Shown piece by piece: positions 1 to 54,060 of a stretch of 54,060 bases of DNA (positions within the stretch are counted from its first letter, which is position 1; each line of letters opens with the position of its first letter). The position numbers and the translations under genes were made by a program. The DNA is from Candidatus Iainarchaeum sp. (GTDB lineage Archaea > Iainarchaeota > Iainarchaeia > Iainarchaeales > VGJJ01). The notes under the pieces are model-generated. The model saw nothing but the letters and a program-made list of their open reading frames with translations, was not told the origin of the DNA and did no database searches. The DNA is taken from positions 1 to 54,060 of the forward strand of contig JACQJG010000016.1 of assembly GCA_016198125.1 (NCBI GenBank), given 5' to 3'.

Positions 1-119
1 ACGGACCACTCGCCTACTGCGTAAACATCAATTCAAACGACCCCACCCAAGCAGAAGACCCCAACAAACCCGCCTGCTACTGCGCAAAAAAGAAACTACC
101 CCCACCCCCACCACCCTAA
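1..119 (+). CDS. C-terminal end of a Cys/Pro-rich secreted protein (partial)
   Basis: An open frame enters from the left edge (first full codon at base 3) and ends at TAA 117-119, giving 38 residues. They are rich in Asn, Asp and Cys, with a CYC motif, and end in a lysine cluster followed by six prolines. The same kind of end (closely spaced cysteines, then a run of prolines) occurs in the secreted protein at 29155-30837, so the two may share a C-terminal module. Function is unknown. It cannot be assessed further because the N-terminal part lies outside the window. Confidence 0.55.
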   Translation, partial: GPLAYCVNINSNDPTQAEDPNKPACYCAKKKLPPPPPP

Positions 120-162
120 CAACCTGCACGGATTACTTCCACCTAAACCCGCGCCAGGGTAC

Positions 163-171
163 CCTTAAATA
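163..171 (+). promoter_or_regulatory. TATA box for the beta-propeller gene
   Basis: CCTTAAATA lies about 33 nt before the ATG at 201. This is archaeal TATA-box spacing and predicts a very short leader of about 5-10 nt. Confidence 0.5.
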
Positions 172-200
172 CTTCTTTAATATTATCTCAAGCGGTTTTT

Positions 201-1583
201 ATGGCCGACGTGGGAATACGTTCAAAAGATACCATTGCCTTGATAATTGCGCTTGTGCTCATCATGGGAGTGGCCGTTGTGCTAGTGCAGGAAACCTCCA
301 CCCTTGCACTGGCAACCGCTCACCAGCCAGCTCCCACTCATTCAAATCCCTCTGCTTCCCCGGGGCCTGGGTTAAATCCGTCGTTTGACTCTGCCATCGT
401 AGTTGGAAGCACAGATTATAGCACTAACAGCATGCTTTCCCTTATTGACCTAGATACATTCGATGTGAAAAACATCCAGGTTAACGTAGCCCCGGAGTAT
501 TTTAAGGGGGTCAAAATACACCGTGGCAAAGAAAAGATTCATGCGTATGTACGCTCTGAAGGCTATTATAACGGGGATTACCATGCAAGCCTCCATGTAA
601 TAGACTTGAAAACTGGCGCTTACATAAAAAAAATGTGGTCAGGAAAGCATATCTCAAGTTTCAAGGAAACTCCGAATGGAAAATACCTCTTTCTGACTGA
701 TGGACTGGGGGGAGTTCATGTATTTAACACTGGTTCTGAAGAACTTGTAACAACCATCCAACTAAACCCCATAAACGTGACCTATGACCCCTATATGAAG
801 GTGGACTTTAGTTATGATAGCAAGTGGGCCTATGTTTTGGAAGTCAATGGAATAAGAGTTTCGGTTATTGATATAGAAACGTTCACTAAAGTAAAAGAAC
901 TCGCAACGAACTCTCCTGTTATTGTCAACATTGGCAGTTCTACTTTTGGGCTTGAAGCCCATGGAACCGATTTTTATTGGACGAACACGCATACATCAGA
1001 TTACTACAATTGCGGTCTTCAATATGGAGACGCAATTACAACCACTACTGGGGAATATTTGCCCTCTATTCCTTGTCCAACAGACACCGAATTGAGTGAC
1101 CTTGGACCTTATTTTTCTGGTTTTATTGCCATCAGTTCCTCTGAAATTTTTGGCCAGGACCCCGGCAACCTTGAACTGGTAAACGCGAGCGGCGCTGCCC
1201 CCACTAATCATTGTACGTTTTCCACTCCCAATGGAACGGCTGGGAAGAATTATATTGCAGGGGGTCTTTCATTCACGCCTGATTCGCAATACTTGTACTA
1301 TGTAATATGGAATGCTAAGCCACATCAAGTTGTTGCAGTCTATACCGCCAATTGCACGATCACCGGCATTGCATTCCCCCAAAACCAGAATCTGGGCCTT
1401 GGAGGCGGGGGCGTGGTTACTTTAGATGGTAAATACTATGCATTCACAATAAAGGAATATCCCCCCACTGAGAGTTCTTCAATAGCGTTTTTAAACACTG
1501 CAACAAGCCAAATAGACAAAACCATTCAATTGCCCCTCCCATTGCCAACGGCTATAGCCCTTGTTGGAGGAGAGGCGCAATGA
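201..1583 (+). CDS. Membrane-anchored extracellular beta-propeller-like protein
   Basis: 460 residues. An N-terminal hydrophobic helix at about residues 12-30, preceded by Arg/Lys, acts as signal or anchor and is followed by a Pro/Ser-rich linker at about 40-60. The rest reads as repeated beta-propeller blades of the YVTN/surface-layer type: recurrent segments of the form 'sLIDLDTFDVKNI', 'HVIDLKTGAYIK', 'vfNTGSEELVTTI', 'VIDIETFTKVKEL' and 'IAFLNTATSQIDKTI' come about every 40-50 residues. This suggests an exported surface or binding protein. No catalytic motif was seen. It has its own promoter and is not part of the downstream amine operon. The product class is inferred from repeat pattern only. 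Confidence 0.7.
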   Translation: MADVGIRSKDTIALIIALVLIMGVAVVLVQETSTLALATAHQPAPTHSNPSASPGPGLNPSFDSAIVVGSTDYSTNSMLSLIDLDTFDVKNIQVNVAPEYFKGVKIHRGKEKIHAYVRSEGYYNGDYHASLHVIDLKTGAYIKKMWSGKHISSFKETPNGKYLFLTDGLGGVHVFNTGSEELVTTIQLNPINVTYDPYMKVDFSYDSKWAYVLEVNGIRVSVIDIETFTKVKELATNSPVIVNIGSSTFGLEAHGTDFYWTNTHTSDYYNCGLQYGDAITTTTGEYLPSIPCPTDTELSDLGPYFSGFIAISSSEIFGQDPGNLELVNASGAAPTNHCTFSTPNGTAGKNYIAGGLSFTPDSQYLYYVIWNAKPHQVVAVYTANCTITGIAFPQNQNLGLGGGGVVTLDGKYYAFTIKEYPPTESSSIAFLNTATSQIDKTIQLPLPLPTAIALVGGEAQ

Positions 1584-1606
1584 CAAACGACCCTGTTTTG
1601 GGCAAG

Positions 1607-1616
1607 CCTTAAATAG
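1607..1616 (+). promoter_or_regulatory. TATA box of the amine-catabolism operon
   Basis: CCTTAAATAG lies about 25 nt before the GTG at 1637. With normal archaeal spacing, transcription would begin at or next to the start codon, so the operon mRNA is probably leaderless. This supports GTG 1637 as the first start. Confidence 0.5.
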
Positions 1617-1636
1617 AAAAGCAAGGTAATGCCTTT

Positions 1637-3145
1637 GTGAATAGTGTGGCTAAAACGTACCAGTTATTTATCAACGCCAAATGGGTAAAGCCTGCCTCGC
1701 GAAAATGGAATTCCATAAAAAGCCCGGCAGATGGAAGGACGTTGGCGCGCGTGGCTGTGGGAAATGAAAAGGACGCGCAAAAGGCCATTGGAGTCGCGCG
1801 CAAGGCGTTTGATTCAGGGGTTTGGAGCGGTAAAACGCCTGGAGAGCGGAGCACGGTTTTGCTCAGGCTTGCAGACCTGCTTGAAAAGAACACTCCACGC
1901 CTGGCCAAATTGGAGAGTTTGAACCAGGGAAAAACCATCAAACAGTCTTTGGAATCGGATTTTCCTTTCAGCGTGGACAACATTCGTTTTTTTGCGGGAA
2001 TGTCGCGCAACTTGGAAGGAAAAGCGGCTGCTGAATATGCAGGATTTGGAACAAGTTATTTGCGTCGTGAGCCCATTGGGGTTGTTGCGTGCATTGTTCC
2101 GTGGAATTATCCGTTGTTCATTGCAGTATGGCAAGGCATTCCCGCGCTGGCCATGGGAAACACCGTGGTGGTAAAGCCTGCGAGTCATACTCCAATCACG
2201 TTGCTGGAGTTTGCGGATTTAACTGCGCAGGCAGGCATCCCGCCGGGCGTTTTCAATGTAATTACAGGGCCCGGAGAAGTGATTGGAACCGAGCTTGCGT
2301 CCAATCCAAACGTGGACATGGTTGCAGTCACGGGAGACATTGAAACAGGAAAAAAAGTCATGGCCAAAGCCGCTGGAACGCTAAAAAAAGTGCACCTGGA
2401 ATTGGGAGGCAAAGCGCCTTTCATTGTATTGGACGATGCCGATCTGGATGCGGCAAGCGAGGGCGCTGTAGTGGGGGGTTTCATTAACGGCGGGCAGGAC
2501 TGCACGGCTGCCGCAAGGCTTTATGTGCATGAACGCGTGCACAAAAAGTTTGTGCAGTTGCTCGTGCAAAAAGCCAGGCGCATGCGCGTGGGGCATTCAT
2601 TGAACAAAGGTACAGACCTTGGGCCGCTGGTGAGCGAAACTCATTTGGAACGCGTGCAATCGTTCATTGAAACAGGAAAAAGGGAAGGGGCTAAACTCGC
2701 GTTGGGGGGAATGCGTTCAACGGATAAATTATTGGCCAAAGGAAATTATTTGATGCCTACTATTCTAATGAATGTAAAACAGCATTCAACGGTGTGCCAA
2801 AAGGAAATTTTTGGACCGGTACTTGCAGTGCTGAAATTCAAATCAGACGAGGAGGTTGTGCGCATGGCCAATGATGTAAAGTATGGACTTGCAGGCTCCA
2901 TTTGGGGAAAGGACATTACGCGCATTACACGCATGGCAAACAGGCTGCGCTTTGGAGAGGTTTGGATTAACGACCACGGCATTCTTGCAAGCGAAATGCC
3001 CCATGGGGGGTACAAGATGAGCGGGAGCGGAAGGGATTTGAGCGCGTATGCATTGGAAGAGTTCACGCAGCTCAAACACGTGTATGTTGACTTGACGGGA
3101 AAAAAAAGAAAGCCATGGTATTACACCGTGTATGGGAAAAAGTGA
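1637..3145 (+). CDS. patD: Aldehyde dehydrogenase, probable gamma-aminobutyraldehyde dehydrogenase (PatD type)
   Basis: 502 residues, normal length for an NAD(P)-dependent aldehyde dehydrogenase. Visible features are the cofactor-fold motif PWNYP, the general base Glu255 in LELGGKAP, and the nucleophile Cys289 in GGQDCTAA. The C-terminal region has EIFGP and SEMPHGGYKMSGSGRD. GQDCTAA and the SEMPHGG...SGxGxD...YxLEEFT stretch are characteristic of bacterial 4-aminobutanal dehydrogenase (YdcW/PatD), which oxidises the aldehyde made from putrescine to GABA. It is first in an operon with two class III aminotransferases and a second ALDH, which fits that role. Start GTG 1637 is chosen because the TATA box implies leaderless transcription there. 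Substrate could instead be a related omega-aminoaldehyde such as 5-aminopentanal. Confidence 0.85.
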   Translation: MNSVAKTYQLFINAKWVKPASRKWNSIKSPADGRTLARVAVGNEKDAQKAIGVARKAFDSGVWSGKTPGERSTVLLRLADLLEKNTPRLAKLESLNQGKTIKQSLESDFPFSVDNIRFFAGMSRNLEGKAAAEYAGFGTSYLRREPIGVVACIVPWNYPLFIAVWQGIPALAMGNTVVVKPASHTPITLLEFADLTAQAGIPPGVFNVITGPGEVIGTELASNPNVDMVAVTGDIETGKKVMAKAAGTLKKVHLELGGKAPFIVLDDADLDAASEGAVVGGFINGGQDCTAAARLYVHERVHKKFVQLLVQKARRMRVGHSLNKGTDLGPLVSETHLERVQSFIETGKREGAKLALGGMRSTDKLLAKGNYLMPTILMNVKQHSTVCQKEIFGPVLAVLKFKSDEEVVRMANDVKYGLAGSIWGKDITRITRMANRLRFGEVWINDHGILASEMPHGGYKMSGSGRDLSAYALEEFTQLKHVYVDLTGKKRKPWYYTVYGKK

Positions 3146-3150
3146 GCGTT

Positions 3151-4491
3151 ATGGGGGTTATTCGCATTCGCACAAAAATTCCCGGGCCTAAAAGTACTGC
3201 ATTGATTCGTGTGCGCAATGAAAGCGTTTCACATGCAACGTTTGGCGCAATTCCCATTTTTGTAAAACGCGCGCAGGGCGCGCGCGTGGAAGACGTGGAT
3301 GGAAATTCTTTCATTGATTTTACCGGAGGATTGGGCGCCAACAATGTGGGGCATTGCAATCCACGAGTAGTGAAAGCCGTTAAGGCGCAGGCTGACAGGG
3401 TTTTGCACACGGATTTCAGCGTGACCATGTATGAATCCTATGTGCGCCTTGCACGCGCGCTATGCAAAGCAGCGCCTGGGAAATCCGAAAAAAAGGCCAT
3501 GTTTTTTAATTCCGGGGCAGAGGCCGTGGAGAACGCGCTCAAAGTGGCGCGGTACAATACCGGAAGGCCTGGAATCATTTGCCTGGAAAACGCGTTTCAT
3601 GGAAGGACCAACATGCTCCTAACGCTCACAAGCAAGTTTTACCCGTACAAGAAAGGCTTTGGGCCGTATGCAGAAGAAGTGTACAGGCTTGAATTCCCGG
3701 ACGTGTACAGGCGCCCGGAGCACTTGAGCGAAAAAGAGTTTGTGGATTACCACATTGAACAGGCAAAGGAATTTTTTGTAGACAACACAAGTGAAAGCAA
3801 TACGGCCTGCCTGGTCATGGAACCCGTGCAAGGTGAAGGGGGCTTTAATATTCCGCCAAAAAAATGGGTGCAGTTTCTGTACCGGCATTGCAGGGAAAAC
3901 GGAGTTCTTTTCATTTCAGATGAAGTCCAAACAGGTTTTGGCAGGACTGGAAAAATGTGGGGCATTGAGCACTTTGAAATTGAGCCGGACATTGTCACCA
4001 TGGCCAAGTCCATTGCTGGAGGCCTGCCGTTGGGGGCTGTAGTGGCGCGCAAACATTTAATGGACCATGTCCATGTCTCGGGCCTTGGCACCACGTTTGG
4101 CGGAAATCCACTTGCATGCGCCGCAGGCGTGGCAGTGCTGGAAGAATTCAGGCAAAAAAAACTGTTGCGCCGCGCCCAGGAAATTGGAAAAATAACCCTG
4201 AAACGCTTCAAGGAATGGGAGGAATGCTCTCCCATCGTTGGAAATGCGCGTGGAATAGGGGCCATGAATGCCATTGAACTGGTGAAAGACAAGGAATCCA
4301 AAGAACCCAACAAGGAAGCCGTTGGAAAAATAATCAAGTATTGTTATGAGCGAGGCGTGTTGCTGCTTTCCGCAGGCATGCACGGCCAGGTCATTCGTAC
4401 TCTAATGCCACTGGTCATTACAAGAGAAGAATTGGCGGAAGGCTTGGATGTACTGGAGGAAGCTGTTTTTCGCATGGGGGGCAAAAAGTGA
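3151..4491 (+). CDS. gabT: Class III aminotransferase, probable 4-aminobutyrate aminotransferase
   Basis: 446 residues from ATG 3151, five bases after the stop of the upstream ALDH gene. It is a PLP-dependent fold-type I enzyme: NSGAEAVENALK binds phosphate, FHGR lies in the substrate lobe, SDEVQTGFGRTG contains the PLP-ring aspartate, and the Schiff-base lysine is Lys286 in MAKSIAGGLPLG. C-terminal GTTFGGNPLACAA is typical of GabT-like omega-aminotransferases. Probable reaction: GABA + 2-oxoglutarate (or pyruvate) -> succinate semialdehyde + amino acid, i.e. the third step of putrescine breakdown. Its last bases overlap the next gene as GTGA. The sequence alone does not exclude ornithine, acetylornithine or 5-aminovalerate as substrate; the assignment rests on family resemblance plus context. 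Confidence 0.8.
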   Translation: MGVIRIRTKIPGPKSTALIRVRNESVSHATFGAIPIFVKRAQGARVEDVDGNSFIDFTGGLGANNVGHCNPRVVKAVKAQADRVLHTDFSVTMYESYVRLARALCKAAPGKSEKKAMFFNSGAEAVENALKVARYNTGRPGIICLENAFHGRTNMLLTLTSKFYPYKKGFGPYAEEVYRLEFPDVYRRPEHLSEKEFVDYHIEQAKEFFVDNTSESNTACLVMEPVQGEGGFNIPPKKWVQFLYRHCRENGVLFISDEVQTGFGRTGKMWGIEHFEIEPDIVTMAKSIAGGLPLGAVVARKHLMDHVHVSGLGTTFGGNPLACAAGVAVLEEFRQKKLLRRAQEIGKITLKRFKEWEECSPIVGNARGIGAMNAIELVKDKESKEPNKEAVGKIIKYCYERGVLLLSAGMHGQVIRTLMPLVITREELAEGLDVLEEAVFRMGGKK

Positions 4492-5660
4492 GCAAAATTG
4501 CAGTAGTGGGGGGAACGGGGAGCATGGGCAGGGTCATTGTGCGCGATTTAATGGAAACTGCGCACGGGCATGAAATCATTGTCATTGGAAGAGACAAGAA
4601 AAGAATTGCCAACGCTTTAAAGTCTTACAGGAAAAAAAACGTCCTTGGAAGGCTCGGCGATGCGTCCCATTCAAAGGCGCTTGCACGCGCATTGAAAGGG
4701 TGCAAGGTGTGCATAAACGCGGCACAATACGAGTTGAATGTGAATGTGATGCGCGCGTGCATTAAAGCAAAATGCCATTACCTGGACTTGGGGGGCTTGT
4801 TTCACATGACGCGCAGGCAGTTAAAACTGCATGGAACGTTTAAGCGTGCAGGACTGCTTGGCATTTTGGGCATGGGGGCAGCGCCTGGAATTACAAACAT
4901 GCTGGCGTGGGAGGCTTCAAAAAAATTGGACACGGTAGAACGTGTTCACATCCGCGTGGGAGGCAGGGATTTCACAAAAGCAGGGAATGAAGTGCCTTTA
5001 GTATTTGCGTACTCCATTCAGACCCTACTCGAAGAGCATTCAAAAAAGCCCATGGTATTTGAACGTGGAAAGTTTAAGGAGGTATTGCCGCGCACGGGAA
5101 TGGAATCCTATGCATTTCCAGCGCCCATTGGAAGACTCAAAGCCCTGCACACTCTTCACTCGGAAGTGGCCACGCTCCCGGTATCCTTGAAAAAGAAAGG
5201 CATTCGTGCATGCAATTTTAAGATTGCGTTTTCAGAAGACTTTGAGCAAAAAGTAGGCGCGCTCGCAGAACTGGGTTTTGCTTCGCTTGAACCCATAAAA
5301 ACCCGAGGAATATACATAACCCCGATGGAATTTTCAGTTAAAGTCCTTTCCCGGTTGCCCAAACCCAAAACGTGCCCGGTGGATGTGGAAGTGTTGCGTG
5401 CCGAGGTCATTGGAAAAAGAAAAAAGAAGCAGGTGCGCGTGCTTGCCGATGCCTGGGCGCATTCTTCCCCCAAATGGTGTTTTTATGCCGGGGACGTGGA
5501 CACCGGATACCCTATTTCCATTGCAGCCCAAATGGTGGCAGATGATTTGATTTGTGCAGCAGGCGTTTTCCCGCCTGAACTCATCGTGCCTGCCAAGCCT
5601 TTTTTCAGGGAATTGAAAGAACGCGGAATCAGGGTTTCCATGCGGGTAGGGCGTGCATGA
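4488..5660 (+). CDS. Saccharopine-dehydrogenase-like oxidoreductase
   Basis: 390 residues from GTG 4488, overlapping the aminotransferase stop (GTGA). The N-terminus is a Rossmann NAD(P)-binding domain with VVGGTGSMG at residues 6-14. Then come an acidic/Arg pair (IGRDKKR), INAAQYELN, YLDLGG and GMGAAPGITN, the layout of the saccharopine dehydrogenase/reductase family (also carboxynorspermidine dehydrogenase and related enzymes). The C-terminus ends with the family-typical GVFPPEL...F...LKERGIRVSM. These enzymes reductively couple an aldehyde to an amine, or the reverse. Inside an operon that appears to make 4-aminobutanal and succinate semialdehyde, it may form or cleave an amine-aldehyde conjugate. 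That role is inference; a lysine/saccharopine role is the alternative. Confidence 0.75.
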   Translation: MSKIAVVGGTGSMGRVIVRDLMETAHGHEIIVIGRDKKRIANALKSYRKKNVLGRLGDASHSKALARALKGCKVCINAAQYELNVNVMRACIKAKCHYLDLGGLFHMTRRQLKLHGTFKRAGLLGILGMGAAPGITNMLAWEASKKLDTVERVHIRVGGRDFTKAGNEVPLVFAYSIQTLLEEHSKKPMVFERGKFKEVLPRTGMESYAFPAPIGRLKALHTLHSEVATLPVSLKKKGIRACNFKIAFSEDFEQKVGALAELGFASLEPIKTRGIYITPMEFSVKVLSRLPKPKTCPVDVEVLRAEVIGKRKKKQVRVLADAWAHSSPKWCFYAGDVDTGYPISIAAQMVADDLICAAGVFPPELIVPAKPFFRELKERGIRVSMRVGRA

Positions 5661-5661
5661 C

Positions 5662-7029
5662 ATGACTTCCTACATTGAATCAATGAATCCTGCCACTGGA
5701 AGGCTGATCAAAAAATATTCCCTTGCTTCCCAGGCCAAGCAGCGCACCGTGCTCCGATTGGCCCGGCGTGCAGGGAGGCACTGGAAAAAAATTCCTTTCA
5801 CGCGCAGGCACGCGCTCCTGAAAAAACTGGCCCTGCGCCTGCGCGCGCGCAAAGACCGTTTGGCGCGCTTGATTTCACTTGAAATGGGCAAACCCGTCAT
5901 GGAGGCGCGCAGTGAAATTGAAAAGTGTGCGTGGGCATGTGAATATTATGCGGAAAACAGCGAAGCGTTTTTGCATTCCATGGATGTTTCAACGGATGCA
6001 AAAAAAAGCTTTGTACGGTTTGATCCGTTGGGGGTTATTCTTGGAGTCATGCCGTGGAATTTTCCTTTTTGGCAGGTGTTTCGCTTTTCCGTTCCCTGTT
6101 TGGCTGCAGGGAACACAGTAATAGTAAAACATTCCAGCACGGTGCCTGGTTGTGCCATTGAAATTGAAAAGACTTTTTTTGCTTCGGGTTTTCCGCGGGG
6201 CGTGTACCAGAACGTGGTTACGGATGCAAAAGGCATTTCATGGTTCATCCCCAACGTTCAAGGCGTTTCGCTCACTGGAAGCGTGGAAGCAGGAAGGATG
6301 ATTGGCCAGCAGGCCGGGTTTCACTTGAAACCAATAGTATTGGAATTGGGGGGTTCTGACCCTTTTGTGGTGATGGGAGACGCAGATGTGAATAAAGCAT
6401 GTCAAGGCGCGGTAAAAGGGCGCTTTGTGAACGGCGGTCAAAGCTGCATTGCCGCCAAGCGGTTCATTGTGGTAAGGAAAAAATACAAGGCCTTTGTTCA
6501 AAACCTTGTCAGATTGGTACGGCAATTAAGGGTTGGAAGCCCTTTGAATGCTGCCACTCAAATAGGCCCGCTGGCAGGAAAAGCCATACTTGAAAACCTT
6601 GAACGCCAGGTCCTTGCTTCTACCCATCTGGGCGCGCGCATTGCATGCGGAGGATTTCGCTGGCCAGGCCCTGGTTTTTTTTATGCGCCCACTGTTTTAA
6701 CTCACGTGAAAAAAAACATGCCGGTGTGGAATGAAGAAACGTTTGGACCTGTTCTTCCAATCCTGCGTGTGCGCAGTGACAAGGAAGCATTGCGCGCAGC
6801 CAATGAAACGCGTTTTGGGCTGGGGGCAAGCCTTTGGACTGCCCATACAAAAAAGGCCCTGGAATGGGTAGAAGAAGTGGAAGCAGGATTTGTGGCCATC
6901 AACGGCACAGTGGTTTCAGACCCGCGCCTTCCTTTTGGCGGCATTAAAGACTCGGGCATGGGCAGGGAACTTGGGCTGTGGGGAGTTAGGTCGTTTGCGA
7001 ACGTTAAAACGGTGGTTGTTCATGGCTGA
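5662..7029 (+). CDS. sad: Aldehyde dehydrogenase, probable succinate-semialdehyde dehydrogenase
   Basis: 455 residues from ATG 5662, one base after the upstream stop; an in-frame GTG at 5653 is the alternative. It resembles the short SSADH group (Sad/YneI, about 460 residues) in starting directly at SMNPATG. Features: PWNFPFWQ, general base Glu228 in LELGGSDPF, nucleophile Cys262 in GGQSCIAAKR, and the ETFGPVLP and LPFGGIKDSGMGRELG C-terminal motifs. Expected reaction: succinate semialdehyde + NAD(P)+ -> succinate, the last step of GABA breakdown. NAD versus NADP preference cannot be read from the sequence. The next gene starts inside its last codons (8-base overlap), so translation is coupled. 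Confidence 0.8.
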   Translation: MTSYIESMNPATGRLIKKYSLASQAKQRTVLRLARRAGRHWKKIPFTRRHALLKKLALRLRARKDRLARLISLEMGKPVMEARSEIEKCAWACEYYAENSEAFLHSMDVSTDAKKSFVRFDPLGVILGVMPWNFPFWQVFRFSVPCLAAGNTVIVKHSSTVPGCAIEIEKTFFASGFPRGVYQNVVTDAKGISWFIPNVQGVSLTGSVEAGRMIGQQAGFHLKPIVLELGGSDPFVVMGDADVNKACQGAVKGRFVNGGQSCIAAKRFIVVRKKYKAFVQNLVRLVRQLRVGSPLNAATQIGPLAGKAILENLERQVLASTHLGARIACGGFRWPGPGFFYAPTVLTHVKKNMPVWNEETFGPVLPILRVRSDKEALRAANETRFGLGASLWTAHTKKALEWVEEVEAGFVAINGTVVSDPRLPFGGIKDSGMGRELGLWGVRSFANVKTVVVHG

Positions 7030-8527
7030 TTCACAAAACGCTGTGGAAAAATCGGACGAGAAAATCATTCAAAAATGCGTGTTAAAATCCAAGGTCTTGT
7101 TTGACAAGACGCTGAAAAAAGAAGCGTATGTGTGCTCGCGGTTCACGCAAAAAGACATTATGCGGACAGCCAAAGCATACCTGGAAATCATTCACTGCAG
7201 GCAGTTGAATGCGTCCATGAAACGCAACGTGCTCCAGCACACCGTTGAAAACCTGTACAATTACTACAACAAAGGGTACTTGGAATACCGAAAGTCTGTT
7301 ACTGAAGCAGGAGACTTTGCGGCCATTGAATGGGAAGGCAGAGGAAGCATCATCAAAGACCTGTTCGGGCGCACGTACATTGACATGCTCGGAGGATACG
7401 GCATTTACAATGCAGGCATCCGGCACCCTGAAATTGTCGGCGCCGTGCGCGCCCAGCTTGAACGCATGCCCTTGAATTCGCAGGAACTCCTTGAACCCCT
7501 GCGCGGGGGTTTGGCGCAAATCCTGGCAGAACTCGCGCCCGGAGACTTGCAGGGCGCATTCTTCATCAACAATGGAACGGATGCCGTAGAAGGCGCGTTA
7601 AAACTGGCGCGCTTGTACACGGGAAAGCCCGGGTTTATTTCAACGTTGAATGGCTTTCACGGAAAATCCATGGGATCGCTTTCCCTCATGGGGAAGACTG
7701 TTTACAGAAAACCCTTTGAACCCCTATTGGATCACGTGCACTTTGTTCCATTTGGAAATGCACGCGCACTGGAAGAGGAGTTTGAAAAATTGGAGGACGT
7801 TGGAGAAGAAGTTGGCGCGTTTGTGGTAGAACCTGTGCAGGGAGAAGCAGGCATCATTGTCCCGCCAGACAATTACCTTCCGCGCGTGCGAAGGATTTGC
7901 TCCAAGCACAAAGCCCTCCTCATATTAGACGAAGTGCAGACAGGCATGGGGCGCACGGGAAAAATGTTTGCATGCGAGCACTACAATGTTGTACCGGACA
8001 TTCTGTGTTTGGGAAAAAGTTTGGGCGGGGGAGTAATGCCCTTGTCTGCATTCATGGCTTCCAGCAGGGCGTGGTCCAAGCTGGAGGACAACCCTTTCAT
8101 CCACACGTCCACTTTTGGGGGAAACGCGCTGGCGTGCGCGGCAGGCATTGCAGGCATTCACGTGCTCTTAAAAGAACGCCTACCAGAGGCTGCTGAACAA
8201 AAAGGTTCCTGGTTGCTGGAACGCCTGCGCAGAATTCACGCCCGGCACAAGGACCTTATCCTTGACGTGCGGGGCAAGGGTTTGATGATTGGAGTAGAAT
8301 TCCACACGAATGAAACAGGGTATGCCGTGGCCGCGGAATTGTTTCACCGGGGAATACTGGTGGCAGGCACTTTAATCAGCGCAAAAACCATCCGATTGGA
8401 GCCCGCACTGAACATTCCCCAAGAGTTATTGAGCACGTTCCTGAACCGGTTTGAGCGTGCGCTAAAAGCAGTTAAAGCCCAAAAAACAGGTCCTGCGCTC
8501 AAAAAACAAGAGCACGTGAAAACATGA
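7022..8527 (+). CDS. patA: Class III aminotransferase, probable putrescine aminotransferase (PatA type)
   Basis: 501 residues from ATG 7022, overlapping the SSADH gene by 8 bases. From about residue 80 onward it follows bacterial putrescine aminotransferase (PatA/YgjG) almost block for block: YLEYRKSVT, GGYGIYNAG, LNSQELLEPLR, NNGTDAVEGALK, FHGKSMGSLS, YRKPFEPLL, LDEVQTGMGRTGKMFACEH, Schiff-base Lys332 in CLGKSLGGGVMP, TSTFGGNALACAA, and VAGTLISAKTIRLEP. PatA transfers an amino group from putrescine (also cadaverine) to 2-oxoglutarate, giving 4-aminobutanal, the substrate of the first gene in the operon. The N-terminal ~75 residues are longer than in E. coli PatA. The C-terminus has a lysine-rich tail. 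Function is well supported by sequence and context. Confidence 0.88.
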   Translation: MADSQNAVEKSDEKIIQKCVLKSKVLFDKTLKKEAYVCSRFTQKDIMRTAKAYLEIIHCRQLNASMKRNVLQHTVENLYNYYNKGYLEYRKSVTEAGDFAAIEWEGRGSIIKDLFGRTYIDMLGGYGIYNAGIRHPEIVGAVRAQLERMPLNSQELLEPLRGGLAQILAELAPGDLQGAFFINNGTDAVEGALKLARLYTGKPGFISTLNGFHGKSMGSLSLMGKTVYRKPFEPLLDHVHFVPFGNARALEEEFEKLEDVGEEVGAFVVEPVQGEAGIIVPPDNYLPRVRRICSKHKALLILDEVQTGMGRTGKMFACEHYNVVPDILCLGKSLGGGVMPLSAFMASSRAWSKLEDNPFIHTSTFGGNALACAAGIAGIHVLLKERLPEAAEQKGSWLLERLRRIHARHKDLILDVRGKGLMIGVEFHTNETGYAVAAELFHRGILVAGTLISAKTIRLEPALNIPQELLSTFLNRFERALKAVKAQKTGPALKKQEHVKT

Positions 8528-8590
8528 ACGCCTAGTAAGGGATATGCACGAAAGTGTCTATTTATGGATAAACAAAAAAAAACTGGGCTT

Positions 8591-9346
8591 TTAGGTTTCT
8601 TCCTGGATCCATTCTTGGATGACTTTCATTTCACTTTTGAAATCGGGCAACTTTCCAAATGCAATGTATCCCAGCTCCCTTTTCCATCCTTGTTTTTTTT
8701 CTTGAAGTTTTTTTAGAAATAGTCTTTGATCAAATCTTTCATTATAGTATTTCATTTTTTGATTGATTAATTTTAGGTCGAAAGAGATCTTTTTCTCCCG
8801 AATGAGAAAGGCCAAATCGAAAACATCCCGGGGTTTGTCGCGTGTCATGATCGCCCGCACTTTTTCAGCCGATACTTCCTCCAACGCCATTCCATTCAAT
8901 AGCTTGGTTTGAAACCCATAGTTTTCATTTTTGAGCGAAAGAGGGATGGTTTCTCGCAGGATGTTTTCGCGCAGACTGATTTCCACATACACGAAAGAGG
9001 TACTTTGTTTTCCTTTGTACAATGGACCCTCTGAAGCAATCCGAAAGCTCGTCCCTTGGACGGATCCTTCCATCCTTTTCCCTTTTGCCTTAATTTGAAA
9101 ATTTTCAAGGGTGTTAAGGGTGTTTTCCATTATTTTTCCGGGCAGTTTTTGGGAAGCCGTAAAATCCAAGTCTTCGGAAAACCGTAGGAGGTGATGGAAA
9201 AACCAGAGATAGGTCCCTCCCTTGAACACCAGAGGGTATTCCGCTAGGGAAACGAGGACGGCATTTTGGATGTAGTGTTTCTCCTGTTGCCAGGGTTTCA
9301 TGTTGTTTAGCTTGGCGAGTTCCAGGAGTTTTTCCTTATCAATCAT
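8591..9346 (-). CDS. abiEii: AbiEii-type nucleotidyltransferase toxin
   Basis: 251 residues. Polymerase-beta-like nucleotidyltransferase of the AbiEii/MenT group: the motif FKGGTYLWFF...RFSEDLDF near residues 41-62 provides the Gly-rich turn and the catalytic Asp pair, and later AEKVRAIMTRDKPRDVFDLAFL is the conserved helical motif. Toxins of this family transfer nucleotides to RNA (tRNA acceptor ends in MenT) and arrest growth. Its start codon overlaps the stop of the AbiEi gene (ATGA), as in known abiE operons. The region is visibly richer in A/T than the flanking genes, suggesting horizontal acquisition. Confidence 0.88.
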   Translation of the reverse strand: MIDKEKLLELAKLNNMKPWQQEKHYIQNAVLVSLAEYPLVFKGGTYLWFFHHLLRFSEDLDFTASQKLPGKIMENTLNTLENFQIKAKGKRMEGSVQGTSFRIASEGPLYKGKQSTSFVYVEISLRENILRETIPLSLKNENYGFQTKLLNGMALEEVSAEKVRAIMTRDKPRDVFDLAFLIREKKISFDLKLINQKMKYYNERFDQRLFLKKLQEKKQGWKRELGYIAFGKLPDFKSEMKVIQEWIQEET

Positions 9347-9906
9347 TTCATTTCCCCCTCAATTCTCTTTCGCGTTTTCTCCGGAATCTTGTCCAGCAAT
9401 TGGTTCAACCGCCTCCGATTAATCTTTTTCATCAATTCGGCCACCGTACTTTTTGAATAGGCCCGCAAATAGAGCCCATCGATCAACGCTTTTTCGGGAA
9501 TCGCCAAAAAATAATAATCGTTATCTGCCTTTACGCGTTCAAACCCAAAGAATAACGATGAAGGGATGCGATGATAATTGACCCCCACCCCCGGAAGCCG
9601 GCGGGCGACCTTGGGGGTGACACATTCAATATCGGCCGGCACTTGCTGGATCAATTGGTGCATGAGCAAGGCACTGTAAAGAGAAATGTACGCGGGTTCG
9701 ATGAGTTGGGTTGCAACGACGTAATCATCATTCGTGAAGGCGATCTTACCGCGTACCAATCGCCGAGCCAACTTTTTTCGCACGAGACGGGAAGCATATA
9801 CCTTAGCAGTTAATTTGGACGAACTAATGAGATTAGCCAGTTGCTGGACGGAAAATACCGCCCGACCACTCCTCAGGGCTTTATCCCGAATCTCATACAA
9901 ATTCAT
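9343..9906 (-). CDS. abiEi: AbiEi-type antitoxin / transcriptional repressor
   Basis: 187 residues. The N-terminus is a winged-helix domain (FSVQQLANLI...KVYASRLVRKKLARRLVRGKIAF), followed by the AbiEi antitoxin domain (YISLYSALLMHQL, VARRLPGVGVNYHRIP, EKALIDGLYL). In described AbiE systems this protein neutralises the toxin and represses its own promoter by binding inverted repeats. Two related inverted repeats lie immediately upstream, at 9918-9935 and 9991-10007. A GGGTGA Shine-Dalgarno-like stretch precedes the ATG. It is first in the two-gene operon and overlaps the toxin gene by four bases. Confidence 0.87.
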   Translation of the reverse strand: MNLYEIRDKALRSGRAVFSVQQLANLISSSKLTAKVYASRLVRKKLARRLVRGKIAFTNDDYVVATQLIEPAYISLYSALLMHQLIQQVPADIECVTPKVARRLPGVGVNYHRIPSSLFFGFERVKADNDYYFLAIPEKALIDGLYLRAYSKSTVAELMKKINRRRLNQLLDKIPEKTRKRIEGEMK

Positions 9907-9917
9907 TGTTTCACCCA

Positions 9918-9935
9918 GGTAACAGAATTGTTACC
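9918..9935. promoter_or_regulatory. Operator-like inverted repeat 1 of the abiE operon
   Basis: Perfect 7-bp arms GGTAACA / TGTTACC separated by GAAT, starting 12 bp upstream of the abiEi ATG. It lies near the expected transcription start of the minus-strand operon. Its core TAACAGAATT recurs in the second repeat. Confidence 0.55.
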
Positions 9936-9990
9936 CCCATAAAACGACTCTTTTCTTAATAAAGCTGCGCCCGCTTCACTCATTTCAACA

Positions 9991-10007
9991 GTATAACAGA
10001 ATTATAC
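9991..10007. promoter_or_regulatory. Operator-like inverted repeat 2 of the abiE operon
   Basis: 6-bp arms GTATAA / TTATAC around CAGAA. It shares TAACAGAATT with repeat 1, about 72 bp further from the gene. Known AbiEi repressors bind two such repeats; assignment here is by similarity of arrangement. Confidence 0.45.
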
Positions 10008-10125
10008 GCAGATCAAAGAAAAAGTATTATCAAAACAATTCAAGGACGGATTGCAAGGCGTTTATGGTATAATTGATCCCAACGTTTTTGAAAAACACCA
10101 AAAGGCATTGTTAGAAATGGAATAA
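9997..10125 (+). pseudogene. Gene remnant, unidentified C-terminal fragment
   Basis: A 42-codon open stretch ends in TAA at 10123-10125 and has protein-like composition (for example KQFKDGLQGVYGIIDP). It has no ATG or GTG start and a stop codon immediately upstream inside inverted repeat 2. It looks like the tail of a gene disrupted when the AbiE segment was inserted or decayed. The family is not recognised; it could also be chance. Confidence 0.3.
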
Positions 10126-10194
10126 CTTCCATCAAAATTATTAAGTCCAATAGAATTGACATTACCATTAAAGGCAACTAGCCAGAACCTTATT

Positions 10195-10248
10195 CTACGA
10201 ACAGATGCCCACGACGGGCATTTAGCCTCTTAAAAGAGGCGTCTACGA
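10195..10248. repeat. Palindromic element flanked by CTACGA direct repeats
   Basis: Two adjacent hairpins: ATGCCC/GGGCAT with a 5-nt loop at 10205-10221, and GCCTCTT/AAGAGGC at 10225-10240. Together they are bracketed by direct repeats CTACGA at 10195-10200 and 10243-10248. AGATGCC and GGCGTCT can also pair with each other (one G-U), so two alternative folds exist. It may be a small mobile palindrome with target duplication or an RNA switch; no known family was recognised. The rest of the 9907-10320 gap holds only the AbiE operators and the remnant. Confidence 0.4.
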
Positions 10249-10290
10249 GTTAGTTTTAAAATGGTTTCTGTGAAATTGGAATGTAGGCAT

Positions 10291-10299
10291 TAATATATT
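10291..10299 (+). promoter_or_regulatory. TATA box upstream of the structured leader and RNA polymerase operon
   Basis: TAATATATT is a good archaeal TATA element. At 25-26 bp spacing, transcription would begin near 10320, exactly where the structured RNA at 10319-10416 begins and 140 nt before rpoH. Confidence 0.5.
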
Positions 10300-10318
10300 A
10301 GTGTCCAGCGATTTTTTT

Positions 10319-10416
10319 GAGTGAGCGTGCGCGGGCAAGGGTTCAAATCATTTGCAGTCATTAATCGTCTTTACAGACCCCTTTCTGTGCGCCTTGCCGT
10401 TGGACGTTGGCCACAT
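10319..10416 (+). ncRNA. Structured leader or small RNA, possibly H/ACA-like
   Basis: Bases 10334-10340 (GGCAAGG) pair perfectly with 10392-10398 (CCTTGCC). Below them an unpaired pocket (GCGCG on the left, GTTGG on the right) is closed by a lower stem AGCGT/ACGTT. An ACA trinucleotide sits at 10413-10415, exactly 14 nt after the upper stem, the spacing expected of H/ACA pseudouridine-guide RNAs. An inner hairpin ACAGA/TCTGT occupies the top. Against this, no clear K-turn for L7Ae binding is visible. It may instead be a 5' leader of the rpoH transcript. The predicted transcription start coincides with its 5' end. Confidence 0.35.
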
Positions 10417-10460
10417 AGTGGGATTCGCGTCATAGCGGGGAAAAGGGGGTTTTAGGGCAG

Positions 10461-10694
10461 ATGATTAAACGGCTTTCCGACCACGTGTTAGTGCCACGCC
10501 ATGAAGTGGTTTCACGCGAAGAGGAAGCCCAGGTGCTCACCAAATTAGGCGTGGAAAAGGAAAAACTGCCTGTTATTCTTGAATCCGATCCCTCGGCCAT
10601 GGAAGTAAAAGCCAAGAAAGGGGATTTGGTTCGCATTGTACGCAAGAGTCCCACTGCAGGCGAAACCATTTATTACAGGCGGGTGGTGGGGTGA
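10461..10694 (+). CDS. rpoH: DNA-directed RNA polymerase subunit H (RPB5 C-terminal type)
   Basis: 77 residues, the usual archaeal length. It matches the C-terminal core of eukaryotic RPB5: LSDHVLVPRHEVVS at the N-terminus, then LPVILESDP and GDLVRIVRKSPTAGETIYYRRVV. It sits in the lower jaw of the polymerase and helps grip downstream DNA. First protein gene of the RNA polymerase operon; it overlaps the rpoB'' start as GTGA. Confidence 0.97.
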   Translation: MIKRLSDHVLVPRHEVVSREEEAQVLTKLGVEKEKLPVILESDPSAMEVKAKKGDLVRIVRKSPTAGETIYYRRVVG

Positions 10695-12178
10695 AGGGAA
10701 CCACCGTTGACTTAAGCAATACGTGGGCGCTTGTACAATCCTATTACAACAACCGGTCCATTGCCCAGATGGAAACCGAGTCATTCAATCAGTTTGTAGA
10801 TGAAAAACTGCCGGAAATCATTTCAGAAAACAAGTCCATTGCCCCCAAGATTGAAGAAGTCAAAGTGGAATTGGAAGCCATTGAAGTCCAGCGCCCGCGC
10901 ATCATTGAGGCGGATGGAAGCCCGCGCAACGATTTTTACCCCATGGAAGCGCGCATCCGCAACCGAACGTATTCAGCGCCTTTATTCTTAACCATGCGCA
11001 TGCTTCGCAGGGATGTAGAACAGGATTTGAAGAAAACGTACATTGGCGAATTGCCCATCATGCTTAAAAGCAACCGGTGCTGGCTGGCAGGAAAAACCCC
11101 GGAAGAAGTGATTGCAATGGGCGAAGACCCGCTTGACTTTGGAGGGTATTTCATTGTCAATGGCTCTGAAAAAGTGCTGATCACGCAGGAGGTTCTTGCA
11201 TCGGACCGCGTGATTTTAAGCGAGAAAACAGGGGACAAGGTTACTGCGGAAGTCATTTCAACCCGGGGGGCATTCAAAGGCCGTGTAAGGATCATGCGCA
11301 ACAAGGACGGCATTTTAAGCGTTACATTCCCTGCATCTCCAAGAAAGCTGCGCTTGTTCGTGCTCCTGAAGGCATTGGGATTGAAGAACGACGAGGAAAT
11401 TACCAAGGCATTCGCAAACACCAAGGAAGTGCAGAACGACGTGCTGTTGAACCTGGAGAACATGGAAATCAAAGACGAGGAAGAGGCCTTGGACCGCATT
11501 GGAAAATATGTGGCTCCCGGCCAGGTCATTGATTATCGTTTGCGCCGCGCCCAGGAAGTCATTGACGCGTTCCTGTTGCCCCACATTGGCCAGGGAAAAG
11601 ACCAGCGCCTGGCAAAGGCCTATTACCTGGCCATGATGGCTGAACGCGCAGTGGAACGCGCCCATGGTTTGAGGGGCGAAGATGACAAGGACCATTACGC
11701 AAACAAGCGCTTGGAGTTAAGCGGAAAACTCATGGAGCACTTGTTCAGGTACAGTTTCAAGTACTTTGTCAAGGATTTAACTTTTCAAATTGACCGCACC
11801 ATTACAAGGAGAAGGAAATTGAACATTTCCACGGTTGTAAGGCCTGGCGCTATTTCAGAGCGCATCCGGTTTGCCATGAGCACGGGAAACTGGATTGGGC
11901 GTTCTTCCGGGGTAAGCAAGTTCATGGACCGCGTGAACTACCTGGCGCCGCTCACGGATTTGCGCAAAGTTAAAAGTCCGTTGAACAAGAACCGGGAATT
12001 GTATGAGGCAAGGGACGTGCATGGAACGCACTGGGGGAGGTTAGACCCCATTGAAACGCCGGATGGACCCCAGTGTGGATTGGTGCGCAACTTGAGTTTG
12101 CTTGCCGAGGTCACAACAGAAAAAGACCCTGTTGGAATTGAAAAACTATTGCATGAAATGGGAGTCAAATTGAAGTAA
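10691..12178 (+). CDS. rpoB2: DNA-directed RNA polymerase subunit B'' (N-terminal half of RpoB)
   Basis: 495 residues from GTG 10691, overlapping rpoH. It corresponds to the protrusion, lobe and fork domains of the second-largest subunit: PMEARIRNRTYSAPLFL, GELPIMLKSNRCWLAG, DPLDFGGYFIVNGSEKVLI, and near the end GRLDPIETPDGPQCGLVRNLSLL. The B subunit is split into two genes here, as in methanogens, halophiles and several other euryarchaeal lineages. The break comes after the fork region, just before the B' hybrid-binding part. No inteins or frameshifts were seen. Confidence 0.97.
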   Translation: MKGTTVDLSNTWALVQSYYNNRSIAQMETESFNQFVDEKLPEIISENKSIAPKIEEVKVELEAIEVQRPRIIEADGSPRNDFYPMEARIRNRTYSAPLFLTMRMLRRDVEQDLKKTYIGELPIMLKSNRCWLAGKTPEEVIAMGEDPLDFGGYFIVNGSEKVLITQEVLASDRVILSEKTGDKVTAEVISTRGAFKGRVRIMRNKDGILSVTFPASPRKLRLFVLLKALGLKNDEEITKAFANTKEVQNDVLLNLENMEIKDEEEALDRIGKYVAPGQVIDYRLRRAQEVIDAFLLPHIGQGKDQRLAKAYYLAMMAERAVERAHGLRGEDDKDHYANKRLELSGKLMEHLFRYSFKYFVKDLTFQIDRTITRRRKLNISTVVRPGAISERIRFAMSTGNWIGRSSGVSKFMDRVNYLAPLTDLRKVKSPLNKNRELYEARDVHGTHWGRLDPIETPDGPQCGLVRNLSLLAEVTTEKDPVGIEKLLHEMGVKLK

Positions 12179-12198
12179 TAGCGTAAGCAGGTATTCGT

Positions 12199-14013
12199 AT
12201 GAACGTTGAAGGAAAAGTGTACGTGAACGGGAAGCTCATCGGGTTTCACAAGGACATTGAACAATTAACAAAGGAATTGGTTGCGCGCAGGCGTCAGGGA
12301 AAGCTAAACTATCAAATCAACATTTCCTATCACGAGGATACAAGGGAATTGTACATTAACACGGATGCCGGCCGCGTGCAACGCCCGCTCATTGTAGTTG
12401 AAAACGCCAAGCCGCGTCTCACCAAAGACCACATCCGGCAGGTGGAAGAAGGAAAACTGAGCTGGATGGACCTGATCAACAAGGGCATCGTGGAATACTT
12501 GGACGCCGAAGAAGAAGAAAATACGCTTGTAGGAACAGACGAGAACGAGTTAACAGAGGACCACACGCACATGGAAATCAATCCCACAGGAATTCTCAGC
12601 ATCATAACGTCCATGATTCCCTATTTGGAAAACAACATGGCGGGAAAGGCTTTGCACGGAGCCAAAATGTTCAAGCAAGGCCTTGGAATCGGGTCTGTGA
12701 ATTACAATCTGCGCACGGACACCGAAGGCTACTTGATGTATTACCCCCAAAGAGCCCTGGTTAAAACGCGCACCATGGACTTGCTGCAATCCGATAAGCG
12801 CCCGGACTTGCAGAACTTTGTAGTGGCCATCATGCCCTTCATGGGATTCAACATGGCGGATGCCGTGGTGTTGAATAAAGGCGCTGTTGACCGGGGGCTG
12901 GGCAGAAGCGTGTACTTCCGCATGTATGAGGCCGAGGAAGTGCGGTACCCTGGAGGACAAATTGACAAGTTTGAAACACCTTCAGAAGACATAGTGGGTT
13001 ATTTGTCAGAAGAATTTTACAAGAAATTGGGCGCTGACGGGTTGGTGGAACCGGAAATGCAGGTGTTTGATAAGGACGTTATTATTGGAAAAACGTCTCC
13101 GCCAAGGTTCTTGGAGGAGATAACAGATTTTGGAGTCATTCAGGAAAAGCGCCGTGAATCCTCAGTGGTTGTAAAAAAGGGAAAAGAAGGCGTTGTGGAC
13201 AAAGTGGTGGTTACCGAAGGCCCGGATGGAAGCAAGCTGGCCAAAGTGAAACTGCGCACCGAGCTTTTTCCTGAGCCTGGGGACAAGTTTGCAAGCAAGC
13301 ACGGCCAAAAAGGAGTGGTTGGCGCAGTCATACCTGAAGAGGACATGCCCTTTACTGAACAGGGCATTCGCCCGGACCTCATATTAAACCCGCATTCCAT
13401 TCCAAGCCGTATGACCATTGGCCATTTGATTGAAATGCTTGCAGGAAAAGCCGCTTCGGTGGGCGGAGAAATTGTAGACGGAACACCATTCAACGTGGAA
13501 TCGCGGGACCAGTTAAAGAAAGTGCTTGTTTCGCATGGATTCAGAGAGGATGGAAAAGAAGTATTCTATGATGGCATCACGGGAAAAAAAATCACGGGAG
13601 AAATTTTTACCGGAGTAGTTTCATACAGGCGCTTGTTCCACCTGGTTTCACACAAAATCCAGGCACGTTCAAGAGGGCCTGTGCAGATTCTCACCCGCCA
13701 GCCCACGGAAGGAAAAGAAAAGGAAGGCGGCCTGCGATTTGGGGAAATGGAAGGCGAAACGCTTGTAGGCCACGGGGCTGCCATGCTCTTGCAGGAAAAA
13801 TTCATTGAAGATTCGGACAAAGTAACAGAACTTGTGTGCGCTTCCTGCGGGGTCATTGCAGTGAATGACACCATTCGCAGGAAAAGGTATTGCCCCTTGT
13901 GTGATAGCGCCAATATTTACCCGGTTCAAATGAGTTATGGGTTCAAGCTTTTATTGGACGAATTGAAGGCGTTGGGCATTTACCCAAAACTCGTGTTGGG
14001 AGACAAAGCATAG
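12199..14013 (+). CDS. rpoB1: DNA-directed RNA polymerase subunit B' (C-terminal half of RpoB)
   Basis: 604 residues, starting 20 bp after rpoB''. It contains the hybrid-binding domain and part of the active-site scaffold: YPQRALVKTRTMDLL, FNMADAVVLNKGAVDRGLGRS, GDKFASKHGQKGVVGAVIPEEDMPF, and NPHSIPSRMTIGHLIEMLAGK. A C-terminal zinc-binding clamp has CASCG and CPLCD. Length and motifs are normal for a split archaeal B'. It forms the catalytic core together with A' and A''. Confidence 0.97.
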   Translation: MNVEGKVYVNGKLIGFHKDIEQLTKELVARRRQGKLNYQINISYHEDTRELYINTDAGRVQRPLIVVENAKPRLTKDHIRQVEEGKLSWMDLINKGIVEYLDAEEEENTLVGTDENELTEDHTHMEINPTGILSIITSMIPYLENNMAGKALHGAKMFKQGLGIGSVNYNLRTDTEGYLMYYPQRALVKTRTMDLLQSDKRPDLQNFVVAIMPFMGFNMADAVVLNKGAVDRGLGRSVYFRMYEAEEVRYPGGQIDKFETPSEDIVGYLSEEFYKKLGADGLVEPEMQVFDKDVIIGKTSPPRFLEEITDFGVIQEKRRESSVVVKKGKEGVVDKVVVTEGPDGSKLAKVKLRTELFPEPGDKFASKHGQKGVVGAVIPEEDMPFTEQGIRPDLILNPHSIPSRMTIGHLIEMLAGKAASVGGEIVDGTPFNVESRDQLKKVLVSHGFREDGKEVFYDGITGKKITGEIFTGVVSYRRLFHLVSHKIQARSRGPVQILTRQPTEGKEKEGGLRFGEMEGETLVGHGAAMLLQEKFIEDSDKVTELVCASCGVIAVNDTIRRKRYCPLCDSANIYPVQMSYGFKLLLDELKALGIYPKLVLGDKA

Positions 14014-14023
14014 GGGAATGAAC

Positions 14024-16642
14024 ATGTTGACCAAGCGCATTGAAGCCATTGAATTTGCCGTGTTAAGCCCGGACATGATCCGAAAAATGTCTGCCATTGA
14101 AATAAAGGTGCCTGACACGTATGACAAAGACGGGTATCCCATGGAAGAAGGGTTAATGGACCCCCACCTGGGGGTTATCAATCCTTCCCTGCGGTGCAAG
14201 ACGTGCGGCCAGAAGATGAAGCAGTGCCCCGGGCATTTTGGAAGCATGGAACTCGTAAGGCCGGTCATTCACCCCAAGTTTTCAAAGAACCTTGAAACCC
14301 TGCTCATGGCCACGTGCAGGGAATGCGGGCGCATTGTACTGAAAGATGAACAGTTAAAAGACATCATTGATGCAACCAAGGACAGGTCCTTGGATGACCG
14401 CGTGAAAATCCTTGTCAAGAAAACAAAGGCCAAGCAGAAATGCCCCCAATGCAACGCCGAGCGCAAGCAGATTCTCCTGGACAAGCCCACTAATTTTTTC
14501 CATGACAAGGACCGCATTTACCCCACGCAAATACGCGAATGGGTGGAAAAGATTCCATCCAAAGACCTTGAATTGTTTGGATATGAAGCCGAGCGCATCC
14601 GGCCTGAATGGTTCATTTTAACGGTTTTACAAGTCCCTCCTATCACCATTCGCCCGTCCATTACCTTGGACACTGGAATCAAGTCCGAAGACGATTTGAC
14701 CCACAAGCTCGTGGATGTTATTCGCATTAACGCGCGCTTAAAAGACAACATTGAAGCAGGCGCGCCCCAATTAATCATTGAAGACTTGTGGGATCTGCTT
14801 CAATACCATGTAACCACGTACTTTGACAACAACTCTGCAGGCGTTCCACCGGCCAAGCACAGAAGCGGAAGAAGCCTGCGCACGCTGGTGCAGCGCTTGA
14901 AGGGAAAAAAAGGAAGGTTCAGGTACAATTTGACTGGAAAGCGGGTTAATTATGCGGCAAGAACCATTGTAACGCCCGACCCTTTCCTGTCCATCAACGA
15001 AGTGGGCGTTCCAAAGGAAATTGCAAACGATTTGACAATACCTGAATATGTAACCACGTTCAACCTTGAACAATTCAAAAAAGACATTAAGAATACAAAC
15101 CGCGTAATTTACGTAACGCGCCCCAATGGCCTGCGCAAAAAAGTCGGCGATTTAAACAAGGATGAAATCATAGCTGAACTTGAACTGGGGTGCAAGATTG
15201 AGCGCGTGCTTGAAGACGGGGACATTGTACTGTTTAACCGCCAGCCTTCCCTTCACAGGTTATCCATGATGGCCCATACGGTCAAGGTAATGCCGGACCG
15301 CACCATTCACATGAATCCAACCGTCTGTCGTCCCTACAACGCAGATTTTGACGGAGATGAAATGAATCTTCACGTACCTCAGACCGCGGAAGGCAAGGCC
15401 GAAGCACGTGAACTCATGTACGTGCAGGACCAGATCATTTCCCCCCGGCATGGAGGGCCTGTGATTACCCTCATGGAAGACGGCGTTTCAGGGTTATTTT
15501 TGCTGACATTAAAGTCAACAGAGTTCACGCCTGCAGAAGCCATGAATTTTTTCTATGAAATCGGGTTAACGGACATTCCAAAACCCGACCGCGGAAAAAA
15601 CTATTCCGGAAGGCTCGTATTCTCCCAAATCCTGCCCAAAAACTTTAACATTGAATTTCCCAGTTACACTTCGCGCCTGCTCCTGCAGGCCGGCCTTATT
15701 GCAGACCCGAAAGAGGACAAGGAATTTGATTCCTACGTGCGCATTGAAAATGGAAAACTCGTAACTGGAATCATTGATCAAGCCGCATTGGGCGAAGGCA
15801 CTGGGCGCATTATTGATGTGCTTGCACGCGAATACCCAAAAGATGTGCTGGAAAAGTTTTACAGGGACACGAATCGATTGGCCGTGTACATGGTCACGCG
15901 CACGGGCATAACGGTTGGATTGGACGAATTTGAACCGTCAGAAACCGTGCTGCGCGCCAAAGAAGACGCTGTGCGCGAAGAGCTCTTGGAAGCCGAAGAA
16001 CTCGTGCGCAAACTCAAGTCCAATCAGTTGGAGCCCATTCCTGGAAGGCAGGTTCAGGAAAGTTTTGAAATTTACATGCTTCGCCTGGGCGCCAAGCAAA
16101 AATCCAAAGTGGAAAAACAAATCATCAGCGAAAAAATCCGCGAGGTCATTGGAAGGCCGCGGCCAAAGTACAATACTACTACCATGATTCTAAGCGGGGC
16201 AAGAGGCGGAATGACCAATTTAACCAACCTCATGGGGCTGTGGGGGCAGGCATCTGTAAGAGAAGGCAGGCCCAGAAGAGGGTACAAGAAAAGGCTTATC
16301 ACCATCAACAAACCAGGAGACGTGGGCGCAATTGCTGGTGGGTTTATCCAGCACAATTTCATGGAAGGCATGAAAGTGCGCGAATACTTTTACCATTCCA
16401 TGGGCGGCCGCCAGGGAGAAGTGGACACCGGGGTTTCAACCAAAGTGTCAGGGTACTTGTACCGGCGCCTGGCCAACTCGTTGAAAGACCTGGTGGTCAA
16501 TTACGATGGCACTGTGCGCACGGCGAACAAGAACATCATACAATTGGTTTACGGAGAAGACGGCGTCTTCCCGGCAAAAACAAAACGCGGAAAAGTGGAC
16601 ATCAAAGAGCTTTTGCGGAGGTCCACTCAAAAGGAAAAGTGA
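14024..16642 (+). CDS. rpoA1: DNA-directed RNA polymerase subunit A' (N-terminal part of the largest subunit)
   Basis: 872 residues. The active-site magnesium loop NADFDGDEMNLHVPQ is intact, with the three catalytic aspartates at residues 441, 443 and 445. The N-terminal zinc clamp reads CKTCGQ...CPGHFG and is followed by a CRECG / CPQCN zinc pair; YNLTGKRVNYAARTIVTPDP is the switch/lid region. ATG 14024 is chosen over ATG 14018 because the AGGGG ribosome site at 14012-14016 is 7 nt away rather than 1. The A subunit is split after the bridge-helix region, continuing in the next gene. Confidence 0.97.
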   Translation: MLTKRIEAIEFAVLSPDMIRKMSAIEIKVPDTYDKDGYPMEEGLMDPHLGVINPSLRCKTCGQKMKQCPGHFGSMELVRPVIHPKFSKNLETLLMATCRECGRIVLKDEQLKDIIDATKDRSLDDRVKILVKKTKAKQKCPQCNAERKQILLDKPTNFFHDKDRIYPTQIREWVEKIPSKDLELFGYEAERIRPEWFILTVLQVPPITIRPSITLDTGIKSEDDLTHKLVDVIRINARLKDNIEAGAPQLIIEDLWDLLQYHVTTYFDNNSAGVPPAKHRSGRSLRTLVQRLKGKKGRFRYNLTGKRVNYAARTIVTPDPFLSINEVGVPKEIANDLTIPEYVTTFNLEQFKKDIKNTNRVIYVTRPNGLRKKVGDLNKDEIIAELELGCKIERVLEDGDIVLFNRQPSLHRLSMMAHTVKVMPDRTIHMNPTVCRPYNADFDGDEMNLHVPQTAEGKAEARELMYVQDQIISPRHGGPVITLMEDGVSGLFLLTLKSTEFTPAEAMNFFYEIGLTDIPKPDRGKNYSGRLVFSQILPKNFNIEFPSYTSRLLLQAGLIADPKEDKEFDSYVRIENGKLVTGIIDQAALGEGTGRIIDVLAREYPKDVLEKFYRDTNRLAVYMVTRTGITVGLDEFEPSETVLRAKEDAVREELLEAEELVRKLKSNQLEPIPGRQVQESFEIYMLRLGAKQKSKVEKQIISEKIREVIGRPRPKYNTTTMILSGARGGMTNLTNLMGLWGQASVREGRPRRGYKKRLITINKPGDVGAIAGGFIQHNFMEGMKVREYFYHSMGGRQGEVDTGVSTKVSGYLYRRLANSLKDLVVNYDGTVRTANKNIIQLVYGEDGVFPAKTKRGKVDIKELLRRSTQKEK

Positions 16643-17902
<1,260 letters not shown>

Positions 17903-17910
17903 CAATGAAC

Positions 17911-18273
17911 ATGACAGAAATGGATGTTAAAAGGGAAATACGCCGCGCAGTGGACACTGGAAAAATAGAATTCGGACTCAACAAAACCCAGAAAGGCACC
18001 GTAAGGGGAAAGGGCCAGATGGTCATTCTGAGTGAAAACATGCATTCTGCAAGCGCCGAACGTTTGAGGCATTATGCAGGACTTGCAGGCATTCCCGTAT
18101 ACGCATTCGAAGGCACTGGTTTGGAACTCGGAAAAGTGTGCGGAAAGCCTTTCGTAGTCTCGGCTTTGATTGTCCACGATGAAGGCAAAAGCAAGGTGCT
18201 CGAACTCGTAAAAGAAAGTGCGGGTACAGAAAAGCCTGCGCGCATGCAAAAAAGAGGCAGGGCCAAGAAGTGA
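17911..18273 (+). CDS. rpl30e: Ribosomal protein eL30
   Basis: About 120 residues. It belongs to the L7Ae/L30e RNA-binding family: KIEFGLNKTQKGTVRGKGQMVILSEN..., LRHYAGLAGIPVYAFEGTGLELG, GKPFVVSALIV. It is a large-subunit protein without a bacterial counterpart. Several close in-frame starts exist (GTG 17899, ATG 17905, 17911, 17920); 17911 best fits the GGTGA ribosome site. It lies between rpoA'' and nusA, the standard archaeal place. A short basic C-terminal tail ends in RGRAKK. Confidence 0.94.
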   Translation: MTEMDVKREIRRAVDTGKIEFGLNKTQKGTVRGKGQMVILSENMHSASAERLRHYAGLAGIPVYAFEGTGLELGKVCGKPFVVSALIVHDEGKSKVLELVKESAGTEKPARMQKRGRAKK

Positions 18274-18296
18274 TTTTCTTTTTAGGGTTTTCTTGA

Positions 18297-18716
18297 ATGT
18301 CCATTAAACTTTCCAACGATGAAATCATGGTCTTGAATGTCTTTTCCCAGGTGACTCATGCAGATGCGCGGGACTGCCTCTTGGAACCTCTACGCGTGGT
18401 ATTCCTTGTAAAATCAAGCGAGATGGGCAAAGCCATTGGAAAAAACGGTTCAACGGTAAAGCGTTTGGCTGAAAAATTCAAGCGAAAAGTGGAAGTGGTT
18501 GAATACGCAGAAGAACCTGAGACCTTCTTCAAGCACGCGTTCAAGGATGTTGGCTTCAAGCACTTGGCGCTTCGAAATGAAGGCGTTGAAAAAATCCTGG
18601 AAGCAAGTGCAGACGCTGAAAACAAGCGCGTGCTGTTCCAAAACATGGCCAAGTTCAAATACATTAAAAAGTTAATGGAACGGAATTATGGCATTCAAGA
18701 CGTGAGGGTGCGTTAA
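18297..18716 (+). CDS. nusA: Archaeal NusA-like KH-domain protein
   Basis: 139 residues, two KH domains only, as in archaeal NusA (no S1 or N-terminal polymerase-binding domain). The GxxG-type loop reads VKSSEMGKAIGKNGSTVKRLAEKF, and the second KH ends with ...YIKKLMERNYGIQDVRVR. It is expected to bind RNA and assist transcription or rRNA processing. It lies in the conserved rpl30e-nusA-rps12 arrangement. Confidence 0.94.
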   Translation: MSIKLSNDEIMVLNVFSQVTHADARDCLLEPLRVVFLVKSSEMGKAIGKNGSTVKRLAEKFKRKVEVVEYAEEPETFFKHAFKDVGFKHLALRNEGVEKILEASADAENKRVLFQNMAKFKYIKKLMERNYGIQDVRVR

Positions 18717-18730
18717 AACCCTACACCATC

Positions 18731-18740
18731 CTTTTTAAAC
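18731..18740 (+). promoter_or_regulatory. Possible internal promoter before rps12
   Basis: CTTTTTAAAC lies about 26 nt upstream of the rps12 ATG, in a 45-bp gap after nusA. It would start a separate transcript for rps12-rps7-fusA. Confidence 0.35.
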
Positions 18741-18761
18741 CTATTATACGGGGAGTACTGT

Positions 18762-19190
18762 ATGGCTTCAGGGGAATTTGCTGCGCGTGCACTGGAAAAA
18801 AAGCACCATAAGTGGCGCATGAAGAAAAAAAAGACCAAACGCAGGCTTTTAAAACTCAACGAGCAGTTTGACCTGCTTGAAGGCGCGCCCATGGCCAAGG
18901 GAATCGTCCTCGAAAAACGCGGAGTAGAAGCCAAGCAGCCCAATTCAGGCATTAGAAAGTGCGTGCGCGTACAGTTAACCAAAAGCGGCCGCCAAGTCAC
19001 TGCCCTGGCACCCTACGACCAGGCCATCAAGTACATTGATGAACATGACGAAGTGGTTGTAGAAGGCATTGGCGGGGCCAAAAAAGGCCCTAAAGGGGAC
19101 TTGTGGGGCGTTAAATTCCGCGTGGTCAAAGTCAACGGCCAAAGCCTGGAAATGCTTCGAACGGGCAGAAAGGAAAAGGTCAAGCGTTAA
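18762..19190 (+). CDS. rps12: Ribosomal protein uS12
   Basis: 142 residues, normal for archaea. Decoding-centre motifs are intact: [21 protein letters not shown] and [25 protein letters not shown]. It helps monitor codon-anticodon pairing in the small subunit. It is followed 5 bp later by rps7, as in the bacterial and archaeal str operon. Confidence 0.97.
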
Positions 19191-19207
19191 AAACGGTGAA
19201 AAAAATC

Positions 19208-19810
19208 ATGTACAAGATTTTTGGAAAGTGGGACGCAGAAAACGTTCAAGTGCGCGACATTGCGCTGGCCAGGCACATGAACATGGATTTGCGTGTAGTG
19301 CCCCACACGTTTGGCAGGAAGACAAGGAAGCGCTTTGAAAAAGAAACCATTCCCATCGTGGAACGCTTAATCAACAAGATCATGCGCTCGGGCCAGGGAA
19401 AACGCAAGCTCTCCGGCAAGTACATTCGGGGAAGAGGAAGTTGCGGAAAAAAACTCCAGGCCATGCGCATTGTAGAAAACGCATTCATCCTCATTGAGGA
19501 AAAAACAAGGGAAAACCCTGTGCAGGTATTAATCCGCGCAGTTGAAAACTCGGCTCCACGCGAAGACGTTACGCGCATTCAAAAAGGAGGCGTTGCGTAC
19601 ACCATGGCCGTGGACGTTTCGCCGTTGAAGCGCATTGATGAAGCGCTAAAAAACCTTGCCCTGGCAGGATTTGGAAATTCATTCAACAACCCCACTTCGG
19701 CCGCGGAAGCCCTTGCCAATGAAATTGTGCTCGCAGCCAAGGAAGACAATGCAAGCATGTCGGTGAAGCGCCGCAACGAAGTGGAACGCATTGCACTGGC
19801 TTCACGCTAA
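19208..19810 (+). CDS. rps7: Ribosomal protein uS7
   Basis: 200 residues from ATG 19208; GTG 19196 is possible, but GGTGA at 19195-19199 fits 19208. The protein begins MYKIFGKWD, the usual archaeal S7 start. It has RFEKETIPIVERLINKIMRSGQGKRKLSGKY and RVENSAPREDVTRI-type motifs (here AVENSAPREDVTRIQKGG) that bind 16S rRNA in the head. It directly precedes fusA. Confidence 0.96.
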   Translation: MYKIFGKWDAENVQVRDIALARHMNMDLRVVPHTFGRKTRKRFEKETIPIVERLINKIMRSGQGKRKLSGKYIRGRGSCGKKLQAMRIVENAFILIEEKTRENPVQVLIRAVENSAPREDVTRIQKGGVAYTMAVDVSPLKRIDEALKNLALAGFGNSFNNPTSAAEALANEIVLAAKEDNASMSVKRRNEVERIALASR

Positions 19811-19845
19811 ACGTGCGCATTTCATGCTGATTTGGACGTGATTTC

Positions 19846-22596
19846 ATGGGACGAAAAGAAGAAATGGCCAGGCGCGCGCAAAGCCTCATGGGCAACCAGA
19901 AAGACGTGCGCAACATTGGAATTGTCGCACACATAGACCACGGAAAATGTGTTAGCCCAGGTACGCGCTTACTCTTCTCTGATGGACAAGCCGTCACTGC
20001 CAAGGACGTTTTTGAAAGACTATCCGAAAAGGGGAAGATTGTTCGGGAAAATGCGAATGAAATCGTATACGAGTTAAACGAAGAAACCCCTCACGTCTTT
20101 TCCTTAAACAAGGCCACACGGGCCATTGAAACTAAACGCATTTCCCATGCATGGAAACTAAAAGGAGGCAGAACGCTCAAAGTAAAACTTCGCAATGGAA
20201 TGCAAGTTGAAACAACGCCCGAACACAGGTATTTGGTGTTTGATGGGGGTGAATTCGCTGAAAAAATGGCAATGAACCTTGAAATAAATGATAGAATAGT
20301 TGCTCTCGCAAACCATTCTGCTTATTTTACTGAAATAAAACACGAAACGGGAAATCAACTTGCCTTACAATTAGTTAATCCTGCAAATTTAATGGTTGAA
20401 CCCATTGAAATTGAAAAAATAGTTGAAAGCTATTGTGAAACAGTTTACGATTTCACTATCAAGGAAAACCACAATTTTATCGCGGAAGGAATGGTTATTC
20501 ACAATACAACCCTCTCAGACTTCCTCATCGCGTCCGCCGGCCTTATTTCAAAGGAGCTTGCAGGAAAACAGCAGTTCATGGATTTTGAGGACCAGGAACA
20601 GGAAAGGGGAATTACAATCAACGCGGCCAACATTTCCCTTGTGCCCAGCGTTAACGGAAAAGAATTCCTCTTGAATCTCATTGACACTCCGGGACATGTT
20701 GATTTTGGAGGCGAAGTAACAAGGGCCATGCGCGCCGTGGACGGGGTTATTTTGGTCGTGGATGCCGTGGAAGGCGTCATGCCGCAAACGGAGACCGTGA
20801 TTAGGCAGGCACTGCGCGAGAATGTTAAACCCACGTTGTTCATCAACAAGTGCGACCGCCTCATCAAGGAATTAAAAATCGATGAAAAGGAAATGCAAAA
20901 CCGCTTTGTGAAAACCATTACCCAGGTAAACAACCTCATCCGAAAAAATGCACCCGAACAATTCAAGGAAAAATGGCAGGTCAACCCAGCCCATGGAAGC
21001 GTTTCGTTTGGAAGCGCATTCAATCACTGGGCGGTTAGCGTACCTTCCATGCAGCGCACGGGCATCAATTTCAAGCACGTGTATGATTACATGCTGAATG
21101 ACAAGCAGAAAGACCTTGCAGGCAAAAGCCCGCTGGACCAAACCATTTTTGAAATGGTGTTAACCCATTTGCCCAGTCCCGTGGAAGCCCAGGCATACCG
21201 AGCCAAGGTCATTTGGTCCGGAGACCCTGAAAGCCCATTGGGAAAGGCTATGAGAACCTGCGACATTCAGGGACCGCTGGCCATGATGGTTACGGATGTA
21301 AGCGTGGACCCGCATGCAGGAGACATTGCAACTGGAAGGCTCTACGCAGGAAAAGTCCACAAGGGGGTTAAAATCAAGCTCATTGGACTGCAAAAGGAAG
21401 CCATTATTCAGCGCGTGGGCGTGTACATGGGACCTGAATTCGTTGAAATCGAGGAGGTTCCTGCAGGAAGCATTGCAGCCATTGTGGGGTTAAAGGAAGC
21501 ATTTGCGGGCCAGACCATTTCCACTGAAGAAATGCTTGAATTTGAGAGCTTTAAAACAAACGTTGAACCGGTCATTACAGTTTCCATTGAAGCCAAGCAA
21601 ACAAAAGACCTGCCCAAGCTCATTGAAGTGCTGCGCCAACTCACCAAAGAGGACCCGAATCTGCGTGCCACGGTAAACCAGCAAACTGGAGAGCACCTGC
21701 TCTCAGGAATGGGAGAATTGCACTTGGAAATCAACCAGTACCGCATTGAAAAACACCACCACGTTCCAATTACCGTAAGCCCGCCCATTGTGGTATACCA
21801 TGAGTCCATTACAAAGGAATCCCCTTCTTTGGAGGGAAAGAGCCCCAACAAGCACAACAAGTTCCTCATGCGCGTGGAACCCATTCCAAGAGACATCTTC
21901 GAAAAACTCGCGCTGGAAAAAATTCAGGCCAAGGTGCGCCCAAAAGACAAAGAACTGGTGCAAAAATTCATTGACATTGGATTTGACAATGACACTGCAA
22001 AGAAGGTCTGGTGCGTGCACAACAACAACGTGCTTGTGGATGCAACCAGGGGCATACAGGCATTGCACGAAGTCAAGGAACTGGTCATCCAAGGCTTCCA
22101 GGATGCCATGAATGAAGGCCCGCTTGCCAAGGAAAAATGCGCAGGCATGACCGTGTTCCTGGAAGATGCAAAACTGCACGAGGATGCCATTCATAGAGGA
22201 CCTGCCCAAGTCCTGCCCGCGATTACAAGAACCATTTACGCGTGCATGCTTTCATCCGACCCTATTCTCCAAGAGCCCAAGCAAACCCTTACCATCACGG
22301 TTCCCCAAGACTTTTTGGGTGCTGTGTCAAAAGAATTGGGGGCAAGGCGCACGCAAATTCAGGAAATCCGCATGGAAGGAGATACCAATATTGTCATTGG
22401 CATTGCGCCTGTCAAGGAACTCATCGGGTTTGCGGCTTCCATGAGAGGGGCCACGCAAGGAAGGGCCATGTGGACTGCAGAATATTATGGCTACGAACCC
22501 CTGCCCAGGGAACTCCAAAAAATAGTGATCACGGAAGTACGCAAGCGCAAGGGCCTGGATCCGGAAGTAAAGCCTGCAGGATTCTTCTTGGAATGA
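19846..22596 (+). CDS. fusA: Elongation factor 2, precursor interrupted by an intein
   Basis: 916-residue precursor; removing the intein (residues 35-220) gives a 730-residue EF-2, the usual archaeal length. It drives GTP-dependent translocation on the ribosome. The intein splits the G1/P-loop between Lys34 of AHIDHGK and Thr221 of TTLSDFL, so GTP binding needs splicing. Other motifs: DFEDQEQERGITI (switch I), DTPGHVDF (G3) and NKCDR (G4). The diphthamide site is intact: His783 of the precursor, His597 after splicing, in DAIHRGPAQV. This position corresponds to the known modified histidine near residue 600 of archaeal EF-2. The gene follows rps7. Confidence 0.97.
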   Translation: MGRKEEMARRAQSLMGNQKDVRNIGIVAHIDHGKCVSPGTRLLFSDGQAVTAKDVFERLSEKGKIVRENANEIVYELNEETPHVFSLNKATRAIETKRISHAWKLKGGRTLKVKLRNGMQVETTPEHRYLVFDGGEFAEKMAMNLEINDRIVALANHSAYFTEIKHETGNQLALQLVNPANLMVEPIEIEKIVESYCETVYDFTIKENHNFIAEGMVIHNTTLSDFLIASAGLISKELAGKQQFMDFEDQEQERGITINAANISLVPSVNGKEFLLNLIDTPGHVDFGGEVTRAMRAVDGVILVVDAVEGVMPQTETVIRQALRENVKPTLFINKCDRLIKELKIDEKEMQNRFVKTITQVNNLIRKNAPEQFKEKWQVNPAHGSVSFGSAFNHWAVSVPSMQRTGINFKHVYDYMLNDKQKDLAGKSPLDQTIFEMVLTHLPSPVEAQAYRAKVIWSGDPESPLGKAMRTCDIQGPLAMMVTDVSVDPHAGDIATGRLYAGKVHKGVKIKLIGLQKEAIIQRVGVYMGPEFVEIEEVPAGSIAAIVGLKEAFAGQTISTEEMLEFESFKTNVEPVITVSIEAKQTKDLPKLIEVLRQLTKEDPNLRATVNQQTGEHLLSGMGELHLEINQYRIEKHHHVPITVSPPIVVYHESITKESPSLEGKSPNKHNKFLMRVEPIPRDIFEKLALEKIQAKVRPKDKELVQKFIDIGFDNDTAKKVWCVHNNNVLVDATRGIQALHEVKELVIQGFQDAMNEGPLAKEKCAGMTVFLEDAKLHEDAIHRGPAQVLPAITRTIYACMLSSDPILQEPKQTLTITVPQDFLGAVSKELGARRTQIQEIRMEGDTNIVIGIAPVKELIGFAASMRGATQGRAMWTAEYYGYEPLPRELQKIVITEVRKRKGLDPEVKPAGFFLE
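19948..20505 (+). other. Mini-intein in the P-loop of EF-2
   Basis: 186 codons in frame within fusA. Splicing motifs in order: block A begins with Cys1 (CVSPGTRLLFSDG); block B contains ETTPEHRYLV with Thr90 and His93; block F reads VYDFTIKENHNFIAEG; block G ends VIHN with penultimate His and terminal Asn. The next extein residue is Thr. All residues normally needed for splicing are present. Between blocks B and F only about 70 residues remain, with no LAGLIDADG or HNH motif, so it has no homing endonuclease. Its second half is noticeably A/T-richer than the extein, suggesting separate origin. Confidence 0.95.
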
Positions 22597-22604
22597 AGAA
22601 CATT

Positions 22605-22635
22605 GGCAGGGGAAAATATATTCAACCTTCCTGCC
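22605..22635 (+). terminator. Possible hairpin after fusA
   Basis: GGCAGG and CCTGCC arms lie just after the fusA stop, separated by an A/T-rich 19-nt loop. No strong T-run follows. The fusA and vapC genes converge here, so an end of transcription is expected. Confidence 0.25.
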
Positions 22636-22654
22636 GGCTTGGAAATTCTCATGT

Positions 22655-23062
22655 TCATTTATGGGAATAAAACTGCAGGCCGTTAATCCTTTGGAAATGA
22701 GAATGGTTGCGTGTTAGGATGGACGCGTTCCACTGCTTTGCAGTAGCCGCGATGAAAACGTCACGCGAATCTATAAGCGTTCCTTTTCCTTTCAAGTCCA
22801 TGGTTATTGCAGCCGCAATGGATGCAGTTATTTCATCAAACGGAAAAACGGGCACTTTTTTCAAAAACCGCTCTGCGGTATCCAAGTTATCCTTCCGCAT
22901 TTGCAGTTCATACGCGGTTACGGCGCTGACAAAAACCTGCACGGTTTGTGATTGAAAAACGTATTTGAAGGCAGAAGACTCATGGCCTTTCAAAAAATCG
23001 ATGATGACGTCAGTATCTAAACAGACCCTTTTCCCCAGTTTTTCCACTGTTTCCGAATCCAT
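22655..23062 (-). CDS. vapC: PIN-domain ribonuclease toxin (VapC)
   Basis: 135 residues. PIN-domain motifs: CLDTDVIIDFLKG near the N-terminus (first acidic cluster), AYELQM (Glu), and DSRDVFIAATAKQWNASILTRNHSHF (Asp plus the TRN motif). VapC toxins cut tRNA or rRNA when free of their antitoxin. The reading frame overlaps the end of the vapB gene by 46 bases, more than the usual few, so the pair is tightly coupled. It is on the opposite strand to its neighbours, between fusA and tuf. Confidence 0.87.
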   Translation of the reverse strand: MDSETVEKLGKRVCLDTDVIIDFLKGHESSAFKYVFQSQTVQVFVSAVTAYELQMRKDNLDTAERFLKKVPVFPFDEITASIAAAITMDLKGKGTLIDSRDVFIAATAKQWNASILTRNHSHFQRINGLQFYSHK

Positions 23063-23253
23063 TCACCCATCTCCCTATCAGCAGGCGTGTCCTTCCACGT
23101 TCCCTTGAGTGCAAGCAATTCCTGATAGCGGTTTTTGTTCGGGTCTTTTTTCAAGAAGGATTCCAACAACTCCGTGAAACTCATCTTCTTTGCCTCCTTC
23201 ACCCGCTTGAGTTTCTCATAGGTTTCATCCGCAATCATAATCGTTTTCGACAT
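23017..23253 (-). CDS. vapB: VapB-type antitoxin
   Basis: 78 residues. The N-terminus KTIMIADETYEKLKRVKEAKKMSFTELLESFL is a ribbon-helix-helix-like DNA-binding module of the kind found in archaeal VapB antitoxins; the charged C-terminal part would wrap the toxin. It precedes and overlaps vapC. The promoter shows two CTGTATA repeats over the TATA box, consistent with self-repression. The mRNA is probably leaderless, because the TATA box lies only about 26 bp from the ATG. Confidence 0.85.
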   Translation of the reverse strand: MSKTIMIADETYEKLKRVKEAKKMSFTELLESFLKKDPNKNRYQELLALKGTWKDTPADREMGEWIRKQWKNWGKGSV

Positions 23254-23260
23254 GACTTAT

Positions 23261-23282
23261 CTGTATACGACTCTGTATATAA
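23261..23282 (-). promoter_or_regulatory. vapBC promoter and operator-like repeats
   Basis: Direct repeats CTGTATA at 23261-23267 and 23273-23279 are spaced 12 bp. The second overlaps the minus-strand TATA box TTATATA at 23276-23282. A repressor on these repeats would block TBP. Confidence 0.5.
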
Positions 23283-23360
23283 GTGTTGGGGCGTGGAATG
23301 CAAGTGAAATGCCTGCCCGCGCTGGCCAAGATTTAATAACGCGCCCCGCATAATTTGCGC

Positions 23361-23531
23361 ATGCCCTCTCCAAGACGTAAAATCCCCCGAAGCCTGCACG
23401 GTTCCGCGTACCATCATGAACGTGTACGCAAACGCATGCAAGAAGATATTGAGAAAACTGAATCATACCGTGAACACCTACACAGAATGAACCTTAGCTG
23501 GACGAAGACGCGGTCTTGGCATCTATGGTAA
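23361..23531 (+). CDS. Small basic hypothetical protein (56 residues)
   Basis: Open frame from ATG 23361 to TAA, highly basic (MPSPRRKIPRSL, HHERVRKRMQ) with an amphipathic middle. A TATA-like TTTAATAA lies about 28 bp upstream of the ATG, consistent with a leaderless gene. No family recognised. It lies in the 465-bp gap between vapBC and the tuf promoter, which holds nothing else obvious. It could be a remnant or chance frame. Confidence 0.35.
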   Translation: MPSPRRKIPRSLHGSAYHHERVRKRMQEDIEKTESYREHLHRMNLSWTKTRSWHLW

Positions 23532-23615
23532 TTATTGGCTGGTCGTGGAACGCATGCACTGAAGGCCTGTCAAGCCAAGCGGCCAGACGTTTGAATGCCC
23601 AGGCACGGCATTAGG

Positions 23616-23624
23616 TATTTAAAC
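23616..23624 (+). promoter_or_regulatory. tuf: TATA box of the tuf (EF-1A) operon
   Basis: TATTTAAAC lies about 100 bp before the EF-1A start, giving a leader of roughly 75 nt. This is unusual here, since most first genes in this window appear leaderless. Confidence 0.5.
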
Positions 23625-23652
23625 CGTACAGTGGGTTAAATGGTAGTACCGG

Positions 23653-23673
23653 AAACGGGTTTAAAACCCGTTT
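23653..23673 (+). promoter_or_regulatory. Perfect inverted repeat in the EF-1A leader
   Basis: Ten-base arms AAACGGGTTT and AAACCCGTTT around a single A. As RNA it forms an 8-bp hairpin with a 5-nt loop about 10 nt after the expected transcription start. The GGAGGT ribosome site follows 30 nt later. Candidate control element for EF-1A. Confidence 0.45.
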
Positions 23674-23718
23674 AACTGCGTTTTAAATGCATTTTTGAGG
23701 TTTTGGAGGTAGGAATGT

Positions 23719-24987
23719 ATGGCAGCGCAAAAGCCCCATGTGAATTTGGTTTTCATCGGTCACGTTGATCACGGAAAATCCACTTTAGTGGGAAGACTCT
23801 TGTATGATTCCGGGGCATTGAGCGAACAGGACTACCGCAAGCTCAAACAGGAAGCAGAAGAAAAGGGAAAGGGCAGCTTTGTATTTGCGTATGTTATGGA
23901 CAACCTCAAAGAGGAACGCGAGCGCGGCGTGACTATTGATGTGTCTTACAGAAAATTTGAAGGAAAAAAGAACAATTTTACCATTATTGATGCTCCCGGG
24001 CACAGGGACTTTGTAAAGAACATGATTACAGGAACCTCCCAGGCCGATGCCGCGGTGCTGGTGGTTTCAGTAGAGGAAGGCGTTCAACCCCAGACCAAAG
24101 AGCATGCCTTCTTGTCCCAGGTCATGGGCATTCGCAGCCTTACAGTTGCAGTAAACAAAATGGACCGCGCAAATTACGATGAGAAAAAGTTTTCCGCCAT
24201 TAAAGACGAAACCATGAAGCTTTTGAAGGGCGTTGGATTCAAAGACGAGCAAGTCGCAGTAATACCTGTTTCCGCATGGGAAGGGGAAAACGTGGTCAAG
24301 GCAACCGGAAAAATGGCCTGGTATAAAGGCCATACCTTGATTGAACGCCTGGACGAGTTGACCGCCCCGGCACCTCCAACAGACAAACCCTTACGCCTGC
24401 CCATTCAAGATGTTTATACAATTAAAGGAGTTGGAACGGTTCCCGTTGGACGCGTGGAAACTGGAATCATTAAACCCGGGGACAAGATTGTATTCATGCC
24501 CTCTGGCGCCCAAGGCGAAGTCAAGAGCGTGGAAATGCACCATGAAATGCTTTCCCAGGCCATTCCGGGAGACAACATTGGATTTAATGTAAGAGGCATT
24601 GAACGCAAAGACGTCAATAGAGGCGATGTGGTGGGTCACACAAGCAACCCTCCCACGGTGGCCAAAGAATTCATTGCCCAAATCGTGGTGTTGAATCATC
24701 CCACTGCAGTGCCTGTAAACTACACTCCCGTGTTCCACTTGCACACCGCCCAATTAAGCTGCCAGTTGTCTGAAATCCAGAAAAAATTGGATCCAAAGAC
24801 CGGCCAGACCAAGGAAGAGAACCCCAAATTCCTTAAAACCGGGGACGCGGCCATTGTCAAGATCGTGCCGCTCAAGCCAGTGGTAGTGGAGGAATTCAAG
24901 AAGTTTCCTTCCCTTGGACGGTTTGCCATTCGTGACATGGGGCAAACGGTTGCCGCAGGCATTGTGATCCAAGTCACGCCCAAGTAA
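23719..24987 (+). CDS. tuf: Elongation factor 1-alpha
   Basis: 422 residues. It delivers aminoacyl-tRNA to the ribosome as a GTP complex. GTPase motifs: GHVDHGKST at residues 14-22, [12 protein letters not shown], and PVSAWEGEN. Domain 2 has [17 protein letters not shown] and domain 3 the [15 protein letters not shown] region. No intein, unlike EF-2. A strong GGAGGT ribosome-binding site precedes the ATG. Domain layout and length match archaeal EF-1A. Followed 34 bp later by rps10. Confidence 0.98.
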
Positions 24988-25021
24988 TTGAACAAAAAGT
25001 TGATGGGGGTTTTGATGGGCC

Positions 25022-25336
25022 ATGCAAAAAGCGCGCATAAAACTCACGTCCCCCAACTTCACTGTTTTAACCAGCATCTGCGGTAAAATCCTTGACGTGG
25101 CCCAACGCACGGGAGTTAAACATTCGGGTTCCATTCCCCTTCCAACAAAAAAACTTGTTGTTCCAACCCGCAAGAGTCCTTGTGGGGGGGGAACTGAAAC
25201 CTATGAGCACTGGCAGATGCGCATCCACAAGCGCATGATCGACCTGGAAGCTGATGAAAGAACGCTGCGAAGAATTTTGCGCGTTGAAATCCCGGAAGAC
25301 GTGCACATGGAAATCGAGTTAAAGGAAAACAAGTAA
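25022..25336 (+). CDS. rps10: Ribosomal protein uS10
   Basis: 104 residues. Archaeal S10 motifs: ARIKLTSPN, GSIPLPTKKLVVPTRKSPCGGGTETYEHWQMRIHKRMIDL (spread over the middle), ending in the VEIPEDVHMEIELKE strand. Head protein of the small subunit. Placement directly after EF-1A is the standard archaeal arrangement. Confidence 0.97.
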   Translation: MQKARIKLTSPNFTVLTSICGKILDVAQRTGVKHSGSIPLPTKKLVVPTRKSPCGGGTETYEHWQMRIHKRMIDLEADERTLRRILRVEIPEDVHMEIELKENK

Positions 25337-25374
25337 TGCGCGCGCAAAATGAAACCACGTTTGAACCAAGAACG

Positions 25375-25383
25375 CTTAAATAG
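25375..25383 (+). promoter_or_regulatory. TATA box of the ferredoxin gene
   Basis: CTTAAATAG lies about 34 bp before the ferredoxin ATG, predicting a transcript with a leader of only a few nucleotides. Confidence 0.5.
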
Positions 25384-25412
25384 GCAAAAGAAACAAGGTT
25401 ATTGGGATTGCC

Positions 25413-25661
25413 ATGGCAAATTTTAAAATCGTGCATGACCGGCCCAACTGCATTGGCTGTGGGGCGTGCGCAGCCGTTGCCCCGGATTACTGGGAAATGA
25501 GTCCTGTGGATGGAAAATCAGATGTAAAGAATTGCACTAAAGTGGGTGATCAAGAGGAAAAGGAATTGGAAGAACTGGGCCCCAACAAGGACGCCGCGGA
25601 TGCATGCCCGGTGAATGTCATCCACTTGTACGACTTGAAAGAAAACAAGAAACTCATTTAA
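25413..25661 (+). CDS. Ferredoxin with a single [4Fe-4S] cluster
   Basis: 82 residues. The cluster ligands are CIGCGAC near residue 14 plus the remote Cys in DACPVNVIH; a further Cys (NCTKV) is probably not a ligand. The acidic middle (EEKELEELGPNKD) is typical of monocluster ferredoxins. It is a soluble low-potential electron carrier. Single gene with its own promoter, transcribed toward the paralogue pair downstream. Confidence 0.9.
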   Translation: MANFKIVHDRPNCIGCGACAAVAPDYWEMSPVDGKSDVKNCTKVGDQEEKELEELGPNKDAADACPVNVIHLYDLKENKKLI

Positions 25662-25715
25662 CAGCGCCTGACCAGGGCATGCCTATTTATTTTCTAAAAC
25701 CGTTTAATGATTCAC

Positions 25716-26291
25716 ATGCCTCAACGTCCTTCAAAGTCTGCACGCAAGCGCGAAAAGTTTCTTGTCAAAGCCCACGAGTTGTTTGAATGGCATGTTGACC
25801 CTAAACCGGTTAGTGAACAATTCACTCGGCCAAACTTAAAGGCATTTGAACGGGCATTAATAACCCGAAGACTGCTTGACCAACAGCCCTTTCGCGGGAA
25901 AGAAAGCCGCTTGAAGTTCAGCAACAAAGCCCATTACGTTCACATTTTCAGCCAAGGGTCCAATCTTCCATGGAACAACATTTCGGAAGCACAAAAAAAG
26001 AAGCTGGCCAATACCTTCATTAAATATCATTTGAATCTTTTAGGACTGTGCTCTCCGGAAGGCGCACTTGAACCCTGCAGCAAAAGGGCTAGAAACGTGA
26101 TCGCCCTTCAGCTTGCGGATGAAAAAAACTTTACACTCGGAAACATTGAGGATTTGGAATACGAGTTGAAAAAAACACGCAATGAAGAGGCGCGTGAAAC
26201 CATTCAAAGACGCCTGGTCCGGTATAGAAATCTTTTAACCCTTCTTGATGGCGTGATTCATGGTTTGCGCAATGGAACGTATACATGGTAA
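25716..26291 (+). CDS. Unknown basic helical protein, paralogue A
   Basis: 191 residues from ATG 25716 (ATG 25707 also possible). No family recognised. Strongly basic N-terminus (PQRPSKSARKREKFLVKA), then helical text. It shares its layout with the next gene: a MPxxPS start, a His-containing segment followed by 'SxAQ-K/Q-KK/ER-A-FIK' (SEAQKKKLANTFIKYH here), and an ending YRNLLTLLDGVIHGLRNGTYTW that matches QNLFTLYKGIIEGLRTGRFKW. A TATA-like CTATTTATTT lies about 30 bp upstream. No transmembrane segment or catalytic motif seen. Composition suggests nucleic-acid binding; this is inference. Confidence 0.7.
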   Translation: MPQRPSKSARKREKFLVKAHELFEWHVDPKPVSEQFTRPNLKAFERALITRRLLDQQPFRGKESRLKFSNKAHYVHIFSQGSNLPWNNISEAQKKKLANTFIKYHLNLLGLCSPEGALEPCSKRARNVIALQLADEKNFTLGNIEDLEYELKKTRNEEARETIQRRLVRYRNLLTLLDGVIHGLRNGTYTW

Positions 26292-26355
26292 GAGTAAAAA
26301 CCTCCGTGAAAAAACCATTGGCCTTTTTATTCAACAACATCCCATTGCATTTTCA

Positions 26356-26919
26356 ATGCCCAAAAAGCCCAGTCTTTTCAAAGCCATGCGCTTGCGCATC
26401 CGGCGTGTTAAGTTCCTGCAGCGGGCAAGCCAGTTGTTTGGAGGCCAGCCGCTCTCCATCAATACAGTCAAAGACTTTGAACGCGCACACGAAGCCCTTG
26501 AACCCATGGTAAAACGCATCAAAGGCCGCTACCACTTTACTTCGCACGCCCATGCCGAGTACGCGAAACGCTATGGTGCCAGGCATGCATGGAAAGAACT
26601 TTCCAAGGCCCAACAGGAGCGCGTGGCGCGCGCATTTATTGAGGCAGGACTTCCAAATGCACGTTTCCCTGCCCAGGCAAGTACCCCCTTAAAGGCGCGT
26701 CCGCCGTACAATCGTGAAACCCGTGAAGGCCTGATCCGCTGGCTTGCGTATGAACGCGGGTTCTACAAACAACTGCTAAAAGACAAAATGAAAGCCGTTC
26801 AGCCCCGTGTAGCTGAACACGTGGAAACCCGGGAACGCAACCGCAAAAGAATGCAAAACCTGTTCACCCTTTACAAGGGCATCATTGAAGGCCTGCGCAC
26901 GGGTCGCTTTAAGTGGTAG
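26356..26919 (+). CDS. Unknown basic helical protein, paralogue B
   Basis: 187 residues from ATG 26356, chosen because MPKKPS matches the start of paralogue A; an in-frame upstream ATG at 26260 would overlap the previous gene. Very basic, with FTSHAHAEYAKRYGARHAWKEL, SKAQQERVARAFIEAG and a C-terminal GIIEGLRTGRFKW block. Pairwise resemblance to the upstream gene spans the whole length, so this is a diverged tandem duplication. Function unknown; no enzyme motif found. It ends before a bidirectional terminator-like hairpin. Confidence 0.7.
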   Translation: MPKKPSLFKAMRLRIRRVKFLQRASQLFGGQPLSINTVKDFERAHEALEPMVKRIKGRYHFTSHAHAEYAKRYGARHAWKELSKAQQERVARAFIEAGLPNARFPAQASTPLKARPPYNRETREGLIRWLAYERGFYKQLLKDKMKAVQPRVAEHVETRERNRKRMQNLFTLYKGIIEGLRTGRFKW

Positions 26920-26943
26920 CGCATTAAAAAAAGAAGAAAAAGG

Positions 26944-26986
26944 GAATGGAAGAAAGAAAAAACCTTCTTTCCATTCATTTTATTTT
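26944..26986. terminator. Bidirectional terminator-like hairpin
   Basis: Arms GAATGGAA (26944-26951) and TTCCATTC (26969-26976), extended by three more pairs after a bulge, are followed by a T-rich run on the plus strand. An A-rich run on the left serves the minus strand. It lies between two convergent genes. Confidence 0.5.
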
Positions 26987-26990
26987 TTGC

Positions 26991-27338
26991 TTATTTGCTG
27001 CCCATGGCCCTGACTGCTTTTAATGCCACGATGACTGCTGCAGGTGCGACGAACACAGCAATGTAGTTCAAAATGTTTCCAATCCATGTTCCAACAAATG
27101 GCAGCACTTCAAGTCCTGCTCCGCTTCCCGCAAGCAAGGCAATGCTGGCCACGAGGAAAGGGGTTGTTTCTTTGTCGGTGATGTTCATGAACCCCACAAT
27201 AAGGCCCAATACCACCAATACTACTACAACCCACCCTGCTGCTCCGCCCAACGCCCCAAACGAGACTGCCAGGCCTGCAAGCAAGGCGATTACAACTCCG
27301 AGGATGAATGCCCATCCTCCCATTTCCTGCATATCCAT
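26991..27338 (-). CDS. Small integral membrane protein, four-helix type
   Basis: 115 residues, almost entirely hydrophobic: helices at about 9-31, 33-53, 60-80 and 85-108, with many Gly/Ala/Val. A short polar loop (NITDKETTP) follows helix 2. A strong GGAGGGAG ribosome-binding site precedes the ATG. No family or function can be named from sequence; proteins of this style are frequent in small-genome archaea. Convergent with paralogue B. Confidence 0.65.
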   Translation of the reverse strand: MDMQEMGGWAFILGVVIALLAGLAVSFGALGGAAGWVVVVLVVLGLIVGFMNITDKETTPFLVASIALLAGSGAGLEVLPFVGTWIGNILNYIAVFVAPAAVIVALKAVRAMGSK

Positions 27339-27498
27339 CTTAACTCCCTCCTTTTTTTCGTTGGTTTTGTTCTATCCAAGCTTTAAAACCATATAAGGTA
27401 CTTAACTGGGAATTAACTCCAATTTATATGTTTTGTCGTTTTTTGGCCTTTCCAACCCCCAGAAGGCTTTTATTTGTCCACCAGCGCAATAGACCGAT

Positions 27499-28095
27499 AT
27501 GCCCTTGAAAAGAAAGCCCAGGAAATCCGAGCGAAAGGGAATCCCGTTTTTGGCACTACTGCGCATGCTTCTTCCCGCCATTCTTGGCATCGGGGCAGGA
27601 ATCGTGCTTGCCTGGTGGGCCATCACCCAGTTGGGGGGCTCCCTTATTCTAACAGGTACAACCCCTTCCACCAGCCAGGGAGCGGCAACGCCCTTGGATC
27701 CAAGGAACCCTGATTTGCAGGCCGGGCCCAATGGCCCAGTCCAAGTGCCTAATGCAGTCTCTGAAGGCAATGCGCCTACTAATTCTTCGTCCACTGGAAC
27801 CGGGGGCAGTGAAAGCAGTGCAAGAGAGTCCCTGGAAGCCAAGCAAAACACGCAAGACCAAGAATCAGGGAGCGAAGGCAGTGTGCTAGGAGCAGGTGAA
27901 GGCAGTACTGAAAACGCGTGCGATGAAGACGTGGATGGATACCCGGCGCTTGGAAGCGTGTGTGGAGGAACAGACTGTGATGACGCAAACCCATTCGTGA
28001 ACCCAGGAGTTATTGAATCGTGCAATGCCCTGGATGACAATTGCAATGATTTCATTGATGAAGGTTTAACAGGCATTGACTGTCCTGCTACATAA
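27499..28095 (+). CDS. Membrane-anchored protein with a MopE-type putative metal-binding repeat
   Basis: 198 residues. A basic N-terminus is followed by one transmembrane helix at about residues 19-45, then a Ser/Thr/Gly-rich low-complexity linker of about 85 residues. The extracellular C-terminal module reads CDEDVDGYPALGSVCGGTDCDDANP, then NPGVIESCNALDDNCNDFIDEG. This is the Asp/Cys-rich 'putative metal-binding motif' known from MopE-like secreted proteins, probably calcium- or metal-stabilised. A TATA-like CTTTTATTTG about 30 bp upstream supports this strand. A long open frame on the other strand is rejected because the motif lies here. Confidence 0.75.
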   Translation: MPLKRKPRKSERKGIPFLALLRMLLPAILGIGAGIVLAWWAITQLGGSLILTGTTPSTSQGAATPLDPRNPDLQAGPNGPVQVPNAVSEGNAPTNSSSTGTGGSESSARESLEAKQNTQDQESGSEGSVLGAGEGSTENACDEDVDGYPALGSVCGGTDCDDANPFVNPGVIESCNALDDNCNDFIDEGLTGIDCPAT

Positions 28096-28185
28096 ATAAA
28101 AGGGGTGTGTAGGCCTCCTGCAATTTCACAAAGCTGGATGCATGGATCTGCCCTGAATTGTCAAAATTCCAGTCGCTGGGCAAAA

Positions 28186-28195
28186 CCTTAAAATA
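28186..28195 (+). promoter_or_regulatory. TATA box for the 50-residue antitoxin-like gene
   Basis: CCTTAAAATA lies about 29 bp before ATG 28219, leaderless spacing. The preceding 28096-28185 stretch shows nothing else. Confidence 0.4.
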
Positions 28196-28218
28196 AGTGT
28201 AAGAATAAGGTAATTATT

Positions 28219-28371
28219 ATGGAAACTGTGACGATCCCAAAAGAAGAGTATGCAGAACTCAAGAATAAGGTCAGACTTCTCAAAAACATGGATGTATACA
28301 AAAGGCTCCTGGAATTTGAGAACAATATAGCTTCTGGAAAAAAGTTTTATAGAAAAGATCTAGGGTTTTAA
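28219..28371 (+). CDS. Small antitoxin-like protein (50 residues), orphan
   Basis: The sequence begins METVTIPKEEYAELKNK and continues with a charged helix and a basic end. This is the form of short archaeal antitoxins found with PIN or other toxins ('MExVTIPKEEYExLK...'). No toxin gene follows: the next gene is convergent and ends 12 bp away. It may be an orphan antitoxin or a remnant of a pair. A TATA box with leaderless spacing supports expression. The gene is visibly A/T-rich. Confidence 0.6.
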   Translation: METVTIPKEEYAELKNKVRLLKNMDVYKRLLEFENNIASGKKFYRKDLGF

Positions 28372-28383
28372 TTTCCACTTTCA

Positions 28384-29067
28384 TTATCCCCTTTTATCTA
28401 TTCTTTCCGCGAGTTGTTCCAACGTGAGCGTTCCACTCAAAACCCCGGCCAGCTCTTGAGGGGTTGCTTTTTTTTCAAGCACGGCAAAATAGTGAAGGGC
28501 TTGACTCACTGAAGGGTCGGCGCGCATGCGGCTCACTTCAACAATCCCTGTCTGGGGGTTTACCCTGGGTTGCCCATGAATTGCACTGTACGTTAATACG
28601 GCCAACTGGTCAATCAGGGTTAACTTTTGAAAGCCTGCACGTCCTTTTCCAGCATATTCGTTTCGCGCCCAATACTCGTACTTGGCATTCCGCGCCTCAT
28701 GATAGGCCTGCCAAAGCACGCATTCTCCTCCCACTATTTTGCCTTTCGTTGTATGCCATGTCGTGGAAGGAATGGATTGACGGGTGCTTTCAACCCACCG
28801 TGCAGGGATTTGATGCAACCCGGCCGCAAGAGTTACAAGCAAAACCGTTGGCACTGCGCTGCGCGCGTCCTTGCTTCGGTGCTCGTAAAACTTCATAAGC
28901 TGTACAGGGGAAAGCCGCAACAGCCTGGAAGGCGTCCACTCATAAGAATGAGGTGCAAAAGCCAATGCCCCTGCAAGCCCAAGGATGGCGAGTTTTTTTC
29001 CGCTTCGCTTAAGAAAGGAGCGTTTTTTTCTTTTTGGTGCAAAGGACACTTGTTTTGGGCGCGGCAT
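28384..29067 (-). CDS. Unknown exported or membrane-anchored protein
   Basis: 227 residues from ATG 29067 (ATG 29094 also in frame). The N-terminus is strongly basic (KRKKRSFLKRSGKK), then a hydrophobic segment LAILGLAGALAFAP serves as signal or anchor. The remainder is soluble and helical, with GGECVLWQAYHEARNAKYEYWARNEYAG and C-terminal TPQELAGVLSGTLTLEQLAERI. No recognised domain. It is transcribed divergently from the HExxH protein at 29155. Confidence 0.6.
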   Translation of the reverse strand: MPRPKQVSFAPKRKKRSFLKRSGKKLAILGLAGALAFAPHSYEWTPSRLLRLSPVQLMKFYEHRSKDARSAVPTVLLVTLAAGLHQIPARWVESTRQSIPSTTWHTTKGKIVGGECVLWQAYHEARNAKYEYWARNEYAGKGRAGFQKLTLIDQLAVLTYSAIHGQPRVNPQTGIVEVSRMRADPSVSQALHYFAVLEKKATPQELAGVLSGTLTLEQLAERIDKRG

Positions 29068-29124
29068 GAAAATGCTCCAATTACAGGGATTCAAACAACA
29101 CTATGAACCCTCACTTTAGATATG

Positions 29125-29134
29125 CTTTTATAAC
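29125..29134 (+). promoter_or_regulatory. TATA box of the HExxH protein gene
   Basis: CTTTTATAAC lies about 25 bp before ATG 29155, so transcription would start at the start codon. Confidence 0.45.
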
Positions 29135-29154
29135 TAATATGGGAAAAATGAATT

Positions 29155-30837
29155 ATGCGTACTTCCATTTTAGTGGGAGTGGTGTTGGTTGTTGCTTTTG
29201 CCTTATGGAGCGGGTTAACCCTTCAACTTCTGACTCTTACCCCTGTCACCCAAGGAAGTTTGTCCTCTTCTTCCCTGGAAAGCATACATGCGCCTGTTTC
29301 CAATTCCAGCGTTGCGAAACTGGCAGGGATTCCTTCCGCGGGCCAGGTAAATGTAATGTCCCCGGAAGAAAACGAGTTTGTTCCAATGGACCGCGAAGGC
29401 TTCATCCAGCTTTACCAGTTCTTGGATTCAACCCCGCTTGTGAGCGTTGAAATCAGCGTGGACAATGCACTCTATGTGGGTGTTCCCTTGGATGGCGTGG
29501 ATGTAATCGTGCCTCCTGCAGAAGAACAAACCAATCCACCGGGGCGCATCATTACCTTGTACAAAAATTTTCTTTGGAGGCCGGATGGAACAAACTTTTT
29601 AAGCCAGGGGCTTCACACGTTAAAAGTCAAATTAAAAACAGGCCTTCAAATGGAACTGGAGTCCGATCCAGTGCCTTACTCGGTTGTTTTCAGCCCAAAT
29701 TCCATTGTATTTGATGCAAGTAAACATACTGGATACGCGTCATTTGAATCTTCTATGGGAATTGACTGCAGCAAGCGAAAAACGTGTACAAGAGAAATTT
29801 TGTATTACATTCCCATGCACCCCATGGACTCTAAATCTTTCGCGGAAAAAAAGGCAGAAGCCCAAACAGCGGTAAAAGATGCTGTGGGCAAGGTGCTCAA
29901 GTATGCGTGCGTGGACTTGCATGTGACTTATAAAATGCTTAACCTTCCAGAGAATGTCGCTGGTTACAACGAAGAACTGGGCCTTGTGACATCGGTTGAG
30001 GAATTTTTCCATTCCATTCACGATCCAAAGGAAGGCGCCAAGGTAACCGATGAAGATGGAAGCCATTCCAAGCCCCTTAACAAGGAAATGCTGGACTGGA
30101 AAAAAGACGGCCCTATCCCCGTCATTGGCGCAAATGATGTAGTGGCAAAGAACCCCGTGAAACCGGATGCTACCATCGGCGGGCTGACATTTAAATCCTG
30201 CCAGGGAGTTACGTACAGCGATTCCGGAAAGCCTACCGGGAAATGCAATTCCAATGCAAAAGTCTTTACGGTCGTGACTAAACGCGATGACCCTGGAATT
30301 TTATCGCATGAGGTTGGGCACCGCTTGTTTGAGGATTCGGGCTGGCCCATCGCAGGAACCAATGGAGTGCAACAGCATCACTTGTATGATTACAAGGACC
30401 CTGACACGCTTTTAGAGGGAAACAACTTCATGCAGGAAGTTCTTTCAAGCGGAACGCTCACCATTACAAAAGAACAGGCGCAAGGCCTTTACGATACGTG
30501 CAAAAAGTACGGGGGCATCGTAGGATACAATTCCGGTTCTTCCAGTAACGTGTGTACAACCACTGTTTTATCCAACAATACCACCGTACAAGTGTGTTAC
30601 ACAGACGGAAGCAGCGGCCCCCTGGGTCCAAAAGATCATGATGGGGATGGGGAGAGTTGCGCAGGCAATTCCCTTCCGGGGAGCAATAATTGGCAGCCAG
30701 GGGAGCAATGCAAGGATGACTGCAAACAAATTTTGGGAAAACACTTTACGTGTGGAGCCGATTGCAAGTGCCATTACAACCCTCCCCCACCGCCTGGCAC
30801 AAAAACCCCGGTTCCTGGAAGCCAAATTGCCTCTTAG
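29155..30837 (+). CDS. Secreted protein with a zinc-metallopeptidase-like HExxH motif
   Basis: 560 residues. N-terminal signal/anchor helix at about 4-27. The central region carries His385-Glu386-x-x-His389 in PGILSHEVGHRLF, the zinc-binding and catalytic signature of many metallopeptidases, followed by an Asp/His-rich stretch (FEDSGW, QQHHLYDYKD) that could supply a third ligand. Paired cysteines near 209-215 and in the C-terminus suggest disulphides. The C-terminal ~80 residues have DHDGDGESC, CKDDC, CGADCKC, then a proline run and a short tail. No named peptidase family was recognised, so protease activity is a proposal. Confidence 0.7.
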   Translation: MRTSILVGVVLVVAFALWSGLTLQLLTLTPVTQGSLSSSSLESIHAPVSNSSVAKLAGIPSAGQVNVMSPEENEFVPMDREGFIQLYQFLDSTPLVSVEISVDNALYVGVPLDGVDVIVPPAEEQTNPPGRIITLYKNFLWRPDGTNFLSQGLHTLKVKLKTGLQMELESDPVPYSVVFSPNSIVFDASKHTGYASFESSMGIDCSKRKTCTREILYYIPMHPMDSKSFAEKKAEAQTAVKDAVGKVLKYACVDLHVTYKMLNLPENVAGYNEELGLVTSVEEFFHSIHDPKEGAKVTDEDGSHSKPLNKEMLDWKKDGPIPVIGANDVVAKNPVKPDATIGGLTFKSCQGVTYSDSGKPTGKCNSNAKVFTVVTKRDDPGILSHEVGHRLFEDSGWPIAGTNGVQQHHLYDYKDPDTLLEGNNFMQEVLSSGTLTITKEQAQGLYDTCKKYGGIVGYNSGSSSNVCTTTVLSNNTTVQVCYTDGSSGPLGPKDHDGDGESCAGNSLPGSNNWQPGEQCKDDCKQILGKHFTCGADCKCHYNPPPPPGTKTPVPGSQIAS

Positions 30838-30922
30838 GGGTGTGCCAATGAAGCCCCGCGCAGTCATGAGATAAAAAAGAGAAAAGAACAGCCCAGATTT
30901 TTTCCAGGCCATTAAATGAATT

Positions 30923-31561
30923 TTACGCCACGGGAGTAAAACGCCCAAGCCCTGTCGCAAAGGATATAATCATCCAAACCACAAAGAGGATGACCATAAC
31001 CCCCAACGCTTTGAGCTTGGAAAATCCATTGGCCACTGACACTGCAGTGACTGTCACGTATAACATGTACACTATCCATGCCAGCCATATCAATCCAATG
31101 AGCAGCCAGCCAAGAACGGGAATGAATACGAGCACAACGCTTACAATTCCCAGGACAAGGGTACCTGCAAGCACGGGCCACAAGGGAAGGGACAGGAGAT
31201 AGTAATTGTCTTTGAATTCTCCGGTGCCTCCAAGGGCTTTGCTTACAATCCATATGACAAGCGCTGCAATTGCACTCCAAATCACGGTCCAAATAACGCT
31301 GAAAATGACTAAGAGTACGATTCCAACAATGCCCAGCGCGCCCAGCCCTGCTCCTACAAGCGGGTTGTCAAGCAACCCTCCTGCGGCCGGACCCACTATG
31401 CTTGTAAGTGCGCCAAGCACAAAAAACAGGATGATTCCTGCAATCAACCCAGTGACCAGACCGTAAACCGCGTACCGTTTTACGGCTTTCCCCATGCTTG
31501 CATTTGGTTTTTCCGCGGGAAAAACATCGTTTGGTTTTAACAACACGTCAAAAAAACCCAT
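30923..31561 (-). CDS. Yip1-like integral membrane protein
   Basis: 212 residues. The cytoplasmic N-terminus MGFFDVLLKPNDVFPAEKPN is the typical start of prokaryotic Yip1-domain proteins ('P..vf..e.p...'). It is followed by about five transmembrane segments with many Gly/Val/Ile and a polar loop (GGTGEFKDNYYLLSLPLWP). Role in archaea is unknown. A TTTAAATTTAAA promoter element lies 20-30 bp before the start on this strand. Divergent from the archease gene. Confidence 0.7.
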   Translation of the reverse strand: MGFFDVLLKPNDVFPAEKPNASMGKAVKRYAVYGLVTGLIAGIILFFVLGALTSIVGPAAGGLLDNPLVGAGLGALGIVGIVLLVIFSVIWTVIWSAIAALVIWIVSKALGGTGEFKDNYYLLSLPLWPVLAGTLVLGIVSVVLVFIPVLGWLLIGLIWLAWIVYMLYVTVTAVSVANGFSKLKALGVMVILFVVWMIISFATGLGRFTPVA

Positions 31562-31632
31562 TCTTTTCTCCCTCCCCCCCTTTAAATTTAAAACGGCAAA
31601 AAAGCCATTTTACAGGGTATTGGGCAAAACAG

Positions 31633-31641
31633 GTATTTAAG
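31633..31641 (+). promoter_or_regulatory. TATA box of the archease-rtcB operon
   Basis: GTATTTAAG is about 50 bp before the archease start, predicting a leader of about 25 nt. The intergenic 31562-31682 also holds the divergent promoter for the Yip1-like gene. Confidence 0.45.
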
Positions 31642-31691
31642 GGTGTGCGCGAACATTCCTTAAAAAGGCATTTTCTCCTGGAATGGATTGC

Positions 31692-32114
31692 ATGTTTGAA
31701 TTATTTGAACACCAGGCAGACGTTGGGGTGCGGGGCATTGGAAGGAGTTGGGAGGAAGCATTTCAGGAAACCGCCAAGGCCTTGTTCTCGATCATGGTGC
31801 GCATTGAACGCGTAAAACACGTTCACCCTGTACGTGTGCAGGTCCGCGCACCGGATTTGGGGGCATTGCTTGTAAAATTCCTGAATGCACTGCTGGTTGC
31901 AAGGGACAAAAAGGGAATGGTGTTCAGCGCGTTCGATGTGGTTTTAACACAAGGCAAAGAGGATTGGGCTTTGACTTGCACGGCCCGCGGGGAAAAGTTG
32001 AATGTTGTGCGCCATGAACCGGGAACAGAAGTCAAAGCCGCCAGTTATTCAGAACTGGTTTTAAAAAAAACAGGTGCAAAAGAGTTTTTGGCCCAGTGCA
32101 TTGTGGACGTTTAA
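31692..32114 (+). CDS. Archease
   Basis: 140 residues from ATG 31692, chosen because MFELFEHQADVGVRGIG matches the family N-terminus ('HxADVG' carries the conserved metal-binding Asp); ATG 31683 is an alternative. Archease speeds the guanylylation of RtcB and lets it turn over and use other nucleotides. The conserved ends, EVKAASYSELVLKK and CIVDV, are present. It is 19 bp upstream of rtcB, the usual operon. Confidence 0.93.
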   Translation: MFELFEHQADVGVRGIGRSWEEAFQETAKALFSIMVRIERVKHVHPVRVQVRAPDLGALLVKFLNALLVARDKKGMVFSAFDVVLTQGKEDWALTCTARGEKLNVVRHEPGTEVKAASYSELVLKKTGAKEFLAQCIVDV

Positions 32115-32133
32115 AGCGTACAGGGATGAGAAG

Positions 32134-33585
32134 ATGGTGAAAACAGAATCCGTTGACCAGGACGTGTGGGAAATTCCCCGCTCTGGAAAGATGAATGTTC
32201 CCGGAAGGGTGTGGGCCAACAAGGCCCTCATGGATGCACTGCAGGAAGAGGCCGGAGAAAAACCGGAATGGAATGCGTTGAATCAAATTCAAAACGTGGC
32301 CATGCTTCCAGGCATTCAAAAGTATTCCCTGGCATTGCCGGACGTGCATTGCGGCTATGGCGCGGCTGTTGGAAGCGTGGGCGCGTTCGGCTGGGAAGAA
32401 GGCGTAATCGCATTCGGTTTGATTGGGTTTGACATTAACTGCGGACTGCAAACCCTTGCCACGCCTTTCACGGAAGCAGAAGTACTGCCCAAGAAAAAGG
32501 AACTCGCAGATGCCTTGTATAAAACCATTCCTGCCGGGCTTGGAAGCAGTGGAAAAATAAAATTGTCCTTGGACCAGGTGGATGAAGTCCTTGAAAAGGG
32601 CGCGCGGTTTGCCTTGGAAAACGGGTATGGATTGAAAGAAGACCTTCATTTCTTGGAGGAAAGCGGGCGCATGCAAAACGCGGATGCTTCTCTTGTGAGC
32701 GTGGACGCAAAGGAACGGTTAAAGAGCCAGTTGGGCACGCTTGGAAGCGGCAATCATTACCTGGAAGTGCAGGTCGTTGAGCGCGTGTTCGATGAAAAGA
32801 GTGCACGCGCCCTTGGGCTGTTTGAAGGCCAAATACTTGTAAGCATTCACTGTGGTTCACGCGGTTTAGGCCACCAAGTGGGCGCAGACTCGTTGGAGGC
32901 CTTGGACAAGGCCACAAAAAAATACAACCTTTTTGTGCCTGACCGCGAATTGGTGTGCGCGCCCATTCAAAGCGAGGAAGGCCAAAACTATTTGAAGGCC
33001 GTGAATGCAGCAACGAACTGCGCGTTTGCCAACCGGGAAGTGCTGGCCCATTTAACGCGCGGGGCTTTTGAACGCGTTATGGGAATAAAGGAAAAAGAAG
33101 TGTGCACCCTGTATGGGGTGGGGCATAACACGGCAAAAGTGGAAAAACACAAAGTGGACAGTAAAACAAGGAAATTGCTTGTGCAACGCAAGGGCAGCAC
33201 GCGCGGTTTTGGGCCGGGAAGCAGGGATGTTCCTGAAAAGTATGCACGCGTGGGACAGCCAGTCATTGTGGGCGGCACCATGGGGACGCATTCCTATGTG
33301 CTGACCGGGACAGAGAAAGCAATGAAAGAAACATTCGGAAGCGCATTGCATGGGGCTGGTAGAACCCTGTCGCGTGTGAAGGCATTGCGCACGTGGAACG
33401 GGGAAAGCGTTGTGCAGGACCTTGCACGCAAAGGCATTCTTGTACGCGGCCATGGGTTAAAAGGAATTGCAGAGGAGGCCCCCGGAGCATACAAGGACAT
33501 CGATGAAGTAGTTGACGTAGTGGCGCGTGCGGGTTTGTGCAAAAAGGTAGTGCGCGTGAAACCCTGGATCGTGGTAAAAGGTTAA
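32134..33585 (+). CDS. rtcB: RNA-splicing ligase RtcB
   Basis: 483 residues from ATG 32134. It joins 2',3'-cyclic-phosphate (3'-phosphate) and 5'-OH ends, sealing spliced tRNA halves. Manganese-binding and catalytic elements are present: DVHCGYG, Cys103 in GFDINCG, GSGNHYLEVQ, IHCGSRGLGHQ, GVGHNTAKVE and KGSTRGFGPG. His406 in HGAGRTLSR corresponds to the histidine guanylylated near position 404 in Pyrococcus RtcB. No intein is present, although rtcB often carries one in archaea. Its operon partner is archease; two small unknown genes follow. Confidence 0.97.
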   Translation: MVKTESVDQDVWEIPRSGKMNVPGRVWANKALMDALQEEAGEKPEWNALNQIQNVAMLPGIQKYSLALPDVHCGYGAAVGSVGAFGWEEGVIAFGLIGFDINCGLQTLATPFTEAEVLPKKKELADALYKTIPAGLGSSGKIKLSLDQVDEVLEKGARFALENGYGLKEDLHFLEESGRMQNADASLVSVDAKERLKSQLGTLGSGNHYLEVQVVERVFDEKSARALGLFEGQILVSIHCGSRGLGHQVGADSLEALDKATKKYNLFVPDRELVCAPIQSEEGQNYLKAVNAATNCAFANREVLAHLTRGAFERVMGIKEKEVCTLYGVGHNTAKVEKHKVDSKTRKLLVQRKGSTRGFGPGSRDVPEKYARVGQPVIVGGTMGTHSYVLTGTEKAMKETFGSALHGAGRTLSRVKALRTWNGESVVQDLARKGILVRGHGLKGIAEEAPGAYKDIDEVVDVVARAGLCKKVVRVKPWIVVKG

Positions 33586-33606
33586 AAGGGTGAAAATGCT
33601 TTGGGC

Positions 33607-33840
33607 ATGCACATGACTGGAATTAAAGGGATTGTTGGGGCGTTGATCCTCTTGGGAATTATGGCAGGCGTCTTGTTTTACATTAACCAGGGAGCCACTG
33701 CTTTTGCAGCAGGCCCTGCTGGAAACACAGGCATTCCCCTGCAGGGGTGGGCGCTGGCCGCGCTCATGGGCGCGGTCGTATTTTTAGGTTATTGGAATGC
33801 CATTCAAAAAATGCGCATGAAAAAGAACACGCTGAGGTAG
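33607..33840 (+). CDS. Small two-helix membrane protein
   Basis: 77 residues from ATG 33607 (TTG 33601 or ATG 33613 also possible). Transmembrane helices lie at about 6-24 and 46-64, joined by a Gly/Ala-rich loop, with a basic cytosolic tail (KMRMKKNTLR). Not a recognised family. It lies 21 bp after rtcB and 4 bp before the next gene, so it is likely co-transcribed with both. Confidence 0.6.
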   Translation: MHMTGIKGIVGALILLGIMAGVLFYINQGATAFAAGPAGNTGIPLQGWALAALMGAVVFLGYWNAIQKMRMKKNTLR

Positions 33841-33844
33841 TCGC

Positions 33845-34555
33845 ATGGTGCGTTGGGAAGACGTGGAAGAGATTGACAAGTACGTCACTGAAAAGGAAAA
33901 ATCAAAAAAAGGGGCGAAGAAGAAAAAAGAAGCTGAAAAGCCGCGTGCAAAGTCCGCGCCAAGGCCTTCCATGAAAGGGATTACTGGAAAAGACGTGCTT
34001 GAAGTCATGGGCGCAGAACAAAACGCGCCTTCCAACTCCCTTCAGCCTTCTCCGCAAACAAGTGAAAGTTCTTCAACGCCTGAAGACAGGAAAACGTTTT
34101 CTTTTCCCACTTCTGCGCCCCCCAAACCCAAGCGCGTTGAATATGGAGTGGAAGACCTTCAAATTGAAGGCCTCAAAGAAGCAAAGGAATCCAGCGAAGA
34201 AAACGTGGAAGAAGACAAAGAAATGCAGGAGTTAAGCCGTACAAGCGAGGAAGTGGAATCCGGCACCCTGGAACTTGAATCCAAAAAAATGGAAGAACAG
34301 CGCGCCCGGCATTCAAAGGGATTGGAGGGCATTCCAGACAACCCGTTCCAGCGCTCCATTCAAAAACAAACTCCTGCGGCCCCCGTCACTCAAACCCCAG
34401 TGGCTGCGCCTGTTCAAGCCGATGACAAAGCCAAGGCCTTGGAGGAAATGAAGCGCCTGGTGGCAGAAAAACAAAGAGAACTGGAGCGCAGGAAAAAACA
34501 GGAAACAAGTGAAAACGCGCAATCCACAAATGAAACGGAATGGCATTACGACTGA
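33845..34555 (+). CDS. Unknown hydrophilic, largely disordered protein
   Basis: 236 residues, almost no hydrophobic core. Lys-rich at 15-40, Ser/Pro-rich at 45-90, Glu-rich at 105-155, and a predicted coiled coil at about 195-225 (KALEEMKRLVAEKQRELERRKKQE). It begins VRWEDVEEIDKYVTEKE. No domain recognised. Following a small membrane protein by 4 bp, it could be its cytosolic partner; this is inference. Confidence 0.6.
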   Translation: MVRWEDVEEIDKYVTEKEKSKKGAKKKKEAEKPRAKSAPRPSMKGITGKDVLEVMGAEQNAPSNSLQPSPQTSESSSTPEDRKTFSFPTSAPPKPKRVEYGVEDLQIEGLKEAKESSEENVEEDKEMQELSRTSEEVESGTLELESKKMEEQRARHSKGLEGIPDNPFQRSIQKQTPAAPVTQTPVAAPVQADDKAKALEEMKRLVAEKQRELERRKKQETSENAQSTNETEWHYD

Positions 34556-34569
34556 TTATGGCCAAAACA

Positions 34570-35541
34570 TCAATTTCTGACTTCGTATACGGTCATTTCG
34601 GGATTCCAGTCATAGTCTTTTATGGAAAGTCTTCGCAAGTGATGCACGAGGTGTTTCAGAATGGCATTCGCATAGCCCGTTAAGTATTTTTGTGGCGCGT
34701 GGGGGTAGAATGGCCGAATCATGGTTTTAACATCCGCGCGTGTTATGGTTTTCAGTTCTCTTTTTTCCATTTCGGATAAAACGAAGCTCACAGCCCTTTT
34801 CCTCTTGGAACCATATGGATGTTCTTCCAGGGGTGTGCGTTTCACAGGTGTTTTTCGAAGCATGACAATACTGCGATTAAAAATCTGCTGTATTCTAGGT
34901 GATGAAAGCCCAAATTCTCTGCCAATTTCTTTAAATGTAATCTTTGGGCCATCGATTCCAAAGTATTTTCGAACAATCTCTCTACGCCGAAAAGGTAAGC
35001 GTTGCAATAATTCCTTGATAGCTATGGAATCGCTTTCTCCTTGCGTGAAAGGACTTTTACCTCTCTCGAGTCGGCGGTAAGGAACAGCTTTCATTTTGGT
35101 ACGCGGTTTTATGGAAGAAGCAATCGCGTCGTTAAGAGAAGTTGCCAAATTGGCATACACTTTTTGCGAGAAACTCATGTCCTGAATAAACTGTAATGCC
35201 CTTTTGCGCGCGCGGGCGAATAATTGTTCTGGCGAGGCTTTGGTTTGCACGCCTTTGGACCGCAGGAAACGAATACGTTCGGCCACATGCAACGTGGCAT
35301 AGTCTCTAAGTAGCTGGTATGCTTTCAAACGATCCGATGAATGACTGCCCCCCATCAAACGATATGCTCTACGCACTACCCCATACGTTGAAGGCATTCT
35401 TTCACGCGCTTTTTGAAGGACCCAAACACTACCAGGAGATGAAAAACGACGGGTGGATTTCAGGTGCTGGGCCTGCTGGGCAGCCATTCGGAGCCGCATT
35501 TTTGGAGAAGCATATCGAATACTGGGAGGTCCGCGGGGCAT
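34570..35541 (-). CDS. Protein with a sigma-70 region-4-like helix-turn-helix
   Basis: 323 residues from ATG 35541 (ATG 35562 in frame). About residues 175-232 read ELLQRLPFRRREIVRKYFGIDG, then ITFKEIGREFGLSSPRIQQIF and RSIVMLRK. This is the layout of bacterial sigma-70 region 4: 'LPxRxREVxxxxFGxDG', 'TLxEIGxxxGxSxxRxxQIxxxAxxxLR', with the recognition helix around SSPRIQQI. No region 2 or 3 could be recognised in the basic N-terminal 170 residues. The C-terminal 90 residues are a separate helical part. Archaea do not use sigma factors, so it is most likely a DNA-binding regulator. No partner gene is evident. Confidence 0.7.
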   Translation of the reverse strand: MPRGPPSIRYASPKMRLRMAAQQAQHLKSTRRFSSPGSVWVLQKARERMPSTYGVVRRAYRLMGGSHSSDRLKAYQLLRDYATLHVAERIRFLRSKGVQTKASPEQLFARARKRALQFIQDMSFSQKVYANLATSLNDAIASSIKPRTKMKAVPYRRLERGKSPFTQGESDSIAIKELLQRLPFRRREIVRKYFGIDGPKITFKEIGREFGLSSPRIQQIFNRSIVMLRKTPVKRTPLEEHPYGSKRKRAVSFVLSEMEKRELKTITRADVKTMIRPFYPHAPQKYLTGYANAILKHLVHHLRRLSIKDYDWNPEMTVYEVRN

Positions 35542-35611
35542 AAGAAATGAAAACACCTGCATTCTATAAAAAGCCCTTGTTTGATTAACCTTTTAACGAT
35601 AACAAGGGTAG

Positions 35612-35619
35612 CTTTTAAT
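35612..35619 (+). promoter_or_regulatory. TATA-like element before the surface-protein gene
   Basis: CTTTTAAT lies about 30 bp before ATG 35647, giving a near-leaderless transcript. It sits in the divergent gap with the region-4-like gene. Confidence 0.35.
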
Positions 35620-35646
35620 TCTTTTTGGCCATGTTAATACTATTTC

Positions 35647-37854
35647 ATGGGACCTGCATTACTGGCGCGTTTAAGGCTTTTTGGCGGCATTTTTCTGTTC
35701 CTGGTCTTGGCATGGGCCCCACAGGTTTGGGCAGTGGCGTGCAGTGATTTGGTCATTCAACCCGATCTTGTTTTCGGGAATGAAAGCTCTACTTTTACAC
35801 AAAATATGACCATTCAAAACAACAGCCCCGTGAACTTCAACATAATGGATGTGAATGGGACTGAATTCTCAGATTATTTTTCGTTTTCCAAGGGCAGTTT
35901 TTCCACTTCCATTCCGGGAAATGGAAGCATTAACGTTCCGCTTGCATTCTCGTTTGGAAGCGTAACCCAAAACCAAACGGATTTTTTGTACGTGCAAGTA
36001 GATGGAAACTTTTCCGATTCCAATCTTCATTGCGGCTTCCAGCAGGTCAACAAGGCCATTCAGGTTACTGTGAAGGAAACGTCTTCGTTGTGCAGCCAAT
36101 TGGATTTTGACCTGGAAAACGTTTCATTGAATGAAAACACTTCTATTGAAGAAACGTTTACACTGTCCAACCCCACGGGCTTTGATTTTAATGTTTCAGA
36201 AATAGAGGTATTGGAAAGCGCTTCCGAGTTAAGCGTTTCATTGACAGAATTTGACTCGGACCTGGAAGCAGAAGATGAAATTGATTTCACCGTTGAATTG
36301 AATGCGTTGAACGCCAATCAAACAGTGAGTGTTCCTGTTTTCGTGCATGCGCTTGGAACATTTGAAAATGGAACAACCTGCGGTCTTTCCGCGGCCCAGG
36401 ACTCATTCAATGTAACCGTAAACAACACGGTTTCAAGTGCGTTGTGCCCGGGCATGGAAGTGCAAATCCACACTCTTGAAGTGCCGCAGAATGGAAGCGC
36501 GTTGGACGCATTAACCGTGCTCAATAAAGGCAGCGTGAACTTTTACGTGGATGAAATTCAAATCCAAGACGCGAATTTATCTTTGGACATTCATGAACTG
36601 GACTGGGATTCCTTCATTCCCTTTGGAGAAGCCGGGACCATCAACGTTTCCATGGAGGGATTCAGTGCTCCTATTTTTGACGGCAATGCATCCTTTACTT
36701 TGCAGGGTCATTTCACGAACAATGCAAGCTGCCAGATTGTCAAAAAGATTCCATTCACCCTGAAAGCCTTTGCAGGATTTGAAGGCAGCACGTGCAGTGA
36801 TATTGTAGTGAAAACGGATGCATTCAAGATTCTTGGAAGCGAAAAAGAATTGGAAGTGTTTGTGAACAATCCGTTAAACGAACAGGGAACGCTAAACATT
36901 GAAAGCACGAATGCATACGCTGTGCCTTCAACCATTCCCATTAACCCGCTCAGCACGTTCAAGCAGTCTGTGCACGTGGAGCCTTTGAATGAGAGCCAAA
37001 CAAGCGCGGAAGTGGAAATAAAGGCCCAAATTGGGGCGTGTCCCCTTCAATCCAGTGCATCCAAATTATTTTTTTCAGGCACCATCAATCATCCCCTGGA
37101 ATTTATAGAGGTTCCTTCCGCGGTAGATGCAGCGAACGTGCAGTCATTCAGGGTTGCCTTGCGCAATAAAACAAGCCAGGGGGTTTCTGCAAAAGTGAGT
37201 GTGGTGTTTAGTGATTCCACATGGAGCGCGGCCTCGCTCAACGCGCCCTTCAATGCGTTTGAAACGCGTATACTTGAAATCGCGTTCTTCCCTGGAACTG
37301 GCGGGAGTACAACTGCCCAAGTACAGGTGGAAGCAAACGGCGAGGTTAAAACCAAGACCCTGCAGTTTCTTTCGCCTGCATTGCCTCCAGTGGATATTCA
37401 GTCCAGTGTACAGCCTTCTTCGGCTGCAGACCACTATGATATTGTGGTAGTGGTAACAAACAACACCAATCAAAGCGTGGATGGAACGCTCGTCATTCCG
37501 CTTCCACCCCCATGGACGGTGCAGGGAAATACGAATGTACATGTAAAAGCCCATGGCATAGAGCTGCGCGCGTTGACCTTAATGCCCGGCGCGCCAGTGG
37601 TAAGCGAAGTACCCTTGGCCGTTCAATTCGTTCCAAAAAAAGGAATTCCAAGCACAAGCATAGTGGCATTGAAGCCCATTGCTTCCGGGCCGCTTACTGC
37701 ATTTGTGTTCGTTGGAAACACGGCATTTTGGGGGTTAATCGTATTACTTTTATTGGCCTTGGTTTGGGTTTCCTTGGAGGTAGGAAAAAAGCCTGAACCC
37801 CAAGAGGCTTGGGCCCAGGGGCTTGTTTCCCCGCCATCAGAGAAGAAAGTCTAG
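35647..37854 (+). CDS. Large surface protein with four ~117-residue Cys-containing repeats
   Basis: 735 residues. A signal helix at about 10-29 ends in AVAC, so Cys32 could be a lipid attachment site. Four beta-rich repeats begin with C-[SP]-x-[LMI] at Cys32, Cys149, Cys267 and Cys383, spaced 117, 118 and 116 residues. Each has a second Cys near its end (HCGFQ, TCGLS, SCQIV, ACPLQ), probably a disulphide per repeat. N-glycosylation sequons (NxS/T) are very frequent. A fifth region at about 480-690 lacks the cysteines. A C-terminal transmembrane helix at about 692-714 and a short cytosolic tail anchor it. It is probably a cell-surface (Ig-like) stalk or S-layer-type protein. Confidence 0.75.
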   Translation: MGPALLARLRLFGGIFLFLVLAWAPQVWAVACSDLVIQPDLVFGNESSTFTQNMTIQNNSPVNFNIMDVNGTEFSDYFSFSKGSFSTSIPGNGSINVPLAFSFGSVTQNQTDFLYVQVDGNFSDSNLHCGFQQVNKAIQVTVKETSSLCSQLDFDLENVSLNENTSIEETFTLSNPTGFDFNVSEIEVLESASELSVSLTEFDSDLEAEDEIDFTVELNALNANQTVSVPVFVHALGTFENGTTCGLSAAQDSFNVTVNNTVSSALCPGMEVQIHTLEVPQNGSALDALTVLNKGSVNFYVDEIQIQDANLSLDIHELDWDSFIPFGEAGTINVSMEGFSAPIFDGNASFTLQGHFTNNASCQIVKKIPFTLKAFAGFEGSTCSDIVVKTDAFKILGSEKELEVFVNNPLNEQGTLNIESTNAYAVPSTIPINPLSTFKQSVHVEPLNESQTSAEVEIKAQIGACPLQSSASKLFFSGTINHPLEFIEVPSAVDAANVQSFRVALRNKTSQGVSAKVSVVFSDSTWSAASLNAPFNAFETRILEIAFFPGTGGSTTAQVQVEANGEVKTKTLQFLSPALPPVDIQSSVQPSSAADHYDIVVVVTNNTNQSVDGTLVIPLPPPWTVQGNTNVHVKAHGIELRALTLMPGAPVVSEVPLAVQFVPKKGIPSTSIVALKPIASGPLTAFVFVGNTAFWGLIVLLLLALVWVSLEVGKKPEPQEAWAQGLVSPPSEKKV

Positions 37855-37863
37855 CACCCGCAA

Positions 37864-37874
37864 GCTTTAAATAC
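37864..37874 (+). promoter_or_regulatory. TATA box of the main ribosomal-protein operon
   Basis: GCTTTAAATAC is about 155 bp before rpl3, giving a leader of roughly 125 nt. The long leader contrasts with the leaderless genes elsewhere in the window. Confidence 0.5.
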
Positions 37875-37972
37875 GCTTACGGGGCATAGAATGGGTATTC
37901 GTGGACGCACACTGCGCCTTCAGTGAGGGCGTAAATGCCTATCAAAAGCTGTTTTTGGTGGGTTTTAAAAGT

Positions 37973-37984
37973 CCTGCATGCAGG
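37973..37984 (+). promoter_or_regulatory. Palindrome in the rpl3 leader
   Basis: CCTGCATGCAGG is a perfect 12-bp palindrome, followed by a further GTGCAGG copy (37989-37995) that can pair with the left arm instead. It sits about 40 nt before the rpl3 start and may form alternative hairpins for ribosomal-protein control. No known binding site could be assigned. Confidence 0.35.
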
Positions 37985-38021
37985 ATGCGTGCAGGCACTG
38001 AAATAAGAGGTATTTGAACGC

Positions 38022-39056
38022 ATGGCGCGATTGCATAAACCCAGGAGCGGTAGTCTTGCATTCTACCCCAAAAAACGCGCTTCCCGCCAATTGCAGAGCT
38101 TCCGCACGTTTTCCCTGGAAGCCCAAAAAGAGGCAAGGCCTCTTGCGTTTCTGGGGTACAAGGCAGGCATGGTGCATGTGATTGCAAAAGACGAGCACAA
38201 AAAGTCTCCTTCTTTTGGACAGGAAATCGTTGTTCCTTCCACAGTCATTGAATGCCCGCCGTTGAATGTTTTTGGCGTGCGGTTTTATGCCATTGAAAAC
38301 AATGCCCTGACATGCAAGGGCGAGGTGCGGGCGGAAAAGCTGGAAAAGCATTTCATGAAAAACCTTCCAAAGGGACAGAGCAAAGGAAAAAAAGGAGAAG
38401 AAAAAAAACGCGAAGAGAGAAAGCGCAAAACGTTTGCTGATTTTGAACCCATGAAAAATGCGTTGGCCCACGTGCGGTTGCTTGTGCATTCCAATCCAAG
38501 CCAAACCAGTTTTGGCCGCAAGCGCCCGGATGTAACTGAAATTCATTTAACGGGAACCCTTGAACAACAGTTTGAGTATGCACGGCAAAAACTTGGACAG
38601 GAAATCAGGGTTTCCGAAGTATTCAAAGACCATTCCTGGGTGGACGTGAAAAGCGTTACCATTGGAAAGGGAACCCAAGGCCCTGTAAAACGGTTTGGGG
38701 TTAAAACTGCACGGCCAAAATCCGACCGCCAACGCCATGTGGGAAGTTTGGGGCCCATCAATCCAAGCACGGTGGCCTGGACGGTGGCGCGCGCAGGACA
38801 ATTGGGGTATCAAACGCGCACGGAGTACAACAAAAAAATTATAAAAATAGGTTCTCCCAGTGATGCGCCATTGTTCACGCCCAAGGCAGGCTTCACAAAC
38901 TATGGAACGCTTTCAGGAGACTTTGTTTTGTTAAGCGGTTCTGTTCCGGGGCCCGTAAAACGTGCAGTGAGTTTAAGAGAAGCGTTGCGCAAACCCCACC
39001 ACGACCGGCTGGCCTTGGGGGAAGCAACCTTTGTTTCAACCCAGGTTGGAAAGTGA
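38022..39056 (+). CDS. rpl3: Ribosomal protein uL3
   Basis: 344 residues, archaeal/eukaryal type. It starts with the conserved RLHKPRSGSLAFYPKKRA. The central W-finger area includes VTIGKGTQGPVKRFGV and RQRHVGSLGPINPSTVAWTVARAGQLGYQTRTEYN. It helps shape the peptidyl-transferase centre. A charged Lys/Glu insert (KGQSKGKKGEEKKREERKRK) interrupts the beta-barrel region. First gene of the operon. Confidence 0.96.
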   Translation: MARLHKPRSGSLAFYPKKRASRQLQSFRTFSLEAQKEARPLAFLGYKAGMVHVIAKDEHKKSPSFGQEIVVPSTVIECPPLNVFGVRFYAIENNALTCKGEVRAEKLEKHFMKNLPKGQSKGKKGEEKKREERKRKTFADFEPMKNALAHVRLLVHSNPSQTSFGRKRPDVTEIHLTGTLEQQFEYARQKLGQEIRVSEVFKDHSWVDVKSVTIGKGTQGPVKRFGVKTARPKSDRQRHVGSLGPINPSTVAWTVARAGQLGYQTRTEYNKKIIKIGSPSDAPLFTPKAGFTNYGTLSGDFVLLSGSVPGPVKRAVSLREALRKPHHDRLALGEATFVSTQVGK

Positions 39057-39062
39057 TGGTCT

Positions 39063-39866
39063 ATGAAGGTCAGCGTGTATTCATTGGATGGAAAAAAAGG
39101 GCATGAAGTTGAACTGCCCCGCGTGTTTCAAACCGCAATAGATGAGAATCTCATCAAGCGCGCCGTGCTTGCAGTGGAAACCACGGCCTTGCAGCCCCAT
39201 GCACCGTATTATCGTTCGGGCATGCAGAACACTGCAGAGTATGAGGGTGCAAGGCATTTGCCCACGTCTGAAAGGTCTATCAACATTGGGCGCGCGCGCA
39301 GGCCCCGCATGAAAAACCGAAGGGGTTTGATTGCAGGAAGAGTAACAAGCATTCCTGGAAGCGTGGGAGGACCGGAAGCGCACCCTCCCAAGCGGGACAA
39401 GAAATTAGTGGAGCGCATCAACAAAAAGGAACGCCGGAAGGCCATTGAAAGCGCAATCGCGGCCACCATGAATGCCTCCCTGGTCAAAAAGCGCGGCCAC
39501 GCGTTTGATGAAAAGATATTTCCTCTTGTAGTGGAAGCAAAACTTGAAGAGTTGAAGAAAACAAAAGAAGTGGTAAAGGTTTTGGGCGCATTGAATGTAT
39601 TGAATGATGTGGTGCGTGCCAAAAAGGCCAAGCAGGTCCGCGCAGGAAAAGGAAAGAGGCGCGGAAGAAAATTCAAGCGGCGCAAAAGCGTTTTAATCGT
39701 TGTATCGGGAAAAACGCCTATTTTCAAAGCCGCGCGCAACCTGGAGGGAGTGGACATTGTGCAGGCCAAGCAGTTGAATGCAGCCCTGCTGGCCCCTGGA
39801 ACCCATGCCGGAAGGCTAACCCTTTGGAGTGAGAAGGCATTGCGTGCATTGGAGGGAAGCGCATGA
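39063..39866 (+). CDS. rpl4: Ribosomal protein uL4
   Basis: 267 residues. Archaeal L4 features: MKVSVYSLDGKKGHEVELPRVFQ, the rRNA-penetrating loop beginning PTSERSINIGRARRPRMKNRRG, GGPEAHPP, and the C-terminal GVDIVQAKQLNAALLAPGTHAGRLTLWSEKAL motif. It lines part of the exit tunnel. It overlaps rpl23 as ATGA, so the two are coupled. Confidence 0.96.
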   Translation: MKVSVYSLDGKKGHEVELPRVFQTAIDENLIKRAVLAVETTALQPHAPYYRSGMQNTAEYEGARHLPTSERSINIGRARRPRMKNRRGLIAGRVTSIPGSVGGPEAHPPKRDKKLVERINKKERRKAIESAIAATMNASLVKKRGHAFDEKIFPLVVEAKLEELKKTKEVVKVLGALNVLNDVVRAKKAKQVRAGKGKRRGRKFKRRKSVLIVVSGKTPIFKAARNLEGVDIVQAKQLNAALLAPGTHAGRLTLWSEKALRALEGSA

Positions 39867-40339
39867 CGGAAAAGATTGTGAAAAAGGAAAGCGCCCAGCC
39901 ATCCAAGAAAATGCCAAAAAGGGAAGAAAAACAGAAGGCAACGCGCATGACAAAAGAAAAGGGTGCAGAAAAAGGGTCTCAAAAAGAATCAAAGAGCGGC
40001 ACTTTAACTCAAGATCCTTCACCTGCTTTAAAGACCGAAGCCAAGCCTGGAAGCGGGGTGCGTTTGAGTAAAGCAACTGCAGAGGACTTTGAAATGGTCA
40101 AGTTTCCATTGATTTCTGAAAAGGCAGTGAACATGATAGAAACCGAGAACAAGCTTACGTTTGTCACAAGCAAACGCGCAACCAAGTCCCTGGTCAAGGA
40201 AACCATTGAACGCGTGTATGGAGTCAAAGTGGATTCTGTGAACATGGTGAATGACATGAAGGGCCGCAAGAAGGCCATTGTCAAAATAAACAAGGCATTC
40301 AAAGCCGAAGAGGTTGCCACCAAACTGGGAGTCATTTAA
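39863..40339 (+). CDS. rpl23: Ribosomal protein uL23 with a charged N-terminal extension
   Basis: 158 residues, nearly twice the usual archaeal L23 length. The conserved domain is the last ~85 residues: KFPLISEKAVNMIETENKLTFVTSKRATKSLVKETIERVYGVKVDSVNM, ending FKAEEVATKLGVI. The first ~72 residues are Lys/Glu/Ser-rich and low in hydrophobics. L23 surrounds the tunnel exit and docks SRP and SecY, so the extension would project near the exit. Similar tails occur on eL32, uS3 and RpoA''. Confidence 0.93.
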   Translation: MTEKIVKKESAQPSKKMPKREEKQKATRMTKEKGAEKGSQKESKSGTLTQDPSPALKTEAKPGSGVRLSKATAEDFEMVKFPLISEKAVNMIETENKLTFVTSKRATKSLVKETIERVYGVKVDSVNMVNDMKGRKKAIVKINKAFKAEEVATKLGVI

Positions 40340-40365
40340 AACGTTTCGCAATGGGTGTTTGAATT

Positions 40366-41091
40366 ATGGGAAAACGGTTAATCCTTCAAAGAAGAGGAAA
40401 AGGAAGTCCAACCTTTACTGCGCCTATTACGGGCACGGCTGCTTTAAAATTCATTCCATTGGATGAAAAGCAAAAAACAGGCGTGCTCAAAGGAGAAGTA
40501 ATTGACTTGTTCGATGACCCCACAAAAAACGCCGTTGTAAGTGAGATCGTGTTTGAAAATAATTTGCATGAATACGTGGTAGCTGCCGAAGGGTTGAGCG
40601 TGGGCCAAAAAGTGGAATATGGAAAGAATGCAGCGTTGAACATTGGAAACGTGCTTCCCCTGCAGTACATCCTGGAAGGAGTGCCGGTATTCAACATTGA
40701 AAAGAATCCGGGAGACGGAGGCAAGTTCGTGCGCACTTCCGGGTTGTATGGGCTGGTGGTAAGCAAAGAGCCTGCACGCATATTCGTGAAAATGCCTTCC
40801 GGAAAACTGATGGAATTCAAGCCGAATGCACGCGCGTGCATTGGATGCATTTCAGGGGGCGGAAAAAGGGAAAAGCCCCTGGTAAAAGCCGGAAAGGCAT
40901 TTTACGCGCGCAAGGCCAAAAAGAAATGGTTCCCCACTGTGAGGGGCGTGGCCATGAATGCCATTGACCATCCTTTTGGGGGAAGCCAGCACCATGCAGG
41001 AAAATCAAAGTCCACTTCGCGCCATGCCGCGGCAGGAAGAAAAGTGGGAGCCATTGCAAGCAGCCGTACAGGGCGGCGTAAGAAGAACTGA
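40366..41091 (+). CDS. rpl2: Ribosomal protein uL2
   Basis: 241 residues. It begins GKRLILQRRGKGSPTF, has KGEVIDLFDDP, and the catalytic-centre loop GVAMNAIDHPFGGSQHHAGKSKS with the conserved His. Basic C-terminus ends RTGRRKKN. It binds 23S rRNA domain IV and helps subunit joining. Standard position between L23 and S19. Confidence 0.97.
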   Translation: MGKRLILQRRGKGSPTFTAPITGTAALKFIPLDEKQKTGVLKGEVIDLFDDPTKNAVVSEIVFENNLHEYVVAAEGLSVGQKVEYGKNAALNIGNVLPLQYILEGVPVFNIEKNPGDGGKFVRTSGLYGLVVSKEPARIFVKMPSGKLMEFKPNARACIGCISGGGKREKPLVKAGKAFYARKAKKKWFPTVRGVAMNAIDHPFGGSQHHAGKSKSTSRHAAAGRKVGAIASSRTGRRKKN

Positions 41092-41105
41092 CGGGGTTGA
41101 AGGGT

Positions 41106-41507
41106 ATGGCAGCAAAAGATTTCAGTTTCAGGGGAAAAACATTGGAAGAACTGCAGGCATTGGAAGTGAATGAACTCCTTCCGCTCCTTACTTCCAGGGC
41201 CCGGAGAAGCCTCAAGCGCGGCTTCAACAAAAAATTGCTGCAGAAAGTTGACCGCGCCCTGGGCATGAAAAAAGCAGGAAAAGACCCCAAACCCATTCGC
41301 ACGCATTTGCGGCAATTCATCATACTTCCAAAAATGGTTGGACTGCGTTTTGCCATTCACAAGGGAAACACCTTTGAAATCACAGAAATCTCTCCGGAAA
41401 TGATTGGAGGGTATTTGGGGGAATACCAGTTGACACGCAAACGCGTGACCCATGGAAAAGCAGGGATTGGTGCAACCAAGAGTTCAAGCGCCATCACCGC
41501 CAAGTAA
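41106..41507 (+). CDS. rps19: Ribosomal protein uS19
   Basis: 133 residues from ATG 41106 (GTTG...GGG ribosome site precedes it; upstream TTG is possible). Motifs: FRGKTLEELQALEVNELLPLLTSRARRSL, then KPIRTHLRQFIILPKMVGLRFAIHKGNTFEIT and the signature EMIGGYLGEYQLTRKRVTHGKAGIGATKSS. Head protein of the small subunit. Follows L2 closely. Confidence 0.95.
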   Translation: MAAKDFSFRGKTLEELQALEVNELLPLLTSRARRSLKRGFNKKLLQKVDRALGMKKAGKDPKPIRTHLRQFIILPKMVGLRFAIHKGNTFEITEISPEMIGGYLGEYQLTRKRVTHGKAGIGATKSSSAITAK

Positions 41508-41547
41508 CAGGAAAGCCAAGTAATAGGAAATACAGAGGGAAAAAGAA

Positions 41548-42021
41548 ATGGTGAAAAAGGAATTCCAGTTGAGCGGAACAGGGACTGCTTCCCACCTAGC
41601 GAGAGCATTTGCAAGCAATCAGCCGGTTTCCTTCAAGTACTCCGTTGAAATTTGCCGCGAAATCAAGGGAAAAAAACTGGACAAGGCCGTGTCTTTTCTT
41701 GAAAACGTGCAGGAACAGAAAGCCTTTCTGCCCCTGCGCAGGTACAATAAGAAGGTTGGGCACAGGAAAGGAAACAGTTATTCGTTTGTTAAAAGCGGCA
41801 GGTATCCAAAAAACGCGTGCAGGGCGTGGTTGAAATTGCTGGAAAGCGTGAAAGCCAACGCCGATTATAAAGGACTGAATGCAGACCAACTGCTTGTTGT
41901 GCACGCGTTTGCGTCCATTGGCTTTAGAAGGTATTCCCATCAAAACCAGGGGCGCATTTCAGGAAAGCGCCGGAGGAGAAAATCCACTCACATTGAAGTC
42001 ATTGTAAGGGAAGGACGATAA
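41548..42021 (+). CDS. rpl22: Ribosomal protein uL22
   Basis: 157 residues. Tunnel-lining protein: SFKYSVEICREIKGKKLDKAVSFLENV, HRKGNSYSFVKSGRYPKNACRAWLKLLESVKANADYKGL, and the loop RRYSHQNQGRISGKRRRRKSTHIEVIV. Length and order (after S19, before S3) are standard. An AGGGAAAAAG ribosome site lies upstream. Confidence 0.95.
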   Translation: MVKKEFQLSGTGTASHLARAFASNQPVSFKYSVEICREIKGKKLDKAVSFLENVQEQKAFLPLRRYNKKVGHRKGNSYSFVKSGRYPKNACRAWLKLLESVKANADYKGLNADQLLVVHAFASIGFRRYSHQNQGRISGKRRRRKSTHIEVIVREGR

Positions 42022-42024
42022 GGT

Positions 42025-42921
42025 ATGATTGAACGCCATTTTGTCAAGCAGGGACTGAAAAAAGTGCAGTTGGAGCAGTTCCTGCGCAAGGAGTTGGACA
42101 AAGCAGGCTTCACAGAGTTGGACATCGTGAAAACCCCCATGGTCACGCGCATTGTGGTCAACGTTGCAAAACCCGGGCTGGCCATTGGAAAAGGAGGCCA
42201 GAACATCCGCTCGCTGACCGATGAAATCGGCAGGCGCTTTCAAATCGACAACCCCCAACTGGAAATCAAAGACATTCCGCAGCCGGAATTGGATGCAAAA
42301 GCAGTCATTGATAAGATGAAAGGCCTGATTGCGCGCGGGTTTAGCTGGCGGAGCATTGCATATAGAACAGTAAACGACATTGAACGCGCAGGCGCCTTGG
42401 GCGTTGAACTGGTATTGATGGGAAACCTTGCAGGAAAAGGCGAACGCAAGCGCAAGGTGCGCATTGCCAAGGGGTACATGAAAAAAGTGGGCGAACAGGC
42501 CAAACTGGTGGAATTTGCGATTGGAACTGCATACTTCAAGCTTGGAAGCATTGGACTGCGCCTGCGCATTGTACGGCCCGGCACAGTTTTCCCTGACCAC
42601 TTGGACTTGAAGGCCTTTTTGGAAGCGCGAAAGGCAGGCGTAGAGGCAGCCACGGAAGGCCCGGTTGAAGTTAAGGCCGCTGCCCCAGGGGCAGGCGAAA
42701 GCGTTGAAACACCATCAAAAACCATGGAAGAAAAACAAGGCGCTGAAGAAAAACCAAAAAAGGAATCCAAGCCCCGGGGACGAAAAAAGGCTAAACAGCC
42801 TTCAACCCTGAAAGATGAGGACGTTAAAGAAGCCCCTGCAAGCCCGGAGAAAACACCAGCACCTGTACAAGAAAAAAATGTGGAAATAGTAAAAAATGTG
42901 CAAGGAGGCAACGCCGTATGA
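42025..42921 (+). CDS. rps3: Ribosomal protein uS3 with a long charged C-terminal tail
   Basis: 298 residues. The KH domain has VAKPGLAIGKGGQNIRSLTDEIGRRF. The second half includes GFSWRSIAYRTVNDIERAGALGVELVLMGNLAGKGERKRKVRIAKGYMKK. From about residue 205 the protein becomes a Pro/Glu/Lys/Ala-rich tail of about 90 residues not present in typical archaeal S3. It overlaps the rpl29 start as ATGA. S3 lies at the mRNA entry site. Confidence 0.95.
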   Translation: MIERHFVKQGLKKVQLEQFLRKELDKAGFTELDIVKTPMVTRIVVNVAKPGLAIGKGGQNIRSLTDEIGRRFQIDNPQLEIKDIPQPELDAKAVIDKMKGLIARGFSWRSIAYRTVNDIERAGALGVELVLMGNLAGKGERKRKVRIAKGYMKKVGEQAKLVEFAIGTAYFKLGSIGLRLRIVRPGTVFPDHLDLKAFLEARKAGVEAATEGPVEVKAAAPGAGESVETPSKTMEEKQGAEEKPKKESKPRGRKKAKQPSTLKDEDVKEAPASPEKTPAPVQEKNVEIVKNVQGGNAV

Positions 42922-43166
42922 AAAAAAGATTAGGCGAGGTAAGGGATTTGGCTTCCCCTGAGATTTCTTCCAAGGTTACAGAGTTAAAACTGGAGTTGGC
43001 CAGGGAACGCTCCATCAATGCCTCTGGAGCAAAACCGGAAAACCCTGGAAAAATCCGGAAGGTGCGCAGGAAGATTGCGCAAATGCTCACAATCATGTCT
43101 GAAAAGACACGAAAAAAGGGCATGCAAGAAAAATCAATGGTAAAAAAACATGAGGTGAGCGCGTAA
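42918..43166 (+). CDS. rpl29: Ribosomal protein uL29
   Basis: 82 residues. A two-helix protein with VRDLASPEISSKVTELKLELARERSINASG and PGKIRKVRRKIAQMLTIMSEK, matching archaeal L29 (which ends 'ARxLTIxxEK'). It sits by the exit tunnel next to L23. It starts within the S3 stop (ATGA) and is followed 2 bp later by the aIF1 gene. A short basic tail extends the C-terminus. Confidence 0.93.
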   Translation: MKKRLGEVRDLASPEISSKVTELKLELARERSINASGAKPENPGKIRKVRRKIAQMLTIMSEKTRKKGMQEKSMVKKHEVSA

Positions 43167-43168
43167 GG

Positions 43169-43468
43169 ATGAATGAAATTTGCCAGGTGTGCGGTTTGCC
43201 CAAGAACATATGCGTTTGCAAGCAAATTGAAAAAGAATCGCAGAAAATCCACATTAAAGTGGAAAACCGGCGGTTTGGAAAAGTCATTACCTCCATTTCA
43301 GGGTTGAACCCGGGCATCATCAAGGACGTTGAAAAATCCCTCAAGCGTGCACTCGCCTGCGGAGGAACAATAAAAGGCAACGTCATTGAACTGCAAGGGT
43401 ATCACAAGGAAAAGGCAAAAGAAATTCTTCTCAAAGAAGGATTCAAGGAAGAGTCCATTACAAGCTAG
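43169..43468 (+). CDS. Translation initiation factor aIF1 (SUI1 family)
   Basis: 99 residues. N-terminal Cys motif CQVCGLPKNICVC, typical of archaeal SUI1 proteins, then the SUI1 fold: FGKVITSISGLNPGI, VEKSLKRALACGGTIKGNVIELQGYHKEKAKEILLKEGF. It promotes start-codon selection on the small subunit. The L29-aIF1-Rpp29-S17 order is the normal euryarchaeal one. Confidence 0.95.
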   Translation: MNEICQVCGLPKNICVCKQIEKESQKIHIKVENRRFGKVITSISGLNPGIIKDVEKSLKRALACGGTIKGNVIELQGYHKEKAKEILLKEGFKEESITS

Positions 43469-43475
43469 GAAAAGG

Positions 43476-43793
43476 ATGAACAAAATGATTTCACAAAAAA
43501 AGTACTGCATTCACGCCCAAAACGCGGCACTGCATGAACTCATCGGACTGCACGCCCATGTCATTGGCAGGGAGGACACCAATAAACTGGACCTCCAAGG
43601 GCGCATTGTGAACGAAACCCAGTATACATTGGAACTGGAAACCCCCGGCGGTCCAAAAACAGTGCCAAAAAAAGAAGTCCTGCTTGACCTGGACCTTCAT
43701 GGAGAACACGCGCACGTGAATGGAAAAGACATTTGCTTTAGACCCGAAGACCGGACCAAAGAAGTTGCAAGGAAAAGGAAGGTGGGTGCATGA
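43476..43793 (+). CDS. rnp1: RNase P protein component 1 (Rpp29/Pop4)
   Basis: 105 residues from ATG 43476 (ATG 43485 also possible). Sm-like fold: LHELIGLHAHVIGREDTNKLDLQGRIVNETQYTLELETPGG and KKEVLLDLDLHGEHAHVNGKDICFRPEDRTKE. It assists the catalytic RNA in 5' processing of pre-tRNA. Located between aIF1 and S17, as usual in euryarchaea; overlaps rps17 as ATGA. Confidence 0.92.
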   Translation: MNKMISQKKYCIHAQNAALHELIGLHAHVIGREDTNKLDLQGRIVNETQYTLELETPGGPKTVPKKEVLLDLDLHGEHAHVNGKDICFRPEDRTKEVARKRKVGA

Positions 43794-44206
43794 CCAGCCC
43801 TCAAAATGTTGCATGTACCGATTCAAAGTGCGCGGTTCACGGCCATTTGAAAGTGCGCGGAAACGTCTTTGTTGGACGCATTGTCAGCGCCAAAGCCGCG
43901 CGCACTGCAGTTATTGAACGAACGCAGACCATTTACATTCCAAAATACGAACGGTACAAAAAGGTGCGCGTGCGGCAGGCCGTGCATAATCCTGAATGCA
44001 TGAATGCAAAGGAAAACGACATTGTGCGCGTAGGAGAAACCCGCAAGATCAGCAAGACCAAGGCCTTTGCAGTACTTGAAGTGCTTGGTTCCGCCAAGGA
44101 AATTGAACGGGAAGACGAGGTAAGGCACAGGCGCGAGCGCGCCAAGGAAAGCATGCGCCAATCGCAAAAAGACGCTGAAATGCAAAAGGCTGGTGATCAT
44201 ACGTGA
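43790..44206 (+). CDS. rps17: Ribosomal protein uS17
   Basis: 138 residues. OB-fold motif: VHGHLKVRGNVFVGRIVSAKAARTAVIER, then IPKYERYKKVRVRQAVHNPECMNAKENDIVRVGETRKISKTKAFAVLEVLG. The first ten residues carry a Cys-bearing extension as in other archaeal S17 proteins. Long basic/acidic C-terminal tail. It overlaps rpl14 as GTGA. Confidence 0.94.
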   Translation: MTSPQNVACTDSKCAVHGHLKVRGNVFVGRIVSAKAARTAVIERTQTIYIPKYERYKKVRVRQAVHNPECMNAKENDIVRVGETRKISKTKAFAVLEVLGSAKEIEREDEVRHRRERAKESMRQSQKDAEMQKAGDHT

Positions 44207-44601
44207 AAGCCATCAATGCAAGCGTGGTGCGCAGCCTCACCCAGTTTAGCACGTGCACGTGCGCGGACAATTCAGGAGCCAAAGAAGTGTACATTATATC
44301 CGTTTTGAACAGGAGAACGCGCAAGCGCATGAACCCCAAAGCAGGGATTGGAGACCTTGTCCAAGTGGTGGTAAGCAAGGGCAAACCAGAAATGCGCAAA
44401 AAGGTCGAACTTGCTGTTGTAGTGCGTGTGAAAAAGGAATACCGCCGCCTGGACGGGGTGCGCATCAAATTTGAAGACAATGCCGTTGTACTGGTGGATG
44501 AAAAAGGCCTGCCCAAAGCGTCTGAAGTAAAAGGGGTTGTAGCCAAAGAGGTCGGAGAACGCTGGCCAAAAATCGTTGGAATTGCATCCGGAGTGGTGTG
44601 A
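44203..44601 (+). CDS. rpl14: Ribosomal protein uL14
   Basis: 132 residues from GTG 44203, overlapping the S17 stop. Motifs: LTQFSTCTCADNSGAKEVYIISVL, GIGDLVQVVVSKGKPEMRKKVELAVVVRVKKEYRRLDGVRIKFEDNAVVLVDEKGLPKASEVKG, and ERWPKIVGIASGVV. Large-subunit protein at the subunit interface and factor-binding region. Confidence 0.96.
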   Translation: MKAINASVVRSLTQFSTCTCADNSGAKEVYIISVLNRRTRKRMNPKAGIGDLVQVVVSKGKPEMRKKVELAVVVRVKKEYRRLDGVRIKFEDNAVVLVDEKGLPKASEVKGVVAKEVGERWPKIVGIASGVV

Positions 44602-44602
44602 A

Positions 44603-44989
44603 ATGTCATTCAATGAAATGCCCATTCATGAAAAGCGCGTGTTCATGTCCTGTCATTTGTCTAAGGCGCTGCGCAAGGAACTTGGAAGGCGTGCATTGCC
44701 CGTGCACAAAAATGACACTACAAAAGTCATGACGGGCGCGCACAAAGGGTTTTCAGGAAAGGTATCCCGCGTTGACCGGGAAAGTGGAACTGTGTTCATT
44801 GAAAAGCTCGTGCGCCGCAAGGCCGATGGAACAGAAATTCCATTGAGCGTACGCACGCACAAAATCATGCTCGTTGAACTGGATTCAAAAGATGAACGCA
44901 GGCTCAAAAGAAAAAAGCGCGCGTCCAGGGGAACAGCTGAAGAAAAAGGCAGTGGAAAAAAAGAGGAGGGAATAAGACATGGCAAGTAA
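44603..44989 (+). CDS. rpl24: Ribosomal protein uL24
   Basis: 128 residues from ATG 44603, one base after rpl14. Archaeal L24: MSCHLSKALRKELGRRALPVHKNDTTKVMTGAHKGFSGKVSRVDRESGTVFIEKLVRRKADGTEIPLSVRTHKIMLVEL, with a KOW motif. Its charged tail overlaps the start of rps4e. Confidence 0.94.
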   Translation: MSFNEMPIHEKRVFMSCHLSKALRKELGRRALPVHKNDTTKVMTGAHKGFSGKVSRVDRESGTVFIEKLVRRKADGTEIPLSVRTHKIMLVELDSKDERRLKRKKRASRGTAEEKGSGKKEEGIRHGK

Positions 44990-45704
44990 AGGACAGGACC
45001 GAACGCTCAAAAGACTGGCCGCAAAACCCATCCTGCACGTGCACCGCAAGCGCGCCACGTTTGCCATCCGTTCAAAGCCAGGCCCGCATTCCATGAACAC
45101 CTCCATTCCGTTGGGATTTGTAATCCGGGATTTGGCAGGGCTTTCCAAAAACATGAAGGAAACCAAGGCCATTTTGAACGCAGGACTTGTACAGGTTGAT
45201 GAAAGCGTGCGCAAGGACGCCCATTTCCCCGTGGGATTGTTTGACGTGGTAGACATTGCGTCCATGAAAGCAAGGTATGTTCTTGGGTTGGATACCCACG
45301 GTCGCGCCATACTTAAAAAAACAGCGTTCAAGGAAGGCGCGCACAAAATCAAACGCGTTGAACACAAGACCATGAAAAAAGGAGGAGTCATTCAATTGCA
45401 GTTCAACGACGGTCACGTGTACGTAGACAAGAAAAACAGCCTCCGCGTGGGCGATTCAGCCGTAGTAGACCTTAAAAGCAAAAAGATTGTGGAAGAAGTG
45501 CCGTTGAAACCAGGAGCTGGAGTGTTTGTGATTGGCGGAAACCATGTGGGGGAAACTGCAAGGGTAAACGAGATCATTCCTGGAACCATGCGCAGAAAAT
45601 CGCTTGTAAAACTTTCGCGCGGGCAAAGCCTGTTTCAAACCGTTTCACGCAACCTCATACCGGTAGACAAGCACACCCTTGAATGGCTGGAGGGGAAAGA
45701 ATGA
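44979..45704 (+). CDS. rps4e: Ribosomal protein eS4
   Basis: 241 residues. Archaeal/eukaryal S4e: LKRLAAKPILHVHRKRATFAIRSKPGPHSMNTSIPLGFVIRDLAG, an S4-type RNA-binding part (LNAGLVQVDESVRKDAHFPVGLFDVVDI), and a KOW region (GAGVFVIGGNHVGETARVNEI). It lies between L24 and L5, the archaeal order. Overlaps rpl5 as ATGA. Confidence 0.95.
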   Translation: MASKGQDRTLKRLAAKPILHVHRKRATFAIRSKPGPHSMNTSIPLGFVIRDLAGLSKNMKETKAILNAGLVQVDESVRKDAHFPVGLFDVVDIASMKARYVLGLDTHGRAILKKTAFKEGAHKIKRVEHKTMKKGGVIQLQFNDGHVYVDKKNSLRVGDSAVVDLKSKKIVEEVPLKPGAGVFVIGGNHVGETARVNEIIPGTMRRKSLVKLSRGQSLFQTVSRNLIPVDKHTLEWLEGKE

Positions 45705-46216
45705 CAACACCAAATCCCATGCAGCGCGTGTTCATTGCAAAAGTAACGCTTAACATGGGCGTTGGACAAACAGGGGAAGAATTGAAACGCGCGGAGCAAA
45801 TCCTTCAACGGGTGAGCAACCACAAAACCGTTCAAACCATTTGCAAGGTCAAGCAGCCTGAATGGGGAATCCGCGAAGGCATTCCCATTGGAGTTAAAAC
45901 CACCCTCCGGGGGGGGCATGCCAGCGCGTTTTTGAAGCAGGCCCTGCAGGCCAATGGAAATGAATTGAATGCGCGCAGTTTTGACAGGCTTGGAAACTTC
46001 GGGTTTGGAGTAAAAGAATACATTGACCTGCCAGGCGCAAAATACGATCCAAAGCTTGGCATTCGCGGGCTGGACGTTCTTGTAACGCTTGAAAAACCCG
46101 GGTACAGGGTCAAGAAGCGCAAAGTGCGCACGCGCCCGATTGGAAAAAGACAGTTGGTAGGAAGAGAAGAGGCCATCGAATTCGTTAAAAAAGAATTCGG
46201 GGTCAAGGTCGTTTAA
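45701..46216 (+). CDS. rpl5: Ribosomal protein uL5
   Basis: 171 residues from ATG 45701. Motifs: [101 protein letters not shown]. It binds 5S rRNA and contacts the P-site tRNA. Followed by the small rps14 gene. Confidence 0.96.
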
Positions 46217-46233
46217 CAAAGAGGGAAATGACA

Positions 46234-46407
46234 ATGGCAAAACGCGTTGATGAAGCAAAAATGAAAAAGCATGCAAAAAAGAGAGCCTTGCTCGTGTGCA
46301 GGAATTGCAACAACAACAAGGGCCTTATTCGCAAGTACGGCCTTTTGCTGTGCCGAAGGTGCTTCAAGGAATTTGCACTGAAAATTGGTTTTACAAAGTT
46401 TGACTGA
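46234..46407 (+). CDS. rps14: Ribosomal protein uS14, zinc-binding form
   Basis: 57 residues, complete. The zinc ligands are intact: CRNC at residues 22-25 and CRRC at 40-43, flanked by [19 protein letters not shown] and ending with the conserved IGFTKFD. The N-terminal 18 residues are a basic addition ([16 protein letters not shown]). It is a head protein near S3 and S10. GAGGGAAATGACA ahead of the ATG supplies a ribosome site. Position between L5 and S8 is canonical. Confidence 0.93.
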
Positions 46408-46423
46408 AACAGGAATGATGAAT

Positions 46424-46816
46424 ATGAGTTTGGTAGACCCATTGGCGGACGCATTGGTGAACATTAAAAACCATGAGAGTGCGGCCAAGAAGATGTGCGT
46501 GATTTATCCAGCCTCGCGCCTTTTGGGGGAAATCCTGCGGGTCATGCATGAAAAAGGATTCATTGAGGGCTTTGAACGCATAGACGATGGACGCCAGGGC
46601 TTGTACCGCATTACGTTGGCCGGTAAAATAAACGAGTGCAAGGCCATCAAACCCAGGTACGCAGTTAAAAAGGACGGCTTCAAGAAATTTGAAAAGCGCT
46701 TCCTTCCTTCCAGGGACTTGGGAGTGTTGATTGTTTCAACCCCAAAAGGGGTTATGGCCCATGACCAAACCAAAGAACAAAATATCGGGGGCAGGCTCTT
46801 GGCCTATGTATATTAG
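46424..46816 (+). CDS. rps8: Ribosomal protein uS8
   Basis: 130 residues from ATG 46424; ATGs at 46415 and 46418 are in frame. It starts MSLVDPLADALVNIKNHE as archaeal S8 does, with GEILRVMHEKGFIEGFERIDDGRQGLYRITLAGKINECKAIKPRYAVKKDGFKKFEKRFLPSRDLGVLIVSTPKGVMAHDQ and the GGRLLAYVY end. Central-domain 16S rRNA binder. Confidence 0.95.
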   Translation: MSLVDPLADALVNIKNHESAAKKMCVIYPASRLLGEILRVMHEKGFIEGFERIDDGRQGLYRITLAGKINECKAIKPRYAVKKDGFKKFEKRFLPSRDLGVLIVSTPKGVMAHDQTKEQNIGGRLLAYVY

Positions 46817-46831
46817 CAGGGTTGAATGAAG

Positions 46832-47371
46832 ATGAGCGAAGTAATACACAACGTGGAAATACCTGAAGGCATTCAAGTGGACGTGCAGGAACACGCAGTC
46901 ATCATCCTGTCCAAAGACGGAAAGAGCCTCCGCAAGCGGTTTGTTGAACGCGGATTGCACTTGGAAAAAAAGGGAAACGGCGTGCAGGTAAAACTGCACA
47001 AGGACACGCGCAGGCTGCGCGCGCTCAAAAACACCATTGAGGCAAAGGTGAACAACATGATTGTCGGACTGGAGAAGGGTTTCACGTACAAGCTTGCAGT
47101 AGTACACGCGCACTTTCCAATAACGTTGAACAAAAAAGGGAATTCTGTGGAGATAAACAATTATTTGGGTGAAAAAAATCCAAGGCATGCACGCATCCTT
47201 GAAGGAGTGGACGTGCAAGTCAAGGGAAAGGAAATCCTTGTTAAAGGCATGGATGTAGACGCGGTTGGACAAACCGCGGCCAACTTGGAACAGGCCACAC
47301 GACAAACCAAGAAAGACCCGCGCGTGTTCCAGGATGGAATTTACCTTGTTGAACGGTCTGAGGGGATGTAA
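46832..47371 (+). CDS. rpl6: Ribosomal protein uL6
   Basis: 179 residues from ATG 46832 (46826 also in frame). Two-domain L6: EIPEGIQVDVQEHAVIILSKDGKSLRKRF, NNMIVGLEKGFTYKLAVVHAHFPI, NYLGEKNPRHARILEGVDVQVKGKEILVKGMDVDAVGQTAANLEQATRQTKKDPRVFQDGIYL. Sarcin-ricin-loop neighbour; long-standing order S8-L6-L32e kept. Confidence 0.95.
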   Translation: MSEVIHNVEIPEGIQVDVQEHAVIILSKDGKSLRKRFVERGLHLEKKGNGVQVKLHKDTRRLRALKNTIEAKVNNMIVGLEKGFTYKLAVVHAHFPITLNKKGNSVEINNYLGEKNPRHARILEGVDVQVKGKEILVKGMDVDAVGQTAANLEQATRQTKKDPRVFQDGIYLVERSEGM

Positions 47372-47372
47372 C

Positions 47373-48068
47373 ATGGCAAGAGGAGAAATGAAAAAAACGC
47401 CCCCTGAAAGCACGGACAAGCAGGCCCCTAAATCAGAGGCGCGTACACATATGCACGGAGACTTGAAGGGCGCTGGGCACGAGGAAAAAAGGCCTGCCTC
47501 CATGCCAGAGGCGCGCGTTAAAACCGAGAAAGAGGCAGGTGAAAGTACTCAGGAAAAGAAGGAAGGAAAAGAAAGTGCAAAACAGGAAAAGCCTGAAACG
47601 AAAAAGGAAAGCGCTGCATTAAAGGTCAAGGCGCCCCAGAAAGTTCCTTCAAAGAAGCGCAGAAAACTTGAAAAGGTGGGCCGCGTGAAAATCCAAAAAA
47701 CGCGTGCACTCAAAAAGGCAAGAAAAAAAATCAGGCAAAAATGGAAGCCTGATTTCAGGGGGCGCTTTGGAAAACGCCAATTCCGCCGCCTCACAAAGGA
47801 AAAGTGGTCCAAGTGGCACCACCCAAGAGGCATTGACATTCGCAGGGAACAGGCAAAAGGCAATATTCCATCCACCGGGTACCGCGTTTCATGGGAAATC
47901 CGGGGACTGCATCCTTCAGGGTTGAAGGAATTCCTTGTGAACAACGTGCGCGATGTCAGCGCAGTTCCCCCTGGAAGCGCCGTGCGCATTTCTGCAGGAG
48001 TGGGAAGAAAGAAGCGGGTGGAAGTGTTGAAAGCCGCGCTTGAACGGAAAGTGTACGTGGTGAATTGA
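47373..48068 (+). CDS. rpl32e: Ribosomal protein eL32 with a ~100-residue charged N-terminal extension
   Basis: 231 residues; usual archaeal eL32 is about 130. The conserved core starts near residue 115: KWKPDFRGRFGKRQFRRL, KWHHPRGIDIRREQAKG, PSTGYRVSWEIRGLHPSGLKEFLVNNVRDVSAVPPGSAVRISAGVGRKKRVEVLKAA. Before it lies a Lys/Glu/Ala/Pro-rich low-complexity part. It starts just after the rpl6 stop (ATG 47373). Confidence 0.93.
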   Translation: MARGEMKKTPPESTDKQAPKSEARTHMHGDLKGAGHEEKRPASMPEARVKTEKEAGESTQEKKEGKESAKQEKPETKKESAALKVKAPQKVPSKKRRKLEKVGRVKIQKTRALKKARKKIRQKWKPDFRGRFGKRQFRRLTKEKWSKWHHPRGIDIRREQAKGNIPSTGYRVSWEIRGLHPSGLKEFLVNNVRDVSAVPPGSAVRISAGVGRKKRVEVLKAALERKVYVVN

Positions 48069-48524
48069 ATGAAAGTAAAAAAAGTAGTCTCGGTTGCAGC
48101 GCGCATGCTCAAAGTAGGTGTTTCCAAGGTGTGGGTGGATCCTGTACAGTCCAAACGCGTGGGGGAAGCCATGACCAAGGAAGACGTTAAAGAACTCATT
48201 GCCCAGCGCGTGATTCGAAAACGCCAGGATGCCCTGCACAGCCGGGCACGTGCACGGTGGCTGCGCATGCAGAAGCGCAAAGGCCGGCGCAGAGGCCATG
48301 GAAGGCGTTCGGGTTTGAAGAGCGCGCGCATGGGAAAGAAGCGATCCTGGATTGCACGCGTGCGCGCACAGCGCGCCAAATTAAAAGAATTGCGCAGTAC
48401 AGGGAAAGTGGATTCAAATGCGTATGGCGTGATTTACAAGCAAATAAAGGGAAATCATTTCAAGGGAAAGAAATACGTGGAAGAAGCGGTTTTGAAAGGA
48501 TTGAATGTTAAAAGGAGAGTATGA
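48069..48524 (+). CDS. rpl19e: Ribosomal protein eL19
   Basis: 151 residues. Very basic helical protein: VSVAARMLKVGVSKVWVDPVQ, EDVKELIAQRVIRKRQ, SRARARWLRMQKRKGRRRGHGRRSGLKSARMGKKRSWIARVRAQRAKLKELRSTGKVDSNAYGVIYKQIKGNHFKGKKYVEEAV. Archaeal L19e at its normal position after L32e. Confidence 0.95.
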   Translation: MKVKKVVSVAARMLKVGVSKVWVDPVQSKRVGEAMTKEDVKELIAQRVIRKRQDALHSRARARWLRMQKRKGRRRGHGRRSGLKSARMGKKRSWIARVRAQRAKLKELRSTGKVDSNAYGVIYKQIKGNHFKGKKYVEEAVLKGLNVKRRV

Positions 48525-48525
48525 C

Positions 48526-49101
48526 ATGGCCCACAGCCCTACCTACAAAGTGCCGTTTCGGCGCAGGCGCGAGCAGAAAACCAATTACGCAAAGCGCTTG
48601 GCATTGCTGAAAAGCAGGGAACTGCGCATGGTGGTGCGCAAGACCAACAATCAGGTCATTGTTCAATTCGTGGAGGCAAGAGAGGCTGGAGACCACGTGC
48701 ACGCAGCCGCGCAGTCCGCTGAACTCAAGAAGTATGGCTGGAAACTCCACGGAGGAAACATTGCAGCCGCGTACCTGACAGGTTTTTTGGCCGGAGGGAA
48801 GGCCAAAAAAACAGGGGTTTCAAAAGCGGTTTTGGATTTGGGATTGGTTACACCTGTTCGGGGTTCACGCGTGTTTGCTGCGCTCAAAGGAGCCATTGAT
48901 GCCGGAATTCACATCCCTGCAAGCGAGGCCGCATTTCCAAAACCTGAACGGTTGAAAGGCAAGCACGTGGAAGCATGGCTGAGCAAAAACCCTGGACTGG
49001 GAAACGCGTTTTCACGGTATAAAAAGGAAGGCGTTGACTATTCAAAATACTCTTCGTATGTGGAGGCAGCAAAAGCAGCCATTGAACAGGAGTTGAAGTG
49101 A
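48526..49101 (+). CDS. rpl18: Ribosomal protein uL18
   Basis: 191 residues from ATG 48526 (ATG 48505 would overlap rpl19e; GGAGAG lies just before). Archaeal L18: SPTYKVPFRRRREQKTNYAKRLALLKSRELRMVVRKTNNQVIVQFVEA, SAELKKYGWKLHGGNIAAAYLTGFLAGGKA, PVRGSRVFAALKGAIDAGIHIPASEAAFPKPERLKGKHVEAW. It binds 5S rRNA together with L5. Confidence 0.95.
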   Translation: MAHSPTYKVPFRRRREQKTNYAKRLALLKSRELRMVVRKTNNQVIVQFVEAREAGDHVHAAAQSAELKKYGWKLHGGNIAAAYLTGFLAGGKAKKTGVSKAVLDLGLVTPVRGSRVFAALKGAIDAGIHIPASEAAFPKPERLKGKHVEAWLSKNPGLGNAFSRYKKEGVDYSKYSSYVEAAKAAIEQELK

Positions 49102-49102
49102 C

Positions 49103-49891
49103 ATGCCGCGCAGAGAAGTAAGAAAAAGAGTCCGTCGTGGAAGGTCCATGCAGGGCGCGCAGAAAAGCGAGTTTGGCGTTCCGCCCACGGAAGAAGAAAC
49201 CCAGGCGTTTGAACGCAGGCGCGCCATGAAAGAACGCGCACTTGAAGGGTGGGTGCCCAAAACGGTTACCGGAAAATTGGTAAAGAGCGGCGAGTTAACA
49301 TCCATTGAACAGGTGTGGGCGCGCAACCTCCCAGTCATTGAACCTGAAATCATAGACTTCCTGCTTCCGGGCTTGCATGAAAGCGTGATAGACACAAGAA
49401 AAACGGCTCGGGTGAACAGGTCTGGAAGGCGTTTTTCGTTTAGTTCTGCCGTGCTCGTGGGGGATGGAAACCAGTACATTGGCATTGGATTGGCCGCAGA
49501 CAAAGAAAAATTTGGTTCAGTGGAAAAAGCCCTGCGCAAGGCCAAGCTCAGCCTGGTTAAAGTCAACAAAGGGTGCGGAAGCTGGGAATGCATCTGCAAC
49601 AACCCGCATTCTGTTCCATTCAAAGTTGTCGGGAAATGTGCCTCCGTGCGCGTGAACCTTTTTCCTGCCCCAAAAGGAACCGGGCTCGTGGTCGGAGACC
49701 ACATTAAAAATGTTTTCAGGTTTGCAGGCATTAAAGACGTGTGGTGCCAGACGCGCGGGGCAAGCACAACCAAGTTCAATTTCGTGCGCGCGGCAGTGGA
49801 TGCCCTGGCCCAGACAGACCGCGTGCGCGCATCCAATGAAATGATGCAAAAAATTACTTTGCGTCCCCATGCACGCGAGGAAAGGGAGTGA
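49103..49891 (+). CDS. rps5: Ribosomal protein uS5
   Basis: 262 residues, slightly long at the N-terminus. Double-stranded RNA-binding part: SGRRFSFSSAVLVGDGNQYIGIGLAADKEKFGSVEKALRKAKLSLVKV; then NNPHSVPFKVVGKCASVRVNLFPAPKGTGLVVGDHIKNVFRFAGIKDVWCQTRGASTTKFNFVRAAVDAL. It contributes to decoding accuracy and mRNA unwinding. Confidence 0.96.
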   Translation: MPRREVRKRVRRGRSMQGAQKSEFGVPPTEEETQAFERRRAMKERALEGWVPKTVTGKLVKSGELTSIEQVWARNLPVIEPEIIDFLLPGLHESVIDTRKTARVNRSGRRFSFSSAVLVGDGNQYIGIGLAADKEKFGSVEKALRKAKLSLVKVNKGCGSWECICNNPHSVPFKVVGKCASVRVNLFPAPKGTGLVVGDHIKNVFRFAGIKDVWCQTRGASTTKFNFVRAAVDALAQTDRVRASNEMMQKITLRPHAREERE

Positions 49892-49896
49892 AAGAC

Positions 49897-50355
49897 ATGC
49901 TCGCAGTCATTCGTATTCGTGGCAATGTGAATGTGGACGTTCGTTTGAAGCGCGCGCTTGAAGTCATGATGCTTCATTCCAAGAACCACCTGGTATTGGT
50001 TCCTGAAGGCCCTTCATCCAAGCGCATGCTGGGAAAAGTAAGAGACTATGTAACGTTTGGCGAAGTGAACGCAGAAACCCTGGCCCGCCTGCTGGAAAAA
50101 CGCGGCAGGCTTGAAGGCAACAAGCCCTTGGCCGAGGCCTACTTGAAGGAAAAAAAGACTTCATTCAAGGAACTTGCCCAGGACATTATTGGCGGAAAAA
50201 CAAGTGTGCGCGTGCTGGGCATCAAACCTGTTTTCAGGTTAAACTCGCCTTCCAAGGGATTTGAAAGAGGGGGAATCAAGCTGAGTTATAACATGGGAGG
50301 CGTTTTAGGGTACCGCGCTCAGGCCATAAATGCCCTGATAGAACGCATGATGTAA
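49897..50355 (+). CDS. rpl30: Ribosomal protein uL30
   Basis: 152 residues from ATG 49897 (GTG 49888 overlapping the S5 stop is possible). MLAVIRIRGNVNVDVRLKRALEVMMLHSKNHLVLVPEG and VRDYVTFGEVNAETLARLLEKRGRLEGNKPL are the archaeal L30 core; the C-terminal ~60 residues (FRLNSPSKGFERGGIKLSYNMGGVLGYRAQAINALI) match archaeal/eukaryal L7. Confidence 0.95.
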   Translation: MLAVIRIRGNVNVDVRLKRALEVMMLHSKNHLVLVPEGPSSKRMLGKVRDYVTFGEVNAETLARLLEKRGRLEGNKPLAEAYLKEKKTSFKELAQDIIGGKTSVRVLGIKPVFRLNSPSKGFERGGIKLSYNMGGVLGYRAQAINALIERMM

Positions 50356-50416
50356 CAGCCTGTGAAAAGGCAAAACGCAAGGTTAAAAACGTTGAAGGAG
50401 TTTTTAAGGAAAAGGA

Positions 50417-50971
50417 ATGCGTATGGTGGTAAGAAGAAGCAGGAAAGTACACAAGTTGCGCGGGCACCGCGTGCATGGCCATGGAGATACAAAGAACAGG
50501 CGCGGCTCCGGGTCTCACGGAGGCATGGGAAGAAGCGGAAGCCACAAGCACAAGTACAGTTCCTATTACGCAACGTTTGGCGTGAAAAAAACGCTTAACC
50601 CAAAACAAGGGGAAAAGCAAAAGAAGACCTTGGACTTGGATGACGTAAGCCGGTTGGTTCAGGAATGGACGGATTCCAAAACCGCCGAAAAAGTGGAGGG
50701 TAGAACACTTGTAGATGGAGTCAAATTGGGTGTGCACAAGATTCTGGGTTCCGGGTCCATTCAAGTCCCTGTTCATGTACGCAACATGCAGGTGAGCTCA
50801 AAGGCAAAAAAGAAAATCATTTTGGCCAAGGGAGCCATTGAAGGGTTAAAAGAAAGCGAGGCCGAAGAGCTTGCATTTGAGGCAGGGGCTGAAGAAGACA
50901 ATGAAACCGTGAACAGTGAAGCAGATGAAAACCCGGAGATGCATGCGCGCGAAGAAGGGAGTGGAGAATGA
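50417..50971 (+). CDS. rpl15: Ribosomal protein uL15
   Basis: 184 residues. N-terminal RKVHKLRGHRVHGHGDTKNRRGSGSHGGMGRSGSHKHKYSSYY is the Gly/His/Arg-rich rRNA-penetrating arm. The end has VSSKAKKKIILAKGAIEGLKESE, then an acidic tail. A 60-bp leader with an AAGGAGTTTTTAAGGA stretch separates it from rpl30. It overlaps secY as ATGA. Confidence 0.95.
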   Translation: MRMVVRRSRKVHKLRGHRVHGHGDTKNRRGSGSHGGMGRSGSHKHKYSSYYATFGVKKTLNPKQGEKQKKTLDLDDVSRLVQEWTDSKTAEKVEGRTLVDGVKLGVHKILGSGSIQVPVHVRNMQVSSKAKKKIILAKGAIEGLKESEAEELAFEAGAEEDNETVNSEADENPEMHAREEGSGE

Positions 50972-52347
50972 CGTCATTCTTTGAACGCTTTGAACCCATT
51001 CTCAGGTTTCTGCCTGAAGTGCGCAACCCCGAAGTTCAACCCCCATTGCAGAAAAAAATTTTTTGGACAGGGCTTGCACTCATATTGTTTTTTACCATGG
51101 GCCAGATCAGCCTCATTGGAATTGAATCTGTTTTCGGCCAGCAGCCGGAGGCCTTTCAGCTCATTCTTGCATCCGAAATTGGAACGCTTATCACGGTTGG
51201 AATCGGCCCCATTGTGCTGGCGTCCATCATCCTCCAACTCCTGGTTGGAGGCGGGCTTATCAAAGCAGATTTGACTGACCCCAAGGAAAAGGCGCGGTTT
51301 ACCGGAACGCAAAAACTTCTTGCCATTCTCTTGAGTTTTTTTGAAGGCGCGGCCTACCTGGGGTTTGGCCTGCCGGGGGTTGGATTCATCCAGGCAGTTC
51401 CTGGAATGTTTTTGTGGGTGGTACTCCAAATCGCGATTGGAAGCATCATCCTCTTGTACTTGGATGAAGTGGTTTCCAAGCACGGAATTGGCTCCGGGAT
51501 TGGATTGTTCATTGCCGCAGGCGTTTCAGGCCAGTTTTTCTGGCTGGTGTTCAGGCCTCCCTCGGAATTGGATGCTGGGGGAAGAATTTTTATTGCATTG
51601 TCCACGCTTTTGGGCGGGCAGTTCATTCAAACCCTTATTGCGTTGAGTCCCATTATCTTTGCCTTGGTCATTTTTTTCGTAGTCGTATTCGCGGAAGGCA
51701 TTCATGTAAACATTCCCATCACCATTGGCCGGCGCGGGTTTGGGGGAAGGTTTCCGGTTAAATTTTTGTATGTGAGCAACATGCCGGTAATTCTTGCAGT
51801 TGCATTATTTGCCAACATCCACTTGTGGGCCACGCTCGCAGCACAAGTGCCTGTGCTCGGCCAGGCGTTGACAGGGCTTTCCTGGGCGGTAACTTCCCCC
51901 ACATTTGGAGGGTCCCTGAGCCTCGTGGAAAACCTGCTGTTGCGCGGCATTACGCCTTCCATTGGCGGAGAATTGGTCCAGGCCTTTGCATATGTGCTGG
52001 TGTTGATTGCAGCTTGCATTGTGTTTGGAAAGTTTTGGGTGGAACTGGGGGGGCAGGGCAGTGAAAAAGTGGCAGAACAATTACAGCGTGCGGGCATGCA
52101 AATCCCGGGGTTCAGGCGGGACCCGCGCATCATGCAAAAAGTATTGGACCGTTATATACCGCCCATCACCATTTTGGGCAGTGCATTCGTTGGAGTTCTT
52201 GCAGCGTTCTCAGACCTGACCACGGCTTCCCTTGTTTCAGGGACCGGAATCCTGTTAACCGTTGGAATCGTGTACAGGCTGTACGAGGAGCTTGCCAAGG
52301 CCCAGCTCATGGAGGCCCACCCCCTGCTTAAACGCCTGCTGGGATAG
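50968..52347 (+). CDS. secY: Protein translocase subunit SecY
   Basis: 459 residues with ten transmembrane segments. It forms the protein-conducting channel. N-terminal FFERFEPILRFLPEVRNPEVQPPLQKKIFWTGLAL; plug/helix 2 region SEIGTLITVGIGPIVLASIILQLLVGGG; cytosolic loop GRRGFGGRFPVKFLYVSNMPVIL; and FGKFWVELGGQGSEKVAEQLQRAGMQIPGFRRDPR before helix 9, the usual ribosome-binding loop. Translationally coupled to rpl15. Confidence 0.97.
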   Translation: MTSFFERFEPILRFLPEVRNPEVQPPLQKKIFWTGLALILFFTMGQISLIGIESVFGQQPEAFQLILASEIGTLITVGIGPIVLASIILQLLVGGGLIKADLTDPKEKARFTGTQKLLAILLSFFEGAAYLGFGLPGVGFIQAVPGMFLWVVLQIAIGSIILLYLDEVVSKHGIGSGIGLFIAAGVSGQFFWLVFRPPSELDAGGRIFIALSTLLGGQFIQTLIALSPIIFALVIFFVVVFAEGIHVNIPITIGRRGFGGRFPVKFLYVSNMPVILAVALFANIHLWATLAAQVPVLGQALTGLSWAVTSPTFGGSLSLVENLLLRGITPSIGGELVQAFAYVLVLIAACIVFGKFWVELGGQGSEKVAEQLQRAGMQIPGFRRDPRIMQKVLDRYIPPITILGSAFVGVLAAFSDLTTASLVSGTGILLTVGIVYRLYEELAKAQLMEAHPLLKRLLG

Positions 52348-52483
52348 GTCTTTGATAGGAGGAAAACGCTGCAGAGGAAATGGTTTTTATATCTTACGCC
52401 GGCAGAATAGTATTAGCGCGTAAAGAGCCGTTTTTTGGGTTTTAAAGGGTTTTTTGGCCTTGCAATACGTTTGGGGTTTTAAA

Positions 52484-52960
52484 ATGGGTTTTTCACCGAC
52501 AGTGGACATTGCACTTGTGGCCGTGCTTTTTGCGGTGATATCCAGGGTGCTGCAACACGTGCTTTTGGACAAGGAAAAAATGGAGTCCATTCAGGCAGAA
52601 TTAAAAGTCAAGCAGAAAAAACAAAAGGAGTTGATGGCACGCAAAGATGCGGGCTCAGCAAAAGAACTTGAAGGGCTGAACACCGAAATGATGGCCTTGA
52701 TGTCAGAAAGCATGAAAGGCTTTCCAAAACTCATGGGCGTTTCATTGGTGGTATTCCTGCCCTTGTGGTGGCTCGTCGCTTCCGTGTATGGCAATGCGCG
52801 CGTTGAATTGTTTTATCCATTCAGCCTTGTAAAACCTTCCATTGGCTGGTTTTGGTGGTATTTCATCATGAGCGTGATTGCGTCTGCAGTGATTGGAGTG
52901 GTCATTCAACGCATTCACAATGCACTGCGAAAAAAACCTGTCGGAGTGAACGTTTCATGA
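52484..52960 (+). CDS. DUF106 membrane protein, archaeal YidC/Oxa1/EMC3-like insertase
   Basis: 158 residues from ATG 52484 (TTG 52454 in frame). Three transmembrane helices at about 5-25, 80-102 and 122-145, with a coiled-coil cytosolic loop (AELKVKQKKQKELMARKDAGSAKELEGLNTEMMALMSESMKGFPKLM). This is the DUF106 layout, a known archaeal homologue of YidC/EMC3 that inserts membrane proteins. Its place next to secY is conserved in euryarchaea. The gap 52348-52453 holds TATA-like stretches (TTTTTATAT, TTTTAAAGG), so it may have its own promoter. adk, usually between secY and this gene, is absent. Confidence 0.9.
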   Translation: MGFSPTVDIALVAVLFAVISRVLQHVLLDKEKMESIQAELKVKQKKQKELMARKDAGSAKELEGLNTEMMALMSESMKGFPKLMGVSLVVFLPLWWLVASVYGNARVELFYPFSLVKPSIGWFWWYFIMSVIASAVIGVVIQRIHNALRKKPVGVNVS

Positions 52961-53268
52961 ACGTGCTTTACGTGGTTTGCAGGGACGTGAATGAAGCAAA
53001 AAAAATGGGCAGAATACTCGTAGAGGAAAAATGGGCGGGGTGTGTGAACATATTCAAGAACATGGAATCAATCTTTTCTTGGAAAGAAAAAGTCCTGCAT
53101 GCGCGTGAAAGCGTAATGCTGGTCAAAACGGTTCCCGTAAAATGCAAGGGGGCAAGAAAGAGAATTGAGCAATTGCACTCCTACAAGGTTCCATGCATTA
53201 TGGAACTTGGCGTGGTTGAAGTAAATGCAACGTATGAAAAATGGCTGAAAAAAGTTTGTACCGGGTGA
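52957..53268 (+). CDS. cutA: CutA1-type divalent-cation tolerance protein
   Basis: 103 residues from ATG 52957, overlapping the previous gene (ATGA). CutA1 fold: MNVLYVVCRDVNEAKKMGRILVEEKWAGCVNIFKNMESIFSWKEKV, KTVPVKCKGARKRIEQLHSYKVPCIMELGVVEVNATYEKWLKKV. Trimeric ferredoxin-like protein linked to metal tolerance; its precise role is unclear. A location inside the ribosomal operon is uncommon. Confidence 0.9.
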   Translation: MNVLYVVCRDVNEAKKMGRILVEEKWAGCVNIFKNMESIFSWKEKVLHARESVMLVKTVPVKCKGARKRIEQLHSYKVPCIMELGVVEVNATYEKWLKKVCTG

Positions 53269-53274
53269 AAAAGG

Positions 53275-53616
53275 ATGCCTACAAAATCCCAGCGTAGAAT
53301 GAACAGGAAGTTCGTGCGCACGCCCAGCGGAAGCCGCATGCGCTTCGTGCAAAAAAAGAATTCAAAATCCGAGTGCGCGCTCTGCCAGGGAATCCTACAC
53401 GGAGTCCCGCATAGCCGTACAACGGCAGAACGCCGCGCGCTTTCAAAATCTTCGCGCCGGCCAAGCGCCTTGTTTGCAGGCGTATTGTGCGGGAACTGCC
53501 GGGAAACCGTCCTTGAGGAATGCGCCAAGGTAAAGTCCGGAGTCAAACCCCTGGAAGATGTAAGCCTGGCACTCAAACCCTACATCCGGCAGATTGAAAA
53601 CAAGGTGATGGTGTAA
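53275..53616 (+). CDS. rpl34e: Ribosomal protein eL34
   Basis: 113 residues. MPTKSQRRMNRKFVRTPSGSRMRFVQKKNSKSECALCQGILHGVPH and RPSALFAGVLCGNCRETVLEECAKVK: the paired CxxC motifs bind zinc. Archaeal L34e ends near 90 residues; the C-terminal LKPYIRQIENKVMV is a short addition. It is followed 1 bp later by rpl14e; cmk, normally between them, is missing. Confidence 0.92.
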   Translation: MPTKSQRRMNRKFVRTPSGSRMRFVQKKNSKSECALCQGILHGVPHSRTTAERRALSKSSRRPSALFAGVLCGNCRETVLEECAKVKSGVKPLEDVSLALKPYIRQIENKVMV

Positions 53617-53617
53617 A

Positions 53618-53845
53618 ATGTCCAGCGCGGTGTTTGAGCGTGGAAGAATTTGCATGCAACTGCGCGGGCGCAGGGCCGGGCAGAAAGTGATGGTCATTGA
53701 TGTAGAATCCCCTTCCCTGGTTGTGATCGAAGGGGTTAACGTAAAACGCAGGAAGTGCAACGTGAAACATCTTTTTGCAACCCCTAAAAAGGCGGATATC
53801 ACCAAAAACCCGTCCAAGGAAGAAATCGTAAACGCATTGAGTTAA
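53618..53845 (+). CDS. rpl14e: Ribosomal protein eL14
   Basis: 75 residues. KOW-type beta barrel: VFERGRICMQLRGRRAGQKVMVIDVESPSLVVIEGVNVKRRKCNVKHLFATPKKADI. Length is normal for archaeal L14e. The downstream gap to rps13 is about 30 bp and lacks cbf5, which usually lies here. Confidence 0.92.
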   Translation: MSSAVFERGRICMQLRGRRAGQKVMVIDVESPSLVVIEGVNVKRRKCNVKHLFATPKKADITKNPSKEEIVNALS

Positions 53846-53877
53846 AAAACAGTTGAAAGGAAAAGGAATGGTTGAAC

Positions 53878-54060
53878 ATGACCCTGGAAAAATCGGATGA
53901 AACGCGTTTGATTGTGCGCATTGCCAACAAAGACTTGAACGGCAACCTCCCCATTCACCGCGCGCTCACAGGAATCAAAGGCATTGGCATTCGGGCTGCG
54001 CGGGCCATGGCATACTCATTTGAAGACAAAACACGCATGCCTTATGACACTCTATTGGGA
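53878..54060 (+). CDS. rps13: Ribosomal protein uS13 (partial, runs off the right edge)
   Basis: First 61 residues from ATG 53878: IVRIANKDLNGNLPIHRALTGIKGIGIRAARAMAY is the conserved N-terminal S13 helix-turn. An earlier ATG at 53868 is out of frame and stops after ten codons. AAGGAAAAGGAATGG lies upstream as a ribosome site. The gene continues beyond the window. Confidence 0.95.
   Translation, partial: MTLEKSDETRLIVRIANKDLNGNLPIHRALTGIKGIGIRAARAMAYSFEDKTRMPYDTLLG

What the first reader, a model, noticed from the sequence alone, without database searches (positions are those of the whole stretch)
19948..20505. Endonuclease-free mini-intein that breaks the GTP-binding P-loop of EF-2
The 186-residue insert has every splicing block (Cys1, TxxH, VYDFTI..NHNF, His-Asn end, Thr +1) and separates AHIDHGK from TTLSDF, so no EF-2 can bind GTP before splicing. 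EF-2 is essential and normally single-copy, so all translocation would depend on this splicing step. P-loop inteins are known in other GTPases and ATPases (for example IF-2), but I do not recall an archaeal EF-2 P-loop mini-intein as a standard case. The absence of an endonuclease suggests long vertical retention or possible control value.
Basis: partly seen in the sequence, partly recalled or inferred. Interest (0 to 1): 0.85.

Follow-up and report, generated by a model that had tools for sequence, protein, structure and literature searches.

The report
EF-2 P-loop mini-intein in Diapherotrites archaeon
A self-splicing protein insert (intein) interrupts the GTP-binding loop of the essential translation factor EF-2 in a small-genome archaeon; the same insertion site is occupied in dozens of other archaea, so this is a slimmed-down copy of a widespread mobile element and not a one-off.

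Summary
Positions 19948-20505 encode a 186-aa endonuclease-free intein between HGK and TT of the aEF-2 P-loop, with all splicing residues present and a confident HINT-fold model (pLDDT 91.8). The held 71%-complete genome shows no second EF-2.

The "not a standard case" claim fails. A scan of 84,980 species for AHxDHGK+Cys found about 65 archaeal EF-2 loci with an intein at exactly this site, from Halobacteria, Thermoplasmata, Bathyarchaeota and Nitrososphaeria to several DPANN groups, including the isolate Halorutilus salinus. In the window's own phylum 11 of 87 genomes have it. Most are 480-610 aa with a LAGLIDADG endonuclease. The window intein falls inside a DPANN clade of such inteins and lacks the ~350-residue endonuclease segment; three other small inteins at the site arose independently.

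"Long vertical retention" is not supported: all three family relatives have an intact P-loop, presence is patchy, intein and host trees conflict elsewhere, and GC3 is 0.35 against 0.58 in the host gene. Best reading: a homing intein acquired horizontally that lost its endonuclease. No paper on an EF-2 intein was found in the open-access library. Regulatory use is untested.

The parts
19846..22596 (+). aEF-2 precursor gene, 916 aa, intein included
   Evidence: TIGR00490 1028.7 bits, GTP_EFTU, EFG_III, EFG_IV, EFG_C
19846..19947 (+). N-extein, 34 aa, ending VAHIDHGK (first part of the P-loop)
   Evidence: sequence
19948..20505 (+). mini-intein, 186 aa, Cys1 to His185-Asn186
   Evidence: PF14890 80.9 bits; intein_Nterm and intein_Cterm; AF2 HINT model pLDDT 91.8, Foldseek to solved inteins
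19948..19950 (+). Cys1, N-terminal splicing nucleophile
   Evidence: invariant in 57 of 57 (the search pattern itself required Cys here)
20215..20226 (+). block B TPEH (T90 to H93)
   Evidence: H93 57 of 57, T90 56 of 57
20302..20391 (+). linker, residues 119-148, where relatives carry the ~350-aa endonuclease
   Evidence: profile match jumps from position 118 to 471 of 519; low model confidence at 121-140
20443..20478 (+). block F VYDFTIKENHNF (D168)
   Evidence: D168 57 of 57
20500..20505 (+). block G His185-Asn186, C-terminal cleavage
   Evidence: N186 57 of 57, H185 56 of 57
20506..22593 (+). C-extein, 696 aa, starting TTLSDF (Thr+1, rest of the P-loop)
   Evidence: TIGR00490 positions 31-720 of 720

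Best explanation
This is an endonuclease-less member of a widespread archaeal intein allele that occupies the bond after the Walker A lysine of EF-2. The precursor is made as one 916-aa chain; the HINT domain is expected to splice itself out by the class 1 route (Cys1 N-S shift, transesterification by Thr+1, Asn186 cyclisation), joining HGK to TTLSDF to give a 730-aa EF-2 with an intact P-loop. The lineage most likely received an endonuclease-bearing form horizontally and later lost the ~350-aa endonuclease, so the element can no longer home by itself and stays because exact deletion is rare and faulty splicing would be lethal. Shown: anatomy, site, family, absence of the endonuclease segment, patchy distribution. 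Inferred: splicing activity, dependence of translation on it, order of events.
For: Anatomy and profile matches. 57 complete inteins at the identical bond, 46 of them 483-611 aa and mostly with LAGLIDADG motifs (Pfam LAGLIDADG_3). Window intein inside a clade of 18 DPANN EF-2 inteins (97/93), 16 of which keep the endonuclease; the same clade appears when IF-2 and own-genome inteins are added (97/99). Profile of those 16 matches the window at 1-118 and 471-519 of 519. Family relatives intein-free with EF-2 clade support 100. Host-intein tree conflict for L133, AU p 0.00014. GC3 0.355 against 0.578. HINT fold.
Against: No splicing data. The draft genome is 71% complete, so another EF-2 cannot be fully excluded. 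A single origin of all the order's inteins with vertical descent and many losses is not rejected (p 0.13). Low GC3 could partly reflect weak codon selection in the intein; another intein of this genome (RecJ-like) is equally low (0.37).
Confidence: 0.88

Rival explanations
1. Retained regulatory mini-intein: it has been kept for its effect, splicing is conditional (redox, temperature, metal) and gates global translation.
For: The position blocks GTP binding, the host is essential, mobility is lost, and conditional splicing is reported for the Pyrococcus horikoshii RadA intein (PMC5790916, abstract). A second cysteine (C163) stands just before block F.
Against: Relatives of the same family lack the intein; C163 is not conserved (2 of 57); patchy distribution and foreign-like GC3 fit a mobile element.
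Confidence: 0.07
2. The intein came to EF-2 recently from the homologous P-loop site of a paralogous GTPase (IF-2 or aIF2 gamma).
For: The same HVDHGK bond is occupied in IF-2 of other archaea (L151-L155) and in an aIF2-gamma-like gene of the family relative G003 (L143).
Against: In the tree the window intein lies inside the EF-2 inteins (97/99) and the IF-2 inteins form their own clade (99/99); the G003 intein is a long, distant branch.
Confidence: 0.03
3. The interrupted gene is a dead or redundant copy and a second intact EF-2 exists in the unassembled part.
For: The genome is a 71%-complete draft.
Against: Open frame over 916 aa, intact active site, host gene groups with its family; one AHxDHGK EF-2 site in nearly every relative.
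Confidence: 0.02

Closest known systems
Other archaeal EF-2 P-loop inteins found here (e.g. Halorutilus salinus L144, 533 aa; Diapherotrites L064 and L090)
   Same: identical insertion bond HGK^T, Cys1, HN end, same clade for the DPANN ones
   Different: most carry a LAGLIDADG endonuclease; the window lacks it
Small EF-2 P-loop inteins L074 (170 aa), L055 (197 aa), L108 (222 aa)
   Same: same site, no endonuclease
   Different: different clades and different linkers, hence independent losses
IF-2 P-loop inteins (L151-L155)
   Same: homologous bond in a related GTPase
   Different: separate clade, endonuclease present
Walker A inteins MCM-a and VMA-b (PMC10643990) and RadA
   Same: inserted directly after the Walker A lysine
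   Different: ATPases, other intein lineages
Solved mini-inteins PabCDC21-1, PhoCDC21-1, PhoRadA, TvoVMA
   Same: HINT fold, Foldseek E 6e-13 to 5e-11
   Different: about 20-23% sequence identity, other hosts

Membership tests
Class 1 intein | Cys/Ser at position 1 | tested here: met
   Cys1
Class 1 intein | block B TxxH | tested here: met
   TPEH, T90 and H93
Class 1 intein | C-terminal His-Asn and Cys/Ser/Thr at +1 | tested here: met
   H185-N186, Thr+1
Class 1 intein | HINT fold | tested here: met
   AF2 pLDDT 91.8; Foldseek to solved inteins
Class 1 intein | autocatalytic splicing | not testable with these tools
   needs an assay
Mini-intein | no homing endonuclease domain | tested here: met
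   no Pfam match and no dodecapeptide; ~350 profile positions missing
EF-2 P-loop intein allele | insertion between Lys and Thr of AHxDHGK^TT in aEF-2 | tested here: met
   same bond in about 65 loci
EF-2 P-loop intein allele | groups with other inteins of the site | tested here: met
   starred clade of 18
Regulatory (conditional) intein | splicing rate responds to a physiological signal | not testable with these tools
   only a non-conserved C163 as a hint

The most novel reading that the evidence does not exclude
Splicing of the EF-2 P-loop intein acts as a post-translational gate on all translocation (for example by redox through Cys1 or C163), so that an immobile mini-intein has been kept as a translation switch.
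Probability: 0.07. Interest if true: 0.85.

Novelty: new member of a known kind. Interest (0 to 1): 0.4.

Why it matters
It shows a widespread, apparently little-described intein site in the P-loop of an essential translation GTPase across many archaeal phyla, with at least four independent small endonuclease-free forms. That is a natural series for asking how inteins persist after losing mobility, and a cultured host (Halorutilus salinus) makes the splicing dependence of translation testable.

Tried and rejected
Unique or rare EF-2 site: rejected. Long vertical retention: not supported. Recent origin from an IF-2 intein: disfavoured. Endonuclease remnant in the linker: 56 of 500 shuffles score as well, so none detectable. 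Viral carriers: one pattern hit in the viral collection, not an EF-2 intein. Monophyly of all inteins of the window's order: neither shown nor rejected (p 0.13). Literature searches found no EF-2 intein (papers looked into), but InBase itself and one prokaryotic intein survey were not available. Five hits (L045, L047, L051, L085, L106) are chance matches, and L114 by its N-extein looks like IF-2.

Full report
Observation. The ORF 19846-22596 translates to 916 aa. Residues 35-220 are an intein: Cys1 at 19948, TPEH, VYDFTIKENHNF, and VIHN ending at 20505, then TTLSDF. The exteins together are aEF-2 (TIGR00490). The intein matches PF14890 with 80.9 bits and no endonuclease family. The P-loop AHIDHGK-TT is cut right after the lysine, so nucleotide binding by the precursor is very unlikely (inference from P-loop chemistry).

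Genome. The window is contig 8 of a 0.85-Mb, 71%-complete draft; the EF-2 C-extein hits only this gene and, weakly, EF-1A.

Distribution. In the phylum 11 of 87 held genomes have Cys directly after AHxDHGK, in 7 families and 9 genera. The three other genomes of the window's family have the uninterrupted AHIDHGKTT. Over 84,980 species the same pattern gave 71 stretches, of which about 65 are archaeal EF-2 with an intein start and, where the locus is long enough, nearly always an N^TT or N^ST junction that leads back into EF-2. By record title they come from Halobacteriales, Halorutilus, Methanonatronarchaeales, Thermoplasmata, Bathyarchaeota, Nitrososphaeria/Thaumarchaeota, Geothermarchaeota, Hadesarchaea, Methanopyri, Aenigmatarchaeota, Nanosalinarum, Woesearchaeota, Nanoarchaeota, Micrarchaeota and Diapherotrites. 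The pattern demands Cys1 and an exact AHxDHGK, so the count is a lower bound.

Anatomy of the family. Of 57 complete inteins (window included), 46 are 483-611 aa, most with LAGLIDADG dodecapeptides; six Thermoplasmata ones are 309-319 aa, one Methanopyri one is 365 aa, and four are small: L074 170, window 186, L055 197, L108 222 aa. The small ones are separate on the host tree (4 changes) and in different parts of the intein tree: L108 is sister to the endonuclease-bearing L082, L074 sits among haloarchaeal forms, L055 next to Thermoplasmata forms. The window intein is in a DPANN clade of 18 (97/93) whose other members, except L108, keep the endonuclease. A profile of those 16 matches the window at positions 1-118 and 471-519 of 519: about 350 residues are missing, and a short unrelated linker is left, which is also the low-confidence stretch 121-140 of the model. 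Loss and not primitive absence is inferred from this nesting.

History. On the EF-2 extein tree the window groups with three intein-free relatives at support 100, and presence/absence needs 8 changes over the sampled set (the set is enriched for carriers, so this is no rate). Host and intein trees conflict for L133, whose EF-2 is next to L063 and L113 while its intein is not (AU p 0.00014). GC3 of the window intein is 0.355, against 0.578 in the C-extein (0.53-0.62 in equal-sized windows) and 0.43-0.61 in 17 other genes of the window. Together these favour horizontal acquisition followed by endonuclease loss. They do not exclude an older presence in the order with many losses (p 0.13).

Mechanism. 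With C1, T90/H93, D168, H185, N186 and Thr+1 present and a HINT model close to solved CDC21, RadA and VMA inteins, ordinary class 1 splicing is expected. Splicing itself, its rate and any regulation are not shown. Insertion behind the Walker A lysine is a recurrent site: reported for MCM-a and VMA-b (PMC10643990), and seen here for IF-2 and for RadA of the same genome.

Novelty. The intein is a new member of a known kind. The EF-2 site family may be poorly described: no paper in the searched open-access library reports it, but that library is partial and InBase was not searchable. From memory I do not know a catalogued EF-2 allele; this is no evidence of absence.

Noticed in passing
G000 contigs C11, C12, C15, C16 (L138-L142): The small genome holds six further inteins, all 483-633 aa: RadA (two), a PilT/VirB11-like ATPase, a RecJ/DHH-like protein, DNA polymerase II large subunit and an RFC subunit (host names read from sequence). 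The EF-2 intein is the only mini among them.
   Followed up: partly
L138 (G000:C11:39500-47500): RadA of this genome has the Walker A-like stretch GRFASSK^TQ, with Ser in place of the usual second Gly, and an intein after the Lys.
   Followed up: no
window 22655-23253, - strand: A VapBC-like toxin-antitoxin pair (PIN domain 22655-23062; VAPB_antitox 23017-23253) lies between EF-2 and EF-1A on the opposite strand.
   Followed up: partly
L143 (G003:C148): A family relative has an aIF2-gamma-like gene with an intein at the homologous HVDHGK^TS bond, in a frame that is broken inside the intein (decay or assembly error).
   Followed up: partly
L033/L093 (G024:C54): The EF-2 intein of this relative has an in-frame stop in block F (VYDFTD*NTHNF): either decay, which would kill EF-2, or a sequence error.
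   Followed up: partly
L068/L147 and L105 (Nanosalinarum sp. J07AB56): Two EF-2 N-terminus plus intein starts on one scaffold; the first breaks off after about 38 intein residues next to a run of N, the second is whole. Possibly a duplication or an assembly artefact.
   Followed up: no
L056, L060, L089, L091, L107, L110: Thermoplasmata EF-2 inteins are uniformly 309-319 aa without a LAGLIDADG motif; the one tested, L060, matches no endonuclease family in Pfam. The nature of the extra segment is open.
   Followed up: partly
L043 (G039:C80): A LepA-like (bacterial type) gene sits in a Diapherotrites draft genome; probably contamination.
   Followed up: no

Follow-up and report, generated by a model that had tools for sequence, protein, structure and literature searches.

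In the textbook view, archaeal transcription starts without sigma factors. A gene in the 54,060-nucleotide stretch of Candidatus Iainarchaeum sp. analyzed here (contig JACQJG010000016.1, in the following the window) nevertheless codes for a protein in which an initial annotation had noticed a segment resembling region 4 of bacterial sigma-70. No region 2 was seen at that time; a repurposed sigma fragment acting as a regulator and a convergent helix-turn-helix were both considered, and a profile search, a structure prediction and a survey of gene neighbours were proposed as checks. Hence the locus raises two questions: is the protein a genuine relative of sigma factors, and which role could it have in an archaeal cell?

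The host, an archaeon with a small genome, is equipped as the annotation had assumed. The genome has TBP and TFB, and the contig of the window carries split archaeal RNA polymerase (RNAP) subunits, EF-2, EF-1A and a ribosomal protein cluster. The largest RNAP subunit was matched once in the genome, by the archaeal-type split gene inside the window, and no bacterial RNAP was found in the host genome. The genome bin consists of 20 contigs at draft level, with a completeness of 71% and a contamination of 0.66%, so that contamination with bacterial DNA has to be considered as a source of the gene. For the window gene we reject this explanation, which is extremely improbable, because the same contig bears the archaeal RNAP, elongation factor and ribosomal genes. 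Furthermore, a second contig of the bin (C2) combines TBP with two other sigma-like genes, and the local gene order (EF-2, EF-1A, archease, RtcB) is the same as in a contig from Diapherotrites. The adjoining RtcB is 59% identical to its counterpart in Candidatus Diapherotrites archaeon AUK235 (L068); the next best match has 50% identity. The RtcB match and the gene order make Diapherotrites/Iainarchaeota the likely phylum of the host.

The window has several other features that are recorded here in their own right. The second-largest RNAP subunit is split in two genes (10691-16642), one with Rpb2 domains 1-3 and the other with domains 4-7; by eye, the largest subunit is split too. These genes adjoin an AbiEi/AbiEii type IV toxin-antitoxin pair (8591-9906). 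The EF-2 gene (19846-22596) holds an intein (Intein_splicing PF14890, E 2.1e-21, aa 57-220), and a lone PIN-domain (VapC-like) gene is located between EF-2 and EF-1A (22655-23062). At 25707-26919 two ORFs (194 and 219 aa) lie side by side and look like a tandem duplicate from a family without a Pfam match. As judged by eye, the segment 1637-8527 contains a saccharopine-dehydrogenase-like gene surrounded by two genes of the aldehyde dehydrogenase type and two of the class-III aminotransferase type.

The coordinates of the sigma-like gene and of the features discussed below are collected in Table 1. The initial annotation had described a genuine ORF, and its coordinates correspond to the second of two in-frame start codons. 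The sequence itself shows a TATA-like TTTTTATA centred about 27 nt upstream of this second ATG. This is the spacing expected between TATA box and start codon for a leaderless archaeal transcript, and the ATG at 35541 is therefore the likelier start. The whole protein is basic, with a pI of 11.06. An AF2 model of the entire protein, computed from an alignment of three rows (the window protein and its two relatives), is of low confidence, with a mean pLDDT of 57.8. Region 4 is its best part (pLDDT about 60-85); the stretch between the domains appears as a low-confidence linker, in which no region 3 was seen. The part of about 78 aa after region 4 is modeled as helix-strand-helix-helix-strand, with a pLDDT of about 59-78 over aa 251-310 and below 50 beyond. 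It matches no Pfam family at its cut-off and is perhaps a winged helix, judging from the model. Both relatives (L006 and L010) are also extended at this position, each by a segment of its own.

Table 1. Coordinates of the sigma-like gene, its parts and its upstream neighbour in the window. Residue numbers are counted from the ATG at 35562.
Feature	Position	Strand	Residues or length	Basis
Sigma-like protein gene	34570..35541 (to 35562 if the upstream ATG is used)	minus	323 aa (330 aa)	ORF list, PF04545 match, TATA-like box
Basic N-terminal extension	35389..35541	minus	aa 8-58	Sequence; low-confidence in AF2 model
Cryptic sigma region 2 (probable)	35119..35340	minus	aa 75-148	AF2 of this part alone, VIA, hhalign, colinear alignment
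Putative helices of region 2			75-102 (2.1); 111-128 (2.2); 133-148 (2.3/2.4)	hhalign and model
Sigma-70 region 4	34849..35025	minus	aa 180-238	PF04545 match, AF2 model, VIA overlay with 1rio_H
C-terminal extension	34573..34806	minus	aa 253-330	DSSP of AF2 model
CCCTTGTT-N19-AACAAGGG, a perfect inverted repeat between the two divergent start codons	35574..35608			Candidate operator, not significant (see text)
Divergent protein	35647..37854	plus	735 aa	ORF list

Next we consider whether the resemblance to region 4 reflects common descent. In a search against Pfam with hmmscan the protein matched PF04545 (Sigma70_r4) with 35.5 bits (E 7e-9) at a gathering cut-off of 24.1 bits; the match extends from aa 185 to 237 and covers the model over its full length (1-50 of 50). 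No other Pfam family reached its cut-off. A six-frame search of the own genome with region 4 recovered the protein with 39 bits (5.6e-10). When the three-row profile was compared with PDB sequences, the best match was region 4 of RpoD (1tlh_B, E 4.4e-10). When the model of aa 179-238 was superposed on region 4 of a Thermus sigma factor (1rio_H), VIA gave a Z of 10.4 and an rmsd of 1.3 Å over 60 residues; Foldseek gave a TMt of 0.86. The NCBIfam profile for ECF sigma factors (TIGR02937) matched aa 172-237 only, with 27.0 bits, which is below its curated cut-off of 42.9. The full-length PF04545 match, the profile match to RpoD and the predicted fold together argue for homology. Both the profile search and the structure prediction thus bear out the proposal of a genuine sigma-70 region 4 in an archaeal protein, and the alternative of a convergent helix-turn-helix is rejected on the grounds of the full-length Pfam match and the match to RpoD among PDB sequences. 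The putative recognition helix of this domain is LSSPRIQQIF.

The evidence on region 2 is more indirect. With respect to Pfam the earlier statement that this region is missing holds: hmmscan gave no match of the protein to PF04542 up to E 1. It does not hold for the fold and profile evidence, which points to a diverged domain at about aa 75-148. With region 4 left out, aa 54-184 were folded alone (AF2) from the three-row alignment. The resulting model has a low-confidence pLDDT of 63.9, with a helical core of about 73-80. All of the 50 VIA matches listed for this model are sigma chains by title, a count in which structure families absent from the lists are not treated as excluded. The best match was E. 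coli sigma70 (6ca0_F; Z 9.4, rmsd 5.8 over 104) and the second a T4 gp55 complex (Z 8.6); Z values of 8-9 are within the chance reach of helical bundles. Foldseek returned 37 sigma chains in the first 50 rows according to our own reading, with a weak best E of 0.27.

Profile comparisons pointed in the same direction. We compared the three-row profile of the putative region 2 with a profile of 24 region-2 segments, which had been hand-picked among the sigma-like proteins of the phylum; of 56 proteins scanned there, 31 match PF04542. The hhalign score of 21.7 (P 0.0028) exceeded those of all 400 column shuffles (maximum 17.5), all 200 seven-column block shuffles (maximum 17.9) and all 20 segments from unrelated real proteins (maximum 17.3). 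The three-row profile also aligned colinearly with two-domain sigmas over aa 92-266 (E 5.7e-10), region 4 supplying most of the score, and the sigma factor family PHROG 351 spans aa 85-267 of the window protein with an E of 1.2e-11. The exact placement of region 2 depends on the method: Table 1 follows hhalign and the model, while a global MAFFT alignment suggests another register, in which aa 111-128 would be region 2.4, and an alignment to SigBFG gives a third one.

The sceptical reading of these data is that only region 4 is derived from a sigma factor, that the N-terminal helices belong to an unrelated helical domain and that the protein is a simple helix-turn-helix regulator. It agrees with the Pfam result and with the middling Z values that helical bundles often yield. 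It also agrees with a shuffle test on single sequences, in which four of six proteins failed to stand out as region 2: 55 of 150 shuffles scored as high as the window protein (L004), 11 of 150 as high as L006, 36 of 150 as high as L010 and 31 of 150 as high as L005, another sigma-like protein of the phylum; L001 and L015 passed, with 0 of 150 each. However, the VIA matches listed were all sigma chains even though region 4 had been left out of the model, the three-row profile scored above every shuffle and every unrelated segment, and the order and spacing of the domains are those of a two-domain sigma. This makes the sceptical reading unlikely. A diverged sigma domain 2 probably precedes region 4.

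The next question is whether such a domain 2 could still contact the polymerase. In bacterial sigma factors region 2.2 grips RNAP via a DLxQE-like motif. In the hhalign register the window protein has QLFAR at this place, and its two relatives have EIYTR and MLYSQ; judging from these residues, the window subfamily seems to have lost the clamp-contact motif. The 24 segments from cousins in the phylum, in contrast, have D or E at the first position of the motif throughout (24/24), Q at the fourth in 19 and E at the fifth in 13. The recognition segment of region 4 is altered as well (SSPRIQQIF), whereas L001 from the same genome keeps SRERARQIQ.

These observations bear on the possibility that the protein is a working alternative initiation factor. 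Here domain 2 would sit on the clamp coiled-coil of the archaeal RNAP and melt DNA, while domain 4 would read an upstream element, so that the protein would replace TFB/TFE. Both sigma domains are apparently present in the right order, and a segment corresponding to the clamp coiled-coil can be recognized by eye in the Rpo1 of the window. According to PMC3223566 this coiled-coil is a binding site common to TFB/TFE and sigma70; together with the DLxQE pattern kept in the cousins, this suggests that some of the latter may still bind RNA polymerase. For the window protein itself such a function is improbable: all three members of the subfamily are without the motif, the recognition segment differs from that in L001, and the region upstream of the gene resembles an ordinary TATA promoter.

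We also analyzed how the protein relates to other sigma-like proteins in its genome and phylum. The same genome holds three further ones. L001 has 298 aa, with 46.3 bits for region 4 and a region-2 profile score of 40.2; L008 (189 aa) has 39.7 bits for region 2; L009 (218 aa) has 21.9 bits for region 2, which is below the cut-off, and is covered by TIGR02937 over aa 32-201. Hence the window protein is a member of a lineage-wide set of sigma-like proteins and not an isolated oddity. Matches to region 4 over the cut-off occur in 37 of 87 genomes of the phylum, a count that takes in other helix-turn-helix families such as DUF134 (6 of the 56 proteins scanned). Region 2 was matched over the cut-off in 21 of the 87 genomes; in 14 control genomes the same search matched none of four archaea and all of ten bacteria. 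When the two tables are combined, 11 ORFs in 10 of the 87 genomes have both regions, one of these ORFs with region 2 below the cut-off. A match to region 2 was likewise obtained for 29 of 290 archaeal genomes, and 21 of these 29 belong to this phylum.

Other types of sigma-like protein were seen in the course of this survey. A second recurrent type of about 261 aa (L005:901-1683 and L015:1477-2262) occurs in two genomes of one genus and has an N-terminal extension ahead of a diverged region 2. Long FliA-like proteins, in which regions 2 and 4 are recognizable, are encoded at L017:385-1761 (459 aa) and L037:1369-2274 (302 aa).

The window subfamily itself is small. In profile searches full-length members were found in three of the 87 genomes of the phylum, and the search of 290 archaeal genomes returned the same three. 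These represent two genera in one family of four genomes; the fourth genome of this family (G072) gave no subfamily member. The window protein is only 22-24% identical to its two relatives. The genes of the relatives lie between nre and an apparent thrS, while this neighbourhood is absent at the window gene; the survey of neighbours thus uncovered a common context for two members but placed the third elsewhere. In G074 we noted by eye a 435-aa ORF with repeated helix-turn-helix-like motifs near the sigma-like gene of a relative (L158:4232-5539), perhaps another region-4-like protein to judge by its sequence, and a 958-aa ORF resembling the small subunit of replication factor C, seemingly with a large intein (L158:1228-4104).

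The subfamily is highly divergent, and among the PHROG families a viral sigma family matches best; both observations would fit a virus-borne sigma that has decayed and no longer has a role. The open frame, however, is kept in three genomes from two genera, in two of them with common neighbours. Scans of genome contigs and viral contigs did not reveal wider relatives of the subfamily; one weak phage match covers 15% of the window protein, and no viral genes were recognized beside the window gene. A decayed viral remnant is therefore very unlikely.

The first candidate targets of the protein are its own promoter and the divergent gene at 35647. For the product of the latter, Pfam gave no match up to E 1; this protein is apparently secreted and membrane-anchored, as far as its sequence indicates. 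The inverted repeat between the two starts is the sole occurrence of its sequence in the genome with spacers of 10-30. However, when the 105-nt interval was subjected to 2000 dinucleotide shuffles, 397 of them reached an 8-bp arm of this kind; the repeat is thus not significant, and we do not claim an operator at this site. Of 1542 windows taken along the contig, 98 also contain arms of this length. The 8-mer AACAAGGG itself is somewhat overrepresented in the window (9 versus 3.6 expected), and no equivalent repeat was found at the loci of the two relatives.

Complete sigma factors were reportedly described in uncultivated archaea by Rinke et al. in 2013; the window protein differs from these in its degenerate region 2. 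A review (PMC6126073) attributes the first finding of sigma factors in archaea to Rinke and colleagues. Castelle et al. 2021 (PMC8204110) report sigma-70 genes in DPANN archaea, especially Woesearchaeota, rule out mis-binning and call the control of these genes unclear. Their family fam00359 resembles the present case in that sigma-70 genes occur in archaea with TBP, TFB and TFE, but it is prevalent in Woesearchaeota; this comparison with the window subfamily is one by description. With these published genes, sigma-70 in DPANN archaea is already known. No prior report of the window subfamily was found in the open-licence literature, and the subfamily is new within a known, little-studied kind.

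Bacterial ECF-type and other sigma-70 factors (PF04542 with PF04545 or PF08281) have in common with the window protein the sequence and fold of region 4 and, as far as predicted, a domain 2 that is followed by a linker and domain 4. The window protein differs from them in that its region 2 is below every sequence cut-off and the DLxQE motif is apparently lost, in its C-terminal extension and in its archaeal host, for which no bacterial RNAP was found. DUF134 (PF02001) is an archaeal region-4-like helix-turn-helix family from the same phylum; the DUF134 proteins in the set scanned are short, however, and PF02001 gave no match to the window protein up to E 1. In the scan of the set at E up to 0.001, PF04545 was the sole family that matched it. 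The helix-turn-helix of the second TFIIB repeat in TFB also matches Sigma70_r4 weakly (19.7 bits), but the window protein matches neither the TFIIB repeat nor the zinc ribbon.

Together these results lead us to favor the view that the window protein is probably a strongly diverged two-domain sigma-70 relative, kept as a promoter-directed DNA-binding regulator beside TBP/TFB. Because the clamp motif seems lost and the recognition segment is altered, a regulator rather than an autonomous sigma factor is the most economical reading. The suggestion of a repurposed sigma fragment is hence retained in part: the homology stands and repurposing as a regulator appears the most likely role, but with a domain 2 and a C-terminal extension the protein is probably more than an isolated region 4. 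Its layout would be that of an ECF-type sigma, with domain 2, linker and domain 4, to which a basic N-terminus and a C-terminal part were added. We infer that an ancestor was acquired from bacteria or their phages and that its descendant was retained for work at promoters alongside TBP/TFB. An upstream promoter element would be bound by domain 4, perhaps together with the C-terminal part, and a domain 2 without the DLxQE contact to the clamp would mean that the protein is no longer an autonomous initiation factor.

A wider and more speculative proposal, which we consider possible but rather doubtful, is that the phylum runs a second, sigma-like layer of promoter selection on the archaeal RNAP. 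In this scheme the cousins with DLxQE would replace TFB/TFE on the clamp coiled-coil, while the C-terminally extended window subfamily would steer promoters that depend on TBP/TFB. The clamp motif is kept in most cousins and seems lost in the window subfamily, and this difference makes the question of polymerase binding directly testable. If some of the sigma-like proteins do bind the archaeal RNAP, two initiation systems would operate on one polymerase, a situation that would matter for the disputed relationship between sigma and TFB.
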